64,000 bases of DNA from Alkalidesulfovibrio alkalitolerans DSM 16529. Its GTDB lineage: Bacteria > Desulfobacterota > Desulfovibrionia > Desulfovibrionales > Desulfovibrionaceae. The notes under the pieces were generated by a model. It searched no databases, was not told the DNA's origin, and saw only the letters and a program-made list of their open reading frames with translations. Every line of letters starts with the position of its first letter. The stretch's first letter is position 1. Position numbers and translations under genes: made by a program. This document shows, piece by piece, positions 1 through 64,000 of this stretch. The stretch is from positions 62,001-126,000 of the forward strand of contig NZ_ATHI01000001.1 of assembly GCF_000422245.1 (NCBI RefSeq), given 5' to 3'.

Positions 1-968
1 CGCAAAAAGCCTTCCAAAGACGCGGCGTGGTGGCCGGGGCCGGACTTCCAGGGCAGCACCGCGCCCTGGTTCAGCGACAAGCCTCGGTTGGGCGCGATCA
101 AGGCGGGCTCGAAATACTCCACGCTGCCAAGGCCCGAGCAGCGCGGGCACGCGCCCTGCGGACTGTTGAAGGAGAAAAGCTGCGGCGTGAGCCTGGGCAG
201 GCTCACCCGGCATTCCGGGCAGACGGACAAGGTGCTCATGAGGTGCTCGGGGCCGTCCACCTCGGCCGCCACGAGCCGGTCCTCGCCCCACTTCAGGGCC
301 AGCTCCACCGAGTCGGCCAGGCGCGAGCGCATCCCGTCCTTGATCACCAGCCGGTCCACCACCAGCGCGATGTCGTGCTTGCGCTTCTTGTCCAGCTCCG
401 GGACCTCGTCGAGCAGGTGCACCGCGCCGTCCACACGCACGCGGGCGAAGCCCTCGCGCTTGAGCTTGGCGAAGAGGTCCTTGAACGTGCCCTTCTTGTT
501 CTCGGCCAGCGGAGCCAGAAGCAGGAACTTCGTGCCCTGCGGCAGCGACAGGATGGAGGCCACGATCTCGTCCACGGTCTGCGAACGGATGGGGCGGTCG
601 CACTGCGGGCAGTGGAACCGGCCCAGCCGCGCATAGAAGACGCGCAGAAAGTCGTGCACCTCGGTCACGGTGCCCACGGTGGAGCGCGGGTTGCGGCCCG
701 AGGTCTGCTGCTCCAGCGAGATGGCGGGCGAAAGTCCCTCGATCTTGTCCACCAGCGGCTTGTCGAGCTGCGGCAGGAATTGGCGGGCGTAGGCCGAAAG
801 CGACTCCACGTAGCGCCGCTGGCCCTCGGCGTAGACGATGTCGAAGGCCAGGGTGGACTTGCCCGAGCCGGACGGGCCGCAGACCACCACCAGCTTGTCG
901 CGGGGGATGTCCAGGGTCAGGTTCTTCAGGTTGTGCTGGCGAGCGCCTTCTATATGAATGACGGACAT
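1..968 (-). CDS. uvrA: UvrA, excinuclease ABC subunit A (N-terminal part, truncated by window edge)
   Basis: UvrA is the damage-recognising ATPase of nucleotide excision repair; it acts as a dimer in the cytoplasm and loads UvrB. The minus-strand frame starts at the ATG complementary to 966-968 and reads [17 protein letters not shown], the typical UvrA N-terminus. The first Walker A motif GPSGSGKST lies at about residues 31-39, followed by [19 protein letters not shown] and [10 protein letters not shown], all strongly conserved in the family. A CPQCDRPI zinc-site sequence follows. About 322 codons are present and the rest lies beyond base 1. Upstream lies only repeat-rich intergenic DNA, so it is probably transcribed alone. 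Confidence 0.97.
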
Positions 969-1126
969 GCGCGTGGGTTCCTTTGCGGGTGTTTCGGCTG
1001 CGTGTTCGGCGGGGTGCTTCGCGGAAAACCGGGAAAGGCTGAGCCGTTGGAAGGAAGGGGCGAAGCCAGGCGCGCCGCGCGCGAAAGTGAATGATAATCG
1101 CGCCGACAGGAAAGGCAAGGGGGCGT

Positions 1127-1295
1127 ATCGCCGCCGCACCCAGGTCGGCTTTGCCAGCGATGGCTTCAAAGCGAATCGCGGGGTCCAGGGGGCTCAGCCC
1201 CCTGGCGGAGGTGGCCTGGAGGAGGCGGAGCCTCCTCCAGATAGATGCGCCGCTCTCGCGGCAACGCAGCAGACGGCGTCTTTTCAGCGGCCTGA
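1127..1295. repeat. Mosaic intergenic repeat, locus A (modules X, hairpins, Z)
   Basis: This fills the gap between uvrA and the MauE-like gene. Module X (1127-1190) matches 20186-20249 at 60 of 64 positions by eye. Two hairpins follow: 1185-1205 (CCAGGGGGCT, 1-nt centre, AGCCCCCTGG) and 1216-1240 (CTGGAGGAGGC, loop GGA, GCCTCCTCCAG). Module Z (1256-1295) matches 20363-20402, 60475-60514 and, inverted, 11800-11837. Z overlaps the last codons and the stop of the preceding minus-strand gene. No coding potential is seen. Confidence 0.8.
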
Positions 1296-1700
1296 GAAGC
1301 GGGCAGTGAGAAGGGCGGCGAGTCCGAGGACCACGAAGAGACCGTCGCGCAGCAGGTACCACTCCATGTTGCCGCCGCCCTGGGCCGTCACGGAGAAGCA
1401 GCCGCAATCCACGTCCAGGCCGCGCGCGTAGGCCGCGAAGAGCGACGCCCAGAACGCCCAGAGCATGAGGTTGGCCAGCCACAGCGCCCCGGCCGCCATG
1501 CGCCCGGCCAGAAGCAGCACGCCGACCATCAGTTCGAGCCAGGGCAGATACACGGCCGAGGCGTTCACCAGCACGGCGGGCAGCACCCGGTAATCCGCGA
1601 TGATGGCCGCGAACTCGGCCGGATGCAGGAGCTTGTCCAGACTCGCGGCCACGAACAGCGCGCCCAGGGCGAGGCGCAGGACGAGGTGCAGGCGGCTCAT
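1284..1700 (-). CDS. MauE/DoxX-like small integral membrane protein
   Basis: A membrane protein of 138 residues with four predicted hydrophobic segments, resembling the MauE/DoxX family, whose members work with periplasmic redox or disulfide chemistry. The start chosen is the ATG at 1700 (MSRLHLVLRL), which overlaps the stop of the rhodanese gene as ATGA; an in-frame start 24 bases earlier would lie inside that gene. A DCGCF motif between the third and fourth segments resembles the conserved Cys pair found in MauE-type proteins and could exchange electrons with the thioredoxins of the operon (inference). The gene end is overlapped by repeat module Z. MauE relationship is likely, the exact function is not established. 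Confidence 0.75.
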   Translation of the reverse strand: MSRLHLVLRLALGALFVAASLDKLLHPAEFAAIIADYRVLPAVLVNASAVYLPWLELMVGVLLLAGRMAAGALWLANLMLWAFWASLFAAYARGLDVDCGCFSVTAQGGGNMEWYLLRDGLFVVLGLAALLTARFSGR

Positions 1701-2257
1701 TGCTCGTCCCCGCAGACCGTGCACATGCCGCCCTCCTGGGTGCCCAGGAAGTCCGGCGCGCCGCCGCTCTCCGTGGGCAGCCCCTGGGCCTGCCAGCGCG
1801 ACCAGCCGTTTTTCAGTTCATAGATCTCGGCCACGCCCTCGGCGCGCAGCTTTTCGGCCAGTTCATGGCCCAGGGGGCAGCGCTCGCCGTCGCAGTAGGT
1901 GATGACGGTCAGGCCCTCCTCGAAGCGCGGCTTGTAGCGTTCGAAGGCGGGCTGGAATTCCGAGGGGGGCAGCGAGAGCGCGCCTTTGATGTGTCCCAGG
2001 TCGTATTCGAAGGCCGAGCGGGCGTCGAGGAACAGGGCGCGTCCGGCCGCGAACAGCATGGCCGCGTCGGCAAGCGATATCTCGCCCGTGGCCGGGTCCC
2101 CGGTCCGGGCGCCCCCGCCGCCGAGGAGCGGCAGGCCGTCCGTGCGGACGGCGTTGCTGGCCACGGCCACGACGGCCGAGATGAGCAGGATGAGCAGCGC
2201 CTGGCGCGCGGCCTGGGCCAGGGTGGTGCGCCGTGGCGCGGTGGTGAAGAGGCTCAT
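1697..2257 (-). CDS. Membrane-anchored rhodanese-like protein
   Basis: A 186-residue protein with an N-terminal membrane segment (about residues 18-36) followed by one rhodanese domain, probably periplasmic. Conserved rhodanese features are visible: LFLDARSAFEYDLGHIKGA (about 75-93) and the active-site loop YCDGERC (about 120-126) with its catalytic Cys. The C-terminus carries an extra CTVC pair. Rhodanese domains carry persulfide sulfur on the active-site Cys. It overlaps the thioredoxin gene upstream and the MauE-like gene downstream by ATGA, so the three are probably translationally coupled. A role in sulfane-sulfur transfer or periplasmic thiol redox is inferred from the neighbours. Confidence 0.85.
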   Translation of the reverse strand: MSLFTTAPRRTTLAQAARQALLILLISAVVAVASNAVRTDGLPLLGGGGARTGDPATGEISLADAAMLFAAGRALFLDARSAFEYDLGHIKGALSLPPSEFQPAFERYKPRFEEGLTVITYCDGERCPLGHELAEKLRAEGVAEIYELKNGWSRWQAQGLPTESGGAPDFLGTQEGGMCTVCGDEQ

Positions 2258-2721
2258 GAGACTCCAAGGGTGCGCAGCGTGGCCTCGATGGTCGCCTTGT
2301 CCAGGAACCCTTCGTGGCGATAACGCTCCACGCCGTTCGTATCGTAGAAGATCTGGGTGGGGATGGCCCGCACGCGATAGCGGGCCGCTTCCTCGCGGTG
2401 CATCTCGATGTCGATGAAGACGATGGCTGCGCGGCCCGCGTATTCCGCTTCGAGTTCAGCCAGGATCGGCTCCATCATGCGGCAGGGGACGCAGCCCTTG
2501 GCACCCAGGTCGATCATCGTGACCATGCCCGGCACGGGCAGCGCGGGCAACCTGGGAACCAAAGCCGCAGTGGCTCCCCCCGGCTGCTCGAAGCCCGCGC
2601 CGACACGCGGCAGCGGTTCGGGCGCGGCAGACTGCTTCTGGCCGTCAGGCGCGCCGAAGAAGAACAGTCCGGCGGCGATGGCCAAAAGACCGGCGAGGAT
2701 GAGCAGGGAGTTCGTTTTCAT
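2254..2721 (-). CDS. Thioredoxin-family protein, membrane-anchored or exported
   Basis: A 155-residue protein with an N-terminal hydrophobic segment (about residues 5-24) and a thioredoxin domain. The active site reads GCVPCRMM, a CxxC with Val-Pro between the cysteines, and the cis-Pro region is AIPTQIFYD. It closely resembles the second thioredoxin of the operon (4816-5208): both share the VPGMVTMIDLGAK-like lead-in and the IPTQIF segment, which suggests duplication. It overlaps the rhodanese gene by ATGA. It probably works in the periplasm with CcdA and the rhodanese. Confidence 0.9.
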   Translation of the reverse strand: MKTNSLLILAGLLAIAAGLFFFGAPDGQKQSAAPEPLPRVGAGFEQPGGATAALVPRLPALPVPGMVTMIDLGAKGCVPCRMMEPILAELEAEYAGRAAIVFIDIEMHREEAARYRVRAIPTQIFYDTNGVERYRHEGFLDKATIEATLRTLGVS

Positions 2722-2754
2722 GTGTATGATCCCATTATGGTGCCGATTGCGGCG

Positions 2755-4065
2755 CTAGTCAAAGAGCGATCCGTAGATCAGGCCCGAAAGCGTGGCCATG
2801 ACGATGACCAGGGCCACGAAGACCACGGTCTTGCGGGTGCCCATGACGCTCCGGATGACCAGCATGTTGGGCAGCGAGAGGGCCGGTCCGGCGAGCAGCA
2901 GCGCCAGGGCCGGGCCCTTGCCCATGCCGCTTCCGATGAGGCCTTGCAGGATGGGCACCTCGGTGAGGGTGGCGAAATACATGAACGCGCCCGCGAACGA
3001 GGCCGCGAAGTTGGCCAGGATCGAGTTGCCGCCCACGGCTGCGGCAACCCAGGCCGAGGGGATCAGCCCCTCGTTGCCGGGGCGGCCGAGCAGCGCGCCC
3101 GCTATGAGCACGCCGAGGAAGAGCAGCGGCAGGATCTGCTTGGCGTAGCCGAAGGAGGAGGAGAACCACTGTCCGGAATCGTCCTCGCGGCCCGCGATGA
3201 TGATCGAGAGCGCGGCCAGGCCGACGACGAAGGGCACGAGCGGCTCGTCGAAGACCAGGGCAGAGGCCGTGGTGGCGGCGAAGGCCAGGAGCAGCGGCCC
3301 GCGCGCAAGGCCGAACCACAGATGCAACATGACGCCGAGCCCTGCCGCGAAAAGGGCCGTGAGCGGCCACTTGGCCGCGAACACCGCCTGCCACATGCCC
3401 GTGGGTTCGGCGGGCGCGCCCCAGTTGGCGAAAACCAGGATGCCCACGAGCGCCGCGAAGTAGAGCCCGTTTTGCCACAGCGGCCGCGCGGCCTCGGGCT
3501 CGGGCACCTGGGCCATCTTGATGGCCTTCTCCTGCTCTTCCTTGCGGTAGATGAAGTGCATGATCAGGCCGATGACCACGCTGAAAACGATGGCCCCCAC
3601 GGCCCTGGCGATGCCCAGTTCCGGGCCGAGCACGCGCGCCGTGAGGATGATGGCCAGGACGTTGATGGCCGGTCCCGCGTAGAGGAAGGCCGTGGCCGGC
3701 CCCAGGCCCGCGCCCATGCGATAGATGCCCGCGAAGAGCGGCAGGATGGTGCACGAGCACACGGCCAGGATGGTGCCCGAGCACGAGGCCACGCCGTAGG
3801 CGCAGGCCTTGTTGGCCGAGGGGCCCAGATACTTCATGACCGAGCCCTGGCTGACGAAGACCGAGATGGCCCCGGCGATGAGGAAGGCCGGGATCAGGCA
3901 CAGGATGACGTGCTCCTGCGCGTACCACTTGACCAGTTCCAGGGCCTCGACGACGGCGTTGTCGAAGCGCGGTTGGCCCACGGGGAGATAGAAGCAGGCC
4001 AGGAACAGGCCGATCATCAGCGCCAGGGGACGCCAGTTTTCTTTCCAGAATTCGCTGTGGGGCAT
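2755..4065 (-). CDS. COG0701-type permease (ArsP/YraQ-like)
   Basis: A 436-residue integral membrane protein with around eleven hydrophobic segments. It carries the family signature with paired cysteines, ASCSGTILAVCSCTILPLFAGI-like, at about residues 92-113, and a second conserved repeat LAGPALSLPNMLVIRS near the C-terminus. COG0701 permeases include ArsP, which exports trivalent organoarsenicals, and other thiol-reactive metal or metalloid exporters. The neighbouring CVC-type ArsR repressor supports metalloid export, but the substrate cannot be fixed from sequence. It lies 30 bases after the ccdA gene and 33 bases before the thioredoxin gene on the same strand, so it sits inside the operon. 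Confidence 0.88.
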   Translation of the reverse strand: MPHSEFWKENWRPLALMIGLFLACFYLPVGQPRFDNAVVEALELVKWYAQEHVILCLIPAFLIAGAISVFVSQGSVMKYLGPSANKACAYGVASCSGTILAVCSCTILPLFAGIYRMGAGLGPATAFLYAGPAINVLAIILTARVLGPELGIARAVGAIVFSVVIGLIMHFIYRKEEQEKAIKMAQVPEPEAARPLWQNGLYFAALVGILVFANWGAPAEPTGMWQAVFAAKWPLTALFAAGLGVMLHLWFGLARGPLLLAFAATTASALVFDEPLVPFVVGLAALSIIIAGREDDSGQWFSSSFGYAKQILPLLFLGVLIAGALLGRPGNEGLIPSAWVAAAVGGNSILANFAASFAGAFMYFATLTEVPILQGLIGSGMGKGPALALLLAGPALSLPNMLVIRSVMGTRKTVVFVALVIVMATLSGLIYGSLFD

Positions 4066-4095
4066 GGGGATACTCGTTGTCGCGGGCTTTTAGAG

Positions 4096-4812
4096 TTAGA
4101 AGAAGGAATACTCGGGCAGAAAGGGCATGCTCACAAAATACAGGCCGAGGAGTCCCACCAGTACGCCCGCCAGGCGGCGGAAACGCAGGCTGGCCGAATG
4201 GAACTCGTTCTTGGCCAGCAGGCGGCGGACCAGGGCCGTGGAGCCGCCCGCGATCAGGATGGGCAGGCAGTGGCCAAGGCCGAAAAGGACGATCAGCGCC
4301 ACGCCCGTGGCGACCTCCCCTTGCAGGGTGATCACGGCCAGGATGGGGGCGATGAAGCCGAAGGTGCACGAACCGGAAAGAATGCCGTAGAGAAGGCCGA
4401 GCACGAAGGCCCCGAAGACGCCCTTGAGGGTGAAGCGCGAGAGCAGGCCGCCGCCCGTGGAGCAGCGGGCCACGCCGAGCATGTCCATGGCCAGCCAGAT
4501 GAGGATGAGCCCCACGGGGATGGTCCACCAGGGGCCGATGTCGCCGAGCATCCGGCCGAGCATGGCGCAGACAACGCCGATGAGCGCGATGGTCACAAAC
4601 AGCCCGAAGGAGAAGCAGGCCGAGTAGAGAAGGGCGCGGCGTCCGGCCACGGCCTCTTTCTGGCCGCCCACGTAGCCGACGATGAGCGGAATGGAGGCCA
4701 GGTGGCAGGGGCTGAAGAGCACGCTGACCACGCCCCACAGGAAGCTGCCCACGAAGGCCAGCCATGCTCCGCCGGTCATCCAGCCGTGCACGGTCAAGAA
4801 TATCTGGTCCAT
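4096..4812 (-). CDS. ccdA: CcdA/DsbD-type thiol-disulfide electron carrier
   Basis: A 238-residue protein with six or so membrane segments in the CcdA/DsbD-beta pattern. CcdA moves electrons from cytoplasmic thioredoxin across the membrane to periplasmic thioredoxin-fold proteins. The two redox cysteines appear in FSPCHLASIPLIVGYVGG (about residues 33-50) and SGSCTFGFIAPIL (about 140-152), placed in equivalent positions of the two repeats. It starts 3 bases after the stop of the periplasmic thioredoxin gene, so the thioredoxin is the natural partner. Confidence 0.9.
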   Translation of the reverse strand: MDQIFLTVHGWMTGGAWLAFVGSFLWGVVSVLFSPCHLASIPLIVGYVGGQKEAVAGRRALLYSACFSFGLFVTIALIGVVCAMLGRMLGDIGPWWTIPVGLILIWLAMDMLGVARCSTGGGLLSRFTLKGVFGAFVLGLLYGILSGSCTFGFIAPILAVITLQGEVATGVALIVLFGLGHCLPILIAGGSTALVRRLLAKNEFHSASLRFRRLAGVLVGLLGLYFVSMPFLPEYSFF

Positions 4813-4815
4813 GGG

Positions 4816-5208
4816 CTATTCGACTCCAAGCTGTTTGAGTTCCGCCTCGATGGCTTCCTTGCTCAGGAAGCCGGTGTGGCGTTTGGCCTCGCGGCCTTCC
4901 TTGTCGAAGAATATCTGGGTGGGGATGGCGCGAAGGCCGAAGCGCTCCACCTGGTCGTGATGCTGCCAGACGTCGATGAAGACGATGGCCGCCCGGCCTT
5001 GGTACTCCTTTTCGAGTTCCACGAGGATCGGGGCCATCATGCGGCAGGGGATGCAGTTTTTGGCTCCCAGATCGACCATGGTTACCATGCCCGGCACGGG
5101 CACGATGGGCACGGTTTCCTGGGCCTTGGCCGGGCTGGCGTCCCAGACCGGCGCGAGGGCGAGGACGAGCAGGCAGGCGGCGAGACGCACGATCTTGCGC
5201 AGGGACAT
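4816..5208 (-). CDS. Periplasmic thioredoxin-family protein
   Basis: A protein of about 130 residues. The start at 5208 (MSLRKIVRLAACLLVLALAP) has an AGGAG nine bases upstream and gives a clean signal peptide ending near SPAKA; longer in-frame starts run into the repeat upstream and are rejected. The active site is NCIPCRMM and the cis-Pro segment is AIPTQIFFD. It is a close relative of the thioredoxin at 2254-2721. The signal peptide and the adjacent ccdA place it in the periplasm, receiving electrons from CcdA. Confidence 0.92.
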   Translation of the reverse strand: MSLRKIVRLAACLLVLALAPVWDASPAKAQETVPIVPVPGMVTMVDLGAKNCIPCRMMAPILVELEKEYQGRAAIVFIDVWQHHDQVERFGLRAIPTQIFFDKEGREAKRHTGFLSKEAIEAELKQLGVE

Positions 5209-5239
5209 GGCGTGTCTCCTTGGCGGGTTGACGATCGAC

Positions 5240-5316
5240 CCCGGTGCACGGCTCTCATGCGAGAGGGATCGGGGTTCTCGCGGCAATGCGGTAGAGGGGG
5301 CTTTGGGGGCGATCAC
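5240..5316. repeat. Divergent copy of the W-Z intergenic repeat
   Basis: The minus-strand sequence after the stop of the small thioredoxin gene reads CCGCATTGCCGCGAGAACC, then CGATCCCTCTCGCATGAGAG. This matches the W-Z element at 20319-20402 in content, order and position after a gene end, with several substitutions. It lies inside the operon, between the small and the periplasmic thioredoxin genes. Confidence 0.5.
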
Positions 5317-5553
5317 TCAGCCCGCGAGCCAGGCGACGATCTCTTTCTTGCTCGGGACCTTGCCCACGGCCTTGACCTCTCCGTCCACGACCACGGCCGG
5401 GGTGGAGAAGACGCCGAAGCTCATGATCTGCTGCAAATCCTCGACCTTTTCCACGCGGGCCTCGATGCCCGATTCGGCGACCGCTTCGCTTGCGATGCGC
5501 GCGGCTTCCTTGCATTTGGCGCAGCCGGGGCCGAGAACCTGGATGAGTTTCAT
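5317..5553 (-). CDS. Small thioredoxin-fold redox protein
   Basis: A 78-residue protein of the small redox-active disulfide family. It starts MKLIQVLGPGCAKCKEA with a CAKC active site at residues 11-14 and ends with the thioredoxin-like segment VFSTPAVVVDGEVKAVGKVPSKKEI. No signal peptide is present, so it should be cytoplasmic. Proteins of this type often accompany ArsR regulators and COG0701 permeases. It is the first structural gene after arsR, 51 bases downstream, with AAGGAGC in front of its ATG. Confidence 0.9.
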   Translation of the reverse strand: MKLIQVLGPGCAKCKEAARIASEAVAESGIEARVEKVEDLQQIMSFGVFSTPAVVVDGEVKAVGKVPSKKEIVAWLAG

Positions 5554-5604
5554 GGGATGCTCCTTGCTGTTTGTGTCGTGTCTTGGGATGGGTATTTGCG
5601 GAGG

Positions 5605-6054
5605 TCAGAGGGTTCCGGTGGCGGCTTGCGTGGTGTTTTCGCAGGCGCAGGCGGGCCGGATTGGTTGCTGTCCGTGCGCGGACGAGACGCCGGGCTCCGC
5701 GCCTGCCCCGTCCAGAGCCGAAGCGGGCGCGCGCGCGGCCATGTCGCCTGCCAGATCACTGGTCAGGCGGGCGGCCTCGCGCCGCAGATGGCCGTCCACG
5801 CAGTTCAGGAACCCGGCCACGCAGGCCATGGCCAGCGAATAATGGATGGTCGTGCCCTCGCGGCGGCAGGAGACGATCCCGGCCTCGCGCAGCGTGGCCA
5901 GGTGCTTGGACACGGCGGGCATGTTGCCGCCAAGCGCCTGGGCCAGATCGCACACGCAACGCTCGCCCGCGAGCAGTTCCTGCACCAGGGCCATGCGCAC
6001 GGGATTTCCCAGGGCCTTGAAGACCTGCGCCCGGCGGGCGTTGATCGAGTTCAT
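5605..6054 (-). CDS. ArsR/SmtB-family repressor with CVC metalloid site
   Basis: A 149-residue winged-helix regulator. The HTH region is GGNMPAVSKHLATLREAGIV (about residues 42-61). The helix before it contains GERCVCDLAQAL with Cys33 and Cys35, the same CVCDL motif that binds As(III)/Sb(III) in classical ArsR proteins. The C-terminal tail has two further cysteines (ACAC). It is the first gene of the minus-strand redox/permease operon and should repress it. A palindrome at 6066-6085, just upstream of its start, is a candidate operator. The metalloid assignment rests on the motif. Confidence 0.9.
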   Translation of the reverse strand: MNSINARRAQVFKALGNPVRMALVQELLAGERCVCDLAQALGGNMPAVSKHLATLREAGIVSCRREGTTIHYSLAMACVAGFLNCVDGHLRREAARLTSDLAGDMAARAPASALDGAGAEPGVSSAHGQQPIRPACACENTTQAATGTL

Positions 6055-6065
6055 TGCGCCTCCAA

Positions 6066-6085
6066 ATTTTCCTGATTTGGAAAAT
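6066..6085. promoter_or_regulatory. Candidate ArsR operator (inverted repeat)
   Basis: ATTTTCC, six bases, GGAAAAT: two perfect 7-bp arms in an AT-rich patch 12 bases upstream of the arsR start, strikingly AT-rich for this genome. ArsR proteins bind inverted repeats overlapping their own promoters, so autoregulation of the operon is likely. Confidence 0.6.
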
Positions 6086-6255
6086 AGGAAAACATGCGCC
6101 GCGCGTCAAGGGGAAGTCCGAAGCTGACCCGCGGACGGCCGCAGGCGGGCGTGGCCGGACATCTTCACAAACCCCTGGATGGGGCGTATGTGACCCGCCG
6201 CACGGTGAAGGGGACGCATGGTGCGTCACCGCCCGTTTCGGTGTATGGAGAATGC

Positions 6256-7221
<966 letters not shown>

Positions 7222-7237
7222 CGCGCAAGGCACCGGC

Positions 7238-7732
7238 TCAGGTCCGGCGCAGGCGCTCCAGGTCGCGGCGGCAGCGGGCGAGCTCGGCGTCGGTCTCGCG
7301 CAGGCGTTCGGCCAGGATTTCTGAGAACAGGCGGTAGAGCACCGCATTGAAAGGGTGCTTGTCCGCCTCGTCCAGCGCGTCGAGGAACGAGGCGTCGATG
7401 GCCAGACAGGTGGTGTTGGTCACGGCGGTAATGGTCGCGGAACGCGGCTTGCCGTCGATGACGTTCATTTCGCCGAAAATGTCGCCCACGTGCGACAGCC
7501 GCGTCAGCTCCTCGCCACCCTTGCTCACGCTCACCTCGCCGGAGATGACGACGTACAGCCAGCGGTCTGTGAGTCCTTCTTCGATGATCGTCTCGCCGGG
7601 CTCGTACATCCTGAGCTTGGAAAGCGACAGGATGCGCTTGACGTAGGCGTTGTCGAAGTTGGTCAGGCTCGGCAGCGTCCTGAACCTGTCCACGAGTTCG
7701 TCGCGGCTGAGAAGGTAGCCGGTTTCGCGCAT
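7238..7732 (-). CDS. Cyclic nucleotide-binding domain protein
   Basis: A 164-residue protein consisting of one cNMP-binding (CAP_ED) domain and a short C-terminal helix. The phosphate-binding cassette FGEMNVIDGKPRSATITA (about 83-100) has the Arg-Ser-Ala-Thr seen in true nucleotide binders. No DNA-binding HTH follows, so it is not a Crp-type transcription factor. The C-terminal segment is a charged helix (about 130-164). The start at 7732 follows a GGGGGGATC stretch. It is divergent from the histidine kinase at 7931, with about 200 bases between them, so the two may share regulation or signalling (inference). Confidence 0.85.
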   Translation of the reverse strand: MRETGYLLSRDELVDRFRTLPSLTNFDNAYVKRILSLSKLRMYEPGETIIEEGLTDRWLYVVISGEVSVSKGGEELTRLSHVGDIFGEMNVIDGKPRSATITAVTNTTCLAIDASFLDALDEADKHPFNAVLYRLFSEILAERLRETDAELARCRRDLERLRRT

Positions 7733-7930
7733 GATCCCCCCTGAAGGTGCTGGCGCACTGTACACCAGGGCACCCTCGCAGGCAACGCCGTCCGTGGTCC
7801 GGCGGAAGCCGGGCATTGTTCGCTTGTTCAGCCCGCAGGCATTGTCTGAAGGGGCGGCGGGGCTTGCAATGCGGGCCACGCCATTCTACAGAATACGCGC
7901 GATCGGCCAACCTCAAGCGTGAAGGGCCAT

Positions 7931-9367
7931 ATGCAGCGCGACGAAACGCCCACAGGCGACATCTTCTTTTCCGACCTCGAACCGGGAAACGGCATCGCCC
8001 CCGAGGAGGCGCGCGAACGGGTGGACTTTTTCGTCCGGCGTATCCGTGAGAAGATCGGGGCCTACGAGAAATACCAGTTCAGCAAGCGCGAGAGCCGGGC
8101 CCTGAACGTCTTTTTCGACCTTGCCCAGGAATTCACGGCCAAGCAGGATTTGTGGGTGCTTTCCGTGGTCATCCCCAAGGTCTTTTTCGACAAGGAGGCG
8201 AGCCTTTTTCTCCTGAACGCCGAAAAACGCCTGGAATGGCGCTGTTGCTCCATAAAGGGCTGTTTCGGCACGCCGCCCGAGGACGCGCCCGAGCCTCCGC
8301 TGGTCGAAAAGCCCGAAGTCCGCAACGGCCACTACCTTCTGCCCATCAAAGGCAACCACGAACTCGTCTCCCAGCTTCCTTTTGAGCCGGAGCGCGACGT
8401 CATCGGCCTTTTGGACATCACGCCTGGCACCGACATCTCCGAACACGAGAAGCTCTTTTTCGAGAAGTACGCCAACCGTATCGGCTACCGCATCCACAAC
8501 CGCCTCATCGCCAGCAAGAACCAGGAGCATCTGGAGTTCATTCGCAGCCTCGTGCAAGACATCGGGCACAACGTCATCGTGCCCAACATGTACTTCAAGC
8601 TCTTCTACCGCCGCCTGGAGAGCCGGATCATGCTCCTGCGCGACATCGCGACCAAATTTTCCGAGTTTACCAACGACTGCGCCCTGGACGACCCCGAGCG
8701 CATGGAGGCCTGCAAGCGGCTTCAGACCGACATGGACGCGGCCTTCGCCGCGCTCATGGGGCAGTACCGCGAGATATACCGCCACTACGAGCAGACCTCC
8801 ATGTTTTTGGAGACGCTTCTGCGACGTAGCCATTTCGAGCAGGGCCGCTACGTGCTGGAGATGCGGCCGTGCAACCTACGCACCCAGATCCTGGAGCCGC
8901 AGCTCGAACGCTACCGGGCGCGTTTCGCCGAGCGAGGCATAGAAATCGCGGCCGGGCCGGGCACGCAGGCGAACCCCGACCCCCAGGTGCTGGCCGACGT
9001 GGGACTCATTAGCCAGGTGGTGGCCAACCTCTTCTCCAACGCGGTCAAGTACGCGCGCTCGCCAGCGGACGGTTCGCCGCCGCGCGTGGCGTACGACTGG
9101 GAGGTCGTCTCCGCCATCGGCGAGCGGCCCGTGGAGGCGGTCAAGGTTTCGGTCTTCTCCACGGGGCAGCACCTCGCGGAAAGCGAGGCGTCGCGTCTGT
9201 ACAGCGAGGGATTTCGGGGCGCCAACGCCAGCAGCGAATACGGCACGGGCCACGGTCTGTTTTTCATAAAGGAAGTGGTGGGGCTGCATAGCGGGGCGGT
9301 CGGATACGAGCGCACCGAGGGCGGCAACCTCTTTTATTTTTATCTGCCGGTCCAGGCGGACGACTGA
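7931..9367 (+). CDS. Soluble sensor histidine kinase with atypical boxes
   Basis: A 478-residue protein without membrane segments. Residues 30-200 resemble a GAF-like sensor region ending in a helix. A putative H-box is QDIGHNVIVPN with His213, then a long helical dimerisation stretch. The C-terminal HATPase domain has an N-box (ISQVVANLFSNAVKYA, 360-375) and a G-box (GTGHGLFFIKEV, 438-449). The G1 position reads VFSTG, without the usual Asp or Asn, so ATP binding may be altered. The ATG at 7931 with AAGGG upstream is preferred over a GTG at 7919. No response regulator is adjacent. Confidence 0.8.
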   Translation: MQRDETPTGDIFFSDLEPGNGIAPEEARERVDFFVRRIREKIGAYEKYQFSKRESRALNVFFDLAQEFTAKQDLWVLSVVIPKVFFDKEASLFLLNAEKRLEWRCCSIKGCFGTPPEDAPEPPLVEKPEVRNGHYLLPIKGNHELVSQLPFEPERDVIGLLDITPGTDISEHEKLFFEKYANRIGYRIHNRLIASKNQEHLEFIRSLVQDIGHNVIVPNMYFKLFYRRLESRIMLLRDIATKFSEFTNDCALDDPERMEACKRLQTDMDAAFAALMGQYREIYRHYEQTSMFLETLLRRSHFEQGRYVLEMRPCNLRTQILEPQLERYRARFAERGIEIAAGPGTQANPDPQVLADVGLISQVVANLFSNAVKYARSPADGSPPRVAYDWEVVSAIGERPVEAVKVSVFSTGQHLAESEASRLYSEGFRGANASSEYGTGHGLFFIKEVVGLHSGAVGYERTEGGNLFYFYLPVQADD

Positions 9368-9423
9368 TTCTGGGCGGCGCGCGGCGAAGTTCGCCGACGT
9401 CTCTACATCGACATTCCGCATGC

Positions 9424-9452
9424 TTGACAGCCTAGAGTGCGGAAGCTATTGC
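9424..9452 (+). promoter_or_regulatory. Candidate sigma-70 promoter for the ferredoxin gene
   Basis: TTGACA at 9424-9429 and TATTGC at 9447-9452 with a 17-base spacer, upstream of the ferredoxin gene. The consensus -35 and the ideal spacing support it; the -10 is weak. The leader would be about 110 bases. Confidence 0.5.
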
Positions 9453-9570
9453 AAGGCGACCCGTCGATGGCCCAAGGGCCTCAGGACGGCATTTTTTCGG
9501 CTCCAAACGCGGCCTGCGCGAGGCGGGCGCATGCGGGCGAGACCCGAATACATCCAATCGGAGGAAGCTC

Positions 9571-9759
9571 ATGGGTTACAAGATCACCATCGACGTTGAG
9601 AAGTGTACCGGCGACGGCGAGTGCGTCGACGTCTGCCCTGTCGAGGTTTACGAGCTGCAGGACGGCAAGGCCGTGGCCGTGAACGAGGAAGAGTGTCTGG
9701 GCTGCGAATCCTGCGTCGAGGTTTGCGAGCAGGACGCCATCACCATCGAAGAAGAGTAG
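9571..9759 (+). CDS. Two-cluster ferredoxin of the D. africanus Fd III type
   Basis: A 62-residue soluble electron carrier. The first motif is Cys12-x2-Asp15-x2-Cys18-x3-Cys22-Pro, with Asp in place of the usual second Cys; the second is Cys42-x2-Cys45-x2-Cys48-x3-Cys52. In Desulfovibrio africanus ferredoxin III the same Asp allows a [3Fe-4S]/[4Fe-4S] conversion and binding of a different metal at that corner. The second cluster is a normal [4Fe-4S]. The remainder is very acidic, as expected for a redox partner protein. A GGAGGAAGCTC ribosome site precedes the ATG and a strong terminator follows, so it is monocistronic. Confidence 0.96.
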   Translation: MGYKITIDVEKCTGDGECVDVCPVEVYELQDGKAVAVNEEECLGCESCVEVCEQDAITIEEE

Positions 9760-9785
9760 TCCGCTCTCTTCGCGAACGGGATTTC

Positions 9786-9816
9786 GGGAGCGGCGACTCT
9801 GCCGCTCCCTTTTTTT
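9786..9816 (+). terminator. Intrinsic terminator after the ferredoxin gene
   Basis: GGGAGCGGC, loop GACTCT, GCCGCTCCC, then seven T. A perfect 9-bp stem with a U-tract, 26 bases after the ferredoxin stop. Confidence 0.93.
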
Positions 9817-9925
9817 ACCGGGCGCGTCCCGGCGACGGCAGGCGGCGCGCCACGCGGCGTCGCCCCTTCTTCCAGTCCCGCAATGCCGCCACGAAGGTGT
9901 GGCTGTTTTTTCAGGGAGGCCCGAG

Positions 9926-10807
9926 ATGGGTATCGACCTTTCCGAATACTTTGCCGAGTACGAGGCCCTGGTGGCCGAAATCGACAAGATATTCTCCGCC
10001 GTCAAAGGCCAGTGCGGCGACCTCGTGACCTGCGAGAAGGGTTGCGACGATTGCTGCCACGCCCTCTTCGATCTTTCCTTCATCGAGAGCGCCTACCTCA
10101 ACGATCGGTTCCTCGCGACCTTCGGCGGTCGTGAACGCGACGCCATCCTCATGCGCGCCGACGAGGCCGAGCGCCGCCAGCACAAGATCGTGCGCGCGGC
10201 CTTCAAGGCCAAGGAGTCGGGTGCGGACACTCTTGCCGTGCTGGCCGAACTTGCCCGTGAACGCATCCGCTGCCCCCTGCTGGCCGAGGACAGCTCCTGC
10301 GCCCTGTACGAGCACCGGCCCATCACTTGCCGCCTCTACGGCATCCCCACGGCTTTCGAGGGCCAGACCAGGACCTGCGGCCGCTCCGGCTTCGAACAGG
10401 GCAAGCCCTATCCCACGGTCCAACTGGAGAAGATCCAGGACCGGCTGGTCGAACTCTCGGCCCGGGCCGCCGAGGGCGTGGGCTCCAAGTTCACCGGGCT
10501 GGCCACGCTGTTCGTGCCCGTGTCAGTGGCGCTCATGAACACCTACGACGAGAAGTACCTGGGGCTCGAAACCGAGGAGACCCCGGTGGACGAGGACCCG
10601 GACGCCATCCCCGAGGCCTTCGCCGAAACTGCGCAGCGCCCCACGGGTCCGGCCGATCCCAAGACCTTCGCCCCGGGCTCGCGTCTCGAGTTCCCCTCCG
10701 AGGAGTGCTCCTCCTGCGACGACAAGAACTGTGACGGCTGCGCCAGTGCCTCGTCCGGCGGCTGCTCGGGCAAGCCCATGATCATCGAGATCGGAGGCCC
10801 CAAGTGA
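9926..10807 (+). CDS. YkgJ-family cysteine-cluster protein
   Basis: A 293-residue cytoplasmic protein of the YkgJ (putative zinc- or iron-chelating) family. The N-terminal signature is Cys36-x3-Cys40-x2-Cys43-Cys44 (CEKGCDDCC); further conserved cysteines occur in CPLLAEDSSC and the RPITCRLYG motif typical of the family. The C-terminal tail is unusually Cys-rich (CSSCDDKNCDGCASASSGGC) and may bind a second metal. The start at 9926 has GGGAGG upstream; an in-frame GTG at 9899 lacks this. Its stop overlaps the GTG start of the next gene. The family's biochemical role is unclear. Confidence 0.88.
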   Translation: MGIDLSEYFAEYEALVAEIDKIFSAVKGQCGDLVTCEKGCDDCCHALFDLSFIESAYLNDRFLATFGGRERDAILMRADEAERRQHKIVRAAFKAKESGADTLAVLAELARERIRCPLLAEDSSCALYEHRPITCRLYGIPTAFEGQTRTCGRSGFEQGKPYPTVQLEKIQDRLVELSARAAEGVGSKFTGLATLFVPVSVALMNTYDEKYLGLETEETPVDEDPDAIPEAFAETAQRPTGPADPKTFAPGSRLEFPSEECSSCDDKNCDGCASASSGGCSGKPMIIEIGGPK

Positions 10808-11169
10808 GCGAGGAGCAGCCCAAGATTTCCGCCGAGGAGCGCGAGGAGCTCAAGCGCGGCATCTACGAGTCGCTCTCGCCCAGGCGGCGCAAGTTCATCG
10901 ACCGTATCGGATACGAGAATTGGGATCCTTTCCAGGAGCCCAAGGATCCCATAGACATCCGCAAGGACAAGAACCAGATGACCACGCAGCAACTCATCCG
11001 GGCGTTTCTGTACACCGTGCCGCGTGAACGCTATACCGACACGTACGCCCGGGGCGCCTTCGAGGCCTGCTCCGGGATGATCAACGAGGACGAGCGCATC
11101 CTCGGCATGTTCGACTTCGCGCGCTGGTACGTGACCACCATGGAAGGCAACACGAACAACGAGGATTAA
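10804..11169 (+). CDS. Conserved-looking hypothetical protein (121 aa)
   Basis: A small, soluble, charged protein (MSEEQPKISAEEREELKRG start) with no motif I recognise. A GTG start overlaps the YkgJ stop as GTGA, and the TPR gene begins 2 bases after its stop, so it is the middle gene of a tight three-gene operon. Codon use matches the neighbours. The central part has conserved-looking aromatic and Arg residues (FIDRIGYENWDPF), and the rest looks helical. It may work with the YkgJ and TPR proteins; no function can be named. Confidence 0.8.
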   Translation: MSEEQPKISAEEREELKRGIYESLSPRRRKFIDRIGYENWDPFQEPKDPIDIRKDKNQMTTQQLIRAFLYTVPRERYTDTYARGAFEACSGMINEDERILGMFDFARWYVTTMEGNTNNED

Positions 11170-11171
11170 CC

Positions 11172-11798
11172 ATGCCCCCCACCAAGGCCACCAACGTCGA
11201 CGAATACATCGCGGAACAGCAGAACGCCCTGGCCCGCAACCCCGAATGCGCCAACACCCACTACAACCTGGGCGTGGGCTATCTCTCCAAGCGCATGTTC
11301 CGCGAGGCCGAAGAGAGCCTCATCAAGGCTCTGGACTGCTCGCCCAAGCTGGTCGAGGCCTACGTGCAGCTCGGCGGCATCGCCATGCAGCGCGGCGATC
11401 TCGAGACCTGCCTGCGCTACAACCAGATGGCCGTGCGCGAGCGCCCCTTTTTCGCCGTGCCGCACGCCAACATCGGCTTCGTACACATGCAGCGCGGCGA
11501 GGCCGACCAGGCCATCGCGGCCTTCAAGAAGGCCGTGGCTCAGGATCCCAAGTTCGTGCAAGCCATGGCCAACCTGGGCGGCGTTTACTACATGAAAGGC
11601 ATGCTCGACGCGGCCGAGAACTGGTGCAAGAAGGCCCTGGCCGTGGAGCCCAAGTTCGGTCCAGCCTACCATAACTTGGCCATGGTGGCCCTGGAGCGCG
11701 GCGACAAGGCCACGGCCACGGCCAACGTGGAGAAGGCCCGCGAGAGCGGTTACGACATCCCCCAGAAGCTCATCGACGACATCGCCGCTCTTCCGTAG
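11172..11798 (+). CDS. Tetratricopeptide-repeat protein
   Basis: A 208-residue soluble protein built of about five TPR units between residues 10 and 190 (ANTHYNLGVGYLSKRMFREA, VEAYVQLGGIAMQRGD, AVPHANIGFVHMQRGEADQA, VQAMANLGGVYYMKGMLDA, GPAYHNLAMVALERGD). TPR arrays are protein-binding scaffolds. It is the last gene of the YkgJ operon and probably assembles or presents partners of that operon (inference). Its stop is followed 2 bases later by an inverted copy of the W-Z repeat that folds into a strong hairpin. Confidence 0.92.
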   Translation: MPPTKATNVDEYIAEQQNALARNPECANTHYNLGVGYLSKRMFREAEESLIKALDCSPKLVEAYVQLGGIAMQRGDLETCLRYNQMAVRERPFFAVPHANIGFVHMQRGEADQAIAAFKKAVAQDPKFVQAMANLGGVYYMKGMLDAAENWCKKALAVEPKFGPAYHNLAMVALERGDKATATANVEKARESGYDIPQKLIDDIAALP

Positions 11799-11799
11799 C

Positions 11800-11884
11800 A
11801 GGCCGCTGAAAAGACGCCGTCTGCGGCGTTGCCGCAAAAGCGCCGGACCCTCGCGTATGTCATGATACGCGAGGGTCCTGATTT
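11800..11884 (+). repeat. Z-W intergenic repeat acting as a likely terminator
   Basis: Module Z runs 11800-11837 in the orientation of the upstream TPR gene. Module W follows as a 14-bp perfect stem (GGACCCTCGCGTAT, loop GTCATG, ATACGCGAGGGTCC, 11845-11878) and then TGATTTT. It separates the convergent TPR and ychF genes and could terminate transcription from both sides. Other copies lie at 1256, 5240, 20319 and 60437. Confidence 0.8.
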
Positions 11885-11930
11885 TACGCGACAACGCGGT
11901 GATCGCGGATTTTTAATGCCTCGTCAAAGG

Positions 11931-13031
11931 CTAGACGTTGAAAAGGAAATGCACCACGTCGCCGTCGCGGACGACGTATTCCTTGCCCTCGGTGCGCAGC
12001 ACGCCCGCCGTGCGGCAGGCTGCCTCTGAGCCGTGCTTCACGTAGTCGTCGTAGGCGATGACCTCGGCCCGGATGAAGCCGCGCTCGAAGTCCGTGTGGA
12101 TGACTCCGGCGGCCTGCGGGGCCTTGGCCCCCCTGGTCACGGTCCAGGCGCGCACTTCCTTCTCTCCGGCCGTGAAGTAGGAGATGAGCCCGAGCGCGTG
12201 GTAGCCCGTGCGGATGATTTGCCCCAGGCCCGATTCGGCCGCGCCGTAGGACTCCAGGAACTCCTTGGCCTCGGCGTCGGAAAGCCCGATCAACTCCTCC
12301 TCCACCTTGGCCGCGACCTTCACGAACTGCGCGCCGCGCGATTCGGCCAGGGTGCGCACGGCGTTCACGTGCTCGTTGTCTTCGGTCAGGCCTGCGTCGT
12401 CCACGTTGGCGCAGTAGATGAAGGGCTTGTCCGTGAGCAGCCTGACCTCGCGCATCAGCTCGCGCGCGCGCTCGTCGTCGCGGCCGGGGAACGAGGCCGC
12501 GGGCTCGCCCTTCTCCAGGTGCGCGAGCAGCGCGCGTCCGGCGTCGATGAGCGGCTTGAGCGTCTTGTCGCCCTTGACCTGCTTCTCCAGGCGATCGACG
12601 CGGTTCTCCAGGGTCTGCATGTCGGCCAGGATGAGTTCCGTCTCGATGGTCTCGATGTCGCGCAGCGGATCGACCGTGCCCGAGACGTGGATCACGTCGT
12701 CGTTCTCGAAGCAGCGCACCACGTGCAGGATGGCCTGGGTCTCGCGGATGTTGGCCAGGAACTTGTTGCCCAGGCCCTCGCCCTGGCTCGCGCCCTTGAC
12801 CAGACCCGCGATGTCCACGAAATCCACGGTGGCGTGGACGATCTTCTGCGGCTTGACCAGCTCGGACAGCTTGATCAGCCGCGCGTCGGGCACGGGCGTG
12901 ACGGCCTTGTTGGGCTCGATGGTGCAGAAGGGATAGTTGGCGCTCTCGGCGTTCTGGGCGCGCGTGAGGGCGTTGAATATGGTGGACTTGCCGACGTTGG
13001 GCAGTCCGACGATGCCTATGCTGAGGGACAT
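11931..13031 (-). CDS. ychF: YchF, Obg-like P-loop ATPase
   Basis: A 366-residue cytoplasmic ATPase of the Obg/OLA1 group, ribosome-associated and linked to translation and stress control. The start at 13031 ([17 protein letters not shown], Walker A at about 9-17) has AGGAGAACGCAAA upstream; the longer open frame is an artefact of high GC. The switch region has [20 protein letters not shown], the nucleotide-specificity region reads CANVDD in place of a GTPase NKxD, and a TGS domain occupies the C-terminus ([21 protein letters not shown]). Length matches the family. Confidence 0.96.
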
Positions 13032-13137
13032 TTTGCGTTCTCCTGTGGGGACGATCAGGTCCGGCGCTTCCATAAGCCCTGCGGGGGCGGGTGTCAAAAT
13101 GTTGTTTTCCCTGACTTGCGGTGCTAGGGGTGCGCCC

Positions 13138-14349
13138 ATGACACAAAACGAAGACCGCATCGCGGCAAAAGTAGTGACCCTCAAGAAGGGCGAGGAACGG
13201 CGCATCAAGACAGGCCATCTGTGGGTCTTCTCCAACGAGATCGACACGAGGAAGTCCCCCCTGCGCGACTTTGCGCCCGGCGAGCCGGTGCGCGTCGAGG
13301 ACAGCCGGGGCCAATTCACGGCCAACGGCTTCATCAACCCTGCATCGCTGATCAGCGTGCGCGTCGTCAGCCGCAGGCCCACGGAATTCCTGGGCCGAAA
13401 GCTTCTCTTCGACCGTCTGAAGACGGCCCTGGAACTGCGCGAGCGGCTCTTTTCCGCGCCATACTATCGGTTGTGTTTCGCGGAAGCTGATTTCCTGCCC
13501 GGATTGGTCGTGGACCGTTACGGCGACGTGCTGGTCGTCCAGATCACAACGGCGGGCATGGAGCGCGAGCGGCTGGCCGTGGTCGAGACGCTCTGTGAAC
13601 TGCTCGATCCAGGGGCCATTCTTTTCAAGAACGACGCCTCTGGCCGCTCCTACGAGGGGCTGCCCGAATACGTGGAGCCCGCCTTCGGCACCCCGCCGGA
13701 CGTGGTCGAGGTCGAGGAGAACGGGCTTCGCTTCACCGCGCCCCTGGCCGCGGGTCAGAAGACCGGCTGGTTCTTCGACCAGCGCTTGAACCGGGCGCGC
13801 TTCGCGGCCAGGGCCAAGGGCGCGCGGGTGCTGGACCTCTTCTCCTACGTCGGCTCGTTCGGCGTGAACGCGGCCAGGGCCGGGGCTGAAGAGGTTCTGT
13901 GCGTGGACGCGTCGAGCCTTGCGCTCGAACACGCGCGCGCCAACGCGGCCGGAAACGGCGTGGAAAAGCGCCTGAGCACGGCCGAGGGCGATGTCTTCGA
14001 GGCGCTCGACGCGCTCAAGGCCGAAGGCCGTCGCTTCGACCTCATCTGTCTGGACCCGCCCGCCTTCATCAAGCACAGGAAGGACGCGGCCAAGGGCGAG
14101 CAGGCCTACGTCAAGGCCAACCGCGAGGCCATGAAACTGCTGGACGACGGCGGCATGCTGCTGACCTGTTCGTGCTCGCAGCATATGGATGCGGAGTCGC
14201 TCAAGCGCGCCGTGCTGCGCGCGGCCAACATGCGGCGGGCCTCGGTGCAGATCGTCGAGCAACTGCACCAAGGACCGGACCACCCGGTACACCCGGCCAT
14301 GCCCGAGACCAACTACCTGAAGGCCTTCCTGTGCAGGCTGCTCCGCTGA
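13138..14349 (+). CDS. RlmI-type class I rRNA (cytosine-C5) methyltransferase
   Basis: A 403-residue S-adenosylmethionine-dependent RNA methyltransferase of the RlmI/RlmK (COG1092) family. An N-terminal PUA-like domain (about 1-80) binds RNA. The methyltransferase core has motif I VLDLFSYVGSFGVNAARAGA (about 225-244), an acidic ribose-binding segment CVDASSLALEHA, and the catalytic loop LICLDPPAF. A Cys in TCSCSQHM near residue 345 is the likely nucleophile region. The ATG at 13138 is chosen because conserved sequence begins there. The TrmJ-like gene follows 7 bases downstream, forming an RNA-modification pair. Confidence 0.9.
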   Translation: MTQNEDRIAAKVVTLKKGEERRIKTGHLWVFSNEIDTRKSPLRDFAPGEPVRVEDSRGQFTANGFINPASLISVRVVSRRPTEFLGRKLLFDRLKTALELRERLFSAPYYRLCFAEADFLPGLVVDRYGDVLVVQITTAGMERERLAVVETLCELLDPGAILFKNDASGRSYEGLPEYVEPAFGTPPDVVEVEENGLRFTAPLAAGQKTGWFFDQRLNRARFAARAKGARVLDLFSYVGSFGVNAARAGAEEVLCVDASSLALEHARANAAGNGVEKRLSTAEGDVFEALDALKAEGRRFDLICLDPPAFIKHRKDAAKGEQAYVKANREAMKLLDDGGMLLTCSCSQHMDAESLKRAVLRAANMRRASVQIVEQLHQGPDHPVHPAMPETNYLKAFLCRLLR

Positions 14350-14356
14350 GGCGCAC

Positions 14357-15145
14357 ATGAGAGACGGAGGCGGGATCGAGCTTTTCGGCCTGTCCGTGGT
14401 CCTGGTGCGGCCCAGGTTTCCCGAGAACGTGGGCTCCGTGGCCAGGGCCTGCCTGAACATGGGCGCTTCGGACATCCGCCTTGTGGCGCCCGAGAACTGG
14501 GATGTGGAGAAGGCCGCCGTGCTGGCTACGCAGCACGCGCGCCATCTGCTCGAAGGAGCGACCATCCACGCCGATCTCGCGGGCGCGCTCTTGGGCGTGC
14601 AGGAAGCCTTTGCCACCACGGCCCGCCTGGGCGGCTGGCGAAAGGCGCTGCTTTCGCCGGACAAGGCCGCCGGGATGGTCGCGCGGCGCATCGCAAAGGG
14701 CGGCACGGCCGCGCTGGTGCTCGGCCCCGAGGACCAGGGCCTTGGCAACGACGACCTGGCCTTGTGCACGCGGCTTGTGACCATTCCCACGGCCAGCGCG
14801 GGCCGTTCGCTGAACCTGTCCCAGGCCGCACTGCTGCTGCTCTGGGAATGCCTGAAGGCGCGGCGCGCGATTGCGGCCGGGCTGGTGGAGCGGGAGACGG
14901 ACGCGCAGGTCGGGGCCGCGCCGGGGCAGGGCATCGGCGTGCCCGAGCGCGAACTGCTCATGGCGCGCGTCAAGAAGGCCCTGCTCGCCCTGGACGTGCT
15001 GCATGGCGACAACCCGGACTACTTCCTGATGCCGTTTCGCCGTTTCCTGGCCCGCACGGACATCTCCCGCCGCGAGTTCGACATGCTCATGGGATTGTGC
15101 CGCCAGGTCGAGTGGCTGGCCGAAAAGGCCGGGCGCGCGGATTAG
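14357..15145 (+). CDS. TrmJ-like SpoU-class RNA 2'-O-methyltransferase
   Basis: A 262-residue SPOUT enzyme. Visible motifs are the N-terminal VLVRPRFPENVGSVARACLNMG, the middle ALVLGPEDQGLGNDDLALC, and the knot-forming SLNLSQAALLLLWEC. These are the three SpoU signatures with Asn, Glu and the terminal Asn-x-Ser. TrmJ methylates the 2'-hydroxyl of tRNA position 32; some members act on rRNA, so the substrate is not certain. A C-terminal helical extension (about 165-262) fits TrmJ. It lies 7 bases after the RlmI-like gene and converges with the photolyase gene. Confidence 0.9.
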   Translation: MRDGGGIELFGLSVVLVRPRFPENVGSVARACLNMGASDIRLVAPENWDVEKAAVLATQHARHLLEGATIHADLAGALLGVQEAFATTARLGGWRKALLSPDKAAGMVARRIAKGGTAALVLGPEDQGLGNDDLALCTRLVTIPTASAGRSLNLSQAALLLLWECLKARRAIAAGLVERETDAQVGAAPGQGIGVPERELLMARVKKALLALDVLHGDNPDYFLMPFRRFLARTDISRREFDMLMGLCRQVEWLAEKAGRAD

Positions 15146-15153
15146 AACCGGCG

Positions 15154-16527
15154 TCAGCGCATGGCCGTAAGCAATTCCCGGTCGCGCGCGTCGCCGAAGG
15201 CTGACACGAACGCGGCCACGTCGAACTTTCGCCGCGCGCCCGCGAAATTCATGTAACGCACCGACCCGAACACCGGCCGCTCTGCCCAAGGGCGGTCGTG
15301 CACCCCGCCCAAAGCCCAGGCGATGCCCGCGTAGCCGTTGGCCTCGCGGCCGTCGAGTTGGTAGCGGTCGTTGAGGAGGATCGCCGCGCGCAGCGCCTCC
15401 TCGGGCGTGGCTGACCATTCCAGAATCTTTTTGGCCCAGTACATGCGCAGCCAGCCGTGCATGTGGCCGCGCCGGACCATCTGGCGCTGGGCCGCGTTCC
15501 ACAATGGATCGTGCGTGGCCGCGCCCTCCAGGTCGTCGAGGCCGTAGAGCCAGGGCCGCTCGTCGCCCCGGTGCTTGTCCAGGCTGCGCACGGCCCAGTC
15601 CGGGAAGCAGGAGATCGAGTCGTAATCGGGCGCGTGCAGGCAGAAGTTGTCGGCAAGCTCGCGCCTGACCACGAGCTCCTCCACGAAGGAGTCCCTGGCC
15701 TCGGCCGGGGCCGTGGCCCGCAAGGCTTCGAGCGCCACGCGCTGGGCCGAGATCATGCCGAAATGCAGCCACGGCGAGAGCAGCGAGACCGCGCCCGCGT
15801 TTGGGTCGTTGCGCTCGTGATAGCGCGCCAGGCGCTCGGCCATGAAGGCGCGCAGCATCCCCATTCCCGCGTCCGTGCCGGGCCTGGCCCAGTCCACCTC
15901 GGCCACAGAACGGTCCACGGCCAGGGCCGCGCGCGCGGCCACGAAATAGTTCGCCGGGCCATGCCCCGGCCATGGCACGGGATGCGGTGCGAGCGCGGGG
16001 AACGGCTCTAGGAACTCGGGCAGAAGGCGCATGATCTTGGGTCGGATGGTGCGGGCCATGTACTCGCGCTTGTCCGAGACCGCGCGGCAGGGGCAGATGT
16101 TGCGCGAGTCCGCCTCCACGAGCGGGCAGGCGAGGGCCTTGGCGGCGCGCGCGAGCCATTGCCGCTTCAGGCGCAGCGAATCGAAATCCGTGACCACGGT
16201 GTGCGCGCCGTGGTGTCCGGCGAAACGCGCGATCTCCTCGGGCGGGTCGCCGCGCAGCAGGAAAAAAGGGATGTTCAGGGCCGAGAGTTCGGCTTCGACC
16301 AGGCGCAGGCCGTCGAGCAGGAAGCCGAACTGACGCATGGTCGCGCCCAGAAAGGCGTCCGCCAGTCCGTAGACCACGGCCAGGGGCCGCCCGGCGCGAA
16401 GCGCCAATCCCTGGGCATGCAGCAGTCCCCAGTTGTCGCGCGCGCGGTGCTCGCGGTGCATCCAGTAGAGCACGGGCCCCTGGCCTGGCTCGCCAGCGTT
16501 CAGAGCGTGAAGGCGGCGCTCGTTCAC
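15154..16527 (-). CDS. Class II CPD photolyase
   Basis: A 457-residue flavoenzyme that repairs cyclobutane pyrimidine dimers with light. The class II hallmark near the N-terminus is YWMHREHRARDNWGLLHAQ (about 22-40). Other family features are DFDSLRLKRQWL, the NICPC segment after the linker, and the FAD-domain stretch LHFGMISAQRVALEAL; near the C-terminus come HDPLWNAAQRQMV, RMYWAKKILEW and GYAGIAWALGG. The GTG start at 16527 overlaps the stop of the upstream GNAT gene; the open frame beyond it is not coding. Length is normal for class II. Confidence 0.95.
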   Translation of the reverse strand: MNERRLHALNAGEPGQGPVLYWMHREHRARDNWGLLHAQGLALRAGRPLAVVYGLADAFLGATMRQFGFLLDGLRLVEAELSALNIPFFLLRGDPPEEIARFAGHHGAHTVVTDFDSLRLKRQWLARAAKALACPLVEADSRNICPCRAVSDKREYMARTIRPKIMRLLPEFLEPFPALAPHPVPWPGHGPANYFVAARAALAVDRSVAEVDWARPGTDAGMGMLRAFMAERLARYHERNDPNAGAVSLLSPWLHFGMISAQRVALEALRATAPAEARDSFVEELVVRRELADNFCLHAPDYDSISCFPDWAVRSLDKHRGDERPWLYGLDDLEGAATHDPLWNAAQRQMVRRGHMHGWLRMYWAKKILEWSATPEEALRAAILLNDRYQLDGREANGYAGIAWALGGVHDRPWAERPVFGSVRYMNFAGARRKFDVAAFVSAFGDARDRELLTAMR

Positions 16528-17048
16528 GCCCCTTCCTCGTCCGGGCCGCTCACGAGCTTGCCCATGAGCACGGCGTCCACGAGCCGCCCGTCCACCAGAT
16601 AGGCCCCGCGCTGCACGCCTTCCTCCAGGTAGCCCGCGCGGGTGTAGAGGGCGCGGGCGGCCGCGTTGGGGGCCATGAACTTCAGCTCCAGGCGGCGCAC
16701 GCCCGAGCCTTCCGCCCAGGCGTCCAGGCGGCGCAAGAGTCCAAGCCCCACACCCTTTCGGCGCGCGGCCTCGGCCACGCCCAGGCCGTTTATGCGCGCC
16801 GCGTGCGCGATGCCGCGCAGATGCCCGCCAACGGCGAAGAGATAACCCTGGAGCCCGGCCTCGTCCTCGGCCACGAGCACGGTCCAGTTGGGCCGGGAAA
16901 GGAACTGCCCGAGCCTGCGCGTCATGGCGGGCACGTCCAGGCCGAGTTCGGCCGCCTCGTCCAGCAGATGGGGCGTGCCGTCCTCCACTGTCCGTTCGAG
17001 CACGAGCAGCGCGGCCGCGTCGCACAATTCCGCCTCGCGGATGCGCAC
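16524..17048 (-). CDS. GNAT N-acetyltransferase
   Basis: A 174-residue GNAT-fold enzyme transferring an acetyl group from acetyl-CoA. The CoA-binding motif A is GLGVAEAARRKGVGLGLLRRL (split at about 88-108, with the R-x-x-G-x-G/A pattern), and the end of the fold carries MAPNAAARALYTRAGYLEEG. The N-terminus IREAELCDAAALLVLER is a typical GNAT beginning. The substrate is unknown. It lies 3 bases after the O-methyltransferase gene and overlaps the photolyase gene, so the three form an operon. Confidence 0.9.
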   Translation of the reverse strand: MRIREAELCDAAALLVLERTVEDGTPHLLDEAAELGLDVPAMTRRLGQFLSRPNWTVLVAEDEAGLQGYLFAVGGHLRGIAHAARINGLGVAEAARRKGVGLGLLRRLDAWAEGSGVRRLELKFMAPNAAARALYTRAGYLEEGVQRGAYLVDGRLVDAVLMGKLVSGPDEEGA

Positions 17049-17051
17049 GGC

Positions 17052-18098
17052 TCAGTCCTTCCTGCCCAAAATCAGGCTCGTGGTCGGCCCGAACGCCTTG
17101 GGCGGCAGGGGCGTGAACCCCGCCCGGGCGAGCCAGTCCGCGATTTCCGAGGCGGTGTAGGTGTCGCCGCGCGCGGTGTTGACCAGCATGTTCAGGGCGA
17201 AGAGCGCGCCGAACGGCGGCCGCAGCCGCTCCTCGTCCATGACGAAGTCCACCATCGCCACCCGCCCGCCGGGCGCAAGCGCCGCGTGGCAGCGCCGCAG
17301 CAGCGACACGTTCTCCTCGGACGAATTGATGTGGACGATGGCCGAGAGCAGCACCAGATCGAAGCCGGGGCCGTCCGGATTGGCCAGTTCGTCCGTATGA
17401 TAGTCGCCCGCGCGCGTCACCACGCGCCCCGTGAACCCGGCCTTGTCCACGTAGCGCATGGTCAGCGGCGTGACTTCGGGCAGATCGAGAACCACGGCCG
17501 TAAGGCTTGGCTCGGCCCTGGCCATGGCCATGCTGTAGGCCCCGGAGCCGCCGCCCACGTCGAGCACGTGCGTCACGCCCACAAGGCCAATGGCCTCGGC
17601 CAGGGCGTCGGCGTCGCCCCTGGCGCGGCGGTCCATGGCTTCGATGAAGGCCTCGTAATCGAAGCTCTCGCTACCCAGGCCGGTCTTTTGGGCCGTGCCC
17701 GCGCGCACGGCTCCGGTCAGCGTGCCCCAGGCGTGATACAGATTCTCGGTGTGGTCCAGGGAGGTCAGGCAGTCGGGGCTTTGGCGCGACAAAAAGCGCG
17801 CCGAGGCGCTGGTACAGGCGAAGCGGCCCTGCTCAAGGGTCAACAGCCCAAGCGTGACCAGGGCGCGCAGGAGCCGGTCCATGGCCCGCGCATCGCAGCC
17901 AAGCCGCCTCGCCACTTCGTCCGAGGCGCGCGGCTCGCGGTCGAGTTCACCGAAAACGCCCAGTTTGAAGGCCGTAAGCAGGGTGCGGCTTCTCTGAAAG
18001 CCGCCTGCCAGGGCCATGATGGCCTCGGGGGTGTCGGGCGTCGGAAAAGTCCGGGGCGTGTTGGCCTTGCCGTGTTCGTCCGGTCCGATGGGCTTCAT
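17052..18098 (-). CDS. SAM-dependent O-methyltransferase (family 2, winged-helix dimerisation domain)
   Basis: A 348-residue methyltransferase. Residues 20-110 form a winged-helix dimerisation domain (DEVARRLGCDARAMDRLLRAL), followed by a class I Rossmann core with motif I HVLDVGGGSGAYSMAMA (about 168-184) and an acidic residue at VVLDLPEV. Relatives are small-molecule O-methyltransferases of the hydroxyneurosporene and acetylserotonin type. The start at 18098 has AAGGAGC upstream. The small molecule is unknown; no pathway genes are adjacent. It begins the operon with the GNAT and photolyase genes. Confidence 0.87.
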   Translation of the reverse strand: MKPIGPDEHGKANTPRTFPTPDTPEAIMALAGGFQRSRTLLTAFKLGVFGELDREPRASDEVARRLGCDARAMDRLLRALVTLGLLTLEQGRFACTSASARFLSRQSPDCLTSLDHTENLYHAWGTLTGAVRAGTAQKTGLGSESFDYEAFIEAMDRRARGDADALAEAIGLVGVTHVLDVGGGSGAYSMAMARAEPSLTAVVLDLPEVTPLTMRYVDKAGFTGRVVTRAGDYHTDELANPDGPGFDLVLLSAIVHINSSEENVSLLRRCHAALAPGGRVAMVDFVMDEERLRPPFGALFALNMLVNTARGDTYTASEIADWLARAGFTPLPPKAFGPTTSLILGRKD

Positions 18099-18252
18099 GG
18101 CGGCTCCTTGTTTTTCGCCCTGTAGCACGCCATTCGCCAGAGGTGAACGCCTCCCGGGCTGTCCCGAAAATTCCATCTGCTGTGTTTTGGCGCGCCGTGC
18201 GTCCGGAGCTTCTTGAACGGTCTGGGAAACGGAGTTTGTCAGCAATGCAAAG

Positions 18253-18285
18253 GGGCCCGCAAGCCATGTCCCGGCTCACGGGCCC
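18253..18285 (-). terminator. Hairpin between ilvD and the O-methyltransferase gene
   Basis: On the minus strand GGGCCCGTGAGCC, a 7-base loop, GGCTTGCGGGCCC: 13 pairs including two G-T pairs, then CCTTTGC. It lies about 50 bases downstream of the ilvD stop. A terminator is likely, although the U-tract is poor. Confidence 0.45.
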
Positions 18286-18337
18286 CCACGATCATCCATG
18301 GGGATGCGGGCGGTTTCTTTCGCCGCCCGTGTCGCTT

Positions 18338-19999
<1,662 letters not shown>

Positions 20000-20056
20000 T
20001 GCTTCCTCCAGAAAAAAATATCCCGCCATCCTAGCCCCCTTGGGGGTACGAAGCAA

Positions 20057-20164
20057 GCGCGTAGCGGGGCAAAGCCCCGCTACGCGCCGGGGGATCATCC
20101 CGGGGGAGATGATCTCCCCCGGACCCCCTGCGGTTCCCGAAGCCGTCTGCGACGGCTTCGGGAA
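20057..20164. repeat. Array of three near-perfect hairpins upstream of ilvD
   Basis: Three palindromes in 108 bases: 20057-20087 (14-bp stem, loop AAA), 20100-20122 (11-bp stem around one G) and 20134-20164 (14-bp stem, loop TGC). None is followed by a U-tract on either strand. The first lies 57 bases upstream of the ilvD start. Together with modules X, W, Z and Y they fill the 448-base gap between ilvD and the HD-domain gene. Confidence 0.75.
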
Positions 20165-20185
20165 AGCAGGGTTCTGGGGCGGACC

Positions 20186-20249
20186 ATCGCCGCCGCACCC
20201 AAGTCGGCTCTGCCAGCGATGGTTTCGAAGCGAATCGCGGGGTCCAGGG
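20186..20249. repeat. Module X, second copy
   Basis: 64 bases with 60 identities to 1127-1190. Both copies end in GCGAATCGCGGGGTCCAGGG. No ORF is shared between the copies, and both lie in gene-free DNA beside Z modules. Confidence 0.8.
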
Positions 20250-20318
20250 AACATCTTAGCGACATTCTTCGTCCCGCAGGCCGTTCCAAATGTGCCGGGT
20301 GCAAGGCGCAAGAAAGCG

Positions 20319-20441
20319 CCGGGCCCGACGCGTATCAAAGAATACGCGAGGGATCGGCCCTTTCGCGGCAACGCAGCAGACGGTGCTTTTGGGGCGGCCT
20401 GACCCTGGCGGAGGAGGTCTGGAGGAGGCAGCGCCTCCTCC
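20319..20441. repeat. Mosaic intergenic repeat, locus C (modules W, Z, Y)
   Basis: W (20319-20360) holds the hairpin CGCGTAT, loop CAAAGA, ATACGCG. Z (20363-20402) matches 1256-1295 closely. Y (20403-20441) holds CCCTGGCGGAGGAGG and the hairpin GGAGGAGGC, AGC, GCCTCCTCC, matching 1199-1240. At locus A the Y module precedes Z, whereas here it follows. The array ends 7 bases from the HD-domain gene's stop, in the same orientation relative to that gene as the other copies have to theirs. Confidence 0.8.
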
Positions 20442-20447
20442 GTTCTC

Positions 20448-21002
20448 TCATTGAAGCCCGATATCCTCGGCCACGCCTTGCATGGCCTCGATGGACAGGG
20501 CCAGGAACGCGGTCAGGTCCAGGCCCAGGCGTTCGCACTCCTTGATCGTCTCGCGGTTCACGGAGCGGGCGAAGGCCTTGTCCTTCATCTTTTTTTTCAG
20601 GCTCGACGGGGCCATGCCCACGAGCTTGTCCGGCCGCACCAGGGCGGCGGCCGCCACGAGCCCGGTCACGGTTTCGCCGCAGCGTAGGGCGAAATCCAGT
20701 TGCGCGGCCGGGGCCACGCCCGTGTGCTCGTGGTTGTGCGCGCGGATGGCGCACAGGGCCTCTTCGGGCAGCCTGCCGTCCAGCATGGCGGCGGCTTCGA
20801 TACCGTGGCGCGCGGGTTCGTCCTTGGTGGCGGAGTAGTCCAGGTCGTGCAGAAGCCCGGTCAGTCCCCACAGTTCGGGGTCTTGGCCGAGCTGGCGCGC
20901 CAGGGCGCGCATGACGGCCTCGGAGGCCAGGGCGTGGTGCCGCATGTGCGGTTCGGGCGTGTGCTCCTGCACGAGGGAAAGGGCCTGGTCGCGGTCGAGC
21001 AT
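20448..21002 (-). CDS. HD-domain (HDIG-like) metal-dependent phosphohydrolase
   Basis: A 184-residue soluble protein with the HD superfamily metal ligands: His at [13 protein letters not shown] (about 23), His-Asp in [11 protein letters not shown] (about 52-53), and later His residues in AHNHEHTG and an Asp in [18 protein letters not shown] proteins of this size are phosphohydrolases acting on nucleotides or related compounds; the substrate is not predictable. The start at 21002 has GGAGGAAGCCCC upstream. It is divergent from the small ORF at 21078. Confidence 0.85.
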
Positions 21003-21077
21003 GGGGCTTCCTCCTGTTGGCCGTTCGGTGGTACGACCGTGGCGGCGATTTGTAAACCGGGCAAGGAAGGAGAGGCG

Positions 21078-21389
21078 ATGCGGGTGCTTGTGAGCGGCGG
21101 GGAGTTCGAGGCGCGCCAGGCCGTGGCCAAGGCCGCGCGCGCGGCCGGGGCCGAAGTGGCCGAGGCGGCCGGAACGGCCGAGGCGCTACGCCTGATGGAA
21201 TCGGCCACGCGGCGCGGCGCGGCTTTCGCCGTGGCGCTGGATCTGGATGGCACGCTGTCGCGGCGCGCGGCCGAGGTCTTTGCCGAGGGCCATGCGCCCG
21301 TGGCGGAGGTGCGCGATCCGGCCGGGGCGCTGGACGCGCTGGCGGGTGCGGCGGCTGGCGAGCGATCTGGCAGCGGGATGTCAGGTTGA
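21078..21389 (+). CDS. Small hypothetical protein (103 aa), Ala-rich
   Basis: The ORF begins MRVLVSGGEFEARQAV with AAGGAGAGGCG upstream, a good ribosome site. It has the beta-alpha-beta look of a truncated receiver-like fold (MRVLV at the start and FAVALDLDG at about 53-61), but the conserved Asp/Lys set is incomplete and I cannot assign a family. Its start is 76 bases from the divergent HD gene. Codon use is normal for the window. It may be a degenerate regulator; confidence that it is a real gene is moderate. Confidence 0.5.
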   Translation: MRVLVSGGEFEARQAVAKAARAAGAEVAEAAGTAEALRLMESATRRGAAFAVALDLDGTLSRRAAEVFAEGHAPVAEVRDPAGALDALAGAAAGERSGSGMSG

Positions 21390-21524
21390 CGGGTGCGGCG
21401 GCTTGGGGTAAGGGAGCGGTCTTCGTCTTCGCACGGGTACGTGCAGCCGGGCCGAAAGCCCGGGTCACGCAAGCATATTTCTCCGGCAACATTGTGAAAT
21501 AACTGCCGGAATACTGGAGGGCAC

Positions 21525-21641
21525 ATGGCCAAGCACAAGAAGCACGAGCGCAAGAAGGAACTGGATCGCCGCCGCAAGCGCCGCAAGGAAAACCTCAAGG
21601 CCCGCGTCCGCGAGGCCAAGGCCCAGGCCAAGAAGGCCTAA
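21525..21641 (+). CDS. Very small, highly basic protein (38 aa)
   Basis: The ORF MAKHKKHERKKELDRRRKRR continues with KENLKARVREAKAQAKKA. More than half the residues are Lys or Arg, in a single predicted helix. A good ribosome site (GGAGG) precedes it, a 6-bp hairpin (21483-21509) sits just upstream, and a strong terminator follows at 21695, so it looks like a complete transcription unit. Such proteins can bind nucleic acid or ribosomes, but nothing shown here proves that. It resembles short Lys/Arg-rich ORFs annotated as hypothetical in related bacteria (from memory). Confidence 0.75.
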   Translation: MAKHKKHERKKELDRRRKRRKENLKARVREAKAQAKKA

Positions 21642-21694
21642 ACGCGCTCCCGGCCCTTGACTGGCCGGTCCGTCTGATTATCTGTCATCTCGCG

Positions 21695-21739
21695 CCGGTC
21701 GCGGAGCCGTTGTCACGGCCGACCGCGACCGGATTTTTT
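21695..21739 (+). terminator. Intrinsic terminator after the small basic protein
   Basis: CCGGTCGCGG (21695-21704) pairs with CCGCGACCGG (21723-21732), followed by ATTTTTT. A 10-bp perfect stem with a U-tract, between the 38-residue ORF and the FmdB gene. Confidence 0.9.
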
Positions 21740-21773
21740 CCGTTTCACGATCAGCGCGAGAAAGGAGCGGCAC

Positions 21774-22079
21774 ATGCCCATCTATGAGTACGAATGCCCC
21801 GCCTGCGGCAAGGTCTTCGAGGAGTGGAACAAGAGCTTCGACGACGTGACGTCGCCCTGCGCCTGCGGCGCCGCGGCCAGCCGCATCGTCTCCAACACCG
21901 CCTTCATGCTCAAGGGGTCGGGCTGGTACGTGACCGACTACTGCGGCAAGAAGGCTTCGGGCAACGGCAACGGCGGCACCGAGACCAAGGATTCGTCGGC
22001 CTCATCGGATTCGGCCAGCCCGGCGGCCGAGACCAAGCCCGCCAAGGACAAGGCCGCCCCGGCCAGCCCTTCGGCATAA
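21774..22079 (+). CDS. FmdB-family zinc-ribbon protein
   Basis: A 101-residue protein. The N-terminal zinc ribbon is MPIYEYECPACGKVFEEW (CPAC) with the second pair CACG at about residues 29-32, the usual FmdB layout. The C-terminal 40 residues are low-complexity (Gly/Asn, then Ser/Ala/Pro/Lys). FmdB proteins are putative regulators and some members are linked to C1 metabolism operons; function here is unknown. AAAGGAG precedes the start and a terminator follows, so it is a single-gene unit. Confidence 0.9.
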   Translation: MPIYEYECPACGKVFEEWNKSFDDVTSPCACGAAASRIVSNTAFMLKGSGWYVTDYCGKKASGNGNGGTETKDSSASSDSASPAAETKPAKDKAAPASPSA

Positions 22080-22095
22080 CTCCTGGCCCGATTCC

Positions 22096-22125
22096 GGGCG
22101 GTCCGCGCGGCCGCCCTTTTTTTTT
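22096..22125 (+). terminator. Intrinsic terminator after the FmdB gene
   Basis: GGGCGG (22096-22101), 9-base loop, CCGCCC (22111-22116), then nine T. Short stem, long U-tract. Confidence 0.85.
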
Positions 22126-22201
22126 GCCCGAAAATCGCGTATTCCCGCGCAACGCGCGCGACGGCGCATCTCTGCAGAAACCGCCTGCCTGGAGCCTTGT
22201 C

Positions 22202-23497
<1,296 letters not shown>

Positions 23498-24058
23498 ATG
23501 GACGCTGTCAGGCGCACGCTGGCCAAACTGCTTTACGAGAAGTCCTACATCGAGGGCGAGATAACCCTCACTTCGGGCAAAAAAAGCGACTACTACTTCG
23601 ACTGCAAGCAGACCGCGCTGCATCCGGAAGGGGCATGGTGCATCGGCACCCTGTTCCTCGATCTGCTGCGCGACGTGGACGTGCAGGGCGTGGGCGGTAT
23701 GACGCTCGGGGCCGATCCGCTCGTCTCCTCGGTGACGGTGCTTTCCCACCTGGCCGGGCGGCCCCTGCCCGGGTTCATCGTGCGCAAGGAGGCCAAGGGC
23801 CACGGCACGGGACGCTATCTTGAGGGCCTGGGCAACTTCGCGCCCGGCATGAAGGTGGCCATGCTCGAAGACGTGGTGACCACGGGCGGCACGCTCATCA
23901 AGGCTTGTGAGCGGGTGCGCGACGCCGGACTCGAGATCGTGGCCGTGTGCACCATCCTCGACCGCGAGGAGGGCGGCCGCGAGAATCTCGCCCGCGCGGG
24001 GTACGATCTTTTGCCCGTGTTTACGCGCGCGGAGCTGCTTAGCGCCGCGAAGGCATGA
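23498..24058 (+). CDS. pyrE: Orotate phosphoribosyltransferase
   Basis: A 186-residue enzyme of pyrimidine synthesis, joining orotate to PRPP. The PRPP-binding motif MLEDVVTTGGTLIKACERV lies at about 123-141, and the flexible loop has FIVRKEAKGHGTGRYLEG. It begins with its ATG immediately after the purB stop, and its end overlaps a non-used upstream extension of the next gene. The pairing of purine and pyrimidine genes in one operon is plausible for balanced nucleotide synthesis. Confidence 0.96.
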   Translation: MDAVRRTLAKLLYEKSYIEGEITLTSGKKSDYYFDCKQTALHPEGAWCIGTLFLDLLRDVDVQGVGGMTLGADPLVSSVTVLSHLAGRPLPGFIVRKEAKGHGTGRYLEGLGNFAPGMKVAMLEDVVTTGGTLIKACERVRDAGLEIVAVCTILDREEGGRENLARAGYDLLPVFTRAELLSAAKA

Positions 24059-24102
24059 GGCCCTCGTCAGCGAGACGACCGGAATTTCCCAGGAGATTCG
24101 AG

Positions 24103-25374
24103 ATGAAGCCTGTCGCCGCGGTGTCCGCCGTCCTGACCATGGTCGTCTGGCTTTGCGCTTCCACGACCCATGCCTTTTCCCTGAACATAGAGGACTATCC
24201 CGACGCTCCGCCGTTCTTCCTGGCAGTGGCCAAGGACAGCGAGACGTTCTACGCCTTCGGGCGGCGCTCGCCGCTGACTGCCATCCACACCCTGCCGTGC
24301 ACCACGGGGCAGGGTGCTGGCGACAAGTTCAAGGAAGGCGACTTGAAGACCCCAGAGGGCGTTTATTTCATCCAGCGTACCCTGACCAGGGGCCTGGACT
24401 GGGGCCTTTACGGCGATCTGGCCTTCACTTTGAACTATCCCAATCCGGTGGACCGGCTCAAGGGCAAGACCGGCAGCGGCATCTGGATACACGGCCGAGG
24501 CCAGACGATCGTGCCGCGCGATACCCAGGGCTGCGTGGCCCTGAACAATCCCGACCTGCACTCCATCAAGGCCAGCCTGACGCGCGGCACGCCCGTGGTC
24601 ATCGCGCGCGATGTCGTGGTCAACGACGCGCCCGGCGACACGAGCAGAACCGCGAGCGAGATCGTGGGGCTGCTTGAGCAGTGGCGGCAATCCTGGCGGG
24701 CGCGCAGCAACGAGTATTTCCGCTTCTACGACCAGAAGCGCTACGTGGAACCCGGCGCGCCGACCTTCAGGGCGTTTCGCGAGAACAAGGAACGCATCTT
24801 CGCCTCCAAGTCCTGGATCGAGGTCGCGACCTACGACGTGCAAATTTTGCCCGGCACGGACTACTGGGTGACCTGGTTCGACCAGTACTATCGCACCGAC
24901 ACCTTCGTCTCCCAGGTGCACAAGAGGCTGTACTGGCAGCGGGACAAGGAAGGGAACTGGATCATCGTGGGCGCGGAATACGACCGCCCTGAACGCGACC
25001 TCGAACAACTCTACCTGAGTGAGGCGAGGGACAGGGTTTCGGGGCTGGTCGAGAACTGGCGGCAAGCCTGGGAGAGCGGCGACATCGTGGCCTACTCGCG
25101 CCACTACGCGCCTGCGGCCGTGCAGGACGCCCGCCAGGGCATCGAGGCCATCGTGGTCCAGAAGACGACCCTGTGGGAGAACAACCCGCCGCGCCGTGTC
25201 GAGCTTTCCGGCCTGAGCGTCGATTTGCATCCCGCAGGGTTGCGGGTGACCTTCGTGCAGGATTACGAGAGCGCTTCGGGCTTCGCCGACAGGGGCGTGA
25301 AGACCCTGCTTCTCGAACCCACGGCCTCTGGCTGGCGCATCGTCAGTGAAACCTGGACAAAGTCATCTTCATGA
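24103..25374 (+). CDS. L,D-transpeptidase-fold peptidoglycan enzyme with two NTF2-like domains (Csd6/Pgp2-like)
   Basis: A 423-residue exported enzyme. The signal peptide ends near residue 25 (CASTTHAFS). The YkuD-type catalytic domain (about 30-172) has His130-Gly131 in IWIHGRG and the nucleophile Cys144 in DTQGCVALNN, where the usual SHGC reads TQGC. Two NTF2-like domains follow (about 184-297 and 306-420). The combination of YkuD and NTF2 domains is that of Csd6/Pgp2 and Bdellovibrio Bd1075, which are L,D-carboxypeptidases shaping cell curvature; those have one NTF2 domain. The start at 24103 has AGGAG upstream. It overlaps the next gene by ATGA. Confidence 0.9.
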   Translation: MKPVAAVSAVLTMVVWLCASTTHAFSLNIEDYPDAPPFFLAVAKDSETFYAFGRRSPLTAIHTLPCTTGQGAGDKFKEGDLKTPEGVYFIQRTLTRGLDWGLYGDLAFTLNYPNPVDRLKGKTGSGIWIHGRGQTIVPRDTQGCVALNNPDLHSIKASLTRGTPVVIARDVVVNDAPGDTSRTASEIVGLLEQWRQSWRARSNEYFRFYDQKRYVEPGAPTFRAFRENKERIFASKSWIEVATYDVQILPGTDYWVTWFDQYYRTDTFVSQVHKRLYWQRDKEGNWIIVGAEYDRPERDLEQLYLSEARDRVSGLVENWRQAWESGDIVAYSRHYAPAAVQDARQGIEAIVVQKTTLWENNPPRRVELSGLSVDLHPAGLRVTFVQDYESASGFADRGVKTLLLEPTASGWRIVSETWTKSSS

Positions 25375-26084
25375 GCCCCCGTAGCAAGTACAACATCATT
25401 TTCATGCGCGACGACGCCCAGGTGCGCCGTTTTCGCCTGGGGTCCGCCTGGATCCGGGTCGCGATCTGGCTGCTCGCGCTGCTCATGCTTGCCGCGGGCG
25501 GCGGGCTGTACGCGGGGTTTCGCTACTGGAGCGCCAACGCGGCGCTGGTGGACGAGAAAAGGGGGCTTGAGCGCCGCCTGATCGACGCCGAAGTGCAGCT
25601 CGAACGCCTGGGCAACGTGGAGAAGATCCTGCGCTCCCACGATCCCAAGGACGTGCAGGACCTGATCCAGGCGGGAAACATGGCCGAGCGTGAACGCACG
25701 GCGCCTCCCCCCTCGCCGCCCAATCTCGGAGAGATTTTCGCCTATCAGAATCTGCGTCAGGCCGGGGTGGAGAATATTCAGGCCCGGCTGGTGAACAGTT
25801 CCATGCAGGTCCGCTTCGACCTGAACAACCTCATCGCGGACACGACCCTGAGCGGCCGCGTGGATTTCCACGTGATATTGAATTCGGGCAGGATGGAGCG
25901 GGTGAGCGCGCCGGAGGCCGATCTGGTCTTCTCCATCCAGCGCTTCAAGCGCATCCAGGCCACCTTCAATCTGCCCACGGGCGTTGAGCGGGGCGACCTT
26001 TTCGGGGTGCGCGTGGTCATTTCCGGGCAGGACGGGAACCCGATCTACAGTGAAACCTATCCGCTTTCGCGCATCGTCTCCTAG
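25371..26084 (+). CDS. Membrane-anchored coiled-coil protein of the cell-wall operon
   Basis: A 237-residue protein: a short cytoplasmic N-terminus, one membrane helix (about 27-50), a heptad-like coiled coil (about 55-90, LVDEKRGLERRLIDAEVQLERL), a Pro-rich linker (PPPSPPN) and a beta-rich C-terminal domain (about 125-237) probably in the periplasm. I do not recognise the family. It sits between the Csd6-like and Csd4-like genes, overlapping both (4 and 35 bases), which suggests stoichiometric production. A scaffold that holds the two enzymes at the membrane is a reasonable inference, comparable in role to membrane proteins of the Helicobacter shape complex, but not shown. Confidence 0.85.
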   Translation: MSPRSKYNIIFMRDDAQVRRFRLGSAWIRVAIWLLALLMLAAGGGLYAGFRYWSANAALVDEKRGLERRLIDAEVQLERLGNVEKILRSHDPKDVQDLIQAGNMAERERTAPPPSPPNLGEIFAYQNLRQAGVENIQARLVNSSMQVRFDLNNLIADTTLSGRVDFHVILNSGRMERVSAPEADLVFSIQRFKRIQATFNLPTGVERGDLFGVRVVISGQDGNPIYSETYPLSRIVS

Positions 26085-27840
26085 CCGGAACCTGGACCGG
26101 ATTTCGGCTTTCGCCGGGGCGTTTGCCCTTGTCGCGCTCCTTTTTTGCGCCCAGGCCCAGGCCTCGTCCTTCACCTACTTCGAGGGCACGCAGCATCCCA
26201 TCACCGTGCATACCCTGCACGGGAGCGAGCCCGGTCCCACGGTCATGGTCCAGGGCGGCATCCAGGGCGACGAGGTGGCGGGGTTTATCACCGCCCAACT
26301 GCTCACCGCCGCTCGTGTCACGCGCGGCACGTTGATCGTGGTGCCGCGCGCCAACGTGCCTTCCATCCATCACCGCGTGCGTCAGGTGAATGTGGACCTG
26401 AACCGCCGCTTCGACCGTGAGTACGACGACTTCTTCGAGGACCGGCTGGCCCGCGTTATCCGCCATCTCGTGGCCCAAAGCGACGCCTTCATCCACTTGC
26501 ACGAAGGATCGGGCTTCTACAGCCCCACCTTTGTCAACGATCTGCGCAACCCCAGACGCTGGGGTCAGAGCATCATCATCGACACCGACGTCTACGAGGA
26601 GACCGTGGACCTCTCGGGGCTGGTCCAGGGCGTGCTCGCGCGCCTCAATCCCCTTGTTCGGCCGGCCAGCTACCGCTTCGAGTTGTTCAACACCGACACC
26701 TTTTCCCTGAATTCTATTTTCGGGGCCGAAATGCGAAAGACCTTGACGTGCCATGCGCTCACGGCGCACCGCATTCCGGCCTTGGCCATCGAGGTCAGCA
26801 AGAGCATCTCCTCTCTGGACTGGAAAGTGCGCGAGCAGTTGCGCGCCACGGTCATGTTCCTGGAGCATTTCGGCGTCCACGTGGAGCCGCCGTGCATCGA
26901 GGGCATGTCCTTCGACGCCTTCGCCGCCGCCCCGCCCGAGGTGCGGGTCAACGGCCAGCGTTTCGCGCCCGGCGGGGTCATCACGGTCGAGGCAGGCGCG
27001 CCGCTTCGCGTAGAGGTCGCGACCTCAGGCGAGGACGCCCGCATGGCTCCGGTTCCCGGCCTTTTCGCCGAAGGCAGGCCCTTGGTGGATCTGACTCGCT
27101 CGCCGCATCTGCCTCTCGAACCTTTCGGCTCCTTCGAGTTGCGCAGCGATGGTGAACTGGTGGGGCGGGCCACGGCGCGCTTTGCCGGAAAAGGCCCGGA
27201 CACGGCCAAGGAGCCCGTGCTTTTCGTGCTTTGGCACAACAACCGCCTCAAGCGCCTCGCCCCCGGCCAGGTGCTGCATGCCCTGGAAGGCGACCAGCTC
27301 ATCATCGAGGGCGTGCGCGGCGGCCGCGACGAGATCGTGAACATCAAGGGCATCGTCACCCGGCCGGGCCGCAACACGGGCCAGGACGCGAACGTGGAGA
27401 TCGTGCTTGATTCAGAGATGTTCATTCCCCGTTTCCTGCTCAAGAGCGGGCCGGACAAGACGCGCATTCAGGTGGTGCGTGAGACGCCGGGCGCACGCGG
27501 CGCGGAGTTCCTGATCGAGCTTTCGCCGCGCCGGGTGGAGGCGTTGCGCCTTCTGGACCCGGCCGGGCGCACCGTTTTCGTGGCCGTGGGCGACTCCGCG
27601 CCGCTGCTCGCACAGCCTGGAACCTGGACTCTGGACGCGGCCTGGAGCAATGGCGAGCAGGACAAACTGCTGGTCATGGCGGACGGCTTGCCACTTCGTT
27701 TCGGCGAGACCTTCGTGGTCGGCCCAGGGCGGCACACGGTGCTGAACATTCGGCAGGCCACGACCTTCAAGCCCCTGGGCGAGGTGCTGCTCGCCCCGGC
27801 GAGCATGGCGGCGCGAAGCTCGCAGGACTCACGCTCCTAG
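26050..27840 (+). CDS. M99-type zinc carboxypeptidase (Csd4/Pgp1-like)
   Basis: A 596-residue exported peptidase. The GTG start at 26050 lies inside the previous gene and gives a signal peptide ending near CAQAQASS (about residue 39); no better start is seen. The metallopeptidase site reads VQGGIQGDE with Gln72 and Glu75, then LHEG with His151, and the substrate Arg region NVDLNRRFD. Gln in place of the first His is the unusual zinc ligand known from Helicobacter pylori Csd4. A catalytic Glu is likely in AIEVSK. Csd4/Pgp1 trims the tripeptide of peptidoglycan to a dipeptide. The C-terminal 300 residues look like beta domains. Confidence 0.9.
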   Translation: MKPIRFRASSPSRNLDRISAFAGAFALVALLFCAQAQASSFTYFEGTQHPITVHTLHGSEPGPTVMVQGGIQGDEVAGFITAQLLTAARVTRGTLIVVPRANVPSIHHRVRQVNVDLNRRFDREYDDFFEDRLARVIRHLVAQSDAFIHLHEGSGFYSPTFVNDLRNPRRWGQSIIIDTDVYEETVDLSGLVQGVLARLNPLVRPASYRFELFNTDTFSLNSIFGAEMRKTLTCHALTAHRIPALAIEVSKSISSLDWKVREQLRATVMFLEHFGVHVEPPCIEGMSFDAFAAAPPEVRVNGQRFAPGGVITVEAGAPLRVEVATSGEDARMAPVPGLFAEGRPLVDLTRSPHLPLEPFGSFELRSDGELVGRATARFAGKGPDTAKEPVLFVLWHNNRLKRLAPGQVLHALEGDQLIIEGVRGGRDEIVNIKGIVTRPGRNTGQDANVEIVLDSEMFIPRFLLKSGPDKTRIQVVRETPGARGAEFLIELSPRRVEALRLLDPAGRTVFVAVGDSAPLLAQPGTWTLDAAWSNGEQDKLLVMADGLPLRFGETFVVGPGRHTVLNIRQATTFKPLGEVLLAPASMAARSSQDSRS

Positions 27841-27847
27841 TGTGACG

Positions 27848-27971
27848 TCCGCAAAATACGCAAAGTCGTATTTTGCGGAGAACCGCTGCGATGCTGTCGG
27901 CATCCGTAAGACTCGCGCCGAGAGGACGCTCGCCTAACGGCTGCCGCGCGCCGAAAAACGTGGTTTTCGGC
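27848..27971. other. Hairpins after the carboxypeptidase gene
   Basis: A perfect 13-bp stem (TCCGCAAAATACG, loop CAAAGT, CGTATTTTGCGGA, 27848-27879) begins 8 bases after the stop. A second 8-bp hairpin GCCGAAAA/TTTTCGGC lies at 27950-27971. The first resembles a terminator but lacks a U-tract; its CGTATTTTGCG arms differ from module W. Both lie in the gap before the next gene. Confidence 0.6.
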
Positions 27972-28033
27972 CGCCGCGACGAATTTTCCTTCGCGAAAAC
28001 GCCAACACATCGGGCAAGGAGGAGCTGCACGCC

Positions 28034-28846
28034 ATGTTCTTCGTCAATCTGCCGCTTCGGTACTGCGCCCGGGAGCCCTTTTATCTCGACTACTTCCTGA
28101 CCCATTCCCTGTGCCCTGAGCTGGGTATCGACGCCTTTGCCTGCGACAGTCTGGACACGGCCTGGCACGAGACCATGGCGCGCACCTTCGCCTCGGCCGG
28201 GCTGGCCACGGCCGTGCACCTGCCCTTCGACGATCTTCGCCCCGCAAGCTGCGACCCGCTCATGGCCGAGGCCTCGCGCGAGCGCCTTCTGCGCGCCGTG
28301 CGCATCGCCAGGATCTACGCCCCGCGCCACATGGTGGGCCACGCTTCGTTCTCCCCGCCCGCGAGCCCCGAGCAGGCCGAACAGCAGTTCGAGGCCGCGC
28401 TGGCCACCTGGCGGCGGGTGCTCGCGGCCTGGCCGGGCCATCCGCCCCTGTACCTCGAAAACACGCACGACGCCGAACCCGAGCGGCTGGCCGGGCTCGT
28501 GGCCGCGCTGCGCGGCCTTGGCCTGGACGTGGGCGTGTGTCTGGACGTGGGGCACTGGCACAGCTTCAGCCAGGGCGTGGCGCGGCGCGACCTCTCGCGC
28601 TGGTTCGCGGCCCTTTCGCCCTTCATCGGCCACGTGCACCTGCACGACAACCGGGGCGAGGGCGATGAGCATCTGGGGCTTGGGCAGGGGAGTATCCCCT
28701 GGGGCGAGTTCTTCGATCTGGTCGAGGCGCTGCCCGCGCGGCCCACGGCCACCCTGGAGCCGCACACCAAGGACGCCCTGCGCCAAAGCGAAGCCTTCAT
28801 CGCCGAGCACTCGGTCCTCTTCGCCCGCCTCTTCAGGCCGGTGTAG
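28034..28846 (+). CDS. Xylose-isomerase-like TIM-barrel protein
   Basis: A 270-residue protein of the sugar phosphate isomerase/endonuclease IV superfamily. Metal-ligand motifs are PLYLENTHDAEPERL (Glu and His, about 139-153), VGVCLDVGHWHSF (Asp/His, about 168-180), GHVHLHDNRGEGDEHLGLGQG (His/Asp/Glu) and ATLEPH. Superfamily members are sugar isomerases, epimerases, endonuclease IV or the cobamide-remodelling phosphodiesterase CbiR, so the substrate cannot be called. An AAGGAGG ribosome site precedes the ATG. It is separated from the carboxypeptidase gene by hairpins and converges on the V-ATPase operon. Confidence 0.85.
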   Translation: MFFVNLPLRYCAREPFYLDYFLTHSLCPELGIDAFACDSLDTAWHETMARTFASAGLATAVHLPFDDLRPASCDPLMAEASRERLLRAVRIARIYAPRHMVGHASFSPPASPEQAEQQFEAALATWRRVLAAWPGHPPLYLENTHDAEPERLAGLVAALRGLGLDVGVCLDVGHWHSFSQGVARRDLSRWFAALSPFIGHVHLHDNRGEGDEHLGLGQGSIPWGEFFDLVEALPARPTATLEPHTKDALRQSEAFIAEHSVLFARLFRPV

Positions 28847-28875
28847 GCGGAAAGGGGGTTTTTCACGCCAGAGCG

Positions 28876-28911
28876 AAAAAAAACGCGAAGAAGTCCGGAT
28901 CATTCCGGACT
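28876..28911 (-). terminator. Terminator of the V-ATPase operon
   Basis: On the minus strand AGTCCGGA, loop ATGA, TCCGGACT, then TCTTCGCG and eight T. The hairpin is 28892-28911 and the T-run is 28883-28876. It lies about 50 bases after the K-subunit stop. Confidence 0.7.
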
Positions 28912-28962
28912 CCTCCGCGCCGTGGCGCCTGCGCTGGCAGTGCTCGCCGGGCTCGCGGCCCG

Positions 28963-29445
28963 CTACAGCGAGGCCTGGATGAAGACCATCACGAACAGGG
29001 CCACGGTCTCGACCACGCCAAGCGTCATCAGATAGTTGCCGAATCCCTGCCCCGTGTCGCCCAGGGCGTCGGCCGCGGCCGCGCCCGCCTTGCCTTGGTA
29101 GGCCGCCGAGGCCCCCATGGCCATGCCGCCCACGATGCCCGCCATGAGCATCGCGGGCCAGTTCACGATCACGTCCTGCCCCTGCTCCAGGGCCAGCATG
29201 GCCGCGTCGCAGATGCCGTTCATCACATTCATCAGGATCATGCCGTAGATGGTCTGGGAGAGCGGCGCGCCGATGAAGGCGATGAGGATGAAGGGCGCGG
29301 CCTTGTTCTGCATGTAGGCCTTTTTCCAGGCCCCGATGGCGGCCATGCCCGCCGTGCCGATGCCGATGGCCGAGCCCAGCGCCGCGAAACCGAGCGCCGC
29401 AGGCGCTCCCGCCTTGGCCAGGGCGATCATGGTCAACGTGTCCAT
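28963..29445 (-). CDS. atpK: V/A-type ATPase subunit K (proteolipid, rotor ring)
   Basis: A 160-residue double-hairpin proteolipid with four membrane helices forming the ion-carrying ring. The conserved PLSQTIYG segment holds Ser63, Gln64 and Tyr67; Gln117 lies in YQGKAG and Glu146 in GVVETVALF. These match the Na+-site residues of Enterococcus hirae NtpK (Thr64, Gln65, Tyr68, Gln110, Glu139), so the enzyme may pump or use Na+ rather than H+ (inference). It is the last gene of the operon, and AAGGAG precedes the start. Confidence 0.95.
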   Translation of the reverse strand: MDTLTMIALAKAGAPAALGFAALGSAIGIGTAGMAAIGAWKKAYMQNKAAPFILIAFIGAPLSQTIYGMILMNVMNGICDAAMLALEQGQDVIVNWPAMLMAGIVGGMAMGASAAYQGKAGAAAADALGDTGQGFGNYLMTLGVVETVALFVMVFIQASL

Positions 29446-29524
29446 GTGCGTCTCCTTGTCTGCTGCGATCCGAAATCGTATGGCCGGTCCGGGCGTCCGG
29501 AACCGCCGGTCGGGACTCCCGCGT

Positions 29525-31327
29525 TCATGCCTCGTCCTCGTCCATTTCCCGCCGCCTGAACGGTGAGTACTTGCGGCCCTTCCACTGCAATCCCAGGTGG
29601 GTGGCGAACTCCAGGGTGTTCAGCCGCACCCCGTGCACCAAAACACCCATCATGGCCAAAAGGATGTTCAGGGTGTGGCCCAGAAAAAGGATCAGCGCCG
29701 CCGCAAGGCCCGTGAACAACCCCTGCGCGGTTTCGGCGGCCATGGCGTTGAAGGCCGAGGCCACGGCCAGGGTGGCCGCGCCCACCGCGAACAGCCGCAC
29801 GTAGGAGACCACGTCCACGAAGTTGCCGATCAGGTTCAGCGGGAACATGACGTGGCCGATCCAGTCTTCCTTCAGCCGTTTCACCGGGGTCATGAAGAGC
29901 ACGATCAGGGCCGCGCCCACGGCCAGCACGTAGAGCAGCGGCGAGGGGAAGTCGTGCAGCAGCACGAAGGCCCTGGCCGCGTAGAACATCACCCAGGTGG
30001 TGCAAATCCAGCCTATCTGGGCCAGAAAGCGCGGGTCCGGGAAGAAGCGGATGACGTTCCACAAATGGGCGATGGTCAGGTGCGTTGCCCCGATAAAGAA
30101 ACACAGGAGCATGATGTTCTGCTCTGCACCTTCGCTGGTCAGCCAGTCCACGCGAAGGTCCGCGAGCGGCCCAGGCAATCGTGCAATGCCGAACCACGTG
30201 CCGGTCAAGGCTCCCCAGGCGATGGTGCAAAGGCTCATCACCCAAAGCAGCGGGAACAAACCCTGCGGAACCTTGAGCGGCAACTTTCGAGCCGCCAGCA
30301 GCAGGCCCGTGAAGAGCAGGCCGTATCCGGCGTCGCCCACGAGCATAGCGAAGAAAAGGCTCAGGAAAAGCAGGAAGATGGGCGAGAAGTCGGTCTCCCG
30401 GTAGCCGGGCAGCACGCCGATCATGTCCATGACCGTGTGGATGGGCCTGACCCAGCGCGGGTTCTCGATCAGGGTCGGCGGTTCGTCGTGCGGCCCTGGT
30501 TCGCTCACGAGCAGGCCGAAGGAGAATGCCTCGGCCGCCGCCCGTATCTGAGCCTCGTTCCTGGCCGGGAACCAGCCCGTGAGCACGGCCAGTTCCTGGC
30601 CCGCGTCCGCAAGGTCCATGCCCTGGCGGATTTCCAGGTAGCGGACCTTCTCGAAGGCCGAGTGGACCACATCCGCCAGGCGTGGCTTGTCGCCCGAGCG
30701 TTCGGCCAACCGCAGGGCGTTTCGCTCCAGGGCGTCGCGCACCCAAGCGATGCGAAACCTGACCGCCGAGAGCGACTGTTTGGGCAGGCGCACCTCCGTG
30801 GCCTGGCCAAGCGTATCCTCGGACGGCTCGGTCCGCCCGACGAGCGCGAAGTGGATACGGTCGCGGTCACGCGAGAGTTCGAGCGTGATGAAATCCTCGA
30901 TGCGCGGCAGACCTCGACGAAGCGGCGTGTGGAAGCAGCGGACGTGGATGCCCTTGGCTGCGAGTTCGGCCACGACTTGGGGGTCGAAATCGCCAAGCGG
31001 CGCGATACGCTTCTCCTCCTGGACGAGACCGGCCAACTCGTCGCGCAGATCGTCGGCCTCGTGCACCAGCCTCCAGACGTGCTCGATGACCTCCTCGATG
31101 GGGTCCTCCGAGACCCTGGCCTGCACACCCTCGGGCAGCACGTCAGGCAGGGCGTCGAGCGCGGTGCGCAGGTACGTCAGCCGTTGCTTGGCCTCGTCCA
31201 GGCCGTCGCCAACGGGCTGGCGCAACTGCTCCACGTGCACCAGCCCAAGGCCGCGCAGGCCGAAGAGCACCGCGTCGCGGTCCGCCGCGCGGCACAAAAG
31301 GGTCAGCTTGCGCATGCCGACGATCAT
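29525..31327 (-). CDS. atpI: V/A-type ATPase subunit I (membrane stator)
   Basis: A 600-residue subunit of the membrane sector. The N-terminal half (about 1-330) is a soluble coiled arm (MRKLTLLCRAADRDAVL... onwards) and the C-terminal half has about seven membrane segments. The half-channel Arg typical of this subunit should lie in the penultimate helices (VDVVSYVRLFAVGAATLAVA, with SYVRL). It overlaps the D gene by ATGA and ends 79 bases before K. Length is normal for bacterial AtpI. Confidence 0.95.
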   Translation of the reverse strand: MIVGMRKLTLLCRAADRDAVLFGLRGLGLVHVEQLRQPVGDGLDEAKQRLTYLRTALDALPDVLPEGVQARVSEDPIEEVIEHVWRLVHEADDLRDELAGLVQEEKRIAPLGDFDPQVVAELAAKGIHVRCFHTPLRRGLPRIEDFITLELSRDRDRIHFALVGRTEPSEDTLGQATEVRLPKQSLSAVRFRIAWVRDALERNALRLAERSGDKPRLADVVHSAFEKVRYLEIRQGMDLADAGQELAVLTGWFPARNEAQIRAAAEAFSFGLLVSEPGPHDEPPTLIENPRWVRPIHTVMDMIGVLPGYRETDFSPIFLLFLSLFFAMLVGDAGYGLLFTGLLLAARKLPLKVPQGLFPLLWVMSLCTIAWGALTGTWFGIARLPGPLADLRVDWLTSEGAEQNIMLLCFFIGATHLTIAHLWNVIRFFPDPRFLAQIGWICTTWVMFYAARAFVLLHDFPSPLLYVLAVGAALIVLFMTPVKRLKEDWIGHVMFPLNLIGNFVDVVSYVRLFAVGAATLAVASAFNAMAAETAQGLFTGLAAALILFLGHTLNILLAMMGVLVHGVRLNTLEFATHLGLQWKGRKYSPFRRREMDEDEA

Positions 31328-31929
31328 AGCTGCGCCTCCCGCTCGCGCGTCTTGGTCTTGGCGATCTTGGCCCGAGCCACGGCCGCCGTCTGCTCGTCGC
31401 CCAGAAATATCTGGATGCGCCGGATGTTCTCCCGACTTTCGGGAATCTTGACCTTCTCGAAGAGGTTCACGCGCTGCGTGGTGGTGCGCAATTCCTCGGC
31501 CAATCGCAGGTGTTGCTCGCGCACCACCTCGCGCTCCACGCGCAGCCGGATCAGGCGGCGCAGCATGCGCACGCCCTCGTCGGTCCAGGCCGGGGTCTCG
31601 CGCGGGTCGGGCATCCTGGCCGGGAACCTGAGCTCTTCCAGCACGGGGATGCTCACACCCACCACGTTCCCCCGAGATATCACGAGTCCGTCCAGGGCGA
31701 CATATGGCGAGAAATCGAACGGCTCGGCAAAGAGCTTGATCCAGGCCGCCATTTCGGCTCGCGTTCGGTCCTCCTCCTGCTTTTTCTCCTTGAGCTCGTG
31801 CGCAAGCCGCCGCACCTCGAGCTGCAACGACTGCTTCTTGAGCTGCAGCGTGGGCAGAAAACGACGATACCGCGCCAGCGCGTCGCGCTGCGTCTTCAGC
31901 TCGTTCTTGGTCAGTTTGATCTTCGCCAT
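31324..31929 (-). CDS. atpD: V/A-type ATPase subunit D (central stalk)
   Basis: A 201-residue, mostly helical protein forming the rotary shaft that links the A/B head to the membrane ring. It begins MAKIKLTKNELKTQRDALAR and contains two long helices with the antiparallel coiled-coil pattern of subunit D. It follows a 149-base gap after B that contains a long hairpin (31970-32019), and overlaps subunit I. No AtpF-like gene is found next to it, as in Chlamydia-type operons. Confidence 0.93.
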   Translation of the reverse strand: MAKIKLTKNELKTQRDALARYRRFLPTLQLKKQSLQLEVRRLAHELKEKKQEEDRTRAEMAAWIKLFAEPFDFSPYVALDGLVISRGNVVGVSIPVLEELRFPARMPDPRETPAWTDEGVRMLRRLIRLRVEREVVREQHLRLAEELRTTTQRVNLFEKVKIPESRENIRRIQIFLGDEQTAAVARAKIAKTKTREREAQL

Positions 31930-31969
31930 GGCCGTCGTGCTTTTCCTGTCGGAGGAGGGAGGGATGCTT

Positions 31970-32019
31970 CCGGGGAGAGGGAAACCCCCTTGTGCAAAAG
32001 GGGTTTCCCCTCTCCCCGG
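31970..32019 (-). promoter_or_regulatory. Long hairpin between atpB and atpD
   Basis: CCGGGGAGAGGGAAACCCCC (31970-31989), loop of 10, and GGGGTTTCCCCTCTCCCCGG (32000-32019): 19 paired bases with one bulged G. It lies in the only large gap inside the operon. No U-tract follows in transcription direction, so RNA processing or protection of the upstream mRNA is more likely than termination. Confidence 0.7.
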
Positions 32020-32078
32020 ACCCCTCTCCCTTTCCTCAAAATCTTTTGGCTTGGGTTCGGTGTCTGTCTACAGCCCCG

Positions 32079-33629
32079 TCATGGTTTGGAGTCTTTCTCT
32101 CCTTGGATGTTCTCGCTTTTGGGGTGTGCGTCGGGTCGCTCTTCGGAGTCCCCGGAGGAGGCCGCTTCATCGTCAGCGCCGGATTTTTTTCGCGGCTCGG
32201 GCGCGTCGTCGGCCTCGTCCCTGGGCTCGGGCTTGGTTTTGGCTGCATCCGAAGAGGGTGTTCTCTTGCCACCGTCCTCGGAGTCGGGTTCGGGAGAGTC
32301 CTTGGAATCGACCTCGGAAGACTCCTTGGCGTCCTTTTTTGACGGCCAGTATTCGCGGATCAGCGCGGACTGGATGCCCGTCTCCTCCGGCGTGAAGCAG
32401 TCCGCCAGGATGGCCCAGCCCAGGTCCAGGGCTTTTTCCAGCGGCAGGTTCACCGAGAGGTCCATCATCTCGTTCTCGAAGCGTTTGCCGTACTTGAGCA
32501 GCTTCTTGTCCCAGCCGCTCATGCGAAAGCCCATGGCCTGCTTTTCCAGCGTTTCCCGGTAGGAGGCGAAAAGCTGAATCATGGTGTTCATGATCGTGCG
32601 GTGGTCCGGGCGCGTCTTGCCGTTGACCTGCTGCTTGAGGCGCGAGAGCGAGCCGAAGGGCTCGATGCGCCCGCCGCGCAGGTAGAACTGGCCCTCGGTG
32701 ATGTAGCCCGTGTTGTCCGGCACGGGGTGGGTCACGTCGTCGCCGGGCATGGAGGTCACGGCCAGGACCGTGATGGAGCCCGCGCCGTCGAAATCCACGG
32801 CCTTTTCGTAGCGCGCCGCGAGCTGCGAGTAGAGATCGCCCGGATAGCCTCGGTTGGAGGGGATCTGCTCCATGGTGATGGCGATCTCCTTCATGGCGTC
32901 CGCGAAGTTGGTCATGTCCGTGAGCAGCACCAGCACCCGCTTGCCGTCCAGGGCGAACTGCTCGGCCACGGCCAGCGAGACGTCGGGCACGAGCAGCGCC
33001 TCGACCGTGGGCTCGGCCGCGGTGTGGATGTAGAGCACCGAGCGCGAGAGTGCGCCGTGCTCCTCCAGGTGGTCGCGGAAGAAAAGGTAGTCGTCGTGCT
33101 TGAGCCCCATGCCGCCCAGAACGATGATGTCCACCTCGGCCTGCAGCGCGATGCGCGCCAGGAGCGGGTTGTAGGGCTCGCCCGCGGAGGAGAAGATGGG
33201 CAGTTTCTGCGACTCCACCAGGGTGTTGAAGATGTCGATCATGGGGATGCCCGTGCGCACCATGTGGCGCGGGATCACGCGGCGGATGGGGTTCACCGGC
33301 GGGCCGCCGATGGGAACGGGGTTGTCGCGGATCTCGGGGCCACGGTCGCGCGGGCGGCCCGCGCCGTCGAATATCCGTCCCAGAAGGTGCTCGGAGAAGG
33401 GGATTTCCATGCCCCTGCCCAGAAAGCGCACCTGGGCGTCAGTGGCGATGCCTCGGCTGCCCGCGAAGACTTGCAGGAATACGCGGTCGCCCTCCAGACG
33501 GATGACCTGGGCCAGCGAGGTGCCGCGCGTGGAGGTCACGGACGCGAGTTCCCCGTAGGCCGCGTCCGTGGCCGTGAGAATGATGACGTTGCCCGCGATG
33601 TTGTCGATGCGGTGGTAGACCTTACGCAT
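32079..33629 (-). CDS. atpB: V/A-type ATPase subunit B with acidic C-terminal tail
   Basis: The 516-residue non-catalytic head subunit. The first 429 residues cover the family ([58 protein letters not shown]); Walker A is absent as expected. Residues 430-516 form an extra tail of Ser, Asp, Glu, Lys and Pro with no hydrophobic core, so probably disordered. This tail is not part of the usual subunit. The start overlaps the end of subunit A by 8 bases. Confidence 0.95.
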
Positions 33630-35355
33630 AGCGGGCCGCCTCCGAGACCATGCCCCGCACCTTCGATTCGAGTTCCGCGAATTCGTCCGTGTCCATGGCC
33701 GCGCGGTTCCAGTCGCGCGTGGCCTGGATCAGGCGCTGGAAAAAGGCCCGCGCCTCGTTCTTGTCGGAAAAGTCCATCTCCGTCTCCAGGATGTCGTGAA
33801 GCCGGGCGAAGACGTGGCGCTGCCGGTCGGCCGAGGTCGCGCCGTCCACCTCGTCGAAGGCGTCCTGCTGCAGATAGACCGCGTCGAGATATTCGCCCTT
33901 GAGGTGGATCACGAAATCTTCCATGGAGGTGCCTTCCTCGCCCACGACCTTCATCATCTGGGCCACCTCGGCGCTTTGCCGTAAAAGTCGTTCGGCCAGG
34001 GCCACCTGTTCGCGCGGCACCACGGGGTCGTACTTGGACCACGAGTCCAGGGGGTCCACGGCCGGGTAGCGCCGTGCGTCCGAACGGACGCGCGAGAGCC
34101 CATGGAACGCGCCCACGACCTTCAGCGTGGCCTGGGTCACGGGCTCCTCGAAGTTGCCGCCCGCCGGGCTCACCGTGCCGCCGATGGTCACCGAGCCGGT
34201 GGAGCCGTTGTGCAGGCGCACGATGCCGCCGCGCTCGTAGAAGCTCGCGATGACCGACTCCAGGTAGGCCGGGAAGGCCTCCTCGCCGGGGATTTCTTCA
34301 AGACGGCCCGACATCTCGCGCAGCGCCTGGGCCCAGCGCGAGGTGGAATCCGCCAGGAGCAGCACATTCAGGCCCATTTGGCGGTAGTACTCGGCGATGG
34401 TCACGGCCGTGTAGACGCTCGCCTCGCGCGCGGCCACGGGCATGGACGAGGTGTTGCAGATGATGCAGGTGCGCTCCATGAGGCTCTTGCCCGTGCGCGG
34501 GTCCGTGAGCTTGGGGAATTCGCGGATGGTCTCCACGACCTCGCCCGCGCGTTCACCGCAAGCACAGATGACGACCACGTCCACGTCGGCGTGGCGCGAG
34601 GTGATCTGCTGCAAAACGGTCTTGCCCGCGCCGAAGGGGCCGGGCGTGCAGTAGACGCCGCCCACGGCCACGGGGCAGATGGTGTCGATGATGCGCACCT
34701 TGGTGACCAGCGGCTTCTTGGGACGCAACCGCTCGACGTAGGCCTTGATGGGAATCTTCACCGGCCAGTGCTGCATCATGGTCACTTCGCGCTCGTTGCC
34801 CTTGGCGTCGGTCAAAAGGGCGATGCGCTCGGTCACGTTGTATGCTCCCTCGGGAGCGATCTCCTTGACCGTCCATTGTCCGGCCAGGCCGAAGGGAACC
34901 ATGATGCGGTGCTCGAAGATGCCTTCCGGCACGTGGCCCAGGAAGTGCCCGGCTGCCACCTCGTCGCCTTCCTTGACAGAAGGCGTGAAATCCCACTCGC
35001 GCTTCATGTCCAAAGCGTCGAGATACAGGCCGCGTTTGAGGAAGAAGCCCGACTGCTCGGCCAACTCGGCCAGCGGGTTCTGCAGTCCGTCGTAGACGCG
35101 GGTCAAAAGGCCGGGGCCAAGCTGCACCGAGAGCAGTTCGCCGCTGAAATGGACGCGGTCGCCGATCCTGAGCCCCTTGGTGTCTTCGAAGACCTGCAGA
35201 TCGGCGTAGCGGCCGCGCACCCGGATGACCTCGGCTTTCAGGCGTTCTTCGCCGACCTCGGCATAGGCCATCTCGTTCTGGAAGACCGGGTGGCTGAACT
35301 CCACGGTCAGGAGATTGCCGTTGACGCCCATCACCCGCCCAACATTCTCGCTCAT
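33622..35355 (-). CDS. atpA: V/A-type ATPase subunit A (catalytic)
   Basis: The 577-residue catalytic subunit. Walker A is [17 protein letters not shown] (about 225-241), with the A-subunit insertion before it. Walker B-like [28 protein letters not shown] follows. [11 protein letters not shown] segment also matches the family. The subunit hydrolyses or makes ATP depending on the ion gradient. It overlaps the DUF2764 gene by ATGA. Confidence 0.97.
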
Positions 35356-35924
35356 GCGTCCGTCCTCGTTTCGTGCGTGGCGAAGGCATCGTGCGCCCGG
35401 GTCGTCTCGCCCGCAGTGTCCACGAATTCTTCGACCCGTGAAAAGCCTTCCTCTTCGCGCATGGCAGCCCAGCGTTCCAGGATGGAGAGCCTGACCGCAT
35501 AGGCCAGGATCTGCTTGAAGGCGAAGGGAGCAAGCCGCGTCAGTTCATCGAGCACGAGCCAGCGCACGCGGTCGATCTCAAGCTCCGTCTCCAGCGGCGT
35601 TTCCATTTCAAAGGCCGCCTCCACCCGCTGGCCTGCGTATCCGGCCACCACGCCCGCCTCCTGGAGACAATCCTCGCCCAGACGGCAGGCGCGGGCGATG
35701 CGCCCTTTGACCACGGCCAGTTCGATGCCCTTGGACGCCTCGCGCCACTCGTCCACGAAAGCGTCGCTTCCGCCGTCCCGGCCGTCGAGCACGAGGGCGA
35801 GATCGCGTTCCTCCTCGGGAGTGAGCACGCCGTGCACCATGGAACGGAAGCGATCGAGCGTGAAGGGCGGCTTCTCGCCGAAGGTGAGCGTCGGCAACGA
35901 GGCCACGAGGTAGTAATGGTTCAC
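35352..35924 (-). CDS. DUF2764 subunit of V/A-type ATPase
   Basis: A 190-residue protein starting MNHYYLVASLPTLTFGEKPPF, the DUF2764 hallmark. This family occurs between E and A in bacterial V-ATPase operons of Chlamydia, spirochaetes and Bacteroidetes and is thought to stand in for subunit C, the collar that connects the central stalk with the ring. It overlaps both neighbours by ATGA. Its role as C substitute is from family context, not proved. Confidence 0.9.
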   Translation of the reverse strand: MNHYYLVASLPTLTFGEKPPFTLDRFRSMVHGVLTPEEERDLALVLDGRDGGSDAFVDEWREASKGIELAVVKGRIARACRLGEDCLQEAGVVAGYAGQRVEAAFEMETPLETELEIDRVRWLVLDELTRLAPFAFKQILAYAVRLSILERWAAMREEEGFSRVEEFVDTAGETTRAHDAFATHETRTDA

Positions 35925-36664
35925 GCCGTGTCTTCCCCGGTTTGATCGGCCTTGTCCGCGCTCTCGCTCGACGCATTGGCGTCGGCCGCCTTTGCGGCGG
36001 CCTCGCCCGCGTCGAAGCCGATGGTGCGCCGGGCCTTCTCCACGCCTTCGCGGATGGTCAGGGCGTGGCTCACGATCTCGGCCAAGTGCGGTCGCAGCAG
36101 GCTGGACATGGCCTCGGCCACGGCCTCCTCGGTGAAGTCCAGGAACACGGCCTCGTTCTTGTAGGCGATGCGAAAGCCCCGCAGGATGTCGCCCGAGGCG
36201 TGCAGTTCGATGCCCTTGGCTAGGCGCTGTTTGTAGAGTTCGGCGAAGAAGTGGACGAGTTCCTTTTCCTGCTCGGGCGAGACGAGCACGCTCATGTCCA
36301 CCTTGCCCTCGACCAAGTCACAGTTCTCGGTCAGGTTGCGCAGCATGCGCTTCACGCAGTCCGTGTCCAGGGCCTCGCGGGCGGCCTCGGCCACGAGTTC
36401 GGACATGATGTTCTCCACGCCCTGGCTGACCGAGAGCAGCAGGTCTCGGGCCGCCTGGACGAGCGTGGTGCGGCTGCGCTCCGTGAAGACCTTGGCGTCC
36501 TCTTCGGCCTTGGCCAGAAGCGCCCGGGCCTGGTCCTCTGCCTCGCGCACGATGGCTCCTGCCCGGCTGCGCGCGGCGGCCACGATCTCTTCGGCCTCGG
36601 CCTCGGCGGCCTTCACGCCCTCGTTGCGGATGCGTTCGATGAGATGCTGCAAATCGCCGGACAT
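35921..36664 (-). CDS. atpE: V/A-type ATPase subunit E (peripheral stalk)
   Basis: A 247-residue stator subunit. The first 100 residues are a long charged helix (EGVKAAEAEAEEIVAAARSR) and the rest is the globular C-terminal domain. The start at 36664 has AGGAGAACGCA upstream; the longer open frame is an artefact. The C-terminus has a run of Ala-rich acidic residues (AAAKAADANASSESADKADQ), again low-complexity like the tail of subunit B. It is the first gene of the operon. No separate G/H subunit gene is seen. Confidence 0.92.
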   Translation of the reverse strand: MSGDLQHLIERIRNEGVKAAEAEAEEIVAAARSRAGAIVREAEDQARALLAKAEEDAKVFTERSRTTLVQAARDLLLSVSQGVENIMSELVAEAAREALDTDCVKRMLRNLTENCDLVEGKVDMSVLVSPEQEKELVHFFAELYKQRLAKGIELHASGDILRGFRIAYKNEAVFLDFTEEAVAEAMSSLLRPHLAEIVSHALTIREGVEKARRTIGFDAGEAAAKAADANASSESADKADQTGEDTA

Positions 36665-36815
36665 TGCGTTCTCCTGGAAGAAATGGCGGTTCTCGCCCGG
36701 ATACGGCGAATCGGCGCCTGCCTTCTTGCCTAACACATTAGTCTCGCTCGGGGGAAGCCCCCTTGACGGAAAATCGGCTCCCTGCGGGCCTTTCCGGGCG
36801 ATAGAGTACAGTCTG

Positions 36816-38591
36816 CTAGGGCAAAGGCAGGCTTTCGGCCAGAACCACGTTCGGCCGTTCGAGGATCGTGTAGGCGTAGCCGTACTCCTCGCGCGCGCCG
36901 CGCGAGACGAGGGCCACCGCCTGCCGGGAAAGCCAGACCCCGAGGTTCTTGAGTTCGAGCGCGCCGCCGCTTGGCGCGGGCCGCGAGGCGCCAAAGTCGC
37001 GCAATCCCACGAAGCGCCACTCGAAGTTCGGGCGGAAGCGGGACAGCCGGGCCGAAAGCTCGGCCTCCTCCTCGCCCAGGCACAGGACCGGCACAGGCTG
37101 GCGTCTGGTGTGGGCCAGGTGCATGGCCGCGGCAGCCCGGGCCAGCTCACAGGCGTCGTGGAGCTTTTCGGTCAGGCGGCGGGCGGCGTCCAGGAGGTCG
37201 TCCCTGCTTGCGCCCTTGGCCAGCAGAGGCTGCGAGCGCACATAGCGGAAGTATGGATTGCCGGTGACGGCGTCCTCGTTCGCGGCCACCTTCAGACAGC
37301 TCATGATGGCTCTGTCCAGGGCCGCGCGTCTGGTCCCGGCGTCGAATTCCCTGAACAGTCCCTCGAAATCCACGCGCTCTTTGCGTGCGTAGGCGCTTCG
37401 CGCCGCGCCGAGGAATGCCTCGCGATCGATGGCCGGGGCGCCCGCCGCATCTTCAGGGGAAAGGAAGGGAAAGACCTCGGGCGAAAGGATGCCTTCCCGG
37501 CTCAGGTTGAAGAAGGCCGTGCCCGCGGTCCGGGCGATGTCCGCGGCGAAGAGTTCGGCCTCCACGGCCGTGGCCAGATAGCCCAGCCGGGTGCGTACCC
37601 TGCGGCCCGCGTTGTCCGCCAGGACGGCTTCGCTGCCGTGGATCTCCACCGGACCATCGTGTGGCTCGGCGGCCGGACAGGAGGCGGGGGCGTCCGGCGT
37701 GTCGGCGGTGCAGTAGACGTCGTTTCCCCGGAAGGAGAGGTCGCAGCCCGCCATGAGAACGCGCGGCGCGTGAACGGTTTCGGCCGCGCCCAGGCAGGAG
37801 AGGAGTGAACTGAGCCAGGATTCGCGCATCCGGTAGGGGTTGGGCAGCGCGGCGAGGTCGAAGGATTCCATGAAAAAGACGCGGTGAAAGCGCGCGGCGA
37901 TGGCGCTCACCGGGGCCAGACTCAGGGAGATGAGCACGCTGCGTGAAAAGTCGTCGCCAGGAGCGTAAAAGTGGCGTTGCCCCGGATAGGTGTCCAGTTG
38001 GACCACGATGTCGGGCGTCACGCCATGGACGCGCAGGAAGGGCAGGGTGCGGGCGATGGCGATGACCAGGTGGCCCTTGGCGATGTCTCTGACGCATGGC
38101 CCCAGCCCGGCCAGGGAGGGGCCGGGCATGCAGATCAGGGCGGGCAGGCCGATCCTGGTCGCAGCCAGCTTTTCGGCCAACGGCGCGTCGAGCAGCAGCG
38201 GCATGTTGCGCAGCCGGTTCAGTTCGTGGCTGTACTCGTGCGTCTGGTTTTCGTCGCGCAGGTTCAGGGGGTCCGGAATCTTGGCCGAGCCCTTGGGATA
38301 GGCCACGAACTTGGTGTGGAGGAAGGCCAGGAGCTTTTGCAGCCTCACGACCTCGCGGGGATGACGCGCAAAGGCCTTGGAGGAGGTGCAGACCACCAGC
38401 CCGTGGGCGAACAGGGCCGGGTTCAGGGAAATCGCCTCGATCATGGATTCCTCGCTGCCCGGATCGAGCAGGGTCAGGCGCGAGGCGTCGCCCGGCAGCC
38501 CGAGGGAGGGCGCGCCCAGGCAGACGACGTGCGGCGCGGGGCCTTCTCCGGGCGGAGGGATCTCGTCGATGGTGAATTTCAGTCCGGCCAT
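36816..38591 (-). CDS. MptE-like (DUF115) protein, possible motility-associated glycosyltransferase
   Basis: A 591-residue soluble protein of the DUF115/MAF_flag10 family, whose members include 6-hydroxymethylpterin pyrophosphokinase MptE and Maf proteins that glycosylate flagellin. The conserved block is LPALICMPGPSLAGLGPCVRDI (about 149-170; GPSL at 157-160), then HLVIAIARTLPFL and VTPDIVVQLDTYP. The start is uncertain: 38591 (MAGLKFTID) or 38654 (MKPRAAA). It is divergent from gmd at the edge of the glycan cluster, which favours a glycosylation role over pterin synthesis (inference). Confidence 0.75.
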   Translation of the reverse strand: MAGLKFTIDEIPPPGEGPAPHVVCLGAPSLGLPGDASRLTLLDPGSEESMIEAISLNPALFAHGLVVCTSSKAFARHPREVVRLQKLLAFLHTKFVAYPKGSAKIPDPLNLRDENQTHEYSHELNRLRNMPLLLDAPLAEKLAATRIGLPALICMPGPSLAGLGPCVRDIAKGHLVIAIARTLPFLRVHGVTPDIVVQLDTYPGQRHFYAPGDDFSRSVLISLSLAPVSAIAARFHRVFFMESFDLAALPNPYRMRESWLSSLLSCLGAAETVHAPRVLMAGCDLSFRGNDVYCTADTPDAPASCPAAEPHDGPVEIHGSEAVLADNAGRRVRTRLGYLATAVEAELFAADIARTAGTAFFNLSREGILSPEVFPFLSPEDAAGAPAIDREAFLGAARSAYARKERVDFEGLFREFDAGTRRAALDRAIMSCLKVAANEDAVTGNPYFRYVRSQPLLAKGASRDDLLDAARRLTEKLHDACELARAAAAMHLAHTRRQPVPVLCLGEEEAELSARLSRFRPNFEWRFVGLRDFGASRPAPSGGALELKNLGVWLSRQAVALVSRGAREEYGYAYTILERPNVVLAESLPLP

Positions 38592-39040
38592 GACTCGCTT
38601 CAGGGGTCGTGGGGTTCTGGGCGCAAGAGCCTGGGCCGCCGCGCGCGGCTTCATATCACCCGGAGCGCGAAAAGAGGACGTGCTTGCGCTCCGGACAATT
38701 TCTCGCACGCGGGCCGTATTGCCATGGCGATTGTGTGCCGGGCTCGCTACGGTGTCAATGTTTTTACGCCCGCGCGAGCGTGCCGGGGGAGGTTGACTTT
38801 CCCTGGCCGCCGTGTCCTTTGAAGTGGCGCGGCGTTCGGCCATGTTTCGGGGCAAGGCACTCATCTTGCAAGCGAGCCGGGCGCGGGCTCCCTTTCCGGC
38901 ACGGAAACGAGGCGAAGCAAGAAAAGGCGGATGCGTGGGCCGCTCATGGGAAAGCAAGGCGATACGCCGGCAATGGCACAGTGTCAGGCGGGTGGATCGC
39001 GCAAATCAAGGGAAAGGCCGTGGGCCGAAACGGTTGGGAC
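38592..39040. other. Intergenic region between the MptE-like gene and gmd
   Basis: 449 bases with divergent genes at both ends, so promoters for both are expected. I find no recognisable ORF, no repeat module and no clear sigma-70 or sigma-54 promoter; a TTGACT at 38793 lacks a convincing -10. The base composition looks like the surroundings. Confidence 0.6.
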
Positions 39041-40138
39041 ATGCGTAAGGTAGCGTTGATCACCGGCGTGACCGGTCAGGACGGGTCGTACTTGGCCGAA
39101 CTGTTGCTGGGCAAAGGCTATGAGGTTCATGGTCTGAAGCGCAGGGCGTCCTTGTTCAACACCGAGCGGGTGGAGCATCTGTATCAGGACCCTCATGAGG
39201 CCGAGCGCCGTTTCATTCTCCACTATGGCGACATGACCGACGCCACCAATCTGATCCGCGTGGTTCAGGAAGTGCAGCCGGACGAAATCTACAATCTGGC
39301 GGCTCAGAGCCATGTGGCGGTTTCGTTCGAGACGCCGGAATACACGGCCGACTCGACGGCCTTGGGGCCTTTGCGCCTCCTGGAGGCCATCCGCATTCTC
39401 CGATTGGAGAAGAAGACCCGGTTCTATCAGGCCTCTACCTCCGAACTGTTCGGTAATTCCGGCATGGACAGGCAAAGTGAGATGACGCCGTTCAGTCCCC
39501 GCTCTCCCTATGCCGCCGCCAAGCTCTATGCCTACTGGATCACCGTCAACTACCGGGAAGCGTACGGCATGTACGCGTGCAACGGCATCCTCTTCAACCA
39601 TGAGTCTCCCCGCAGGGGAGAGACGTTCGTCACTCGCAAGATCACCCGCGGCCTGACGCGGATAGCGGCGGGCATCGAATCGACGATCTGGCTCGGAAAC
39701 CTCGACGCCCGGCGCGACTGGGGCCATGCCGCGGATTTCACCGAGATGATGTGGCTGATGCTGCAGCAGGATGAACCCGATGACTATGTGATTGCTACCG
39801 GGACAAGCTATTCCGTACGTGATTTCGTGGAGATCGCGGGTCGGAAGCTCGGCATGGCGGTGCACTGGCAGGGCAAAGGGGTGGATGAGATCGGCATCGA
39901 CACCGTGACCGGCAACGTGGTGGTGCGCATCGATCCCAGATATTACCGCCCCACCGAGGTAAACAGCCTGACCGGCGAGGTGGAGAAGGCCAGGAAAAAG
40001 CTGGGCTGGGTTCCGAAGACGTCCTTTGAGGCCATGGTGGAGGAGATGGTCGCCTCGGACTTGGAGAAAGCCAGGCTGGAAGTGCTGTGCAGGGAAAATG
40101 GCCACGGCGTCCAGCCCGGATGCCGGGGGGAAGGATGA
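39041..40138 (+). CDS. gmd: GDP-mannose 4,6-dehydratase
   Basis: A 365-residue short-chain dehydrogenase making GDP-4-keto-6-deoxymannose. The Rossmann motif is [13 protein letters not shown] (8-20), the catalytic Ser/Thr-Tyr-Lys set is visible in STSELFGN and [12 protein letters not shown], and the [16 protein letters not shown] block is specific to Gmd. The start at 39041 ([16 protein letters not shown]) is preferred over the long upstream frame. It overlaps fcl by ATGA, so both steps to GDP-fucose are coupled. First gene of the glycan cluster. Confidence 0.97.
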
Positions 40139-41079
40139 ATCCGGGCGCACGAATCTATGTCGCGGGCCACGGGGGGCTTGTGGGTTCGGCCCTCGTGCGG
40201 CGGCTGAATGCCGAAGGGTGCGGAAATCTGATTCTGCGCACCCGCGCCGCGTTGGACCTGACCAGCCAGTCCGATGTCCGTCGATTTTTTGAGCAGGAGC
40301 GCCCCGAGTACGTCTTCCTGGCTGCGGCCAAAGTCGGCGGCATTCATGCCAACAGCCGGTATCCGGCTGACTTCATTCGCGACAATCTGCTGATCCAGAC
40401 CAATGTCATCGACGCGGCCTGGCAATCCGGGGTGCGCAAATTTTTGTTCCTTGGCTCGTCCTGTATCTATCCGCGCGATGCGAGGCAGCCCATTTCGGAA
40501 GACGCCTTGTTGACCGGGCCGCTGGAAGCGACGAACGAGTGGTACGCCGTTGCCAAAATAGCGGGGATCAAGCTTTGCCAGGGGCTTCGGAGACAATATG
40601 GGTTTGACGCCATTTGCGCCATGCCGACGAATCTCTACGGCCCGGGCGACAATTTTCATCCGGAGAATTCCCACGTGGTTCCCGGTCTCATGCGCCGCTT
40701 CCATGAAGCGAGGCTTGCGGGAGCCGCCGAGGTCGAGGTCTGGGGAACCGGAACTCCGCTCAGGGAATTCCTCCATGTAGACGACTTGGCGGACGCCTTG
40801 GTTTTTCTCATGGACAACTATTCGGACGAATCCATCATCAACGTGGGCTCCCAAGCCGAGGTCTCTATTCGGGAACTGGCGGAAGCCATCGGTCGCGTTG
40901 TCGGATTCGAGGGGGCCATCCGGTTCGTGCGGCCGGAGATGGACGGCACGCCGCGCAAGTTGACTGACAGTCGCAGGCTGAAGGCCATGGGTTGGAAACC
41001 GAGGCGCGCCTTGGAGCAAGGATTGGCAGAAACCTATCGGTGGTATTGTCATGCCATTGGGCAACGGGAAGGATCATGA
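40135..41079 (+). CDS. fcl: GDP-L-fucose synthase
   Basis: A 314-residue epimerase-reductase that converts the Gmd product to GDP-L-fucose. The Rossmann motif is [14 protein letters not shown] (11-24), with [13 protein letters not shown] and [16 protein letters not shown] holding the Ser, Tyr and Lys of the active site, and [18 protein letters not shown] as family marker. ATGA links to gmd and to the downstream glycosyltransferase. The presence of gmd and fcl predicts L-fucose or a derivative in the surface glycan. Confidence 0.97.
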
Positions 41080-41876
41080 GCAACGCGCCCAGGATTTCAG
41101 CAATAGTGCCCACCTACAATCAGGCCGAATACCTGTGGGCGTGCCTCGATTCCATATGGTTCCAGGATTATCCGGACATCGAGATCATCGTGGTGGCGGA
41201 CCCGTCGCCCGACAACACATCCGGGCTGCTCGCCGAATACGTGCGCGCCGTTGCGTCCGACACGGTGTCGCATGCCGCGCGGCTCGAGGACGACGGAACC
41301 ATATCCCGCTGCGTGTATCCCCGCTATCGGGCTGCGGGCCGTACCCTGATCGTTCAGGAGAACGAGACCCGCCTCGGCCACACGCCGTCCTACAACAAGG
41401 GATTCGAGATGGCGTCCGGCGAATACTGCACTTACGTCGCCTCGGACGACATCTGCCATCCCCAGATGTTTTCCGAGATGGCGGCGTACCTCGACCGCGA
41501 CGAGGCGGATTTCGTTTATTCGGACATGTTCGTGGTGGATGACGACATGCGCGTCCTGCGCGAATTCCGTCTGCCAGATTACAGTTTCGAGGATTGCTTC
41601 TGCGACTGGTACCTGTGCGGGGTGTCCAAGCTCTACCGCCGCTCGCTGCATGAGCGGTTCGGCTATTTCGACAATGCCTACACGGCAAACGACCACGAAT
41701 GCTTTCTGCGTTTCGCCTTGAACGGGGCGCGCTTCAAGCATGTTCCCAAGGTGCTCTATTCCGTCCGGAGCCATGATCAGCGGGGGCGGGACGTGCATGG
41801 CGAAGAATCGTGGAAGAAGTTGCTGGCGGAATCCTCGTCCCTGGTGAGGGTTGCGCGGGAACACCGGAAGGACTGA
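41076..41876 (+). CDS. Family 2 glycosyltransferase
   Basis: A 266-residue GT-A enzyme. It begins with the GT2 N-terminus RISAIVPTYNQAEYLWACLDSI and holds the nucleotide-binding DPSPDN and the catalytic-metal motif YVASDD (about 128-133). A cysteine-containing segment (EDCFCDWYLCGVSKLYRR) precedes the acceptor region. No membrane anchor is seen. It overlaps fcl by ATGA and ends about 107 bases before asnB. Confidence 0.92.
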   Translation: MSNAPRISAIVPTYNQAEYLWACLDSIWFQDYPDIEIIVVADPSPDNTSGLLAEYVRAVASDTVSHAARLEDDGTISRCVYPRYRAAGRTLIVQENETRLGHTPSYNKGFEMASGEYCTYVASDDICHPQMFSEMAAYLDRDEADFVYSDMFVVDDDMRVLREFRLPDYSFEDCFCDWYLCGVSKLYRRSLHERFGYFDNAYTANDHECFLRFALNGARFKHVPKVLYSVRSHDQRGRDVHGEESWKKLLAESSSLVRVAREHRKD

Positions 41877-41983
41877 CTATTCCTTGCCGGGCGAAAAAAC
41901 CGAGGGAATGTCGGGGTGGACGGAAAGGCCGGACGGCATGCGACTGATCGTCATGGGTGCCCATCTGGATCGGAAAACGAGCG

Positions 41984-43873
41984 ATGTGCGGAATCTGTGG
42001 ACTGATAAATTATGACGGCTCCCCGGCCGAGGTCGGCGTTCTCGGAAGAATGACGCGGGCGATCGCGCATCGCGGTCCAGACGGCGAGGGCGTGTGGCTG
42101 GACGGTCCGGTGGGGCTCGGGCATCGGCGGCTGGCCATCCTGGACCTCTCCGACGAGGGCGCGCAGCCCATGCGGCGCGGGCCTGTCTGCATCACCTACA
42201 ACGGCGAGATCTACAATTTCCTCGAGCTTCGCGCCGAGCTCGAAGCCCACGGCCACGTCTTTTCTTCGCGCACCGACACCGAGGTCGTCCTGGCCGCCTA
42301 CAGGCAGTGGGGCGAGGCCTGCGTGACGCGCTTAAACGGCATGTTCGCCTTCGCCGTCTGGGACCAGGAGCGGCGAGGCCTGTTCTTGGCCAGGGACCGC
42401 TACGGCATAAAGCCGCTGTATTACGCCTTCTTTGGCCGAAGCTTCCTGTTTGGTTCCGAGCAGAAGGCGATCCTGGCCCACCCCGAGGCCAGGCGCGCCA
42501 TGGACGCCGAGGCCCTGCTGGAATACTTCACCTTCCAGAACTTCTTCACGCGCAAGACCCTGACCAGGAGCGTAGAGATGTTTCCGGCCGGATGCACGGC
42601 CTTCGTGCCCGCCACGCAGGAGGAGCGCGCCCTGCGCTTCTCGCGCTACTGGGACTTCGACTTCCGGGAGCCGGAAAGGCCGCTTGGCGAGGGCGAGTAT
42701 CTCGAAGAACTGGACATGCTCTTCAGTCGAGCAGTCAAGCGGCAACTCGTCAGCGACGTGGAACTCGGGGCCTATCTGTCCGGCGGCATCGACTCGGGCT
42801 CCATCACCGCGGTGGCGGCCTCGCACCTGCCCTACATCAAGAGCTTCACCTGCGGCTTCGACCTGCGCTCGGCCTCGGGCCTGGAGCTGGCTTGCGATGA
42901 GCGGGCCAATGCCGAGTACATGTCCTACCTCTTCAAGACCGAGCACTACGAGATGGTGCTCAAGGCGGGCGACATGGAGCGCTGCCTGCCCACCCTGGCC
43001 TGGCACCTGGAAGAGCCCAGGGTGGGGCAGTGCTACCCCAACTTCTACGCGGCCAAACTGGCCTCGAAGTTCGTCAAGGTGGTGCTCGGCGGCACGGGCG
43101 GGGACGAATTGTTCGCGGGCTATCCCTGGCGCTATTACCGCGCCGCCGTGTGCAGCGATTTCGAGGACTACATCGACAAGTACTACGTCTTCTGGCAGCG
43201 GCTGATCCCAAACCGCCTCATCAAGGAGGTCTTCGCGCCCATCTGGGGCGAGGTCGGCCACGTCTGGACGCGCGACATCTTCCGCGACGTTTTCGGCGAA
43301 CGCAGGCACCTGCCCTGCACGCCGGAGCAGTCCGTGAACAATTCGCTCTATTTCGAGGCCAAGACCTTCCTGCACGGCCTGCTCACGGTGGAGGACAAGA
43401 TGTCCATGGCTCACGGCCTGGAGAACCGGGTGCCGTTCCTGGACAACGACCTCGTGGATTTCGCCATGCGCCTGCCGGTGTCCATGAAGCTCGGCAACCT
43501 CACCGAGGTCGTGCGGATGAACGAGAACGAGCCCGGCCCCAAGGGGCCTAAGTACTTCGAGAAAACCCGTGACGGAAAAATGGCGCTGCGCCGAGTGCTC
43601 GGCCGCCATGTGCCGCAGGACATCTCTGGCGGCGTCAAACAGGGCTTTTCCGCGCCGGACGAGAGCTGGTTCAGGGGCGAGAGCATCCGCTACGTGGCCA
43701 ACCGGCTCATCAAGCGCGAAGCCGCAGTGTACGAGTATCTGGACCGCGACGCGGTGCGACGGCTGGTCATGGAGCACCTGGAGGGCAAGAAGAACCGCCG
43801 CCTGCTGATCTGGTCGCTGCTCAACGTGGAGTGCTGGCTGCGCGAGTACATCCGCGGCGAGGGGAGGGCCTGA
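41984..43873 (+). CDS. asnB: AsnB-type asparagine synthetase (glutamine-hydrolysing)
   Basis: A 629-residue amidotransferase. The start at 41984 places the nucleophile Cys at position 2 (MCGICGLINYDG), as required for class II glutamine amidotransferases; a longer frame would bury it. The glutaminase domain has AHRGPDGEG, YNGEIYNF and RTDTEV; the synthetase domain has the PP-loop YLSGGIDSG. Within a glycan cluster such enzymes may amidate a sugar acid or aminoacyl substituent instead of making free Asn (inference). It overlaps the next gene as TGATG. Confidence 0.95.
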   Translation: MCGICGLINYDGSPAEVGVLGRMTRAIAHRGPDGEGVWLDGPVGLGHRRLAILDLSDEGAQPMRRGPVCITYNGEIYNFLELRAELEAHGHVFSSRTDTEVVLAAYRQWGEACVTRLNGMFAFAVWDQERRGLFLARDRYGIKPLYYAFFGRSFLFGSEQKAILAHPEARRAMDAEALLEYFTFQNFFTRKTLTRSVEMFPAGCTAFVPATQEERALRFSRYWDFDFREPERPLGEGEYLEELDMLFSRAVKRQLVSDVELGAYLSGGIDSGSITAVAASHLPYIKSFTCGFDLRSASGLELACDERANAEYMSYLFKTEHYEMVLKAGDMERCLPTLAWHLEEPRVGQCYPNFYAAKLASKFVKVVLGGTGGDELFAGYPWRYYRAAVCSDFEDYIDKYYVFWQRLIPNRLIKEVFAPIWGEVGHVWTRDIFRDVFGERRHLPCTPEQSVNNSLYFEAKTFLHGLLTVEDKMSMAHGLENRVPFLDNDLVDFAMRLPVSMKLGNLTEVVRMNENEPGPKGPKYFEKTRDGKMALRRVLGRHVPQDISGGVKQGFSAPDESWFRGESIRYVANRLIKREAAVYEYLDRDAVRRLVMEHLEGKKNRRLLIWSLLNVECWLREYIRGEGRA

Positions 43874-44919
43874 TGCTCCGGGTCGAGCGTCTCCCGGTCC
43901 GCAGCCTCCCGGACTACGACGGCCTCCTGGCCGTGTCTCCGGCGGCCATGATGACCCACTCCCCGGAGTGGCTGGACATGCTCGGGGAAGTCACAGGCGC
44001 CGAGGCCCAACTCATCGCCGCTTGGGACAGCGATGGGCTGGTCGGCGTCCTACCGTATGTGATTTCGCCCGACCAGGGGGAAGGCAGGGTCATCAACTCC
44101 CTGCCGTTCTTCGGCAGCCACGGCGGCCCCGTGTGTCGGCCCGGCCTGGACGGCTCGGACGTTCTGGAGGCTCTGGCCGGGGAGTTCGACCAGGTGGCTC
44201 GTGAGAGCGGCTGCCGCTCCGCCACTTTCATCCTTACACCCGTCGAAACCCGCTTGGAGGATTTGCGCCGGATTCTGCGCCCGGACGCGGAAGACTGGCG
44301 CCTGGGCCAGATAGCCCCGCTTCCCGGGGATCCGGAACGCATCCTGCCGGACCTAGTGGAGGGCAAGCGGCGCAACAACATCCGCAACGCCCAGCGCAAA
44401 GGGGTGACCGTGCGCGAGCGCTGCGACGACGAAGCCCTGGACTGGCTGCGGGCCATGCACGAGCGGGGTATCGGCGGCAGGGGCGGCCTGACCAAACCCG
44501 AAGCCTTTTTCGCCTGGGCCGCGCGTTCGGCGCGCTCGGGCGGCATGTGCTCGTTCCTCTTCGCCGAGAAGGACGACTGCATCGCCGCAGGCATGCTCGT
44601 GGCCCGCTTCGGCGATTGCTGGGAGTACCTAGTCCCGGCCATGGACGCTGCGGTGCAGGATAGCAACGCCCTTTCCCTCCTGGTCTACGAGGGCATGCGC
44701 CGGGCCGCCGGGGCTGGGGCCGCGCGGTGGAATTTCGGAGGCACCTGGGATACACAGGAGGGCGTGCACCGCTTCAAGAGGCAGTTCGGGGCGGAGGACC
44801 GTCCCTACCACTACCTCATCCGGATCTACGATCCGGCCTTGGCCGGAATGACCAGGGCGCGGCTGTCCGAGGCCTTTCCCTTCTTTTACAGCTTGCCCTT
44901 CAGGATGTGCGCGTCATGA
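43873..44919 (+). CDS. FemAB-like GNAT acyl/aminoacyltransferase
   Basis: A 348-residue protein of the FemAB/GNAT fold. Two half domains are suggested: residues 1-150 and 150-348. Family features are RNNIRNAQRKG (about 173-183), a central GNAT beta-bulge region MCSFLFAEKDDCIAAGMLV, and the C-terminal GGTWDTQEGVHRFKRQFGAE (about 300-319). FemAB enzymes add aminoacyl or acyl groups to sugars or peptides. It is linked to asnB and the DegT aminotransferase by overlapping stop/start codons, so these three probably modify one amino-sugar. Confidence 0.85.
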   Translation: MLRVERLPVRSLPDYDGLLAVSPAAMMTHSPEWLDMLGEVTGAEAQLIAAWDSDGLVGVLPYVISPDQGEGRVINSLPFFGSHGGPVCRPGLDGSDVLEALAGEFDQVARESGCRSATFILTPVETRLEDLRRILRPDAEDWRLGQIAPLPGDPERILPDLVEGKRRNNIRNAQRKGVTVRERCDDEALDWLRAMHERGIGGRGGLTKPEAFFAWAARSARSGGMCSFLFAEKDDCIAAGMLVARFGDCWEYLVPAMDAAVQDSNALSLLVYEGMRRAAGAGAARWNFGGTWDTQEGVHRFKRQFGAEDRPYHYLIRIYDPALAGMTRARLSEAFPFFYSLPFRMCAS

Positions 44920-45956
44920 TCCCCCATTTGCGACCGACCATCGAAGCGGAGGACTTCCAGGCGATGCAACGGGTTATGTCCGGCCGCATGCTGGCCGAGG
45001 GCGCCCTGGCCGGGGAACTGGCCCGGCGTCTGAGCGCGCTGGCCGGAGGCGCCGGGGGCGTGGCCTGCGGGTCCGGAACCCAGGCCCTAGTCCTGGCCTT
45101 GCTGGCGGCGGGAGTCGGAACGGGCTGCCGAGTTGCCCTGCCTACCTATGTTTGCCCCAGCCTGCTGGCGGCCATCCGCCATGTGGGCGCCCGGCCCGTG
45201 TTCTGCGACATCGCTCATGATCTTCTGCTGGACCCGGACCAGGCCCTGGCGGCCGCCCAGACTTGCGAGGCCCTCATCGTGCCCCACATCCTAGGGCGCT
45301 GGCGCGACTTCTCCGCGCTACGCGGCCATAAGGCCGTGGTCATCGAGGATTTCGCTCAGTTCCTCTGCCCTGGCGAGGACTTTCCGGGACTTGTCGGCGA
45401 TCTGAGTATCTTTTCCCTGCAGGCCACCAAAGTTCTTTGCGCCGGGGAAGGCGGGGTGGTCGTGGCAGCCGAGCCCGGGCTAGTGGACCGGTTGGCGGAC
45501 CTTAAACGTATCGACGGTTCGATATACGCCCTCAACCTCTGGCCCCTGAGCGACCTGCAGGCCGCTCTGGGCCTGGCCCAACTCGACCGGCTCCGAGACT
45601 TCACGGCCCGCCGCGCCCGCGTGGCCGAGGCGTACCTGTCCCTGCTTCGGGATCTGCCGGGCCTGTCCTGGCCCGCAGCCGTGCGCTGTATGCATTTCCG
45701 TTTTCCCGTGCTCGTGCCCGAGGGCCGCGGGGTGGAGGGACTCATGGCAGCTTTCGAGAGTCGCGGCGTGGCGGTGCGGCGACCTGTGGACATCCTGACC
45801 CACCGTTTCGAGCCCGGGGTCAGGGACGAGGACTTTCCCGTGGCGCGAGAGGTCTGGGATCGTACCTTGTCCCTGCCCATCTATCCGGGCTTGGGCGACG
45901 GGGAGTTGGAGATGGTGCTCAATGTGGCCCGGGGCGTCCTGGGTCGGATGGGTTAG
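44916..45956 (+). CDS. DegT/DnrJ/EryC1 sugar aminotransferase
   Basis: A 346-residue PLP-dependent enzyme that aminates keto-sugar nucleotides. The catalytic Lys lies in IFSLQATKVLCAGEGGVVV (about 164-182), and the PLP-binding Asp is in VVIEDFAQFL. It lacks the N-terminal PLPxP consensus of the second family member at 56466 and is shorter by 20 residues. It starts at the ATGA overlap with the FemAB-like gene and ends 9 bases before the sulfotransferase gene. Confidence 0.93.
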   Translation: MIPHLRPTIEAEDFQAMQRVMSGRMLAEGALAGELARRLSALAGGAGGVACGSGTQALVLALLAAGVGTGCRVALPTYVCPSLLAAIRHVGARPVFCDIAHDLLLDPDQALAAAQTCEALIVPHILGRWRDFSALRGHKAVVIEDFAQFLCPGEDFPGLVGDLSIFSLQATKVLCAGEGGVVVAAEPGLVDRLADLKRIDGSIYALNLWPLSDLQAALGLAQLDRLRDFTARRARVAEAYLSLLRDLPGLSWPAAVRCMHFRFPVLVPEGRGVEGLMAAFESRGVAVRRPVDILTHRFEPGVRDEDFPVAREVWDRTLSLPIYPGLGDGELEMVLNVARGVLGRMG

Positions 45957-45965
45957 GAGGAGGTC

Positions 45966-46973
45966 ATGGAAGAAACGATGCGCACTGAGCGCTACCGCAA
46001 GGACGAGGACCGCGAGGATCTGCTGCGCCGCCTCAACGGGCTTCTGGCGCCCTTGGACGTCGAGATCGCCGGGGCCGCTGGGATCCTGGCCCCGCGCCTG
46101 CCCGTGATCTTCATCGTCGGGGCTCCGCAGTCGGCCACCACCCTGGTGAGCCAGATATTTTCCCATGCTGGCTGCTTCGGCTACGTAAGCAATTTCGTGG
46201 CTCGCTTCTATCAGGCTCCGGGCCTGGGCCTGCTCCTGCAGCGGGCCCTGGGACTGGAAGGCGCGGCTCCGGACAGCTTCCGCTCCGAGTACGGCGTGAC
46301 CTCGGGCTGGGGCGAGCCCCACGAATTCGGCTACTTCTGGGACCGCTGGTTCGACTTGGGGCAGGGCGTGCACAAGCTTGGCCCGGACCTGCTGGAGCGG
46401 GTGGACCGGGACGGCCTACGCGCGGCCATGGGCCGCATGGAAGCCGTGGACGGGCGCCCCATGGTCTTCAAGAACAACACTTGGTGCACCTTCCAGGTGG
46501 CCTTCCTCCGCCAACTTTTCCCGGACAGCCTCTGGGTGGTCTGCCAGCGGCATCCGCTCTATAACGCGCAGTCCATCGCCGTGGGCCGCAGGCTCCGCTA
46601 CGGCGACATCCGCGCTTGGTGGTCCGTGCGCCCGGCGCAGTATCCGGAACTGAAGCTTCTGCCGTGGTGGGAGCAGGTGGCCGGGCAGATGCGTCACACC
46701 CTGGACGACCTGGAGGACGGCCTGGGCGCGGTGGACCCCGCAGACATCATCCGCGTGCGCTACGAGGTCCTTTGCCGGGATCCCGGCGCCCCGCTCCGGG
46801 AGGCGGTCCAGGCCCTGCGCCGCCGAAGGATCGAGGTCGTCCCGGCGGAACCTGGGGTCCATTTTGCCGCCCAGGACCGGCGCGTCCTGCCCGATGACGA
46901 ATGGGAGTTGCTGCACAAGGCCTGCCTGCGTCGGTTCGGTCCCGTCCACGACGGCTGGAACATGGAGGGCTAA
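45966..46973 (+). CDS. Sulfotransferase-family protein
   Basis: A 335-residue soluble protein. The 5'-phosphosulfate loop is VGAPQSATTLVSQIF (residues 51-65; usual form GAPRSGTTLL), with Gln-Ser-Ala replacing Arg-Ser-Gly. The 3'-phosphate region reads SLWVVCQRHPLYNAQSIAVGRRL, and RVRYEVLCRDP resembles the conserved C-terminal region. It would transfer sulfate from PAPS to a sugar hydroxyl. AGGAGGTC gives an excellent ribosome site. The altered loop means activity is not assured. Confidence 0.85.
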   Translation: MEETMRTERYRKDEDREDLLRRLNGLLAPLDVEIAGAAGILAPRLPVIFIVGAPQSATTLVSQIFSHAGCFGYVSNFVARFYQAPGLGLLLQRALGLEGAAPDSFRSEYGVTSGWGEPHEFGYFWDRWFDLGQGVHKLGPDLLERVDRDGLRAAMGRMEAVDGRPMVFKNNTWCTFQVAFLRQLFPDSLWVVCQRHPLYNAQSIAVGRRLRYGDIRAWWSVRPAQYPELKLLPWWEQVAGQMRHTLDDLEDGLGAVDPADIIRVRYEVLCRDPGAPLREAVQALRRRRIEVVPAEPGVHFAAQDRRVLPDDEWELLHKACLRRFGPVHDGWNMEG

Positions 46974-46975
46974 AC

Positions 46976-47119
46976 ATGGACCGCGTTTGCCTGACTTTCG
47001 ACATTGACTGGACACCGGAGCCGGTCTGCCGCCATCTGCTCGACCTGCTGGAAGAGGCCAACATCTCAGCCACGTTCTTTCTCACGGACAGCCCGAACCT
47101 AGACCTGCCGGAGCGCCAC
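46976..47119 (+). pseudogene. N-terminal fragment of a polysaccharide deacetylase
   Basis: The frame reads MDRVCLTFDIDWTPEPVCRH and then LLDLLEEANISATFFLTDSP. TFDID is the first NodB-type metal motif, with DW typical of a subfamily. Homology stops after about 45 residues, where an unrelated frame begins. The start is 2 bases after the sulfotransferase stop. The remaining five sixths of the domain is missing, so it cannot be active. Confidence 0.75.
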
Positions 47120-47123
47120 GAGC

Positions 47124-47231
47124 ATGCTGGGCAAGCCCTGCAACGAGGGGCTCTTCCAGTTCAAGGAAGGGCTCGGGGCCGGCCTGTGGTTCAGAAACAC
47201 CCCCGTTCTGGGTCTGGAGCGAACGCCATGA
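47124..47231 (+). pseudogene. C-terminal fragment of a FemAB-like GNAT
   Basis: In another frame, MLGKPCNEGLFQFKEGLGAG continues with LWFRNTPVLGLERTP and then stops. The NEGLFQFKEGLGAG section matches the C-terminal region of FemAB-like proteins, as in the neighbour at 43873 (QEGVHRFKRQFGAE). Its TGA overlaps the next ATG as ATGA, which shows that a complete gene was once coupled to what follows. Confidence 0.65.
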
Positions 47232-47515
47232 AAGTGACCATCATCATCCCCCCCAAGGTGCGCGGCAAGTGGATCGTCCGCGAGGACAAGTACGTCGCGC
47301 CCGGCAACAAACAGATCGTGCCGCGCACGGCCCAGCAATTAGCCGAGCGCATCGGCCGGTGCAGCGTGGTGGGCGCCGGGTCGGTGGTCACCAGGGACGT
47401 TCCCGCCCACTCCATTGTCGGCGGGGTTCCGGCCAGGATTCTCGGGACGGTTGCGGTCGAGGGGGACGCGGTGGAATTTTACACGACCAGCGGCGCAAAC
47501 GGGGAGCGGCGATGA
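47228..47515 (+). pseudogene. Chimeric ORF: radical SAM-like N-terminus joined to a hexapeptide acyltransferase C-terminus
   Basis: A 95-codon ORF. The first 32 residues (MKVTIIIPPKVRGKWIVRED) resemble the start of B12-binding radical SAM proteins. From about residue 48, IGRCSVVGAGSVVTRDVPAH and SIVGGVPARILG is the classical C-terminal end of hexapeptide-repeat acyltransferases. The two parts do not normally belong together and both lack their catalytic cores. The stop overlaps the next gene by ATGA. Confidence 0.65.
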
Positions 47516-48843
47516 CGGACGGTGCGGTCAGGGCCGTATCCAGGCCCCGCGTGGCCTTTGTGGGCAACCAGGATAACAACGCCTATCGCCTGTGCCGCTG
47601 GCTCAGGGAACTCGGATTCGACAGCCACCTGTTCATTCATCCGGACAACCTGACGCAGCGGCGGTCGCATCCGGCGCTGGTCAGTCCGGGGCTGGACATC
47701 GCCGCCTGCCCGTGGACGCACATCTATTCCGATCTCGACGCGTGGTATCCGTATTTCGGCAAGACCCCGGCGTCCAGGCGAATCGAGAACGACTTCGACG
47801 CGGTCGTGACCAGCGGCTCGTCCGTCATGTTCGGCCTGCAGTTCGACCGGATTCCGGTGTTCCACATCGCCCTGGGCGGCGACGTGCGCGACATCCCGCG
47901 CATCGGGTGGTTCGGCCCGCATCCCTTTGACGAGAAGATACGGGGCTTCATCTTCCGGAAGGCGCTTCGTCACTGCACCCGCATCTTCAGCGGCATGTCC
48001 GGCGGCACGGCCATGACCATGCGCGAACTGCGCATGCAGGGCCGGGTCACCTTCGTCAGTTTGCCCGAGGACCAGCGACACAACCTCGACGTGCGCGACG
48101 AGACCCTCCTGGCCCGTCTGAACGACGCCTACGGCCGGTACGACAAGGTCTTCCTCTGGTTGTCACGCCTCAACTACCAGGTCCGGGACAACCAGTACAA
48201 GGGGGCGGACAGCTTTCTGCAGGCGTTCGCGCGGATCGCGAAGACGCGCAACGTGCGGGCGGTGGTCGCGCGGCACGGCAACGACGCCGACGCCTTCCAC
48301 GCCCTGGCCGGGGAACTGGGCGTGCTGGAGCATATCGATTTCGTCGATCATCTTTCGTTCTGGGAACTGGCGACCTATCTCTCCATTTCGAACGCCGTGG
48401 TCTTCGACAGTCTGCAGCCTGGGAGCAACGCCATCGGCGGTTTGACGCGCGAAGCCCTGTCCGTGGGCGCATGCGTGGTGCGCCAGATCAACATAGAAAT
48501 AATCAGCGTCCTGTACGGTTCGCGTGTTCCGCTACGCGTGGCGCACGATGCCGACGACTGCCATGCGGCCATGCTTCACTATCTCGACATGAGCGCCGAG
48601 GAGTTCGCGGCGCTTCGGGAATCGGTCCTGACCTGGGCCGGGGAGCACCTGGACTACAGGCGGTCCTTTGCCATGCGGCAGATCGCGTGCGAACTGACGA
48701 CTTACGCCTGGGCCAACACGCTCCTGCACAGGGAGTTCGCTGTGTCTCGCAGGGGGGAGCGCGCGATCCTGTTCGTCCAGCGTCTTCTCCTCATGGCCCA
48801 AAGAAAGTTTCGCACCCTGCTCCGGAGAAACGATGGCGGCTGA
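47512..48843 (+). CDS. Glycosyltransferase (GT-B type), family unclear
   Basis: A 443-residue soluble protein. The N-terminal Rossmann half begins RPRVAFVGNQDNNAYRLCRWL and the C-terminal half contains FLWLSRLNYQVRDNQYKGADSFL and VFDSLQPGSNAIGGLTREALSVGA, which resembles the EX7E-type donor-binding region of GT4/GT1 enzymes. Sequence identity to standard families is weak by eye. A cluster of His/Asp near LEHIDFVDHLSFWELATYL is also GT4-like. It overlaps the chimera by ATGA upstream and the next glycosyltransferase by 11 bases. Confidence 0.75.
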   Translation: MTDGAVRAVSRPRVAFVGNQDNNAYRLCRWLRELGFDSHLFIHPDNLTQRRSHPALVSPGLDIAACPWTHIYSDLDAWYPYFGKTPASRRIENDFDAVVTSGSSVMFGLQFDRIPVFHIALGGDVRDIPRIGWFGPHPFDEKIRGFIFRKALRHCTRIFSGMSGGTAMTMRELRMQGRVTFVSLPEDQRHNLDVRDETLLARLNDAYGRYDKVFLWLSRLNYQVRDNQYKGADSFLQAFARIAKTRNVRAVVARHGNDADAFHALAGELGVLEHIDFVDHLSFWELATYLSISNAVVFDSLQPGSNAIGGLTREALSVGACVVRQINIEIISVLYGSRVPLRVAHDADDCHAAMLHYLDMSAEEFAALRESVLTWAGEHLDYRRSFAMRQIACELTTYAWANTLLHREFAVSRRGERAILFVQRLLLMAQRKFRTLLRRNDGG

Positions 48844-49939
48844 AATTGCTGCGGCATGTCCGCCCCAATCCAGGCCGCGCCTGGTGCACCTCTTCAACGC
48901 CTTTGAGGTGGGCGGCGTGGAGCGGCAGCACATGATGCTCGTCGAGCGGCTCGCCCCCCGTTTCGAGCAGGCGTGCTGGTCGTACATCCACGGGCCGCTC
49001 GAAGCGGAGTTGGACGCGCTTTGCATCCCCCACCGCGCCGGGGATTTCGCGGTGCTGCGCGACATGCTGGACGCGGGAACCTTCGATTGCGCCGTGGTCC
49101 GCACCAACCGCCATGCGCGCGAAGTCGCCGCGTATTTCGCCTCCTCGTCCGTCCCGGTGGTCTACATCAGGAGTTTTCTGCGCTGGTTCGAAGGCAATGA
49201 CACTCATTTCGATCCGGAATTCGAACGGCTGAGCTACGCCTACCCCGAACATGTCTTTTTCAGTGGTCCCTCACTGCAACGTAGCGCCCGGAGACTGGGC
49301 ATCCCGATCAAGGGCGGCGAAATTCTCTTCAATGGCGTGGACATGGCCCGCTTCTGCGCCGCGCCGCGCACTCCGCCGCCGCAGGATGCGCCCCTTCGCG
49401 TCGGCATCCTGGCCAACATCGCGCCCCACAAGAACCAACTCGCAGCCGTGACGGTGTTGCGGCCGGGCATGGAGGCCGGGTGGTGCACCCTGCACCTTGC
49501 GGGCGAGGAGCAGTATCCCGACTACGCCCGGCAGGTACGCGAAGCGGCCGCCGGGCTGCCCGTGGAGTTCCGGGGATATGTTGCCCAGGCCGAGACGTTC
49601 TACGACGACATCGACGTCCTGCTGCTCACCTCCACCAGGGAAGGCTGGCCCACGGTGATCATGGAGGCCATGGCCGCCGGGCTGCCGTGCGTTGCGCCCG
49701 ACGTGGGCGATGTCGGGATACTGCTTGGCAGCGGCGAGCACGGCATGCTCTATCCCGCGGGGCGGTTCGAGGCCGTGCCGACGCTGCTCGCCGAGTTGCG
49801 CGCGCCCGACCGGTACAGGCGCTATGCGGACAGGGCGCGCCAGCGCGGGATGGATTTCGACATTGACCGGACCTGCGCGATCCTTGAGCGGGCCATACGG
49901 CGCGTCATTGGCGAACGCGCGGCGGGAGAGGGACGATGA
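48833..49939 (+). CDS. Family 4 glycosyltransferase
   Basis: A 368-residue GT-B enzyme. The N-terminal loop RLVHLFNAFEVGGVERQHM is the GT4 acceptor-side glycine loop, and the C-terminal domain holds FNGVDMARF, RVGILANIAPHKNQ, and the donor site STREGWPTVIMEAMAAGLPCVAP (about 262-284) with the EX7E pair. It should add a sugar from a nucleotide donor to the growing glycan. A CCGGAGAAACG ribosome site lies within the upstream gene; the two genes overlap by 11 bases. Confidence 0.93.
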   Translation: MAAEIAAACPPQSRPRLVHLFNAFEVGGVERQHMMLVERLAPRFEQACWSYIHGPLEAELDALCIPHRAGDFAVLRDMLDAGTFDCAVVRTNRHAREVAAYFASSSVPVVYIRSFLRWFEGNDTHFDPEFERLSYAYPEHVFFSGPSLQRSARRLGIPIKGGEILFNGVDMARFCAAPRTPPPQDAPLRVGILANIAPHKNQLAAVTVLRPGMEAGWCTLHLAGEEQYPDYARQVREAAAGLPVEFRGYVAQAETFYDDIDVLLLTSTREGWPTVIMEAMAAGLPCVAPDVGDVGILLGSGEHGMLYPAGRFEAVPTLLAELRAPDRYRRYADRARQRGMDFDIDRTCAILERAIRRVIGERAAGEGR

Positions 49940-50634
49940 CGGGCGAGCGCGCGGCATCGCGGCCGGAAGTCCTGGCCATCATCCCGGCCCGCGGCGGCTC
50001 CAAGGGGCTACCCAGGAAGAACGCCCTCATGCTTGGCGACAGACCCCTCGTGGCGTGGTCCGTGAGCGTGGCCAGGGCGGCGCGCAACATCACGCGGGTG
50101 GTCGTGTCCACCGACGACCCCGAGATCGCGGACATCGCCAGGGAATACGGGGCCGAGGTGCCGTTCCTGCGCCCGGCCCACCTGAGCGGCGACAGGGCGG
50201 ACGTGGGGCTGGCCTTGCAACACATCCGCAACGGCCTCTTCGAACGGGAGAGATACCGGCCGCTGGGGCAGGTGGTGCTCTACCCCACGCACCCATTCCG
50301 CAGGCGCTCCACCATCGAACACCTCGTGGACACGCTGCTGGCCGGGTACGAGACGGTCTCCACCGTCCGGCGGATCGACACGCCGCAGGAGCGGTTCTTC
50401 TGCGAGGAGGGCGGTCTGCTGCATCCCTACGGCGAGGCGGAGGTGGCCATGGCGCTGGCGCCGCACGTGCGCACCTACGGATACTGCTACGGCAGGTATC
50501 TGGATTTTTCGGCCGCCGGACACTACCAGCACGTGCTCACCGATCCCGTCGAACTCATCGATATCGACGCGGAGGAAGATCTGGAACTGGCCAGAAAGGT
50601 ATTGGAACACAACCTGTTCGATTTCGAATTATGA
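49936..50634 (+). CDS. CMP-sugar synthetase (NeuA-like cytidylyltransferase)
   Basis: A 232-residue enzyme activating a sugar acid with CTP. The signature IIPARGGSKGLPRKN (about 15-29) binds CTP, followed by TRVVVSTDDPEIADIAREYGAEVPFLRP, both characteristic of CMP-nonulosonate and CMP-KDO synthetases. No NeuB- or NeuC-like synthase is nearby, so the sugar (nonulosonate or other) would be made elsewhere. It overlaps the preceding glycosyltransferase and the following gene by ATGA. Confidence 0.88.
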   Translation: MTGERAASRPEVLAIIPARGGSKGLPRKNALMLGDRPLVAWSVSVARAARNITRVVVSTDDPEIADIAREYGAEVPFLRPAHLSGDRADVGLALQHIRNGLFERERYRPLGQVVLYPTHPFRRRSTIEHLVDTLLAGYETVSTVRRIDTPQERFFCEEGGLLHPYGEAEVAMALAPHVRTYGYCYGRYLDFSAAGHYQHVLTDPVELIDIDAEEDLELARKVLEHNLFDFEL

Positions 50635-51788
50635 AGCTGCTGCTACCCATTTTCATCGCCGACGCGGAACTGGACTGGACCGCTCCGCCCTTGTCCGGCC
50701 TTTTGGCCGAACGGCTCGTCATGGTGCGCGATCAGGCGTCCGCAGCCGACGTCCGGGTGTTCACGGACTCCGATCATGTGGCTGCACTGGCGGCCGCACT
50801 TTCGCTGCCGTGCACCAAGACCCAGGCCCCGCCTCCCGGCCCGCTGCACGCGCGCGCGCTGGCCCTGCCCGGCATTGACGGCATCTCTTCCGACGAACCG
50901 CTGCTCGTCCTCGACTTCAGGACGGTCACCGTCACCGGAAGCGACATCCAGCTTGCCCGCACGGCCTTCGAGGAAAACCCGGCCGAGCCCGTCATCTCGA
51001 TGGAAAAGCCCAGGGACAATCCGGTCCAGTTCCGGACCACGTACACCGTCCTCGATTCGGGGGTTTTGCACCTGTTGGCGTCCGAAGACGCCGTCGCGGA
51101 CCTTCGGGAAAGGCTGCGGCTTCCCGTGGCCGCGGCAAGCCGGGCGTTCCCCGCCCGCGCCGGCATGGGCGGGCTCGAGCCGGGGGATGGCGTGTTGACG
51201 GTGCGTGAGGACGCCGACTCGGCGCGTATTGTCTGGCTGAACCAGCCTCCGGCCGGGAGTGCGTCCATTATCGCCGTGTCGGCCCGCCGCGAGGGGGTTG
51301 TCCGGGTGTCGGAAAACGGAAACGGCTGTGTCCTGGACGTTTCAGCCCCTCCCATGTCCGTGCTGAGCCTTGTGCCGTTTTCCCGGACCGGGATCGTCGC
51401 GGAGTTCCCCGAGACGCTGCCGCTGGAGAGGGGCAGCGTGGCGCTCCCTGTCCCGGAAGGCGCGGTCAGCGGCTATCTCTATACTGTGGAGAGCCATGTG
51501 GGCAGTGGGGCATACGCGGCGTCCACTCCTCATGTCCCAAGCCTTGCCTGCAAGGCCAGGGTCGTGACCGGGCGCCAGGACTTCCCCGATATTTTTCGCT
51601 TCGACGAAGCGTTGTGCCTCGGCACCCGAAGGCAATTGCTCGAACTCGACGAGCGCATGGCCTCGGGAAGGGTGCAGCGCCTGCCCAACGCCTCGCGCGA
51701 ATCGATCCGGGTGCTGACGTTCCTGGACGTCCTGCGCCACGAAGTCTGGCAGGCGGGCCGAGACGACCTGCGGGATGGTGCGGCATGA
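50631..51788 (+). CDS. Unknown protein with a degenerate cytidylyltransferase-like N-terminus (385 aa)
   Basis: No family was recognised. Residues 1-160 follow the layout of the NeuA-like protein upstream (ASAADVRVFTDSDHVAALAAAL against NITRVVVSTDDPEIADIARE; DEPLLVLDFRTVTVTGSDIQ), but the ARGGSKG nucleotide signature is absent, so it is unlikely to be catalytic in that way. Residues 170-385 are beta-rich with no motif. No signal peptide or membrane segment is seen. It is coupled to both neighbours by ATGA. Confidence 0.75.
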   Translation: MKLLLPIFIADAELDWTAPPLSGLLAERLVMVRDQASAADVRVFTDSDHVAALAAALSLPCTKTQAPPPGPLHARALALPGIDGISSDEPLLVLDFRTVTVTGSDIQLARTAFEENPAEPVISMEKPRDNPVQFRTTYTVLDSGVLHLLASEDAVADLRERLRLPVAAASRAFPARAGMGGLEPGDGVLTVREDADSARIVWLNQPPAGSASIIAVSARREGVVRVSENGNGCVLDVSAPPMSVLSLVPFSRTGIVAEFPETLPLERGSVALPVPEGAVSGYLYTVESHVGSGAYAASTPHVPSLACKARVVTGRQDFPDIFRFDEALCLGTRRQLLELDERMASGRVQRLPNASRESIRVLTFLDVLRHEVWQAGRDDLRDGAA

Positions 51789-52798
51789 CGGGGCCGACCG
51801 TTTTTCCGCTTTTCGAGCGCGTCCGGGAGTCGTCGGTTTCAGCCGTTGGGCGGGACATGCTCCTGGGCGGCGGGGAAGGTCTGCGGACGTTCTACAAAAA
51901 TTTTTGCCGGGGCGGCGAACAAGAGGGCGAGGCGAGCGCGTCCGGCGCGCTCACGTTCTCCTCGCTGCGCTGCGTCATTCCCGAGGAAGCGGCCCTGCCT
52001 TCCTTGCTCCGGTCGATTTCGCCCTGCGCAGGGAAGGGATTCATCGGATGCGATCAGGTCAGCCGCGCGGCGCACCATCTCGACGTTTCCGGGGCGGTCC
52101 GGCCGCTTCCCGCGCCGGGCGGCAGGCCCCTGGCCTCGACTCTCCATGCCGGGGGCCGCACCTACATGCTGGCGCAGGACGGTTCGACTCTCTGGATTGC
52201 CGAAGGCGACCTGTCCGCAGTCGAGAGCATCGGCCTGCCAGAGGGCATCGGCCCGAACGCCACGCTCGTACAGGCCGGAGCGGACGGTGCGACCATCCTG
52301 TCTCCCGCCGCGAAAGTCCTTTTCAGGCTCGGCCCCTCGTGGACCCTGGCGGATCGAAGGCGGCTTTGTTGCCACCACCGGCTTCAGACCGGCGCGCCGT
52401 TTCGGGACGGGCATGTATTCCTGGAATCGCTCGGCGACGGGTATTGCGGCGCCAACCTGTTGTATTTTCCGCCGCAAGGCCCGCCACGGCACGTCGCTGG
52501 CGGGTTCAGGTCGCCAGGGCACGTCAGCGCCTTCGAACATGGCCTTTTGGTCTGCGATTTTTCCGGGCTGCACATCCTGGTCATGGACGGCCTGAACGTG
52601 CTCCGCTCGGTCTGCATGCCGTGGACGCCCCTGCTGCGATGGCTCGGGCGCGACCGGGGCGTCGGGTATGAAGCGGCGCTGGTGGACGGTTCGCTGTACG
52701 TGGCCTGTAAGTTCAACGTGCCGCTTGTCGGCAGCAGCCATTCGTATTGCGTCGTGCACGGCGTGGTCGAAGGGATTTCCGTGATCCATGGCGAGTGA
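51785..52798 (+). CDS. Unknown protein, probable beta-propeller (337 aa)
   Basis: After about 80 residues, the sequence falls into repeated beta-strand units of about 40-45 residues (LHAGGRTYMLAQDGSTLWIAEGD, APFRDGHVFLESLGDGYC, SAFEHGLLVCDFSGLHILVMDG, AALVDGSLYVACKF), which looks like propeller blades. I do not recognise the family. It contains several cysteines but no catalytic motif. It overlaps the unknown gene upstream by ATGA, and the radical SAM gene begins 11 bases before its stop. Codon use matches the cluster. Confidence 0.75.
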   Translation: MTGPTVFPLFERVRESSVSAVGRDMLLGGGEGLRTFYKNFCRGGEQEGEASASGALTFSSLRCVIPEEAALPSLLRSISPCAGKGFIGCDQVSRAAHHLDVSGAVRPLPAPGGRPLASTLHAGGRTYMLAQDGSTLWIAEGDLSAVESIGLPEGIGPNATLVQAGADGATILSPAAKVLFRLGPSWTLADRRRLCCHHRLQTGAPFRDGHVFLESLGDGYCGANLLYFPPQGPPRHVAGGFRSPGHVSAFEHGLLVCDFSGLHILVMDGLNVLRSVCMPWTPLLRWLGRDRGVGYEAALVDGSLYVACKFNVPLVGSSHSYCVVHGVVEGISVIHGE

Positions 52799-54581
52799 GG
52801 TCCGGACGGATGACGGGAAAACACTGAAGAGAAGGAAGCGCTTCATGGCGACTCACACGGTCATCTGCACGGCTCCGTGGCGGACCATCACCCTGGCGGA
52901 GAATCGCTACCGCCCTTGCTGCCGGATCGTCGCCGGGGAATACTCCCGGTTTCCGACGACGCAAGAAGAGTTGATGGCGCACGTCAACAGCCCCTTCATG
53001 CGGGAACTGCGCAGGCAGGTCCACGCCAAAGAGATCGGCGGGACCATCTGCGAGAGTTGCGTCCGCTCCGGCATGAACGAGCCGGAGCTGTACGACTATC
53101 GCCATATGGCGGACCCGCGCCTTCTCGAAAGGATCGACAAAACCCGCGATGCTGTCCGCCGGGGTGCGGAGGTTCTGAACGAGCCTCCCCTCGAACTGGG
53201 GTTTTCTTTTCCTGGCGTGTGCAACATTCATTGTAAGATGTGCACGGTGCATTCGTATTCCAAGCTCGGGAAACGGCGGATCGGCAATGTCTTTCTCGAC
53301 GACGCCAAGGCGCTCCTGTCGTCCGTCGGATTCGAAAACGTCGCGACTTTGCGCATCGGCGGCGGCGAGCCTCTGTTCAATCCGGCCACGCTCGAAATGA
53401 TGGAATACGCGGCCGAGCGAATGCACCCGGAAACGGTCCTTTCGACCGGAACCAACGGCAAGGAGCTTGCCAGGCGCATCGACCTGCTCAAAAGGTTTCC
53501 CAACCTCGACATGAACATCAGCGTGGACGCCGTCGGCTCCGCATACGAGACCATCCGGGTGGGCATCGCCTGGGAGACCATTCTCGAAAACCTGCGCCTG
53601 GTGAGCGAAACGGCCAGGAACTTTCCCAATTGGCACATCACCACGCGCACGGTCCTGATGCGCACGAGCCTGCCGAGCCTGCCGGAACTGGTCGGACTTT
53701 TTCTCGATCACGGTTTCAAGCCGCTCTTCGCGCCGATCTTCGGCGATTTCTACGACGAGAACATCTACTGGTATTCGGGACTGCTGGCCGACATGGATTG
53801 GAAGGCCCACTTTGCCGAGGCCATCGCCGTGGCCAAGTCCCGGGGAAGCGACGGCGTGGCAGGAGAGCTGGCCTTCCGCCTGGCCGAGCTGCGCCGCCAG
53901 ATCGAGAAGGGCGACTACGGATACTACCGGGCTTCGCCCACGCAGTTCCGGCGGTTCGCGGACTGGTGCGAACGGCACTTCGCCGGAAAACGGATCGCGC
54001 TGTTCGGCATGACCGAGGAAATCGGATACTTCCTGCACTACTATCATTCCGTGAAAACCAGCTTCACCATCGGCGCCATCGCCCTGCTCGAAGACATTCC
54101 CGCCCAGGTGACGGGCGTGCTCGGGATAGACCGGGTGCCGCCCGAGACACTGGCCGACTGGCAAGGGCCGATTCTGGTCTCCTGCGATTCCCGCAGTTTC
54201 GGGCGGTACATGGATTACGCGCGTGACACCTACCCCATGGACCGGGTCGCGGTGCTCTCGTCCGACACGGTCGAGGCCGACGTGCCCGGCGTTCTGGAGC
54301 GGGTGGGCGACGCGCCGGTGGTGCTTTTCGGCGCGGGCGGGTTCAGCGCCATGCTCCTTCGCAGCACGCACCTGTCACGGGCGAACATCGTCGCGTTCTC
54401 AGACAACGACAAAGCGAAGTGGGGGACCCGTTTCGAGGGCAAGCCTGTTGTCGCCCCGGCCTTGATCCCCGAGGTGGCCAGGGATGTGATCGTCTGTAGC
54501 CGTGCCTACGAATACGACATCGCTCGATCCCTGCAAAACGCTCACGGCGACAGGCTGGCCGTACACACGCTATTCTCCTGA
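52788..54581 (+). CDS. Twitch-type radical SAM protein with C-terminal Rossmann-like domains
   Basis: A 597-residue protein. An N-terminal twitch/SPASM-like cluster region has Cys27 in ICTAPW and Cys44-Cys45 in RPCCRI, then Cys88 and Cys91 (CESC). The radical SAM core has Cys145-x3-Cys149-x2-Cys152 (CNIHCKMC) and the GGE motif in RIGGGEPLF. From about residue 400, two alpha/beta units follow; the last has VVLFGAGGFSAMLLR and a Rossmann-like IVAFSDND. A radical modification of a sugar or other glycan precursor is plausible. A second possible start is 52845 (MATHTVICTAPW). Confidence 0.85.
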   Translation: MASEVRTDDGKTLKRRKRFMATHTVICTAPWRTITLAENRYRPCCRIVAGEYSRFPTTQEELMAHVNSPFMRELRRQVHAKEIGGTICESCVRSGMNEPELYDYRHMADPRLLERIDKTRDAVRRGAEVLNEPPLELGFSFPGVCNIHCKMCTVHSYSKLGKRRIGNVFLDDAKALLSSVGFENVATLRIGGGEPLFNPATLEMMEYAAERMHPETVLSTGTNGKELARRIDLLKRFPNLDMNISVDAVGSAYETIRVGIAWETILENLRLVSETARNFPNWHITTRTVLMRTSLPSLPELVGLFLDHGFKPLFAPIFGDFYDENIYWYSGLLADMDWKAHFAEAIAVAKSRGSDGVAGELAFRLAELRRQIEKGDYGYYRASPTQFRRFADWCERHFAGKRIALFGMTEEIGYFLHYYHSVKTSFTIGAIALLEDIPAQVTGVLGIDRVPPETLADWQGPILVSCDSRSFGRYMDYARDTYPMDRVAVLSSDTVEADVPGVLERVGDAPVVLFGAGGFSAMLLRSTHLSRANIVAFSDNDKAKWGTRFEGKPVVAPALIPEVARDVIVCSRAYEYDIARSLQNAHGDRLAVHTLFS

Positions 54582-54600
54582 GCGCGGCGCGCCATCCCAG

Positions 54601-54627
54601 GCCGGGGCTGTTGAAAAACAACCCGGC
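54601..54627. terminator. Hairpin between convergent genes
   Basis: GCCGGG...TGTT, loop GAAA, AACA...CCCGGC: a 6-bp and a 4-bp stem with a small internal mismatch, between the radical SAM gene (+) and the glycosyltransferase gene (-). No good U-tract. Confidence 0.4.
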
Positions 54628-54648
54628 GCAATCCGGAGGGTGACGTCG

Positions 54649-56454
54649 TCAGGGCCGAGCCAATCCGCGAGCCCGCTTCGCCACCTCGGCCCGCAGGGCG
54701 GCGAGGTTCGGGTGGGAGGCGACGCCTCCTTCGCCGCTCCAGGCCAGCGCCCTGGCCGCGAGAACGGGAGTCAGGTCGTGGTCCGGGCCGAGGCGTTCCG
54801 CCGTTTCGCACGCCAAGGCGGCCAGCGAGACGCCGCCGTCCCTGGTAGCGGCGAGCAGGCGGGCGCAGCGCTCCCATTGCCCGAACCGCCGACCGAACAG
54901 GAAAGCCGTCTCGCCGATCCACTCCAGCGTGTCCGTCCGGTAATGATCGGCAAGGCAGACCGTCAGGTCGAGAACGGCGCCGAAGTCGCCCCTTTCCAGG
55001 AGCGGCCAGAAGGCGACGATGAAGTCGTGCCGGAAAAGACTCAGGGGCAGAGGAAGGCGTTTTGCCAGCCGGGGCCACTGCGATCCGTCGGCAGCGACCA
55101 TCTCCCTGACCACTGCCTGACTCCGCTTCGCGGCGAAATACTCCAGTCCCTTGTCGGGCCGGGCCATGGCCGTCTTTTCCTCGAGCAGTTCGGCGAGCAG
55201 GGGGCGTTGCTCGCCCGCTTCGGCGGCCTGCCGGTAGAAGGCTGCGGCCTGGTCAGGAACGTTGCAGATGTCGTGCAGCAAGCCCTTGTCATAGGAGGTC
55301 AGCGGCGGGCGCGGTGACGAGGCGGCGAGCCGGATCACCTGCCGATAGTGACCGGGTAGCCGATCCATGGTTTTCTGGAAATCGGCGAGCTCAACGACGC
55401 GCCGCCGTCCGGCCCGGCCCATGGCCCGCCAGGTCTCCCTGCCTGCGCGGGCGATGCTTTCAAGCGCGGCCACTGTGGCCTGCACGTCCCTTGGCGGCAC
55501 GTGCCAGCCGGTGACGCCGTGTTCGGCCCAGAAAGAGACGGTCCTCAAGTCGTGCGTGACGACCGGCCGCTCCATGGCAAAGGCTTCGAGCACGGTAGCG
55601 GGGTTGAAGTCGTTGCTGTGCAGGGACAAAACGATGTCCGAGGCTTCATAGAGCGTCGCGATGTCCTCGTCGTTGCGCACCGTGTCCATGAAGACGGTGG
55701 TCCGCGCGATGTCCGGCCTGGCTGCCAGGCGTTCGTAGTAGAGCGACTCGCGGGTGATGTGGTGTCCGGTGACCACGAGCCGTGCGGGGCGGGTCCTGCC
55801 GAATTCGGCCACGGCCTGCATGGCGATGTCCACGTTGGCCGGAAGGCTTGGAGTCCTGGGGCTGAGAAAGAGGATTTCGTCCGGCCCGATGCCGAGCCTT
55901 TCGCGCAGCCGGGCAGCCCGCTCCGCGTGTCTGCCGGGCGAGAAGATGGCCAGGTCCACGCCCCAGGAGTGCCAGAAGGCCCGCTCGGCGGGCAGCCCTT
56001 TGGCGACGACGTCGTCCATGTACGGCTTGGATGAGAACGAGACGCCGTCCAGCAGGGTGCCGCAGGGGAGTTGGTCGAGTATCGCGCGATGGAAGAGCGG
56101 GGAAAACGGGTCTTTGCTGTGCACGAAATCCCATGGCGAGCAAATCGCGGGAACGGTGCGGATGAAGAAGCCAAGGCTGGCCGGAAAATGGGTCGAGTGG
56201 GCGTGCACCAGGTCGATGCCCAGGGCTTTCAGCCGGTCCTCGATCCATCGGACCAGCCGTAACGGGGCGGAGAAGAGGTCCTTTGGCAGGTCCAACACCG
56301 TGAAGTCGTGGGCCGAGGGGTCGAAGTGGGGCGGAACGTTGTCCGTGAACACCACGTTGCGCACTCCGCGCCGACAGAGTTCGTCCACCCGCCGGACCAG
56401 ATGGCAGGAGGCGACCCATCCGATGTGCGCTATGCCGAGTTGCCCTTGCGCCAC
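54649..56454 (-). CDS. Family 4-like glycosyltransferase with helical C-terminal extension
   Basis: A 601-residue protein. Residues 1-400 form a GT-B glycosyltransferase: the N-terminal QLGIAHIGWVASCHLVRRV, acceptor-half IDLVHAHSTHFPASLGF, and donor-site HSNDFNPATVLEAFAMERPVVTHD with its EX7E pair. Residues 410-601 are helical, with TPR-like spacing (EWIGETAFLFGRRFGQWERCARLL), a possible partner-binding domain. The GTG start at 56454 has GGAGG upstream; the much longer open frame includes the aminotransferase region and is rejected. It follows the DegT gene by 11 bases, so both are co-transcribed on the minus strand. Confidence 0.85.
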   Translation of the reverse strand: MAQGQLGIAHIGWVASCHLVRRVDELCRRGVRNVVFTDNVPPHFDPSAHDFTVLDLPKDLFSAPLRLVRWIEDRLKALGIDLVHAHSTHFPASLGFFIRTVPAICSPWDFVHSKDPFSPLFHRAILDQLPCGTLLDGVSFSSKPYMDDVVAKGLPAERAFWHSWGVDLAIFSPGRHAERAARLRERLGIGPDEILFLSPRTPSLPANVDIAMQAVAEFGRTRPARLVVTGHHITRESLYYERLAARPDIARTTVFMDTVRNDEDIATLYEASDIVLSLHSNDFNPATVLEAFAMERPVVTHDLRTVSFWAEHGVTGWHVPPRDVQATVAALESIARAGRETWRAMGRAGRRRVVELADFQKTMDRLPGHYRQVIRLAASSPRPPLTSYDKGLLHDICNVPDQAAAFYRQAAEAGEQRPLLAELLEEKTAMARPDKGLEYFAAKRSQAVVREMVAADGSQWPRLAKRLPLPLSLFRHDFIVAFWPLLERGDFGAVLDLTVCLADHYRTDTLEWIGETAFLFGRRFGQWERCARLLAATRDGGVSLAALACETAERLGPDHDLTPVLAARALAWSGEGGVASHPNLAALRAEVAKRARGLARP

Positions 56455-56465
56455 GTCTCCTCCGT

Positions 56466-57572
56466 TCAGCCCACGGCAGCGGCGAGCGCATCGACGACCT
56501 GGATATGCTCCTCCTCGGTCATGCCGTGGAACATGGGCAGCGCCAGGGCGTGCCGGAACGCGAAGGCGCTGTTGGCCATGTCGCCTCCGAACCGGACAAG
56601 GGGGTTGTCGTTGAAGGCCTTGTGCATGTGCAGGGAGTAGGTCCCGATCTGAGCCTCGATGCCCTTCTCGCGCATGGCCGCCATGACCGCGTCGCGGTTC
56701 TTTACGAACACGCAGAAGGTCTGCCACGAATGCTCTCCGCCCGCGACTGCTTCCGGCAGGTCGATGCCCGGTCTTGCCGCCAGCAGGTCCTTGTATCGCG
56801 CGGCGAGCACTCGGCGCTCGGCCAGGAGTTCGTCCACGTCCTCCATCTGGGCCAGCCCGATGGCGGCCAGCACATTGGAGAGCTTGTAGTTGGCGCCGAT
56901 GCGGTCGAAGCTCGTGGCCAGCCGGGATTCGGACACGCCCATGCCGAAATGCTTGTACGACAGCATCCAGTCCGCCCATTCGGCGTTGTCCGTGGTGATG
57001 ACGCCGCCCTCGCCGGTGGTCACGAACTTGCGCGGGTGGAAGCTGAAGACCGAGATGTCGGCGTGGGTTCCGACCATGGCCCCGCCTTGGGAGGCCCCAA
57101 GGGAGCACGCCGCGTCTTCCAGGATGAAGAAGCCGTGTTTCGCCTTGAGGGCGTCGAGGCGTCCGTAGTCCAGCGGGCTGCCGAACAGCGAAACCGGGAT
57201 GACCGCCCTGGTTCTGGGCGTGACGGCCCGCTCCAGGGCGTCGCAGTCGATGAGCATGGTCCTCGGGTCCACGTCCACCACGACGGCGGTCGCGCCCACG
57301 ATGTTCACGACACAGGCCGTGGCCGGGTACGTGTAGTCCGGGACGATGACCTCGTCGCCCGGCCCGATGCCCAGACAGCGCAGGCCCACTTCGAGCCCGG
57401 CGGTACAGGAGGTGACAGCCAGGGCATGCCGGCAGCCGATGAAGTCGCGAATGGCCGTCTCGAACTCTTGGGTGACGGACCCTTCGGTCAGATAGCCGGA
57501 GTCCAGCACGTCGAGAACCCGTTGCCTGAGCTTGTCGGTGACGTACGGCTTGATGAGCGGAATGGCGTACAT
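56466..57572 (-). CDS. DegT/DnrJ/EryC1 sugar aminotransferase (second copy)
   Basis: A 368-residue PLP enzyme. It begins IPLIKPYVTDKLRQRVLDVLDSGYLTEG, the typical family start, has the PLP site FILEDAACSLGA and the catalytic Lys in VFSFHPRKFVTTGEGGVIT (about 178-196), and a C-terminal helix pair with HMHKAFND. The start at 57572 has AGGAGCAGCC upstream. It is unlike the other aminotransferase at 44916 in detail (typical N-terminus and SFHPRK motif), so the two act on different keto-sugars. Confidence 0.95.
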   Translation of the reverse strand: MYAIPLIKPYVTDKLRQRVLDVLDSGYLTEGSVTQEFETAIRDFIGCRHALAVTSCTAGLEVGLRCLGIGPGDEVIVPDYTYPATACVVNIVGATAVVVDVDPRTMLIDCDALERAVTPRTRAVIPVSLFGSPLDYGRLDALKAKHGFFILEDAACSLGASQGGAMVGTHADISVFSFHPRKFVTTGEGGVITTDNAEWADWMLSYKHFGMGVSESRLATSFDRIGANYKLSNVLAAIGLAQMEDVDELLAERRVLAARYKDLLAARPGIDLPEAVAGGEHSWQTFCVFVKNRDAVMAAMREKGIEAQIGTYSLHMHKAFNDNPLVRFGGDMANSAFAFRHALALPMFHGMTEEEHIQVVDALAAAVG

Positions 57573-58352
57573 GGCTGCTCCTGTTCGATTCCCGCGCCCT
57601 TGCGCCTGCCTTCGACTCCGGCCTAGCGCCCGTCGCGCCGCGCGATGAATTTTCGCGGGCCTTGTCCGAGCATCGCTTTGGCCTTGAAGGTGCGTTTCTT
57701 CTCCGCGTCTTTGGGGGCGAGCCACGCGATCCGTGACAACGGCCAGTCCGTCCGGCCCTGACCAGATGTTTCCGTCCGCGGCGGCGGATTCGAGGATGCT
57801 TTTTGCCGCCATCCTCGATGAAAATCCAACGAATCATATGGTTCATCGGCCAGCGTGTCCATTGCCTTGAAGACGCTTGGTTCCGACTTTCCTATCATGC
57901 GGACGAAACCGGTGACCACGTCGCACCTTCGCCATTGCCTTGCCAAGCCCGCAACAACGATCGCCCGTGCGGCGGTTGCGCTGGGTGTAGGGAAATTGGC
58001 GTCGGCAGACGCCACTTACAACCGAAAGGAGCCTTTCGAAGGCCCGCAGGGAAGATGAGCGATGGCGTTAGGGAACGGCTTTTGTTAATTCACTGAGTGA
58101 ATAATGACGGAGATGCCTTTCTTCACGCCCGATGGCGAGACTTTTGCAACGCAATCTTGCGGGATACGGAAAGATGACGAATGCGTGCGGCACACAATGC
58201 CGAAGTGATGCGGCCGTGGGAGCAATGAATTTCAAGGACATGAAAGCCTTCGAGACCGATGCCTGCGGTATCGTGGGCAAGGAACTCGTCTGGCAGTTGC
58301 CGGACGAGTACGAGATCGCCATCATTAGGGTTTACGGCCCCAGGGGAATAGA
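57573..58352. other. 780-base region between divergent gene sets, with possible ORF remnants
   Basis: This separates the minus-strand aminotransferase pair from the plus-strand epimerase. It contains a 130-codon minus ORF (57623-58015) and a plus ORF at 58225-58380 (MNFKDMKAFETDACGIVG) running 28 bases into the epimerase gene; I recognise neither, and both look like remnants. A palindrome ATTCACT-G-AGTGAAT at 58088-58102 is a candidate operator. Composition is lower in GC around 58080-58250 than in the rest of the cluster. Confidence 0.5.
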
Positions 58353-59351
58353 ATGGGTAACGGATTGCGGAATTGGCTGATAACCGGAGGCTGCGGATTC
58401 ATCGGCGTCTCGCTCATCCGGCAGTTGCTTGCCGATGCGGCGGATCTGTCCATCCGCGTGGTGGACAACCTGTCCGGAGGTTCCCAGCGGGACCTCGAAC
58501 GGGTGGCCAGCGTCCGCAAGCTGGACAGCGGCATCCCGCCCATGTCTGCCCCGGGCGTGGAACTCGTGGCCGCCGACATCCGTGACGCGAGCACGGCCAT
58601 GCAGGCCGCAGCCGGGGCGGACGTCATCGTCCATCTCGCGGCCAACACCGGGGTGCAGCCTTCGCTCCGGGATCCGGTCATGGACATGGAATGCAACGTC
58701 GTCGGGCTGGTCAACTATCTGGAGGCGGCCCGGCGCAATGGGGTCGACTCCTTTGTGTTCGCCTCGTCGTCCGCTCCCATCGGCCGGGCCGAGCCGCCCG
58801 TCACCGAAAAGACGGTTTGCCGCCCCATTTCTCCCTACGGCGCAAGCAAACTGGCGGGCGAGGCGTATTGCAGCGCCTATCACGGCAGCTACGGCCTGAA
58901 GACCGTGGCTCTTCGTTTCAGCAATGTTTACGGCCCACTCTCCGTGCGCAAGGGGAGCGTGGTCGCACTGTTCATCCGCCAAGCCCTGGCCGGGGAGCCG
59001 TGGATCATCAACGGCGATGGGACGCAGACCCGTGATTTCATCCACATCGACGACATCGTGTCCGCGCTCGTCGCGGCCGCGCATTCCCCGCATGGCGGCG
59101 AGGTTTATCAGATATCGACCCAGGTCGAGACCTCGGTGGCGAGCATGGCGGCGATGCTGTCGGACATCCTCAGGCGGGAGGGGGGCATCGAGACCACGAC
59201 GACCTTCGGCCCACCCTTGCAGGCGGACGTCATGCGGAGTTGGGCGGACATCACCAAGGCGCGACAGGTCCTTGGCTGGAGACCCGGCCGGGAACTTCGC
59301 GAAGGACTGGAGGAGACGGTGCGCTGGTTCTTGGAGAAATATCAGCCATGA
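58353..59351 (+). CDS. NAD-dependent nucleotide-sugar epimerase/dehydratase
   Basis: A 332-residue extended short-chain dehydrogenase. The Rossmann motif is WLITGGCGFIGVSLIRQL (about 8-25), the catalytic Tyr-Lys is PYGASKLAGEAYC (about 163-175), and SNVYGPL plus DGTQTRDFIHIDDIV are UDP-glucose/GlcNAc 4-epimerase-like features. The exact sugar is unknown. AGGGGAATAGA precedes the ATG. It overlaps the radical SAM gene that follows by ATGA. Confidence 0.92.
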   Translation: MGNGLRNWLITGGCGFIGVSLIRQLLADAADLSIRVVDNLSGGSQRDLERVASVRKLDSGIPPMSAPGVELVAADIRDASTAMQAAAGADVIVHLAANTGVQPSLRDPVMDMECNVVGLVNYLEAARRNGVDSFVFASSSAPIGRAEPPVTEKTVCRPISPYGASKLAGEAYCSAYHGSYGLKTVALRFSNVYGPLSVRKGSVVALFIRQALAGEPWIINGDGTQTRDFIHIDDIVSALVAAAHSPHGGEVYQISTQVETSVASMAAMLSDILRREGGIETTTTFGPPLQADVMRSWADITKARQVLGWRPGRELREGLEETVRWFLEKYQP

Positions 59352-60421
59352 CCACGACAGGAACCGACGGCCGTCCGGTCGCTGGCGAACTGCCCCGTGG
59401 CCGTCCGCCGGGAGGCTTCATGCCCACGCTTGATCCTGAACGCATAGGGGAATCCACGAGCAGGTTCGCTCAACGGTGTGAGGCGATACGCATCTTTCCC
59501 GAGCGGCTGACCCTGGAGCTTTCCTACGCCTGCAACCTGGCCTGCCCGGCCTGTCCGCGCCACAGCGTGACCGCCCCGCCAGCGGCGGGGCGCATGCGCA
59601 CGGATCTCGCCCTGCGCCTGGTGGACGAGGCCTCGGCCAACGGAGTCACGGCGCTCGTGCCGTTTTTTCGGGGCGAATCCGTGCTGCACCCGGACCTTGC
59701 GGCCATCGTGGCCCATGCCAAGCGGCGCGGCATCGCCAGCGTACAGCTTGCCAGCAACGCCACGCTCATGACGCCAGAGCGCGCTGCGCTGCTGCTCGAC
59801 GCCAGCCTCGATTTCGTCTCCTTCTCCGTGGACACCATCGACCCGGACCTGTACGCGCAAAGACGGCAGAACGGCGAGCTCGAAGCGACCCTGGCCAACA
59901 TCGGGGAGTTTTTGCGCCTGCGCCAGGAGCGCGGGGCCGCGACCAAGGTCCAGATCAGCTCGGTGGAACTGCCCCGCACGGCCGTTGAAGGTGCACAGGC
60001 CGGGGAGCAGGCCCGAGGCAGGCAGCGCTTCATCGACTACTGGCTCTCGCGCGGCTGCGATGTGCGCTTTTATCCGCGTCATTCGGAGAACGGAGTCTTC
60101 GGCAGTCTCGCGCCGGAACATGTGGCCCCGCACGATAAGCGGCTGCCGTGCCTTAAGCCCGTGCTGGACATGGTGGTCCTGGCCGACGGCAGCGCGGCCG
60201 TGTGCAACCACGACTGGGATCGTGGCGCGAACGAGCCGCTTGGCGACGTGGCCGCCTCGTCCATCGAGGCCGTGTACAACGGCCCCGCCTACCGCGAATT
60301 GCGACGCAGGCACGGCCAGGGCGACCTTGAGGGAGTCTCGCCGTGCGGCGGCTGCGACCATTGGCAGGTCTGGCACGTGTCTTCGGCCAGGGCCGGGGAG
60401 CTTTACGTCAGCGGGACGTGA
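59348..60421 (+). CDS. Radical SAM/SPASM protein
   Basis: A 357-residue enzyme. The N-terminal radical SAM cluster is Cys62-x3-Cys66-x2-Cys69 (CNLACPAC), followed by the second-strand region LVPFFRGESVLHPDL. The SPASM-like C-terminal region has CLKPVLDMVVLADGSAAVCNHDW and CGGC. Members modify peptides, sugars or other metabolites; paired here with an epimerase, a nucleotide-sugar modification is likely (inference). A shorter start at M25 is possible. It is the last gene of the glycan cluster and is followed by a W-Z repeat. Confidence 0.88.
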   Translation: MTTTGTDGRPVAGELPRGRPPGGFMPTLDPERIGESTSRFAQRCEAIRIFPERLTLELSYACNLACPACPRHSVTAPPAAGRMRTDLALRLVDEASANGVTALVPFFRGESVLHPDLAAIVAHAKRRGIASVQLASNATLMTPERAALLLDASLDFVSFSVDTIDPDLYAQRRQNGELEATLANIGEFLRLRQERGAATKVQISSVELPRTAVEGAQAGEQARGRQRFIDYWLSRGCDVRFYPRHSENGVFGSLAPEHVAPHDKRLPCLKPVLDMVVLADGSAAVCNHDWDRGANEPLGDVAASSIEAVYNGPAYRELRRRHGQGDLEGVSPCGGCDHWQVWHVSSARAGELYVSGT

Positions 60422-60436
60422 GCGGCGTCGGTTTCC

Positions 60437-60514
60437 CGACGCCACGCAAAGAATACACGAGGGCCCGGCGCTTTTCGCGGCAACGCGGCAGATGGTGCGT
60501 TTTCAACGGTCTAT
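60437..60514. repeat. W-Z intergenic repeat, locus D
   Basis: W-like ACGCAAAGAATACACGAGGG then Z-like TCGCGGCAACGCGGCAGATG and GTGCGTTTTCAACGG (Z 60475-60514). The Z module reaches the stop codon of the minus-strand gene at 60511. Same order (W-Z) and orientation relative to the gene as at 20319-20402. Confidence 0.75.
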
Positions 60515-60912
60515 TGTTTTTCGCGGGTCCACACCTCACGTCCCACCCGACCTTCCTCGTCGCCCAGGTAAAGCCAGCGTCCCGTGAGCGTGTCGCCCGA
60601 AAGCGTCAGGACCGTGAGCCCGGCATCGTTGCCGGAGGGCCCCTGAAAGGCCAGACTCAGGGTCGCGCCCTTCTCGTCGAAAAGGCCGACGCCGAAATAC
60701 TCCCCCCCATCGATGATTCCCTCGAAGACGTAGCCGTCGCCGTGCTTTTTAATGACCGCTTGGCCCTCGTAGGCCGGTTCCTCTGATTGGGCCGCGCCGG
60801 ATTCCCAGCCGACGACGTTCCAGGCCCCTTCCAAGGCGTCGGCGAAGGAGGCGGACGGAGCGGCCAGAACGACTGCGGCCAGGGCCAGGAGCAGGGTGCG
60901 CGCGAGCTTCAT
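60511..60912 (-). CDS. Small secreted protein of unknown function (133 aa)
   Basis: A signal peptide (MKLARTLLLALAAVVLAAPS to about SFADA, residue 25) is followed by a roughly 108-residue beta-rich domain (YVFEGIIDGGEYFGVGLFDEKG, LTVLTLSGDTLTGRWLYLG). I do not recognise the family; the repeated beta-turns suggest a small barrel. The start at 60912 has CGGAGATTGAC upstream. It is single on the minus strand and ends inside a Z module. Location is probably periplasmic. Confidence 0.8.
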   Translation of the reverse strand: MKLARTLLLALAAVVLAAPSASFADALEGAWNVVGWESGAAQSEEPAYEGQAVIKKHGDGYVFEGIIDGGEYFGVGLFDEKGATLSLAFQGPSGNDAGLTVLTLSGDTLTGRWLYLGDEEGRVGREVWTREKQ

Positions 60913-61071
60913 GTCAATCTCCGATGTGTTGATGGGTATCGGAGGGTATATCTTTACCTGGGCGTCACGGCAAGGGGGCGGACACGCCGCGAGGAATGCG
61001 CGCCGGACTCCGGACAAATTGCCGGAACCCGAAGCATGCGCATGGCGAAGGCGAGGTAGCTCGGAAAATCG

Positions 61072-61506
61072 TCAGTCGAGCAGGTGCGCCGCGTCGCCGG
61101 GGCGGACCGTGCCGCCCGAAAGCACACGCGCGAAGACGCCCATCTTGGGCATGATGCACGAGCCCACCTGCTGGTGGATGGCGCATTTGGAATGGCATTT
61201 CTTGCCGATCTGGGTGATCTCCAGGAGCACGTTGCCGCCCACCTTCAGGCGCGCGCCGAGCGGCAGCGAGGCCGGGTCGATGCCCCGCAGGAGCAGGTTC
61301 TCGGCATAGGAGCCGGGGCCGATGCCGGGATGCTTCGCGCCGACCTTCGCCACGGCCTCCTCGGCCAGAAGGCTCACCTGGCGCTCGCCGCCGCCGTGCG
61401 CGTCGCCCTTGACCCCATAGTCCGCCACCAGTTCGATGCACTCCACCGGCGTCTTGGAAATGCCGGTCTTCTCACTCGTGCACACCGCCGCGATTTCACC
61501 GCGCAT
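61072..61506 (-). CDS. MOSC-domain protein
   Basis: A 144-residue protein of the MOSC family (molybdenum cofactor sulfurase C-terminal domain). The conserved KTPVECIELVADYGVKGDAH start region and GGGERQVSLLAEEA are visible, and a Cys-rich stretch QIGKKCHSKCAIHQQVG (about 97-113) holds the likely reactive Cys. MOSC proteins carry sulfur or bind molybdenum cofactor. GGGAGGACGC precedes the start at 61506. No Mo-cofactor gene lies adjacent in the window. Confidence 0.9.
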   Translation of the reverse strand: MRGEIAAVCTSEKTGISKTPVECIELVADYGVKGDAHGGGERQVSLLAEEAVAKVGAKHPGIGPGSYAENLLLRGIDPASLPLGARLKVGGNVLLEITQIGKKCHSKCAIHQQVGSCIMPKMGVFARVLSGGTVRPGDAAHLLD

Positions 61507-61709
61507 GCGTCCTCCCATGCGGCCCGTGGTGCAGACAGCGCGTCGCGGTCGGCGGAGATCGCCGGGCGATGGTCTTTCCGGGCCATGGACCTCCTTTATC
61601 ATACTCTTTCGGGATGGATCAAGGATGTGCACGCGGGGCCACAAGGTGCATGGAGGATGATTGGGGGCTTTTTGCGGCACGCCGCAAGGGCGTCTTGGGG
61701 AGAGTCGCG

Positions 61710-62051
61710 CTAGGAGGGCAGGGCGGACAGGGCCGCCTGAAGGTCGGGACGCAGGTTCAGGAAGTTGTCCAGGGAGGTCAGGCGCAAAACGCCGCTCACG
61801 GCCTTGGAGTCGCCGCACAGAACCAGCGTTCGTCCCTTGACCGCGAGCCGGGACTTGGCCGCGATGAAGGCCGAAAGTGCCGTGGAGTCCACGAATTCGA
61901 CGTTCGAGAGATCCAGCACCAGATGCGCGTCATGGGCCTCGATGAGCTCGAAAAGAGCATGCTTGAACTCGGTGCTGACGTCGAAACGCAGGTCCGTTGC
62001 GCTGGGGGCGACCACGATGCAGCCCGGCCGGGGCGATACGCTCAGCTCCAT
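61710..62051 (-). CDS. STAS-domain anti-sigma factor antagonist
   Basis: A 113-residue soluble STAS protein. The conserved phosphorylation segment is VLDLSNVEFVDSTALSAF (about 52-69), where Ser in DST takes the place of the target Ser of SpoIIAA-type proteins. Such proteins take part in partner-switching regulation with anti-sigma kinases. No kinase or phosphatase gene is adjacent, so its partner lies elsewhere. The start at 62051 has GGGAGA upstream. Confidence 0.9.
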   Translation of the reverse strand: MELSVSPRPGCIVVAPSATDLRFDVSTEFKHALFELIEAHDAHLVLDLSNVEFVDSTALSAFIAAKSRLAVKGRTLVLCGDSKAVSGVLRLTSLDNFLNLRPDLQAALSALPS

Positions 62052-62151
62052 GGATTCTCCCTCGCGGCGAGGCGCGAAGCTCTTCACTCAATATGAAAAC
62101 ATAGCACGCATCACATCCGGGCGCCATGGAAAAAGCAACGAAGCGGCGAAT

Positions 62152-63012
62152 CTACATCTCCAGATGCGCCTTGAAGGCGGCGAGGGTGTTTTGCATGAGC
62201 ATGGCGATGGTCATGGGGCCCACGCCGCCAGGCACGGGCGTGATGGCCGCGACCTTGCCCCACAGGCCCTCGAAGTCGCAGTCGCCCTGAAGACCCGATT
62301 CGGTGCGGTTGATGCCCACGTCCACCACCACGGCCCCGTCCTTGACCATCTCGGCGGTGATGAAGCGTGGTTTGCCGATGGCGGCGAAAACGAAGTCCGC
62401 GCGCCTGACCTCGGCCGCAAGATCGGCCGTGCGCGAGTGGCAGACCGTGACCGTGGCGTCGGCGTATTCGCCGGACTGCATGAGCATCATGGCGAGCGGC
62501 TTGCCCACGATGTTGGAGCGGCCCACGACAACGGCCCGCTTGCCGCGCGTGGGCAGGTTGTGCCGCTTGAGCAGTTCGATGCAGCCCGCGGGCGTGCAGG
62601 GCCGAAGACCGGGCAGCCCGGCCGCGAGACGGCCGATGTTGACCGGGTGGAAACCGTCCACGTCCTTGCAGGGGTCGATGAGATCGAGGATGCTCTGGCT
62701 TTCCAGGCCCAGCGGCAGCGGAAGCTGCACCAGGATGCCGTCGATGTCGGGATCGGCGTTCAGCTCCAGAATCAGGGCTTCGAGGTCGACCTGCTTGATG
62801 TTCTCGGGCGGGGTCAGCTTGCGCGAGACGATGCCGGTCTCCTCGCAGGCCTTGACCTTGTTGCGCACGTAGACCTCGGAGGCGGGGTCCTGTCCCACGA
62901 GGACCACGGCTAGGCCCGGCGCGCGGCCGCGCATGGCCTTTTGGCGGGCGACCTCGTCCCTGACTTCGGCGCGGATGGCGGCGGCGGTCGTCTTTCCGTC
63001 GAGCAGGATCAT
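62152..63012 (-). CDS. folD: FolD, methylenetetrahydrofolate dehydrogenase/cyclohydrolase
   Basis: A 286-residue bifunctional enzyme of one-carbon metabolism. The N-terminal catalytic Lys region is [14 protein letters not shown] (about 51-64), with the QLPLPLG block after DGILVQ, and the NADP Rossmann part has [17 protein letters not shown] (about 163-179) and [15 protein letters not shown]. The start at 63012 has AAGGAGG upstream. It is not linked to another folate gene here. Confidence 0.97.
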
Positions 63013-63036
63013 GGGGCCTCCTTGGCGTCGTGGCTG

Positions 63037-63066
63037 TTTCGCGGGCAATGCGGCGCAGGGGGTCGG
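63037..63066. repeat. Degenerate Z-like repeat upstream of folD
   Basis: TTTCGCGGGCAATGCGGCGCAGGGGGTCGG resembles the Z module core TTCGCGGCAACGCAGCAGACGG with several changes. It lies between the glycosyltransferase stop and folD, in the orientation expected for an element following the minus-strand glycosyltransferase gene. Confidence 0.35.
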
Positions 63067-63173
63067 GGCGCGGCGCAGGGACATCTTTGGGAGAGATTGC
63101 GGCCCGCGTCAAGCACAGAACGACCTGCGGGGGCATACGAGCGTACCGCTGTCTGCCAGTACGATCGCCAGGC

Positions 63174-64000
63174 TCAACGGTGGAGAAGAAAAGAAAGACA
63201 GGCCTCGGCGTCCGAAAGCGCCTTGCGCCGTGCCTTCGCCGAGAAGTCGTCGTTGGCCAGGGCCATGTGCAGCCAGCTCGCCAGGGGGCGCAGGAACGGA
63301 ATCTGCGCCCGCCAGAAATCGTCGGGCATGGTTCCCCGAAGCCCCTGCCCCAGGTTTCGCGCGAAGCGCGGCATGGCCCGGCCGAGCACCTCGGCGAGAT
63401 GCGGCGCATCCTCGCGCAGCCGCGTGGCCGCAGCAAGCGCCGGGGCCTCGTCCCACAGGCCAAGGCGGGCTCCGAAATAGGCCTGCCAGAATTCGCCGCT
63501 CAGGTCGCGGGCAAAGACCGCGCGGCCCGTCTCTCGCGTGGCCGGGGAGAGCGCATACAGACCAAGGGGGCTCTTGCCGGTGCGCAAGAGCCGCGCTCCG
63601 GGCGTGCGCAGCCGCGCGGTCCTGGCGGACGGCGCGGCCGTGAGGTGGTCGGCCAGAAGCGCTACCCGGCGTGGGCTGGCGGCCGCGTGGCAGAGATGGC
63701 TTTCGCGCTCGCAGGACCAGCAGCCCGAGCAGGAGACCGAGGAGCGCAGGACGTGGTGTCCGGGCTGATACGGCCCGGTCTCCCAGGGGTGCACGTTGCC
63801 CAGGGAAAGGTTCAGGCAGGAAAGGCCGGTCCAGGCCGCGAGATGCATGGGGCCGGTGTCCGGCGTCACGAGCAGGGCCATGGTCTGGCCCACGGCGATG
63901 AATTCCTTCAGGGAGAGCTTGCCCGCCAGATTCAGGATGCGCACGGGCCCGCGCGCCCGCTCTCTGGCCGTCCGCATGGCCTCGGCGGCCAGATCCTTTT
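63174..64000 (-). CDS. Family 9 glycosyltransferase (heptosyltransferase-like), C-terminal part
   Basis: Only the C-terminal 275 codons are present; the gene continues beyond base 64000. The donor-binding region VTPDTGPMHLAAWTGLSCLNLSLG is the GT9 signature with the conserved DxGPMHLA. Cysteines in CSGCWSCERESHLC (about 91-104 of the visible part) suggest a metal or redox site that is not typical of GT9. The C-terminal 120 residues are helical. It could add heptose or another sugar to the lipopolysaccharide core. Confidence 0.88.
   Translation of the reverse strand, partial: KDLAAEAMRTARERARGPVRILNLAGKLSLKEFIAVGQTMALLVTPDTGPMHLAAWTGLSCLNLSLGNVHPWETGPYQPGHHVLRSSVSCSGCWSCERESHLCHAAASPRRVALLADHLTAAPSARTARLRTPGARLLRTGKSPLGLYALSPATRETGRAVFARDLSGEFWQAYFGARLGLWDEAPALAAATRLREDAPHLAEVLGRAMPRFARNLGQGLRGTMPDDFWRAQIPFLRPLASWLHMALANDDFSAKARRKALSDAEACLSFLLHR

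Follow-up and report, generated by a model that had tools for sequence, protein, structure and literature searches.

The region studied here spans positions 24103-27840 on the + strand of the window, a 64,000-nucleotide stretch of the genome of Alkalidesulfovibrio alkalitolerans DSM 16529 (G000; assembly of 3,202,328 bases in 32 contigs). It holds three overlapping + strand genes, as the earlier note had correctly placed them. The first, csd6 (24103..25374; 423 aa, ATG start), encodes a Csd6/Pgp2/Bd1075-type YkuD enzyme with a signal-peptide-like N terminus. The second, mid (25371..26084; 237 aa, ATG start), encodes a bitopic membrane protein of an unnamed family, and the third, m99 (26050..27840; 596 aa, GTG start), a Csd4/Pgp1-type M99 carboxypeptidase that also begins with a signal-peptide-like segment. 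The csd6 and mid genes share the overlap ATGA, and the start of m99 falls within the 3' end of mid, an arrangement consistent with translational coupling of all three. Immediately upstream on the same strand are a purB-like adenylosuccinate lyase gene (22203..23497, assigned by eye) and a pyrE-like phosphoribosyltransferase gene (23498..24058; Pfam Pribosyltran, 9.6e-8). The purB-like gene likely opens the transcript, with a terminator-like stem lying ahead of it at 22096-22116, and a perfect 13-nt inverted repeat directly 3' of the operon (27848..27879) is a possible transcript end. The genus is described as having vibrio-shaped cells (PMC9174804), so the host cell is probably comma shaped, in keeping with the vibrioid host that had been supposed. 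Taken as a unit, the three-gene operon suggests how trimming of the wall could be placed on one flank of a cell so that it bends. Both kinds of enzyme are already known; mid is previously undescribed.

Genes for two predicted carboxypeptidases

The csd6 product contains a YkuD catalytic domain (24280..24603, + strand; Pfam YkuD, 1e-13) followed by two NTF2-like domains (24664..24969 and 25048..25350, + strand, the latter at contig coordinates 87048-87350), which match the Pfam family Cds6_C in two copies at 1.7e-29. The catalytic residues His130 and Cys144 are invariant across 29 relatives, and the closest solved structures are Bd1075 (7o21, 2e-30), Csd6 (4xzz), and Pgp2 (6xj6). These results bear out the assignment to the YkuD plus NTF2-like type, and by homology the protein is predicted to be an LD-carboxypeptidase. 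It shares with Csd6, Pgp2, and Bd1075 the order of a YkuD domain with a His/Cys site and then an NTF2-like domain, but it has two NTF2-like copies (three in some relatives), whereas one is described for Bd1075 and Pgp2, and unlike those enzymes it is encoded together with a DL-carboxypeptidase and an adaptor-like protein. The best NCBIfam match, LdtF_DpaA_YafK, would instead point to an L,D-transpeptidase or a DpaA-like amidase; however, that match reaches 31 bits where the cut-off is 365, the Cds6_C match and the nearest structures all lead to described LD-carboxypeptidases, and a gene of the same operon encodes a Csd4/Pgp1-family enzyme that uses the LD-carboxypeptidase product. We consider a transpeptidase or amidase activity very improbable.

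The m99 product matches Pfam Peptidase_M99 at 1e-27 (97.7 bits against a curated cut-off of 27). Its nearest solved structures by sequence are those of Csd4 (4q6m/4wck), and Csd4 entries also fill the top five places in a fold search with the predicted model (E 5e-24 to 4e-22). Within the catalytic domain (26227..26877, + strand), Gln72, Glu75, and His151 correspond to Csd4 Gln46, Glu49, and His128 and are invariant in a 29-sequence alignment, while Arg111, Arg119, and Glu248 align with Csd4 Arg86, Arg94, and Glu222. All six mapped active-site residues, the roles of which have been described for Csd4 (PMC4220969), are thus present and invariant. This upholds the Csd4-like reading of the third gene. 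The glutamine metal ligand, which had been singled out as unusual for zinc, is shared across the Csd4 family and is no novelty of this protein, as Q-x-x-E-x(n)-H is the conserved motif of Csd4 homologues (PMC4220969). Because calcium was seen in the metal site of Csd4 (PMC4220969), sequence cannot fix the identity of the metal. Homology predicts a DL-carboxypeptidase that shares with Csd4 and Pgp1 the catalytic domain, the metal site, both key arginines, the catalytic glutamate, and the fold. It nevertheless belongs to a divergent M99 branch, scoring 97.7 bits to the Pfam family versus 259-295 for the unlinked M99 proteins of relatives, and its C-terminal region is longer than in Csd4 or Pgp1.

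The mid protein and its N-terminal hairpin

The AlphaFold2 model of mid (pLDDT 90) consists of a hairpin, a helix, and an Ig-like domain. A cytosolic β-hairpin (residues 6-24; 25386..25442), with an invariant R13-D14 pair, is the proposed bactofilin dock and the best conserved part of the protein. It is followed by a membrane helix that runs on into a coiled-coil helix (residues 25-89; 25443..25637) and by a periplasmic Ig-like β-sandwich (residues 131-231; 25761..26063), all on the + strand. The earlier description as a membrane coiled-coil protein holds for the helix but says too little, omitting the hairpin before it and the Ig-like domain after it. The accompanying proposal of a new third component is supported to the extent that mid is conserved between both enzymes and matches no Pfam or NCBIfam family. 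When 32 members were scanned against Pfam and NCBIfam, there were just scattered matches in one to three members each, and a PDB profile search returned nothing credible; we therefore rejected assignment to a known family. Foldseek by itself placed the Ig-like domain weakly.

The hairpin resembles that of an LmdC-type M23 peptidase in the same genome. A hairpin-only HMM found no significant match among ≈15,000 ORFs, and an HMM of the hairpin plus the membrane helix put the M23 protein among the top non-mid matches at E 0.7. Because the hairpin alone is too short for an HMM to reach significance, we used a profile-profile comparison with column shuffles, in which the mid and M23 hairpins scored 18.5, whereas the highest score among 400 shuffles was 15.0. 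In Rhodospirillum rubrum, cell curvature is set by LmdC, and its hairpin is required for recruitment by bactofilin (PMC10945521). The LmdC-type M23 family adjoins a bactofilin gene in four relatives (G039, G041, G049, and G057). By analogy, mid may dock as LmdC does, given that both have an N-terminal cytosolic β-hairpin, one membrane helix, and a coiled coil (PMC10945521). Even so, mid is not an LmdC: where LmdC has its M23 peptidase domain, mid has the Ig-like domain and is co-encoded with soluble carboxypeptidases, and a C-terminal M23 domain had no Pfam match in any of the 32 members.

Distribution and association with bactofilin

In a wider search queried with the csd6 alignment, the gene order csd6-mid-m99 recurred over the Desulfovibrionaceae and in distant Desulfobacterota; Myxococcota and Latescibacterota also have members. 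Ten loci have a bactofilin gene within the csd6-mid-(m99) operon itself, nine of them confirmed by Pfam. Among 58 order-level relatives, every mid-bearing genome also encodes bactofilin (43/43; p 4.7e-7, kinship ignored), and the nine genomes lacking bactofilin all lack mid. In the host, bactofilin is not beside mid but on a different contig, where it follows PBP2- and RodA-like genes. Several relatives retain mid although their operon lacks csd6 or m99 or has another gene in its place; the f5 genomes have mid with neither an adjacent csd6 nor M99, and csd6-m99 pairs without mid also exist. We rejected m99 as a fixed part of the module, as several csd6-mid genomes either encode an unlinked M99 from a different branch or have no detected M99.

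These data bear on two other readings. In one, mid could be a bactofilin-independent scaffold in the inner membrane, its Ig-like domain gathering both periplasmic enzymes or binding the wall and so channelling tetra- to dipeptide trimming, with the hairpin needed for folding or topology only. The position of mid and its overlap with both enzyme genes would suit such a role, as would its Ig-like periplasmic domain and the separate location of the host bactofilin; the in-operon bactofilin genes, the complete co-occurrence, and the concentration of conservation in the hairpin argue against it, and we regard it as unlikely. Alternatively, the enzymes could belong to general wall maintenance or turnover, shortening stems in the course of recycling or to control cross-linking, with other proteins setting curvature. 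The operon does follow the housekeeping genes purB and pyrE, and pgp2-like genes occur in many non-curved bacteria too (PMC3961634), but pgp1 is reported chiefly from curved or helical bacteria (PMC3961634), M99 was absent from all 14 control genomes, and the operon is linked to bactofilin, a shape cytoskeleton. This reading, too, seems improbable to us.

A model for bactofilin-guided wall trimming

We favor, with confidence and doubt about evenly matched, a model in which a bitopic adaptor, mid, tethers the trimming enzymes to bactofilin; tetra- to tri- to dipeptide trimming would thereby be spatially biased and bend the cell. Judging by homology, the secreted Csd6-like enzyme, anchored to the wall by its NTF2 domains, would convert tetrapeptide stems to tripeptides, which the secreted Csd4-like enzyme would shorten to dipeptides; the product of Pgp2 is likewise the substrate of Pgp1, and helical shape needs both (PMC3961634). 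From gene neighborhood, co-occurrence, hairpin similarity, and the structural model, we infer that mid, in the inner membrane, would dock its cytosolic hairpin on the bactofilin polymer in the manner of LmdC, while its Ig-like domain would hold or concentrate one or both enzymes, or the wall substrate, at the polymer. One-sided trimming would then bend the cell into a vibrio, and Bd1075 is known to curve Bdellovibrio from one cell side (PMC8938487). Tentatively, mid could found a family of dedicated adaptors between an intracellular bactofilin filament and soluble periplasmic LD- and DL-carboxypeptidases, giving cytoskeleton-placed trimming.

Some observations count against this model. Bd1075 reaches the outer curve via its own NTF2 domain, and R. 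rubrum LmdC/BacA is at the inner curve, so the two precedents point to opposite sides; the shortness of the hairpin and its non-significant HMM, the host bactofilin outside the operon, the f5 genomes, and the csd6-m99 pairs without mid weigh on the same side.

The authors of the Bd1075 study point out that the mechanism by which a protein might be directed to one lateral side-wall is not known (PMC8938487). Pgp1 and Pgp2 together are insufficient to make Escherichia coli helical (PMC3961634), so localization factors may be missing. The position of mid between both enzyme kinds, together with its operon, co-occurrence, and hairpin ties to bactofilin, makes the question of side-wall targeting directly testable; if the model is true, mid adaptors would provide one way to place Csd6/Bd1075-type enzymes asymmetrically. 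We found no genetic account of vibrio shape in sulfate reducers in the literature searched, and the csd6-mid-m99 operon is a candidate basis for it.

Helicobacter pylori offers a parallel in Csd5 and Csd7, non-enzymatic transmembrane partners of the bactofilin CcmA (PMC9507126). By description only, mid may be likened to them as a transmembrane link from bactofilin to the wall or wall enzymes (PMC9507126). An SH3 domain had no match in the Pfam scans of the 32 mid members; on the same descriptive footing, Csd5 carries a wall-binding SH3 domain, whereas the mid model has an Ig-like domain.

Predicted trimming enzymes of known families in a compact operon

The csd6-like gene (24103-25374, + strand), mid (25371-26084, +), which encodes a membrane protein, and the Csd4-like gene m99 (26050-27840, +) overlap consecutively head to tail, the first two through an ATGA and the last from a GTG start. 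Because a terminator-like stem (22096-22116) precedes a purB-like gene and a 13-nt perfect inverted repeat lies directly 3' of m99, these three genes and the purB- and pyrE-like genes immediately 5' of them may form a single transcript. Just past the operon (28963-31929, - strand) are genes that, from a sequence reading only, resemble V/A-type ATPase subunits; the genome also encodes an F-type ATP synthase.

The first protein contains a YkuD domain and two Cds6_C NTF2-like copies, its closest structures are Bd1075, Csd6, and Pgp2, and neither His130 nor Cys144 varies across an alignment of 29 sequences, bearing out the earlier note's assignment to the Csd6/Pgp2/Bd1075 type. Some relatives (Solidesulfovibrio and others) have Csd6-like proteins of 740-930 residues, in which NTF2 copies are added or are separated by long inserts (loci L061:8384-10681, L138, L139, and L141). 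The third protein is an M99 peptidase by domain match, and its predicted model (pLDDT 88.7, pTM 0.89) returned Csd4 entries at ranks 1-5 in a fold search. The six residues with a described function in Csd4 (PMC4220969) map to Gln72, Glu75, Arg111, Arg119, His151, and Glu248, none of which varies among 29 sequences. This mapping upholds the Csd4-like Gln72/Glu75/His151 that had been proposed and makes the glutamine a Csd4 family trait rather than a novelty of this gene.

Both enzymes, putative carboxypeptidases, are additional members of already known families. In Campylobacter jejuni, Pgp2 trims tetra- to tripeptides, supplying the substrate of the DL-carboxypeptidase Pgp1, and helical shape requires both (PMC3961634). 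The pair extends far beyond the window, because csd6-like and m99-like genes adjoin in Nitrospirota, Deferribacterota, Neomarinimicrobiota, Balneatrix, and Aminicenantes loci that lack mid.

The draft genome of D. alkalitolerans DSM 16529 comprises 32 contigs, ~3.2 Mb, and 64.4% G+C (PMC3744682), the window having 65.9%. The host had been taken to be vibrioid, in agreement with the published vibrio shape of Alkalidesulfovibrio, which now holds this species; vibrio shape is described for most Desulfovibrionaceae genera, Lawsonia included (PMC9174804). The operon would be a candidate determinant of cell curvature. Desulfomicrobium are straight rods, and a named Desulfomicrobium record contains a csd6-like gene, with neither mid nor bactofilin found in it.

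The middle protein and its bactofilin link

Pfam and NCBIfam scans gave no family name for mid. Relatives occur in 43 of the 59 genomes of the order, and the csd6-mid-m99 order recurs in other Desulfobacterota families, Desulfobacterales, Myxococcota, and Latescibacterota, consistent with the uncharacterised third component that the earlier note placed between the enzymes. Searches of mostly open literature, with few subscription journals, found no paper describing the operon or the mid family. In Salidesulfovibrio brasiliensis (L125:7143-7855), mid is split between two reading frames by a frameshift or assembly error.

An AlphaFold2 model from 40 sequences (mean pLDDT 90, pTM 0.53) has strands at 6-11 and 19-24, helices at 25-89 and 92-104, a low-confidence linker at ~107-110, and a β domain at 131-231. 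By VIA-align (Z 11.8; rmsd 2.0 across 99 residues), this domain resembles Ig-like domains found in GH2 enzymes; Foldseek alone gave weak matches.

The N terminus of mid (KYNIIFMRDDAQVRRFRLGS) is similar to that of an M23 peptidase from the same genome (KKYHIVIFRDGIGQCRKLRC), and a hairpin-only profile comparison of the two scored 18.5 against a maximum of 15.0 in 400 shuffles. Relatives of this peptidase adjoin bactofilin in four genomes (G039, G041, G049, and G057), as LmdC, an M23 peptidase with a cytosolic hairpin, would predict. In Rhodospirillum rubrum, bactofilin recruits LmdC to the inner curve, which requires the hairpin, where two residue clusters matter, R25-H26-L27 and, near the turn, R30-S31 (PMC10945521). 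The invariant R13-D14 of mid lies before the hairpin turn, a placement that appears similar.

The host genome has one bactofilin gene, on a separate contig from the operon, directly 3' of PBP2- and RodA-like elongation genes (L207:1181-4574, contig 26) and 5' of the F-type ATP synthase genes. Among 58 relatives, bactofilin is present in every mid-bearing genome (43/43), and mid is absent from each of the nine genomes that have no convincing bactofilin (p 4.7e-7, a statistic that ignores kinship). Most telling are ten loci from several families in which bactofilin lies inside the operon, as csd6-mid-(m99)-bactofilin on one strand (L108, L109, L113, L167, L176, L178, L181, L193, L196, and L200; nine confirmed by Pfam). 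Because genomes carry 1-3 bactofilin genes among several thousand, we roughly estimate that chance would place one beside the operon in well under one locus. These observations suggest that mid could dock on bactofilin and position the enzymes.

Bactofilin recruitment of wall enzymes is a theme shared by LmdC and by Csd5 and Csd7, which work with the bactofilin CcmA (PMC9507126). Our analysis establishes the sequence identities, active sites, operon conservation, and bactofilin linkage of a variation on it, the novelty being a putative trimming module that carries a proposed bactofilin-type adaptor. In Ca. Magnetobacterium casense (L165, contig 51 of G453), a weak mid relative (E 3.8e-12) comes immediately after two bactofilin genes, distant from that genome's csd6 locus.

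Separable partners

Eleven Desulfovibrionaceae genomes (G003, G005, G010, G012, G013, G016, G017, G019, G021, G023, and G027; loci L071-L081) have no M99 in the operon but encode an unlinked one much nearer the Pfam M99 model; just one genome shows a weak second match. In a tree with ten of the eleven, the unlinked type forms a separate clade (100/100), to be read with caution given long branches on both sides. The two types are mutually exclusive, and it looks as though one DL-carboxypeptidase was swapped for another. In family f5, mid stays near purB, and a gene for a 200-residue lipoprotein-like protein with no Pfam name takes the place of csd6 directly before it (L041:6271-6870; also L042 and L043), while in three f3 genomes (G041, G049, and G057) csd6 adjoins m99 and mid is absent. 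These three arrangements make mid and the enzymes partners that can occur apart, a pattern better explained by an adaptor that works on a common scaffold than by a fixed subunit of an enzyme.
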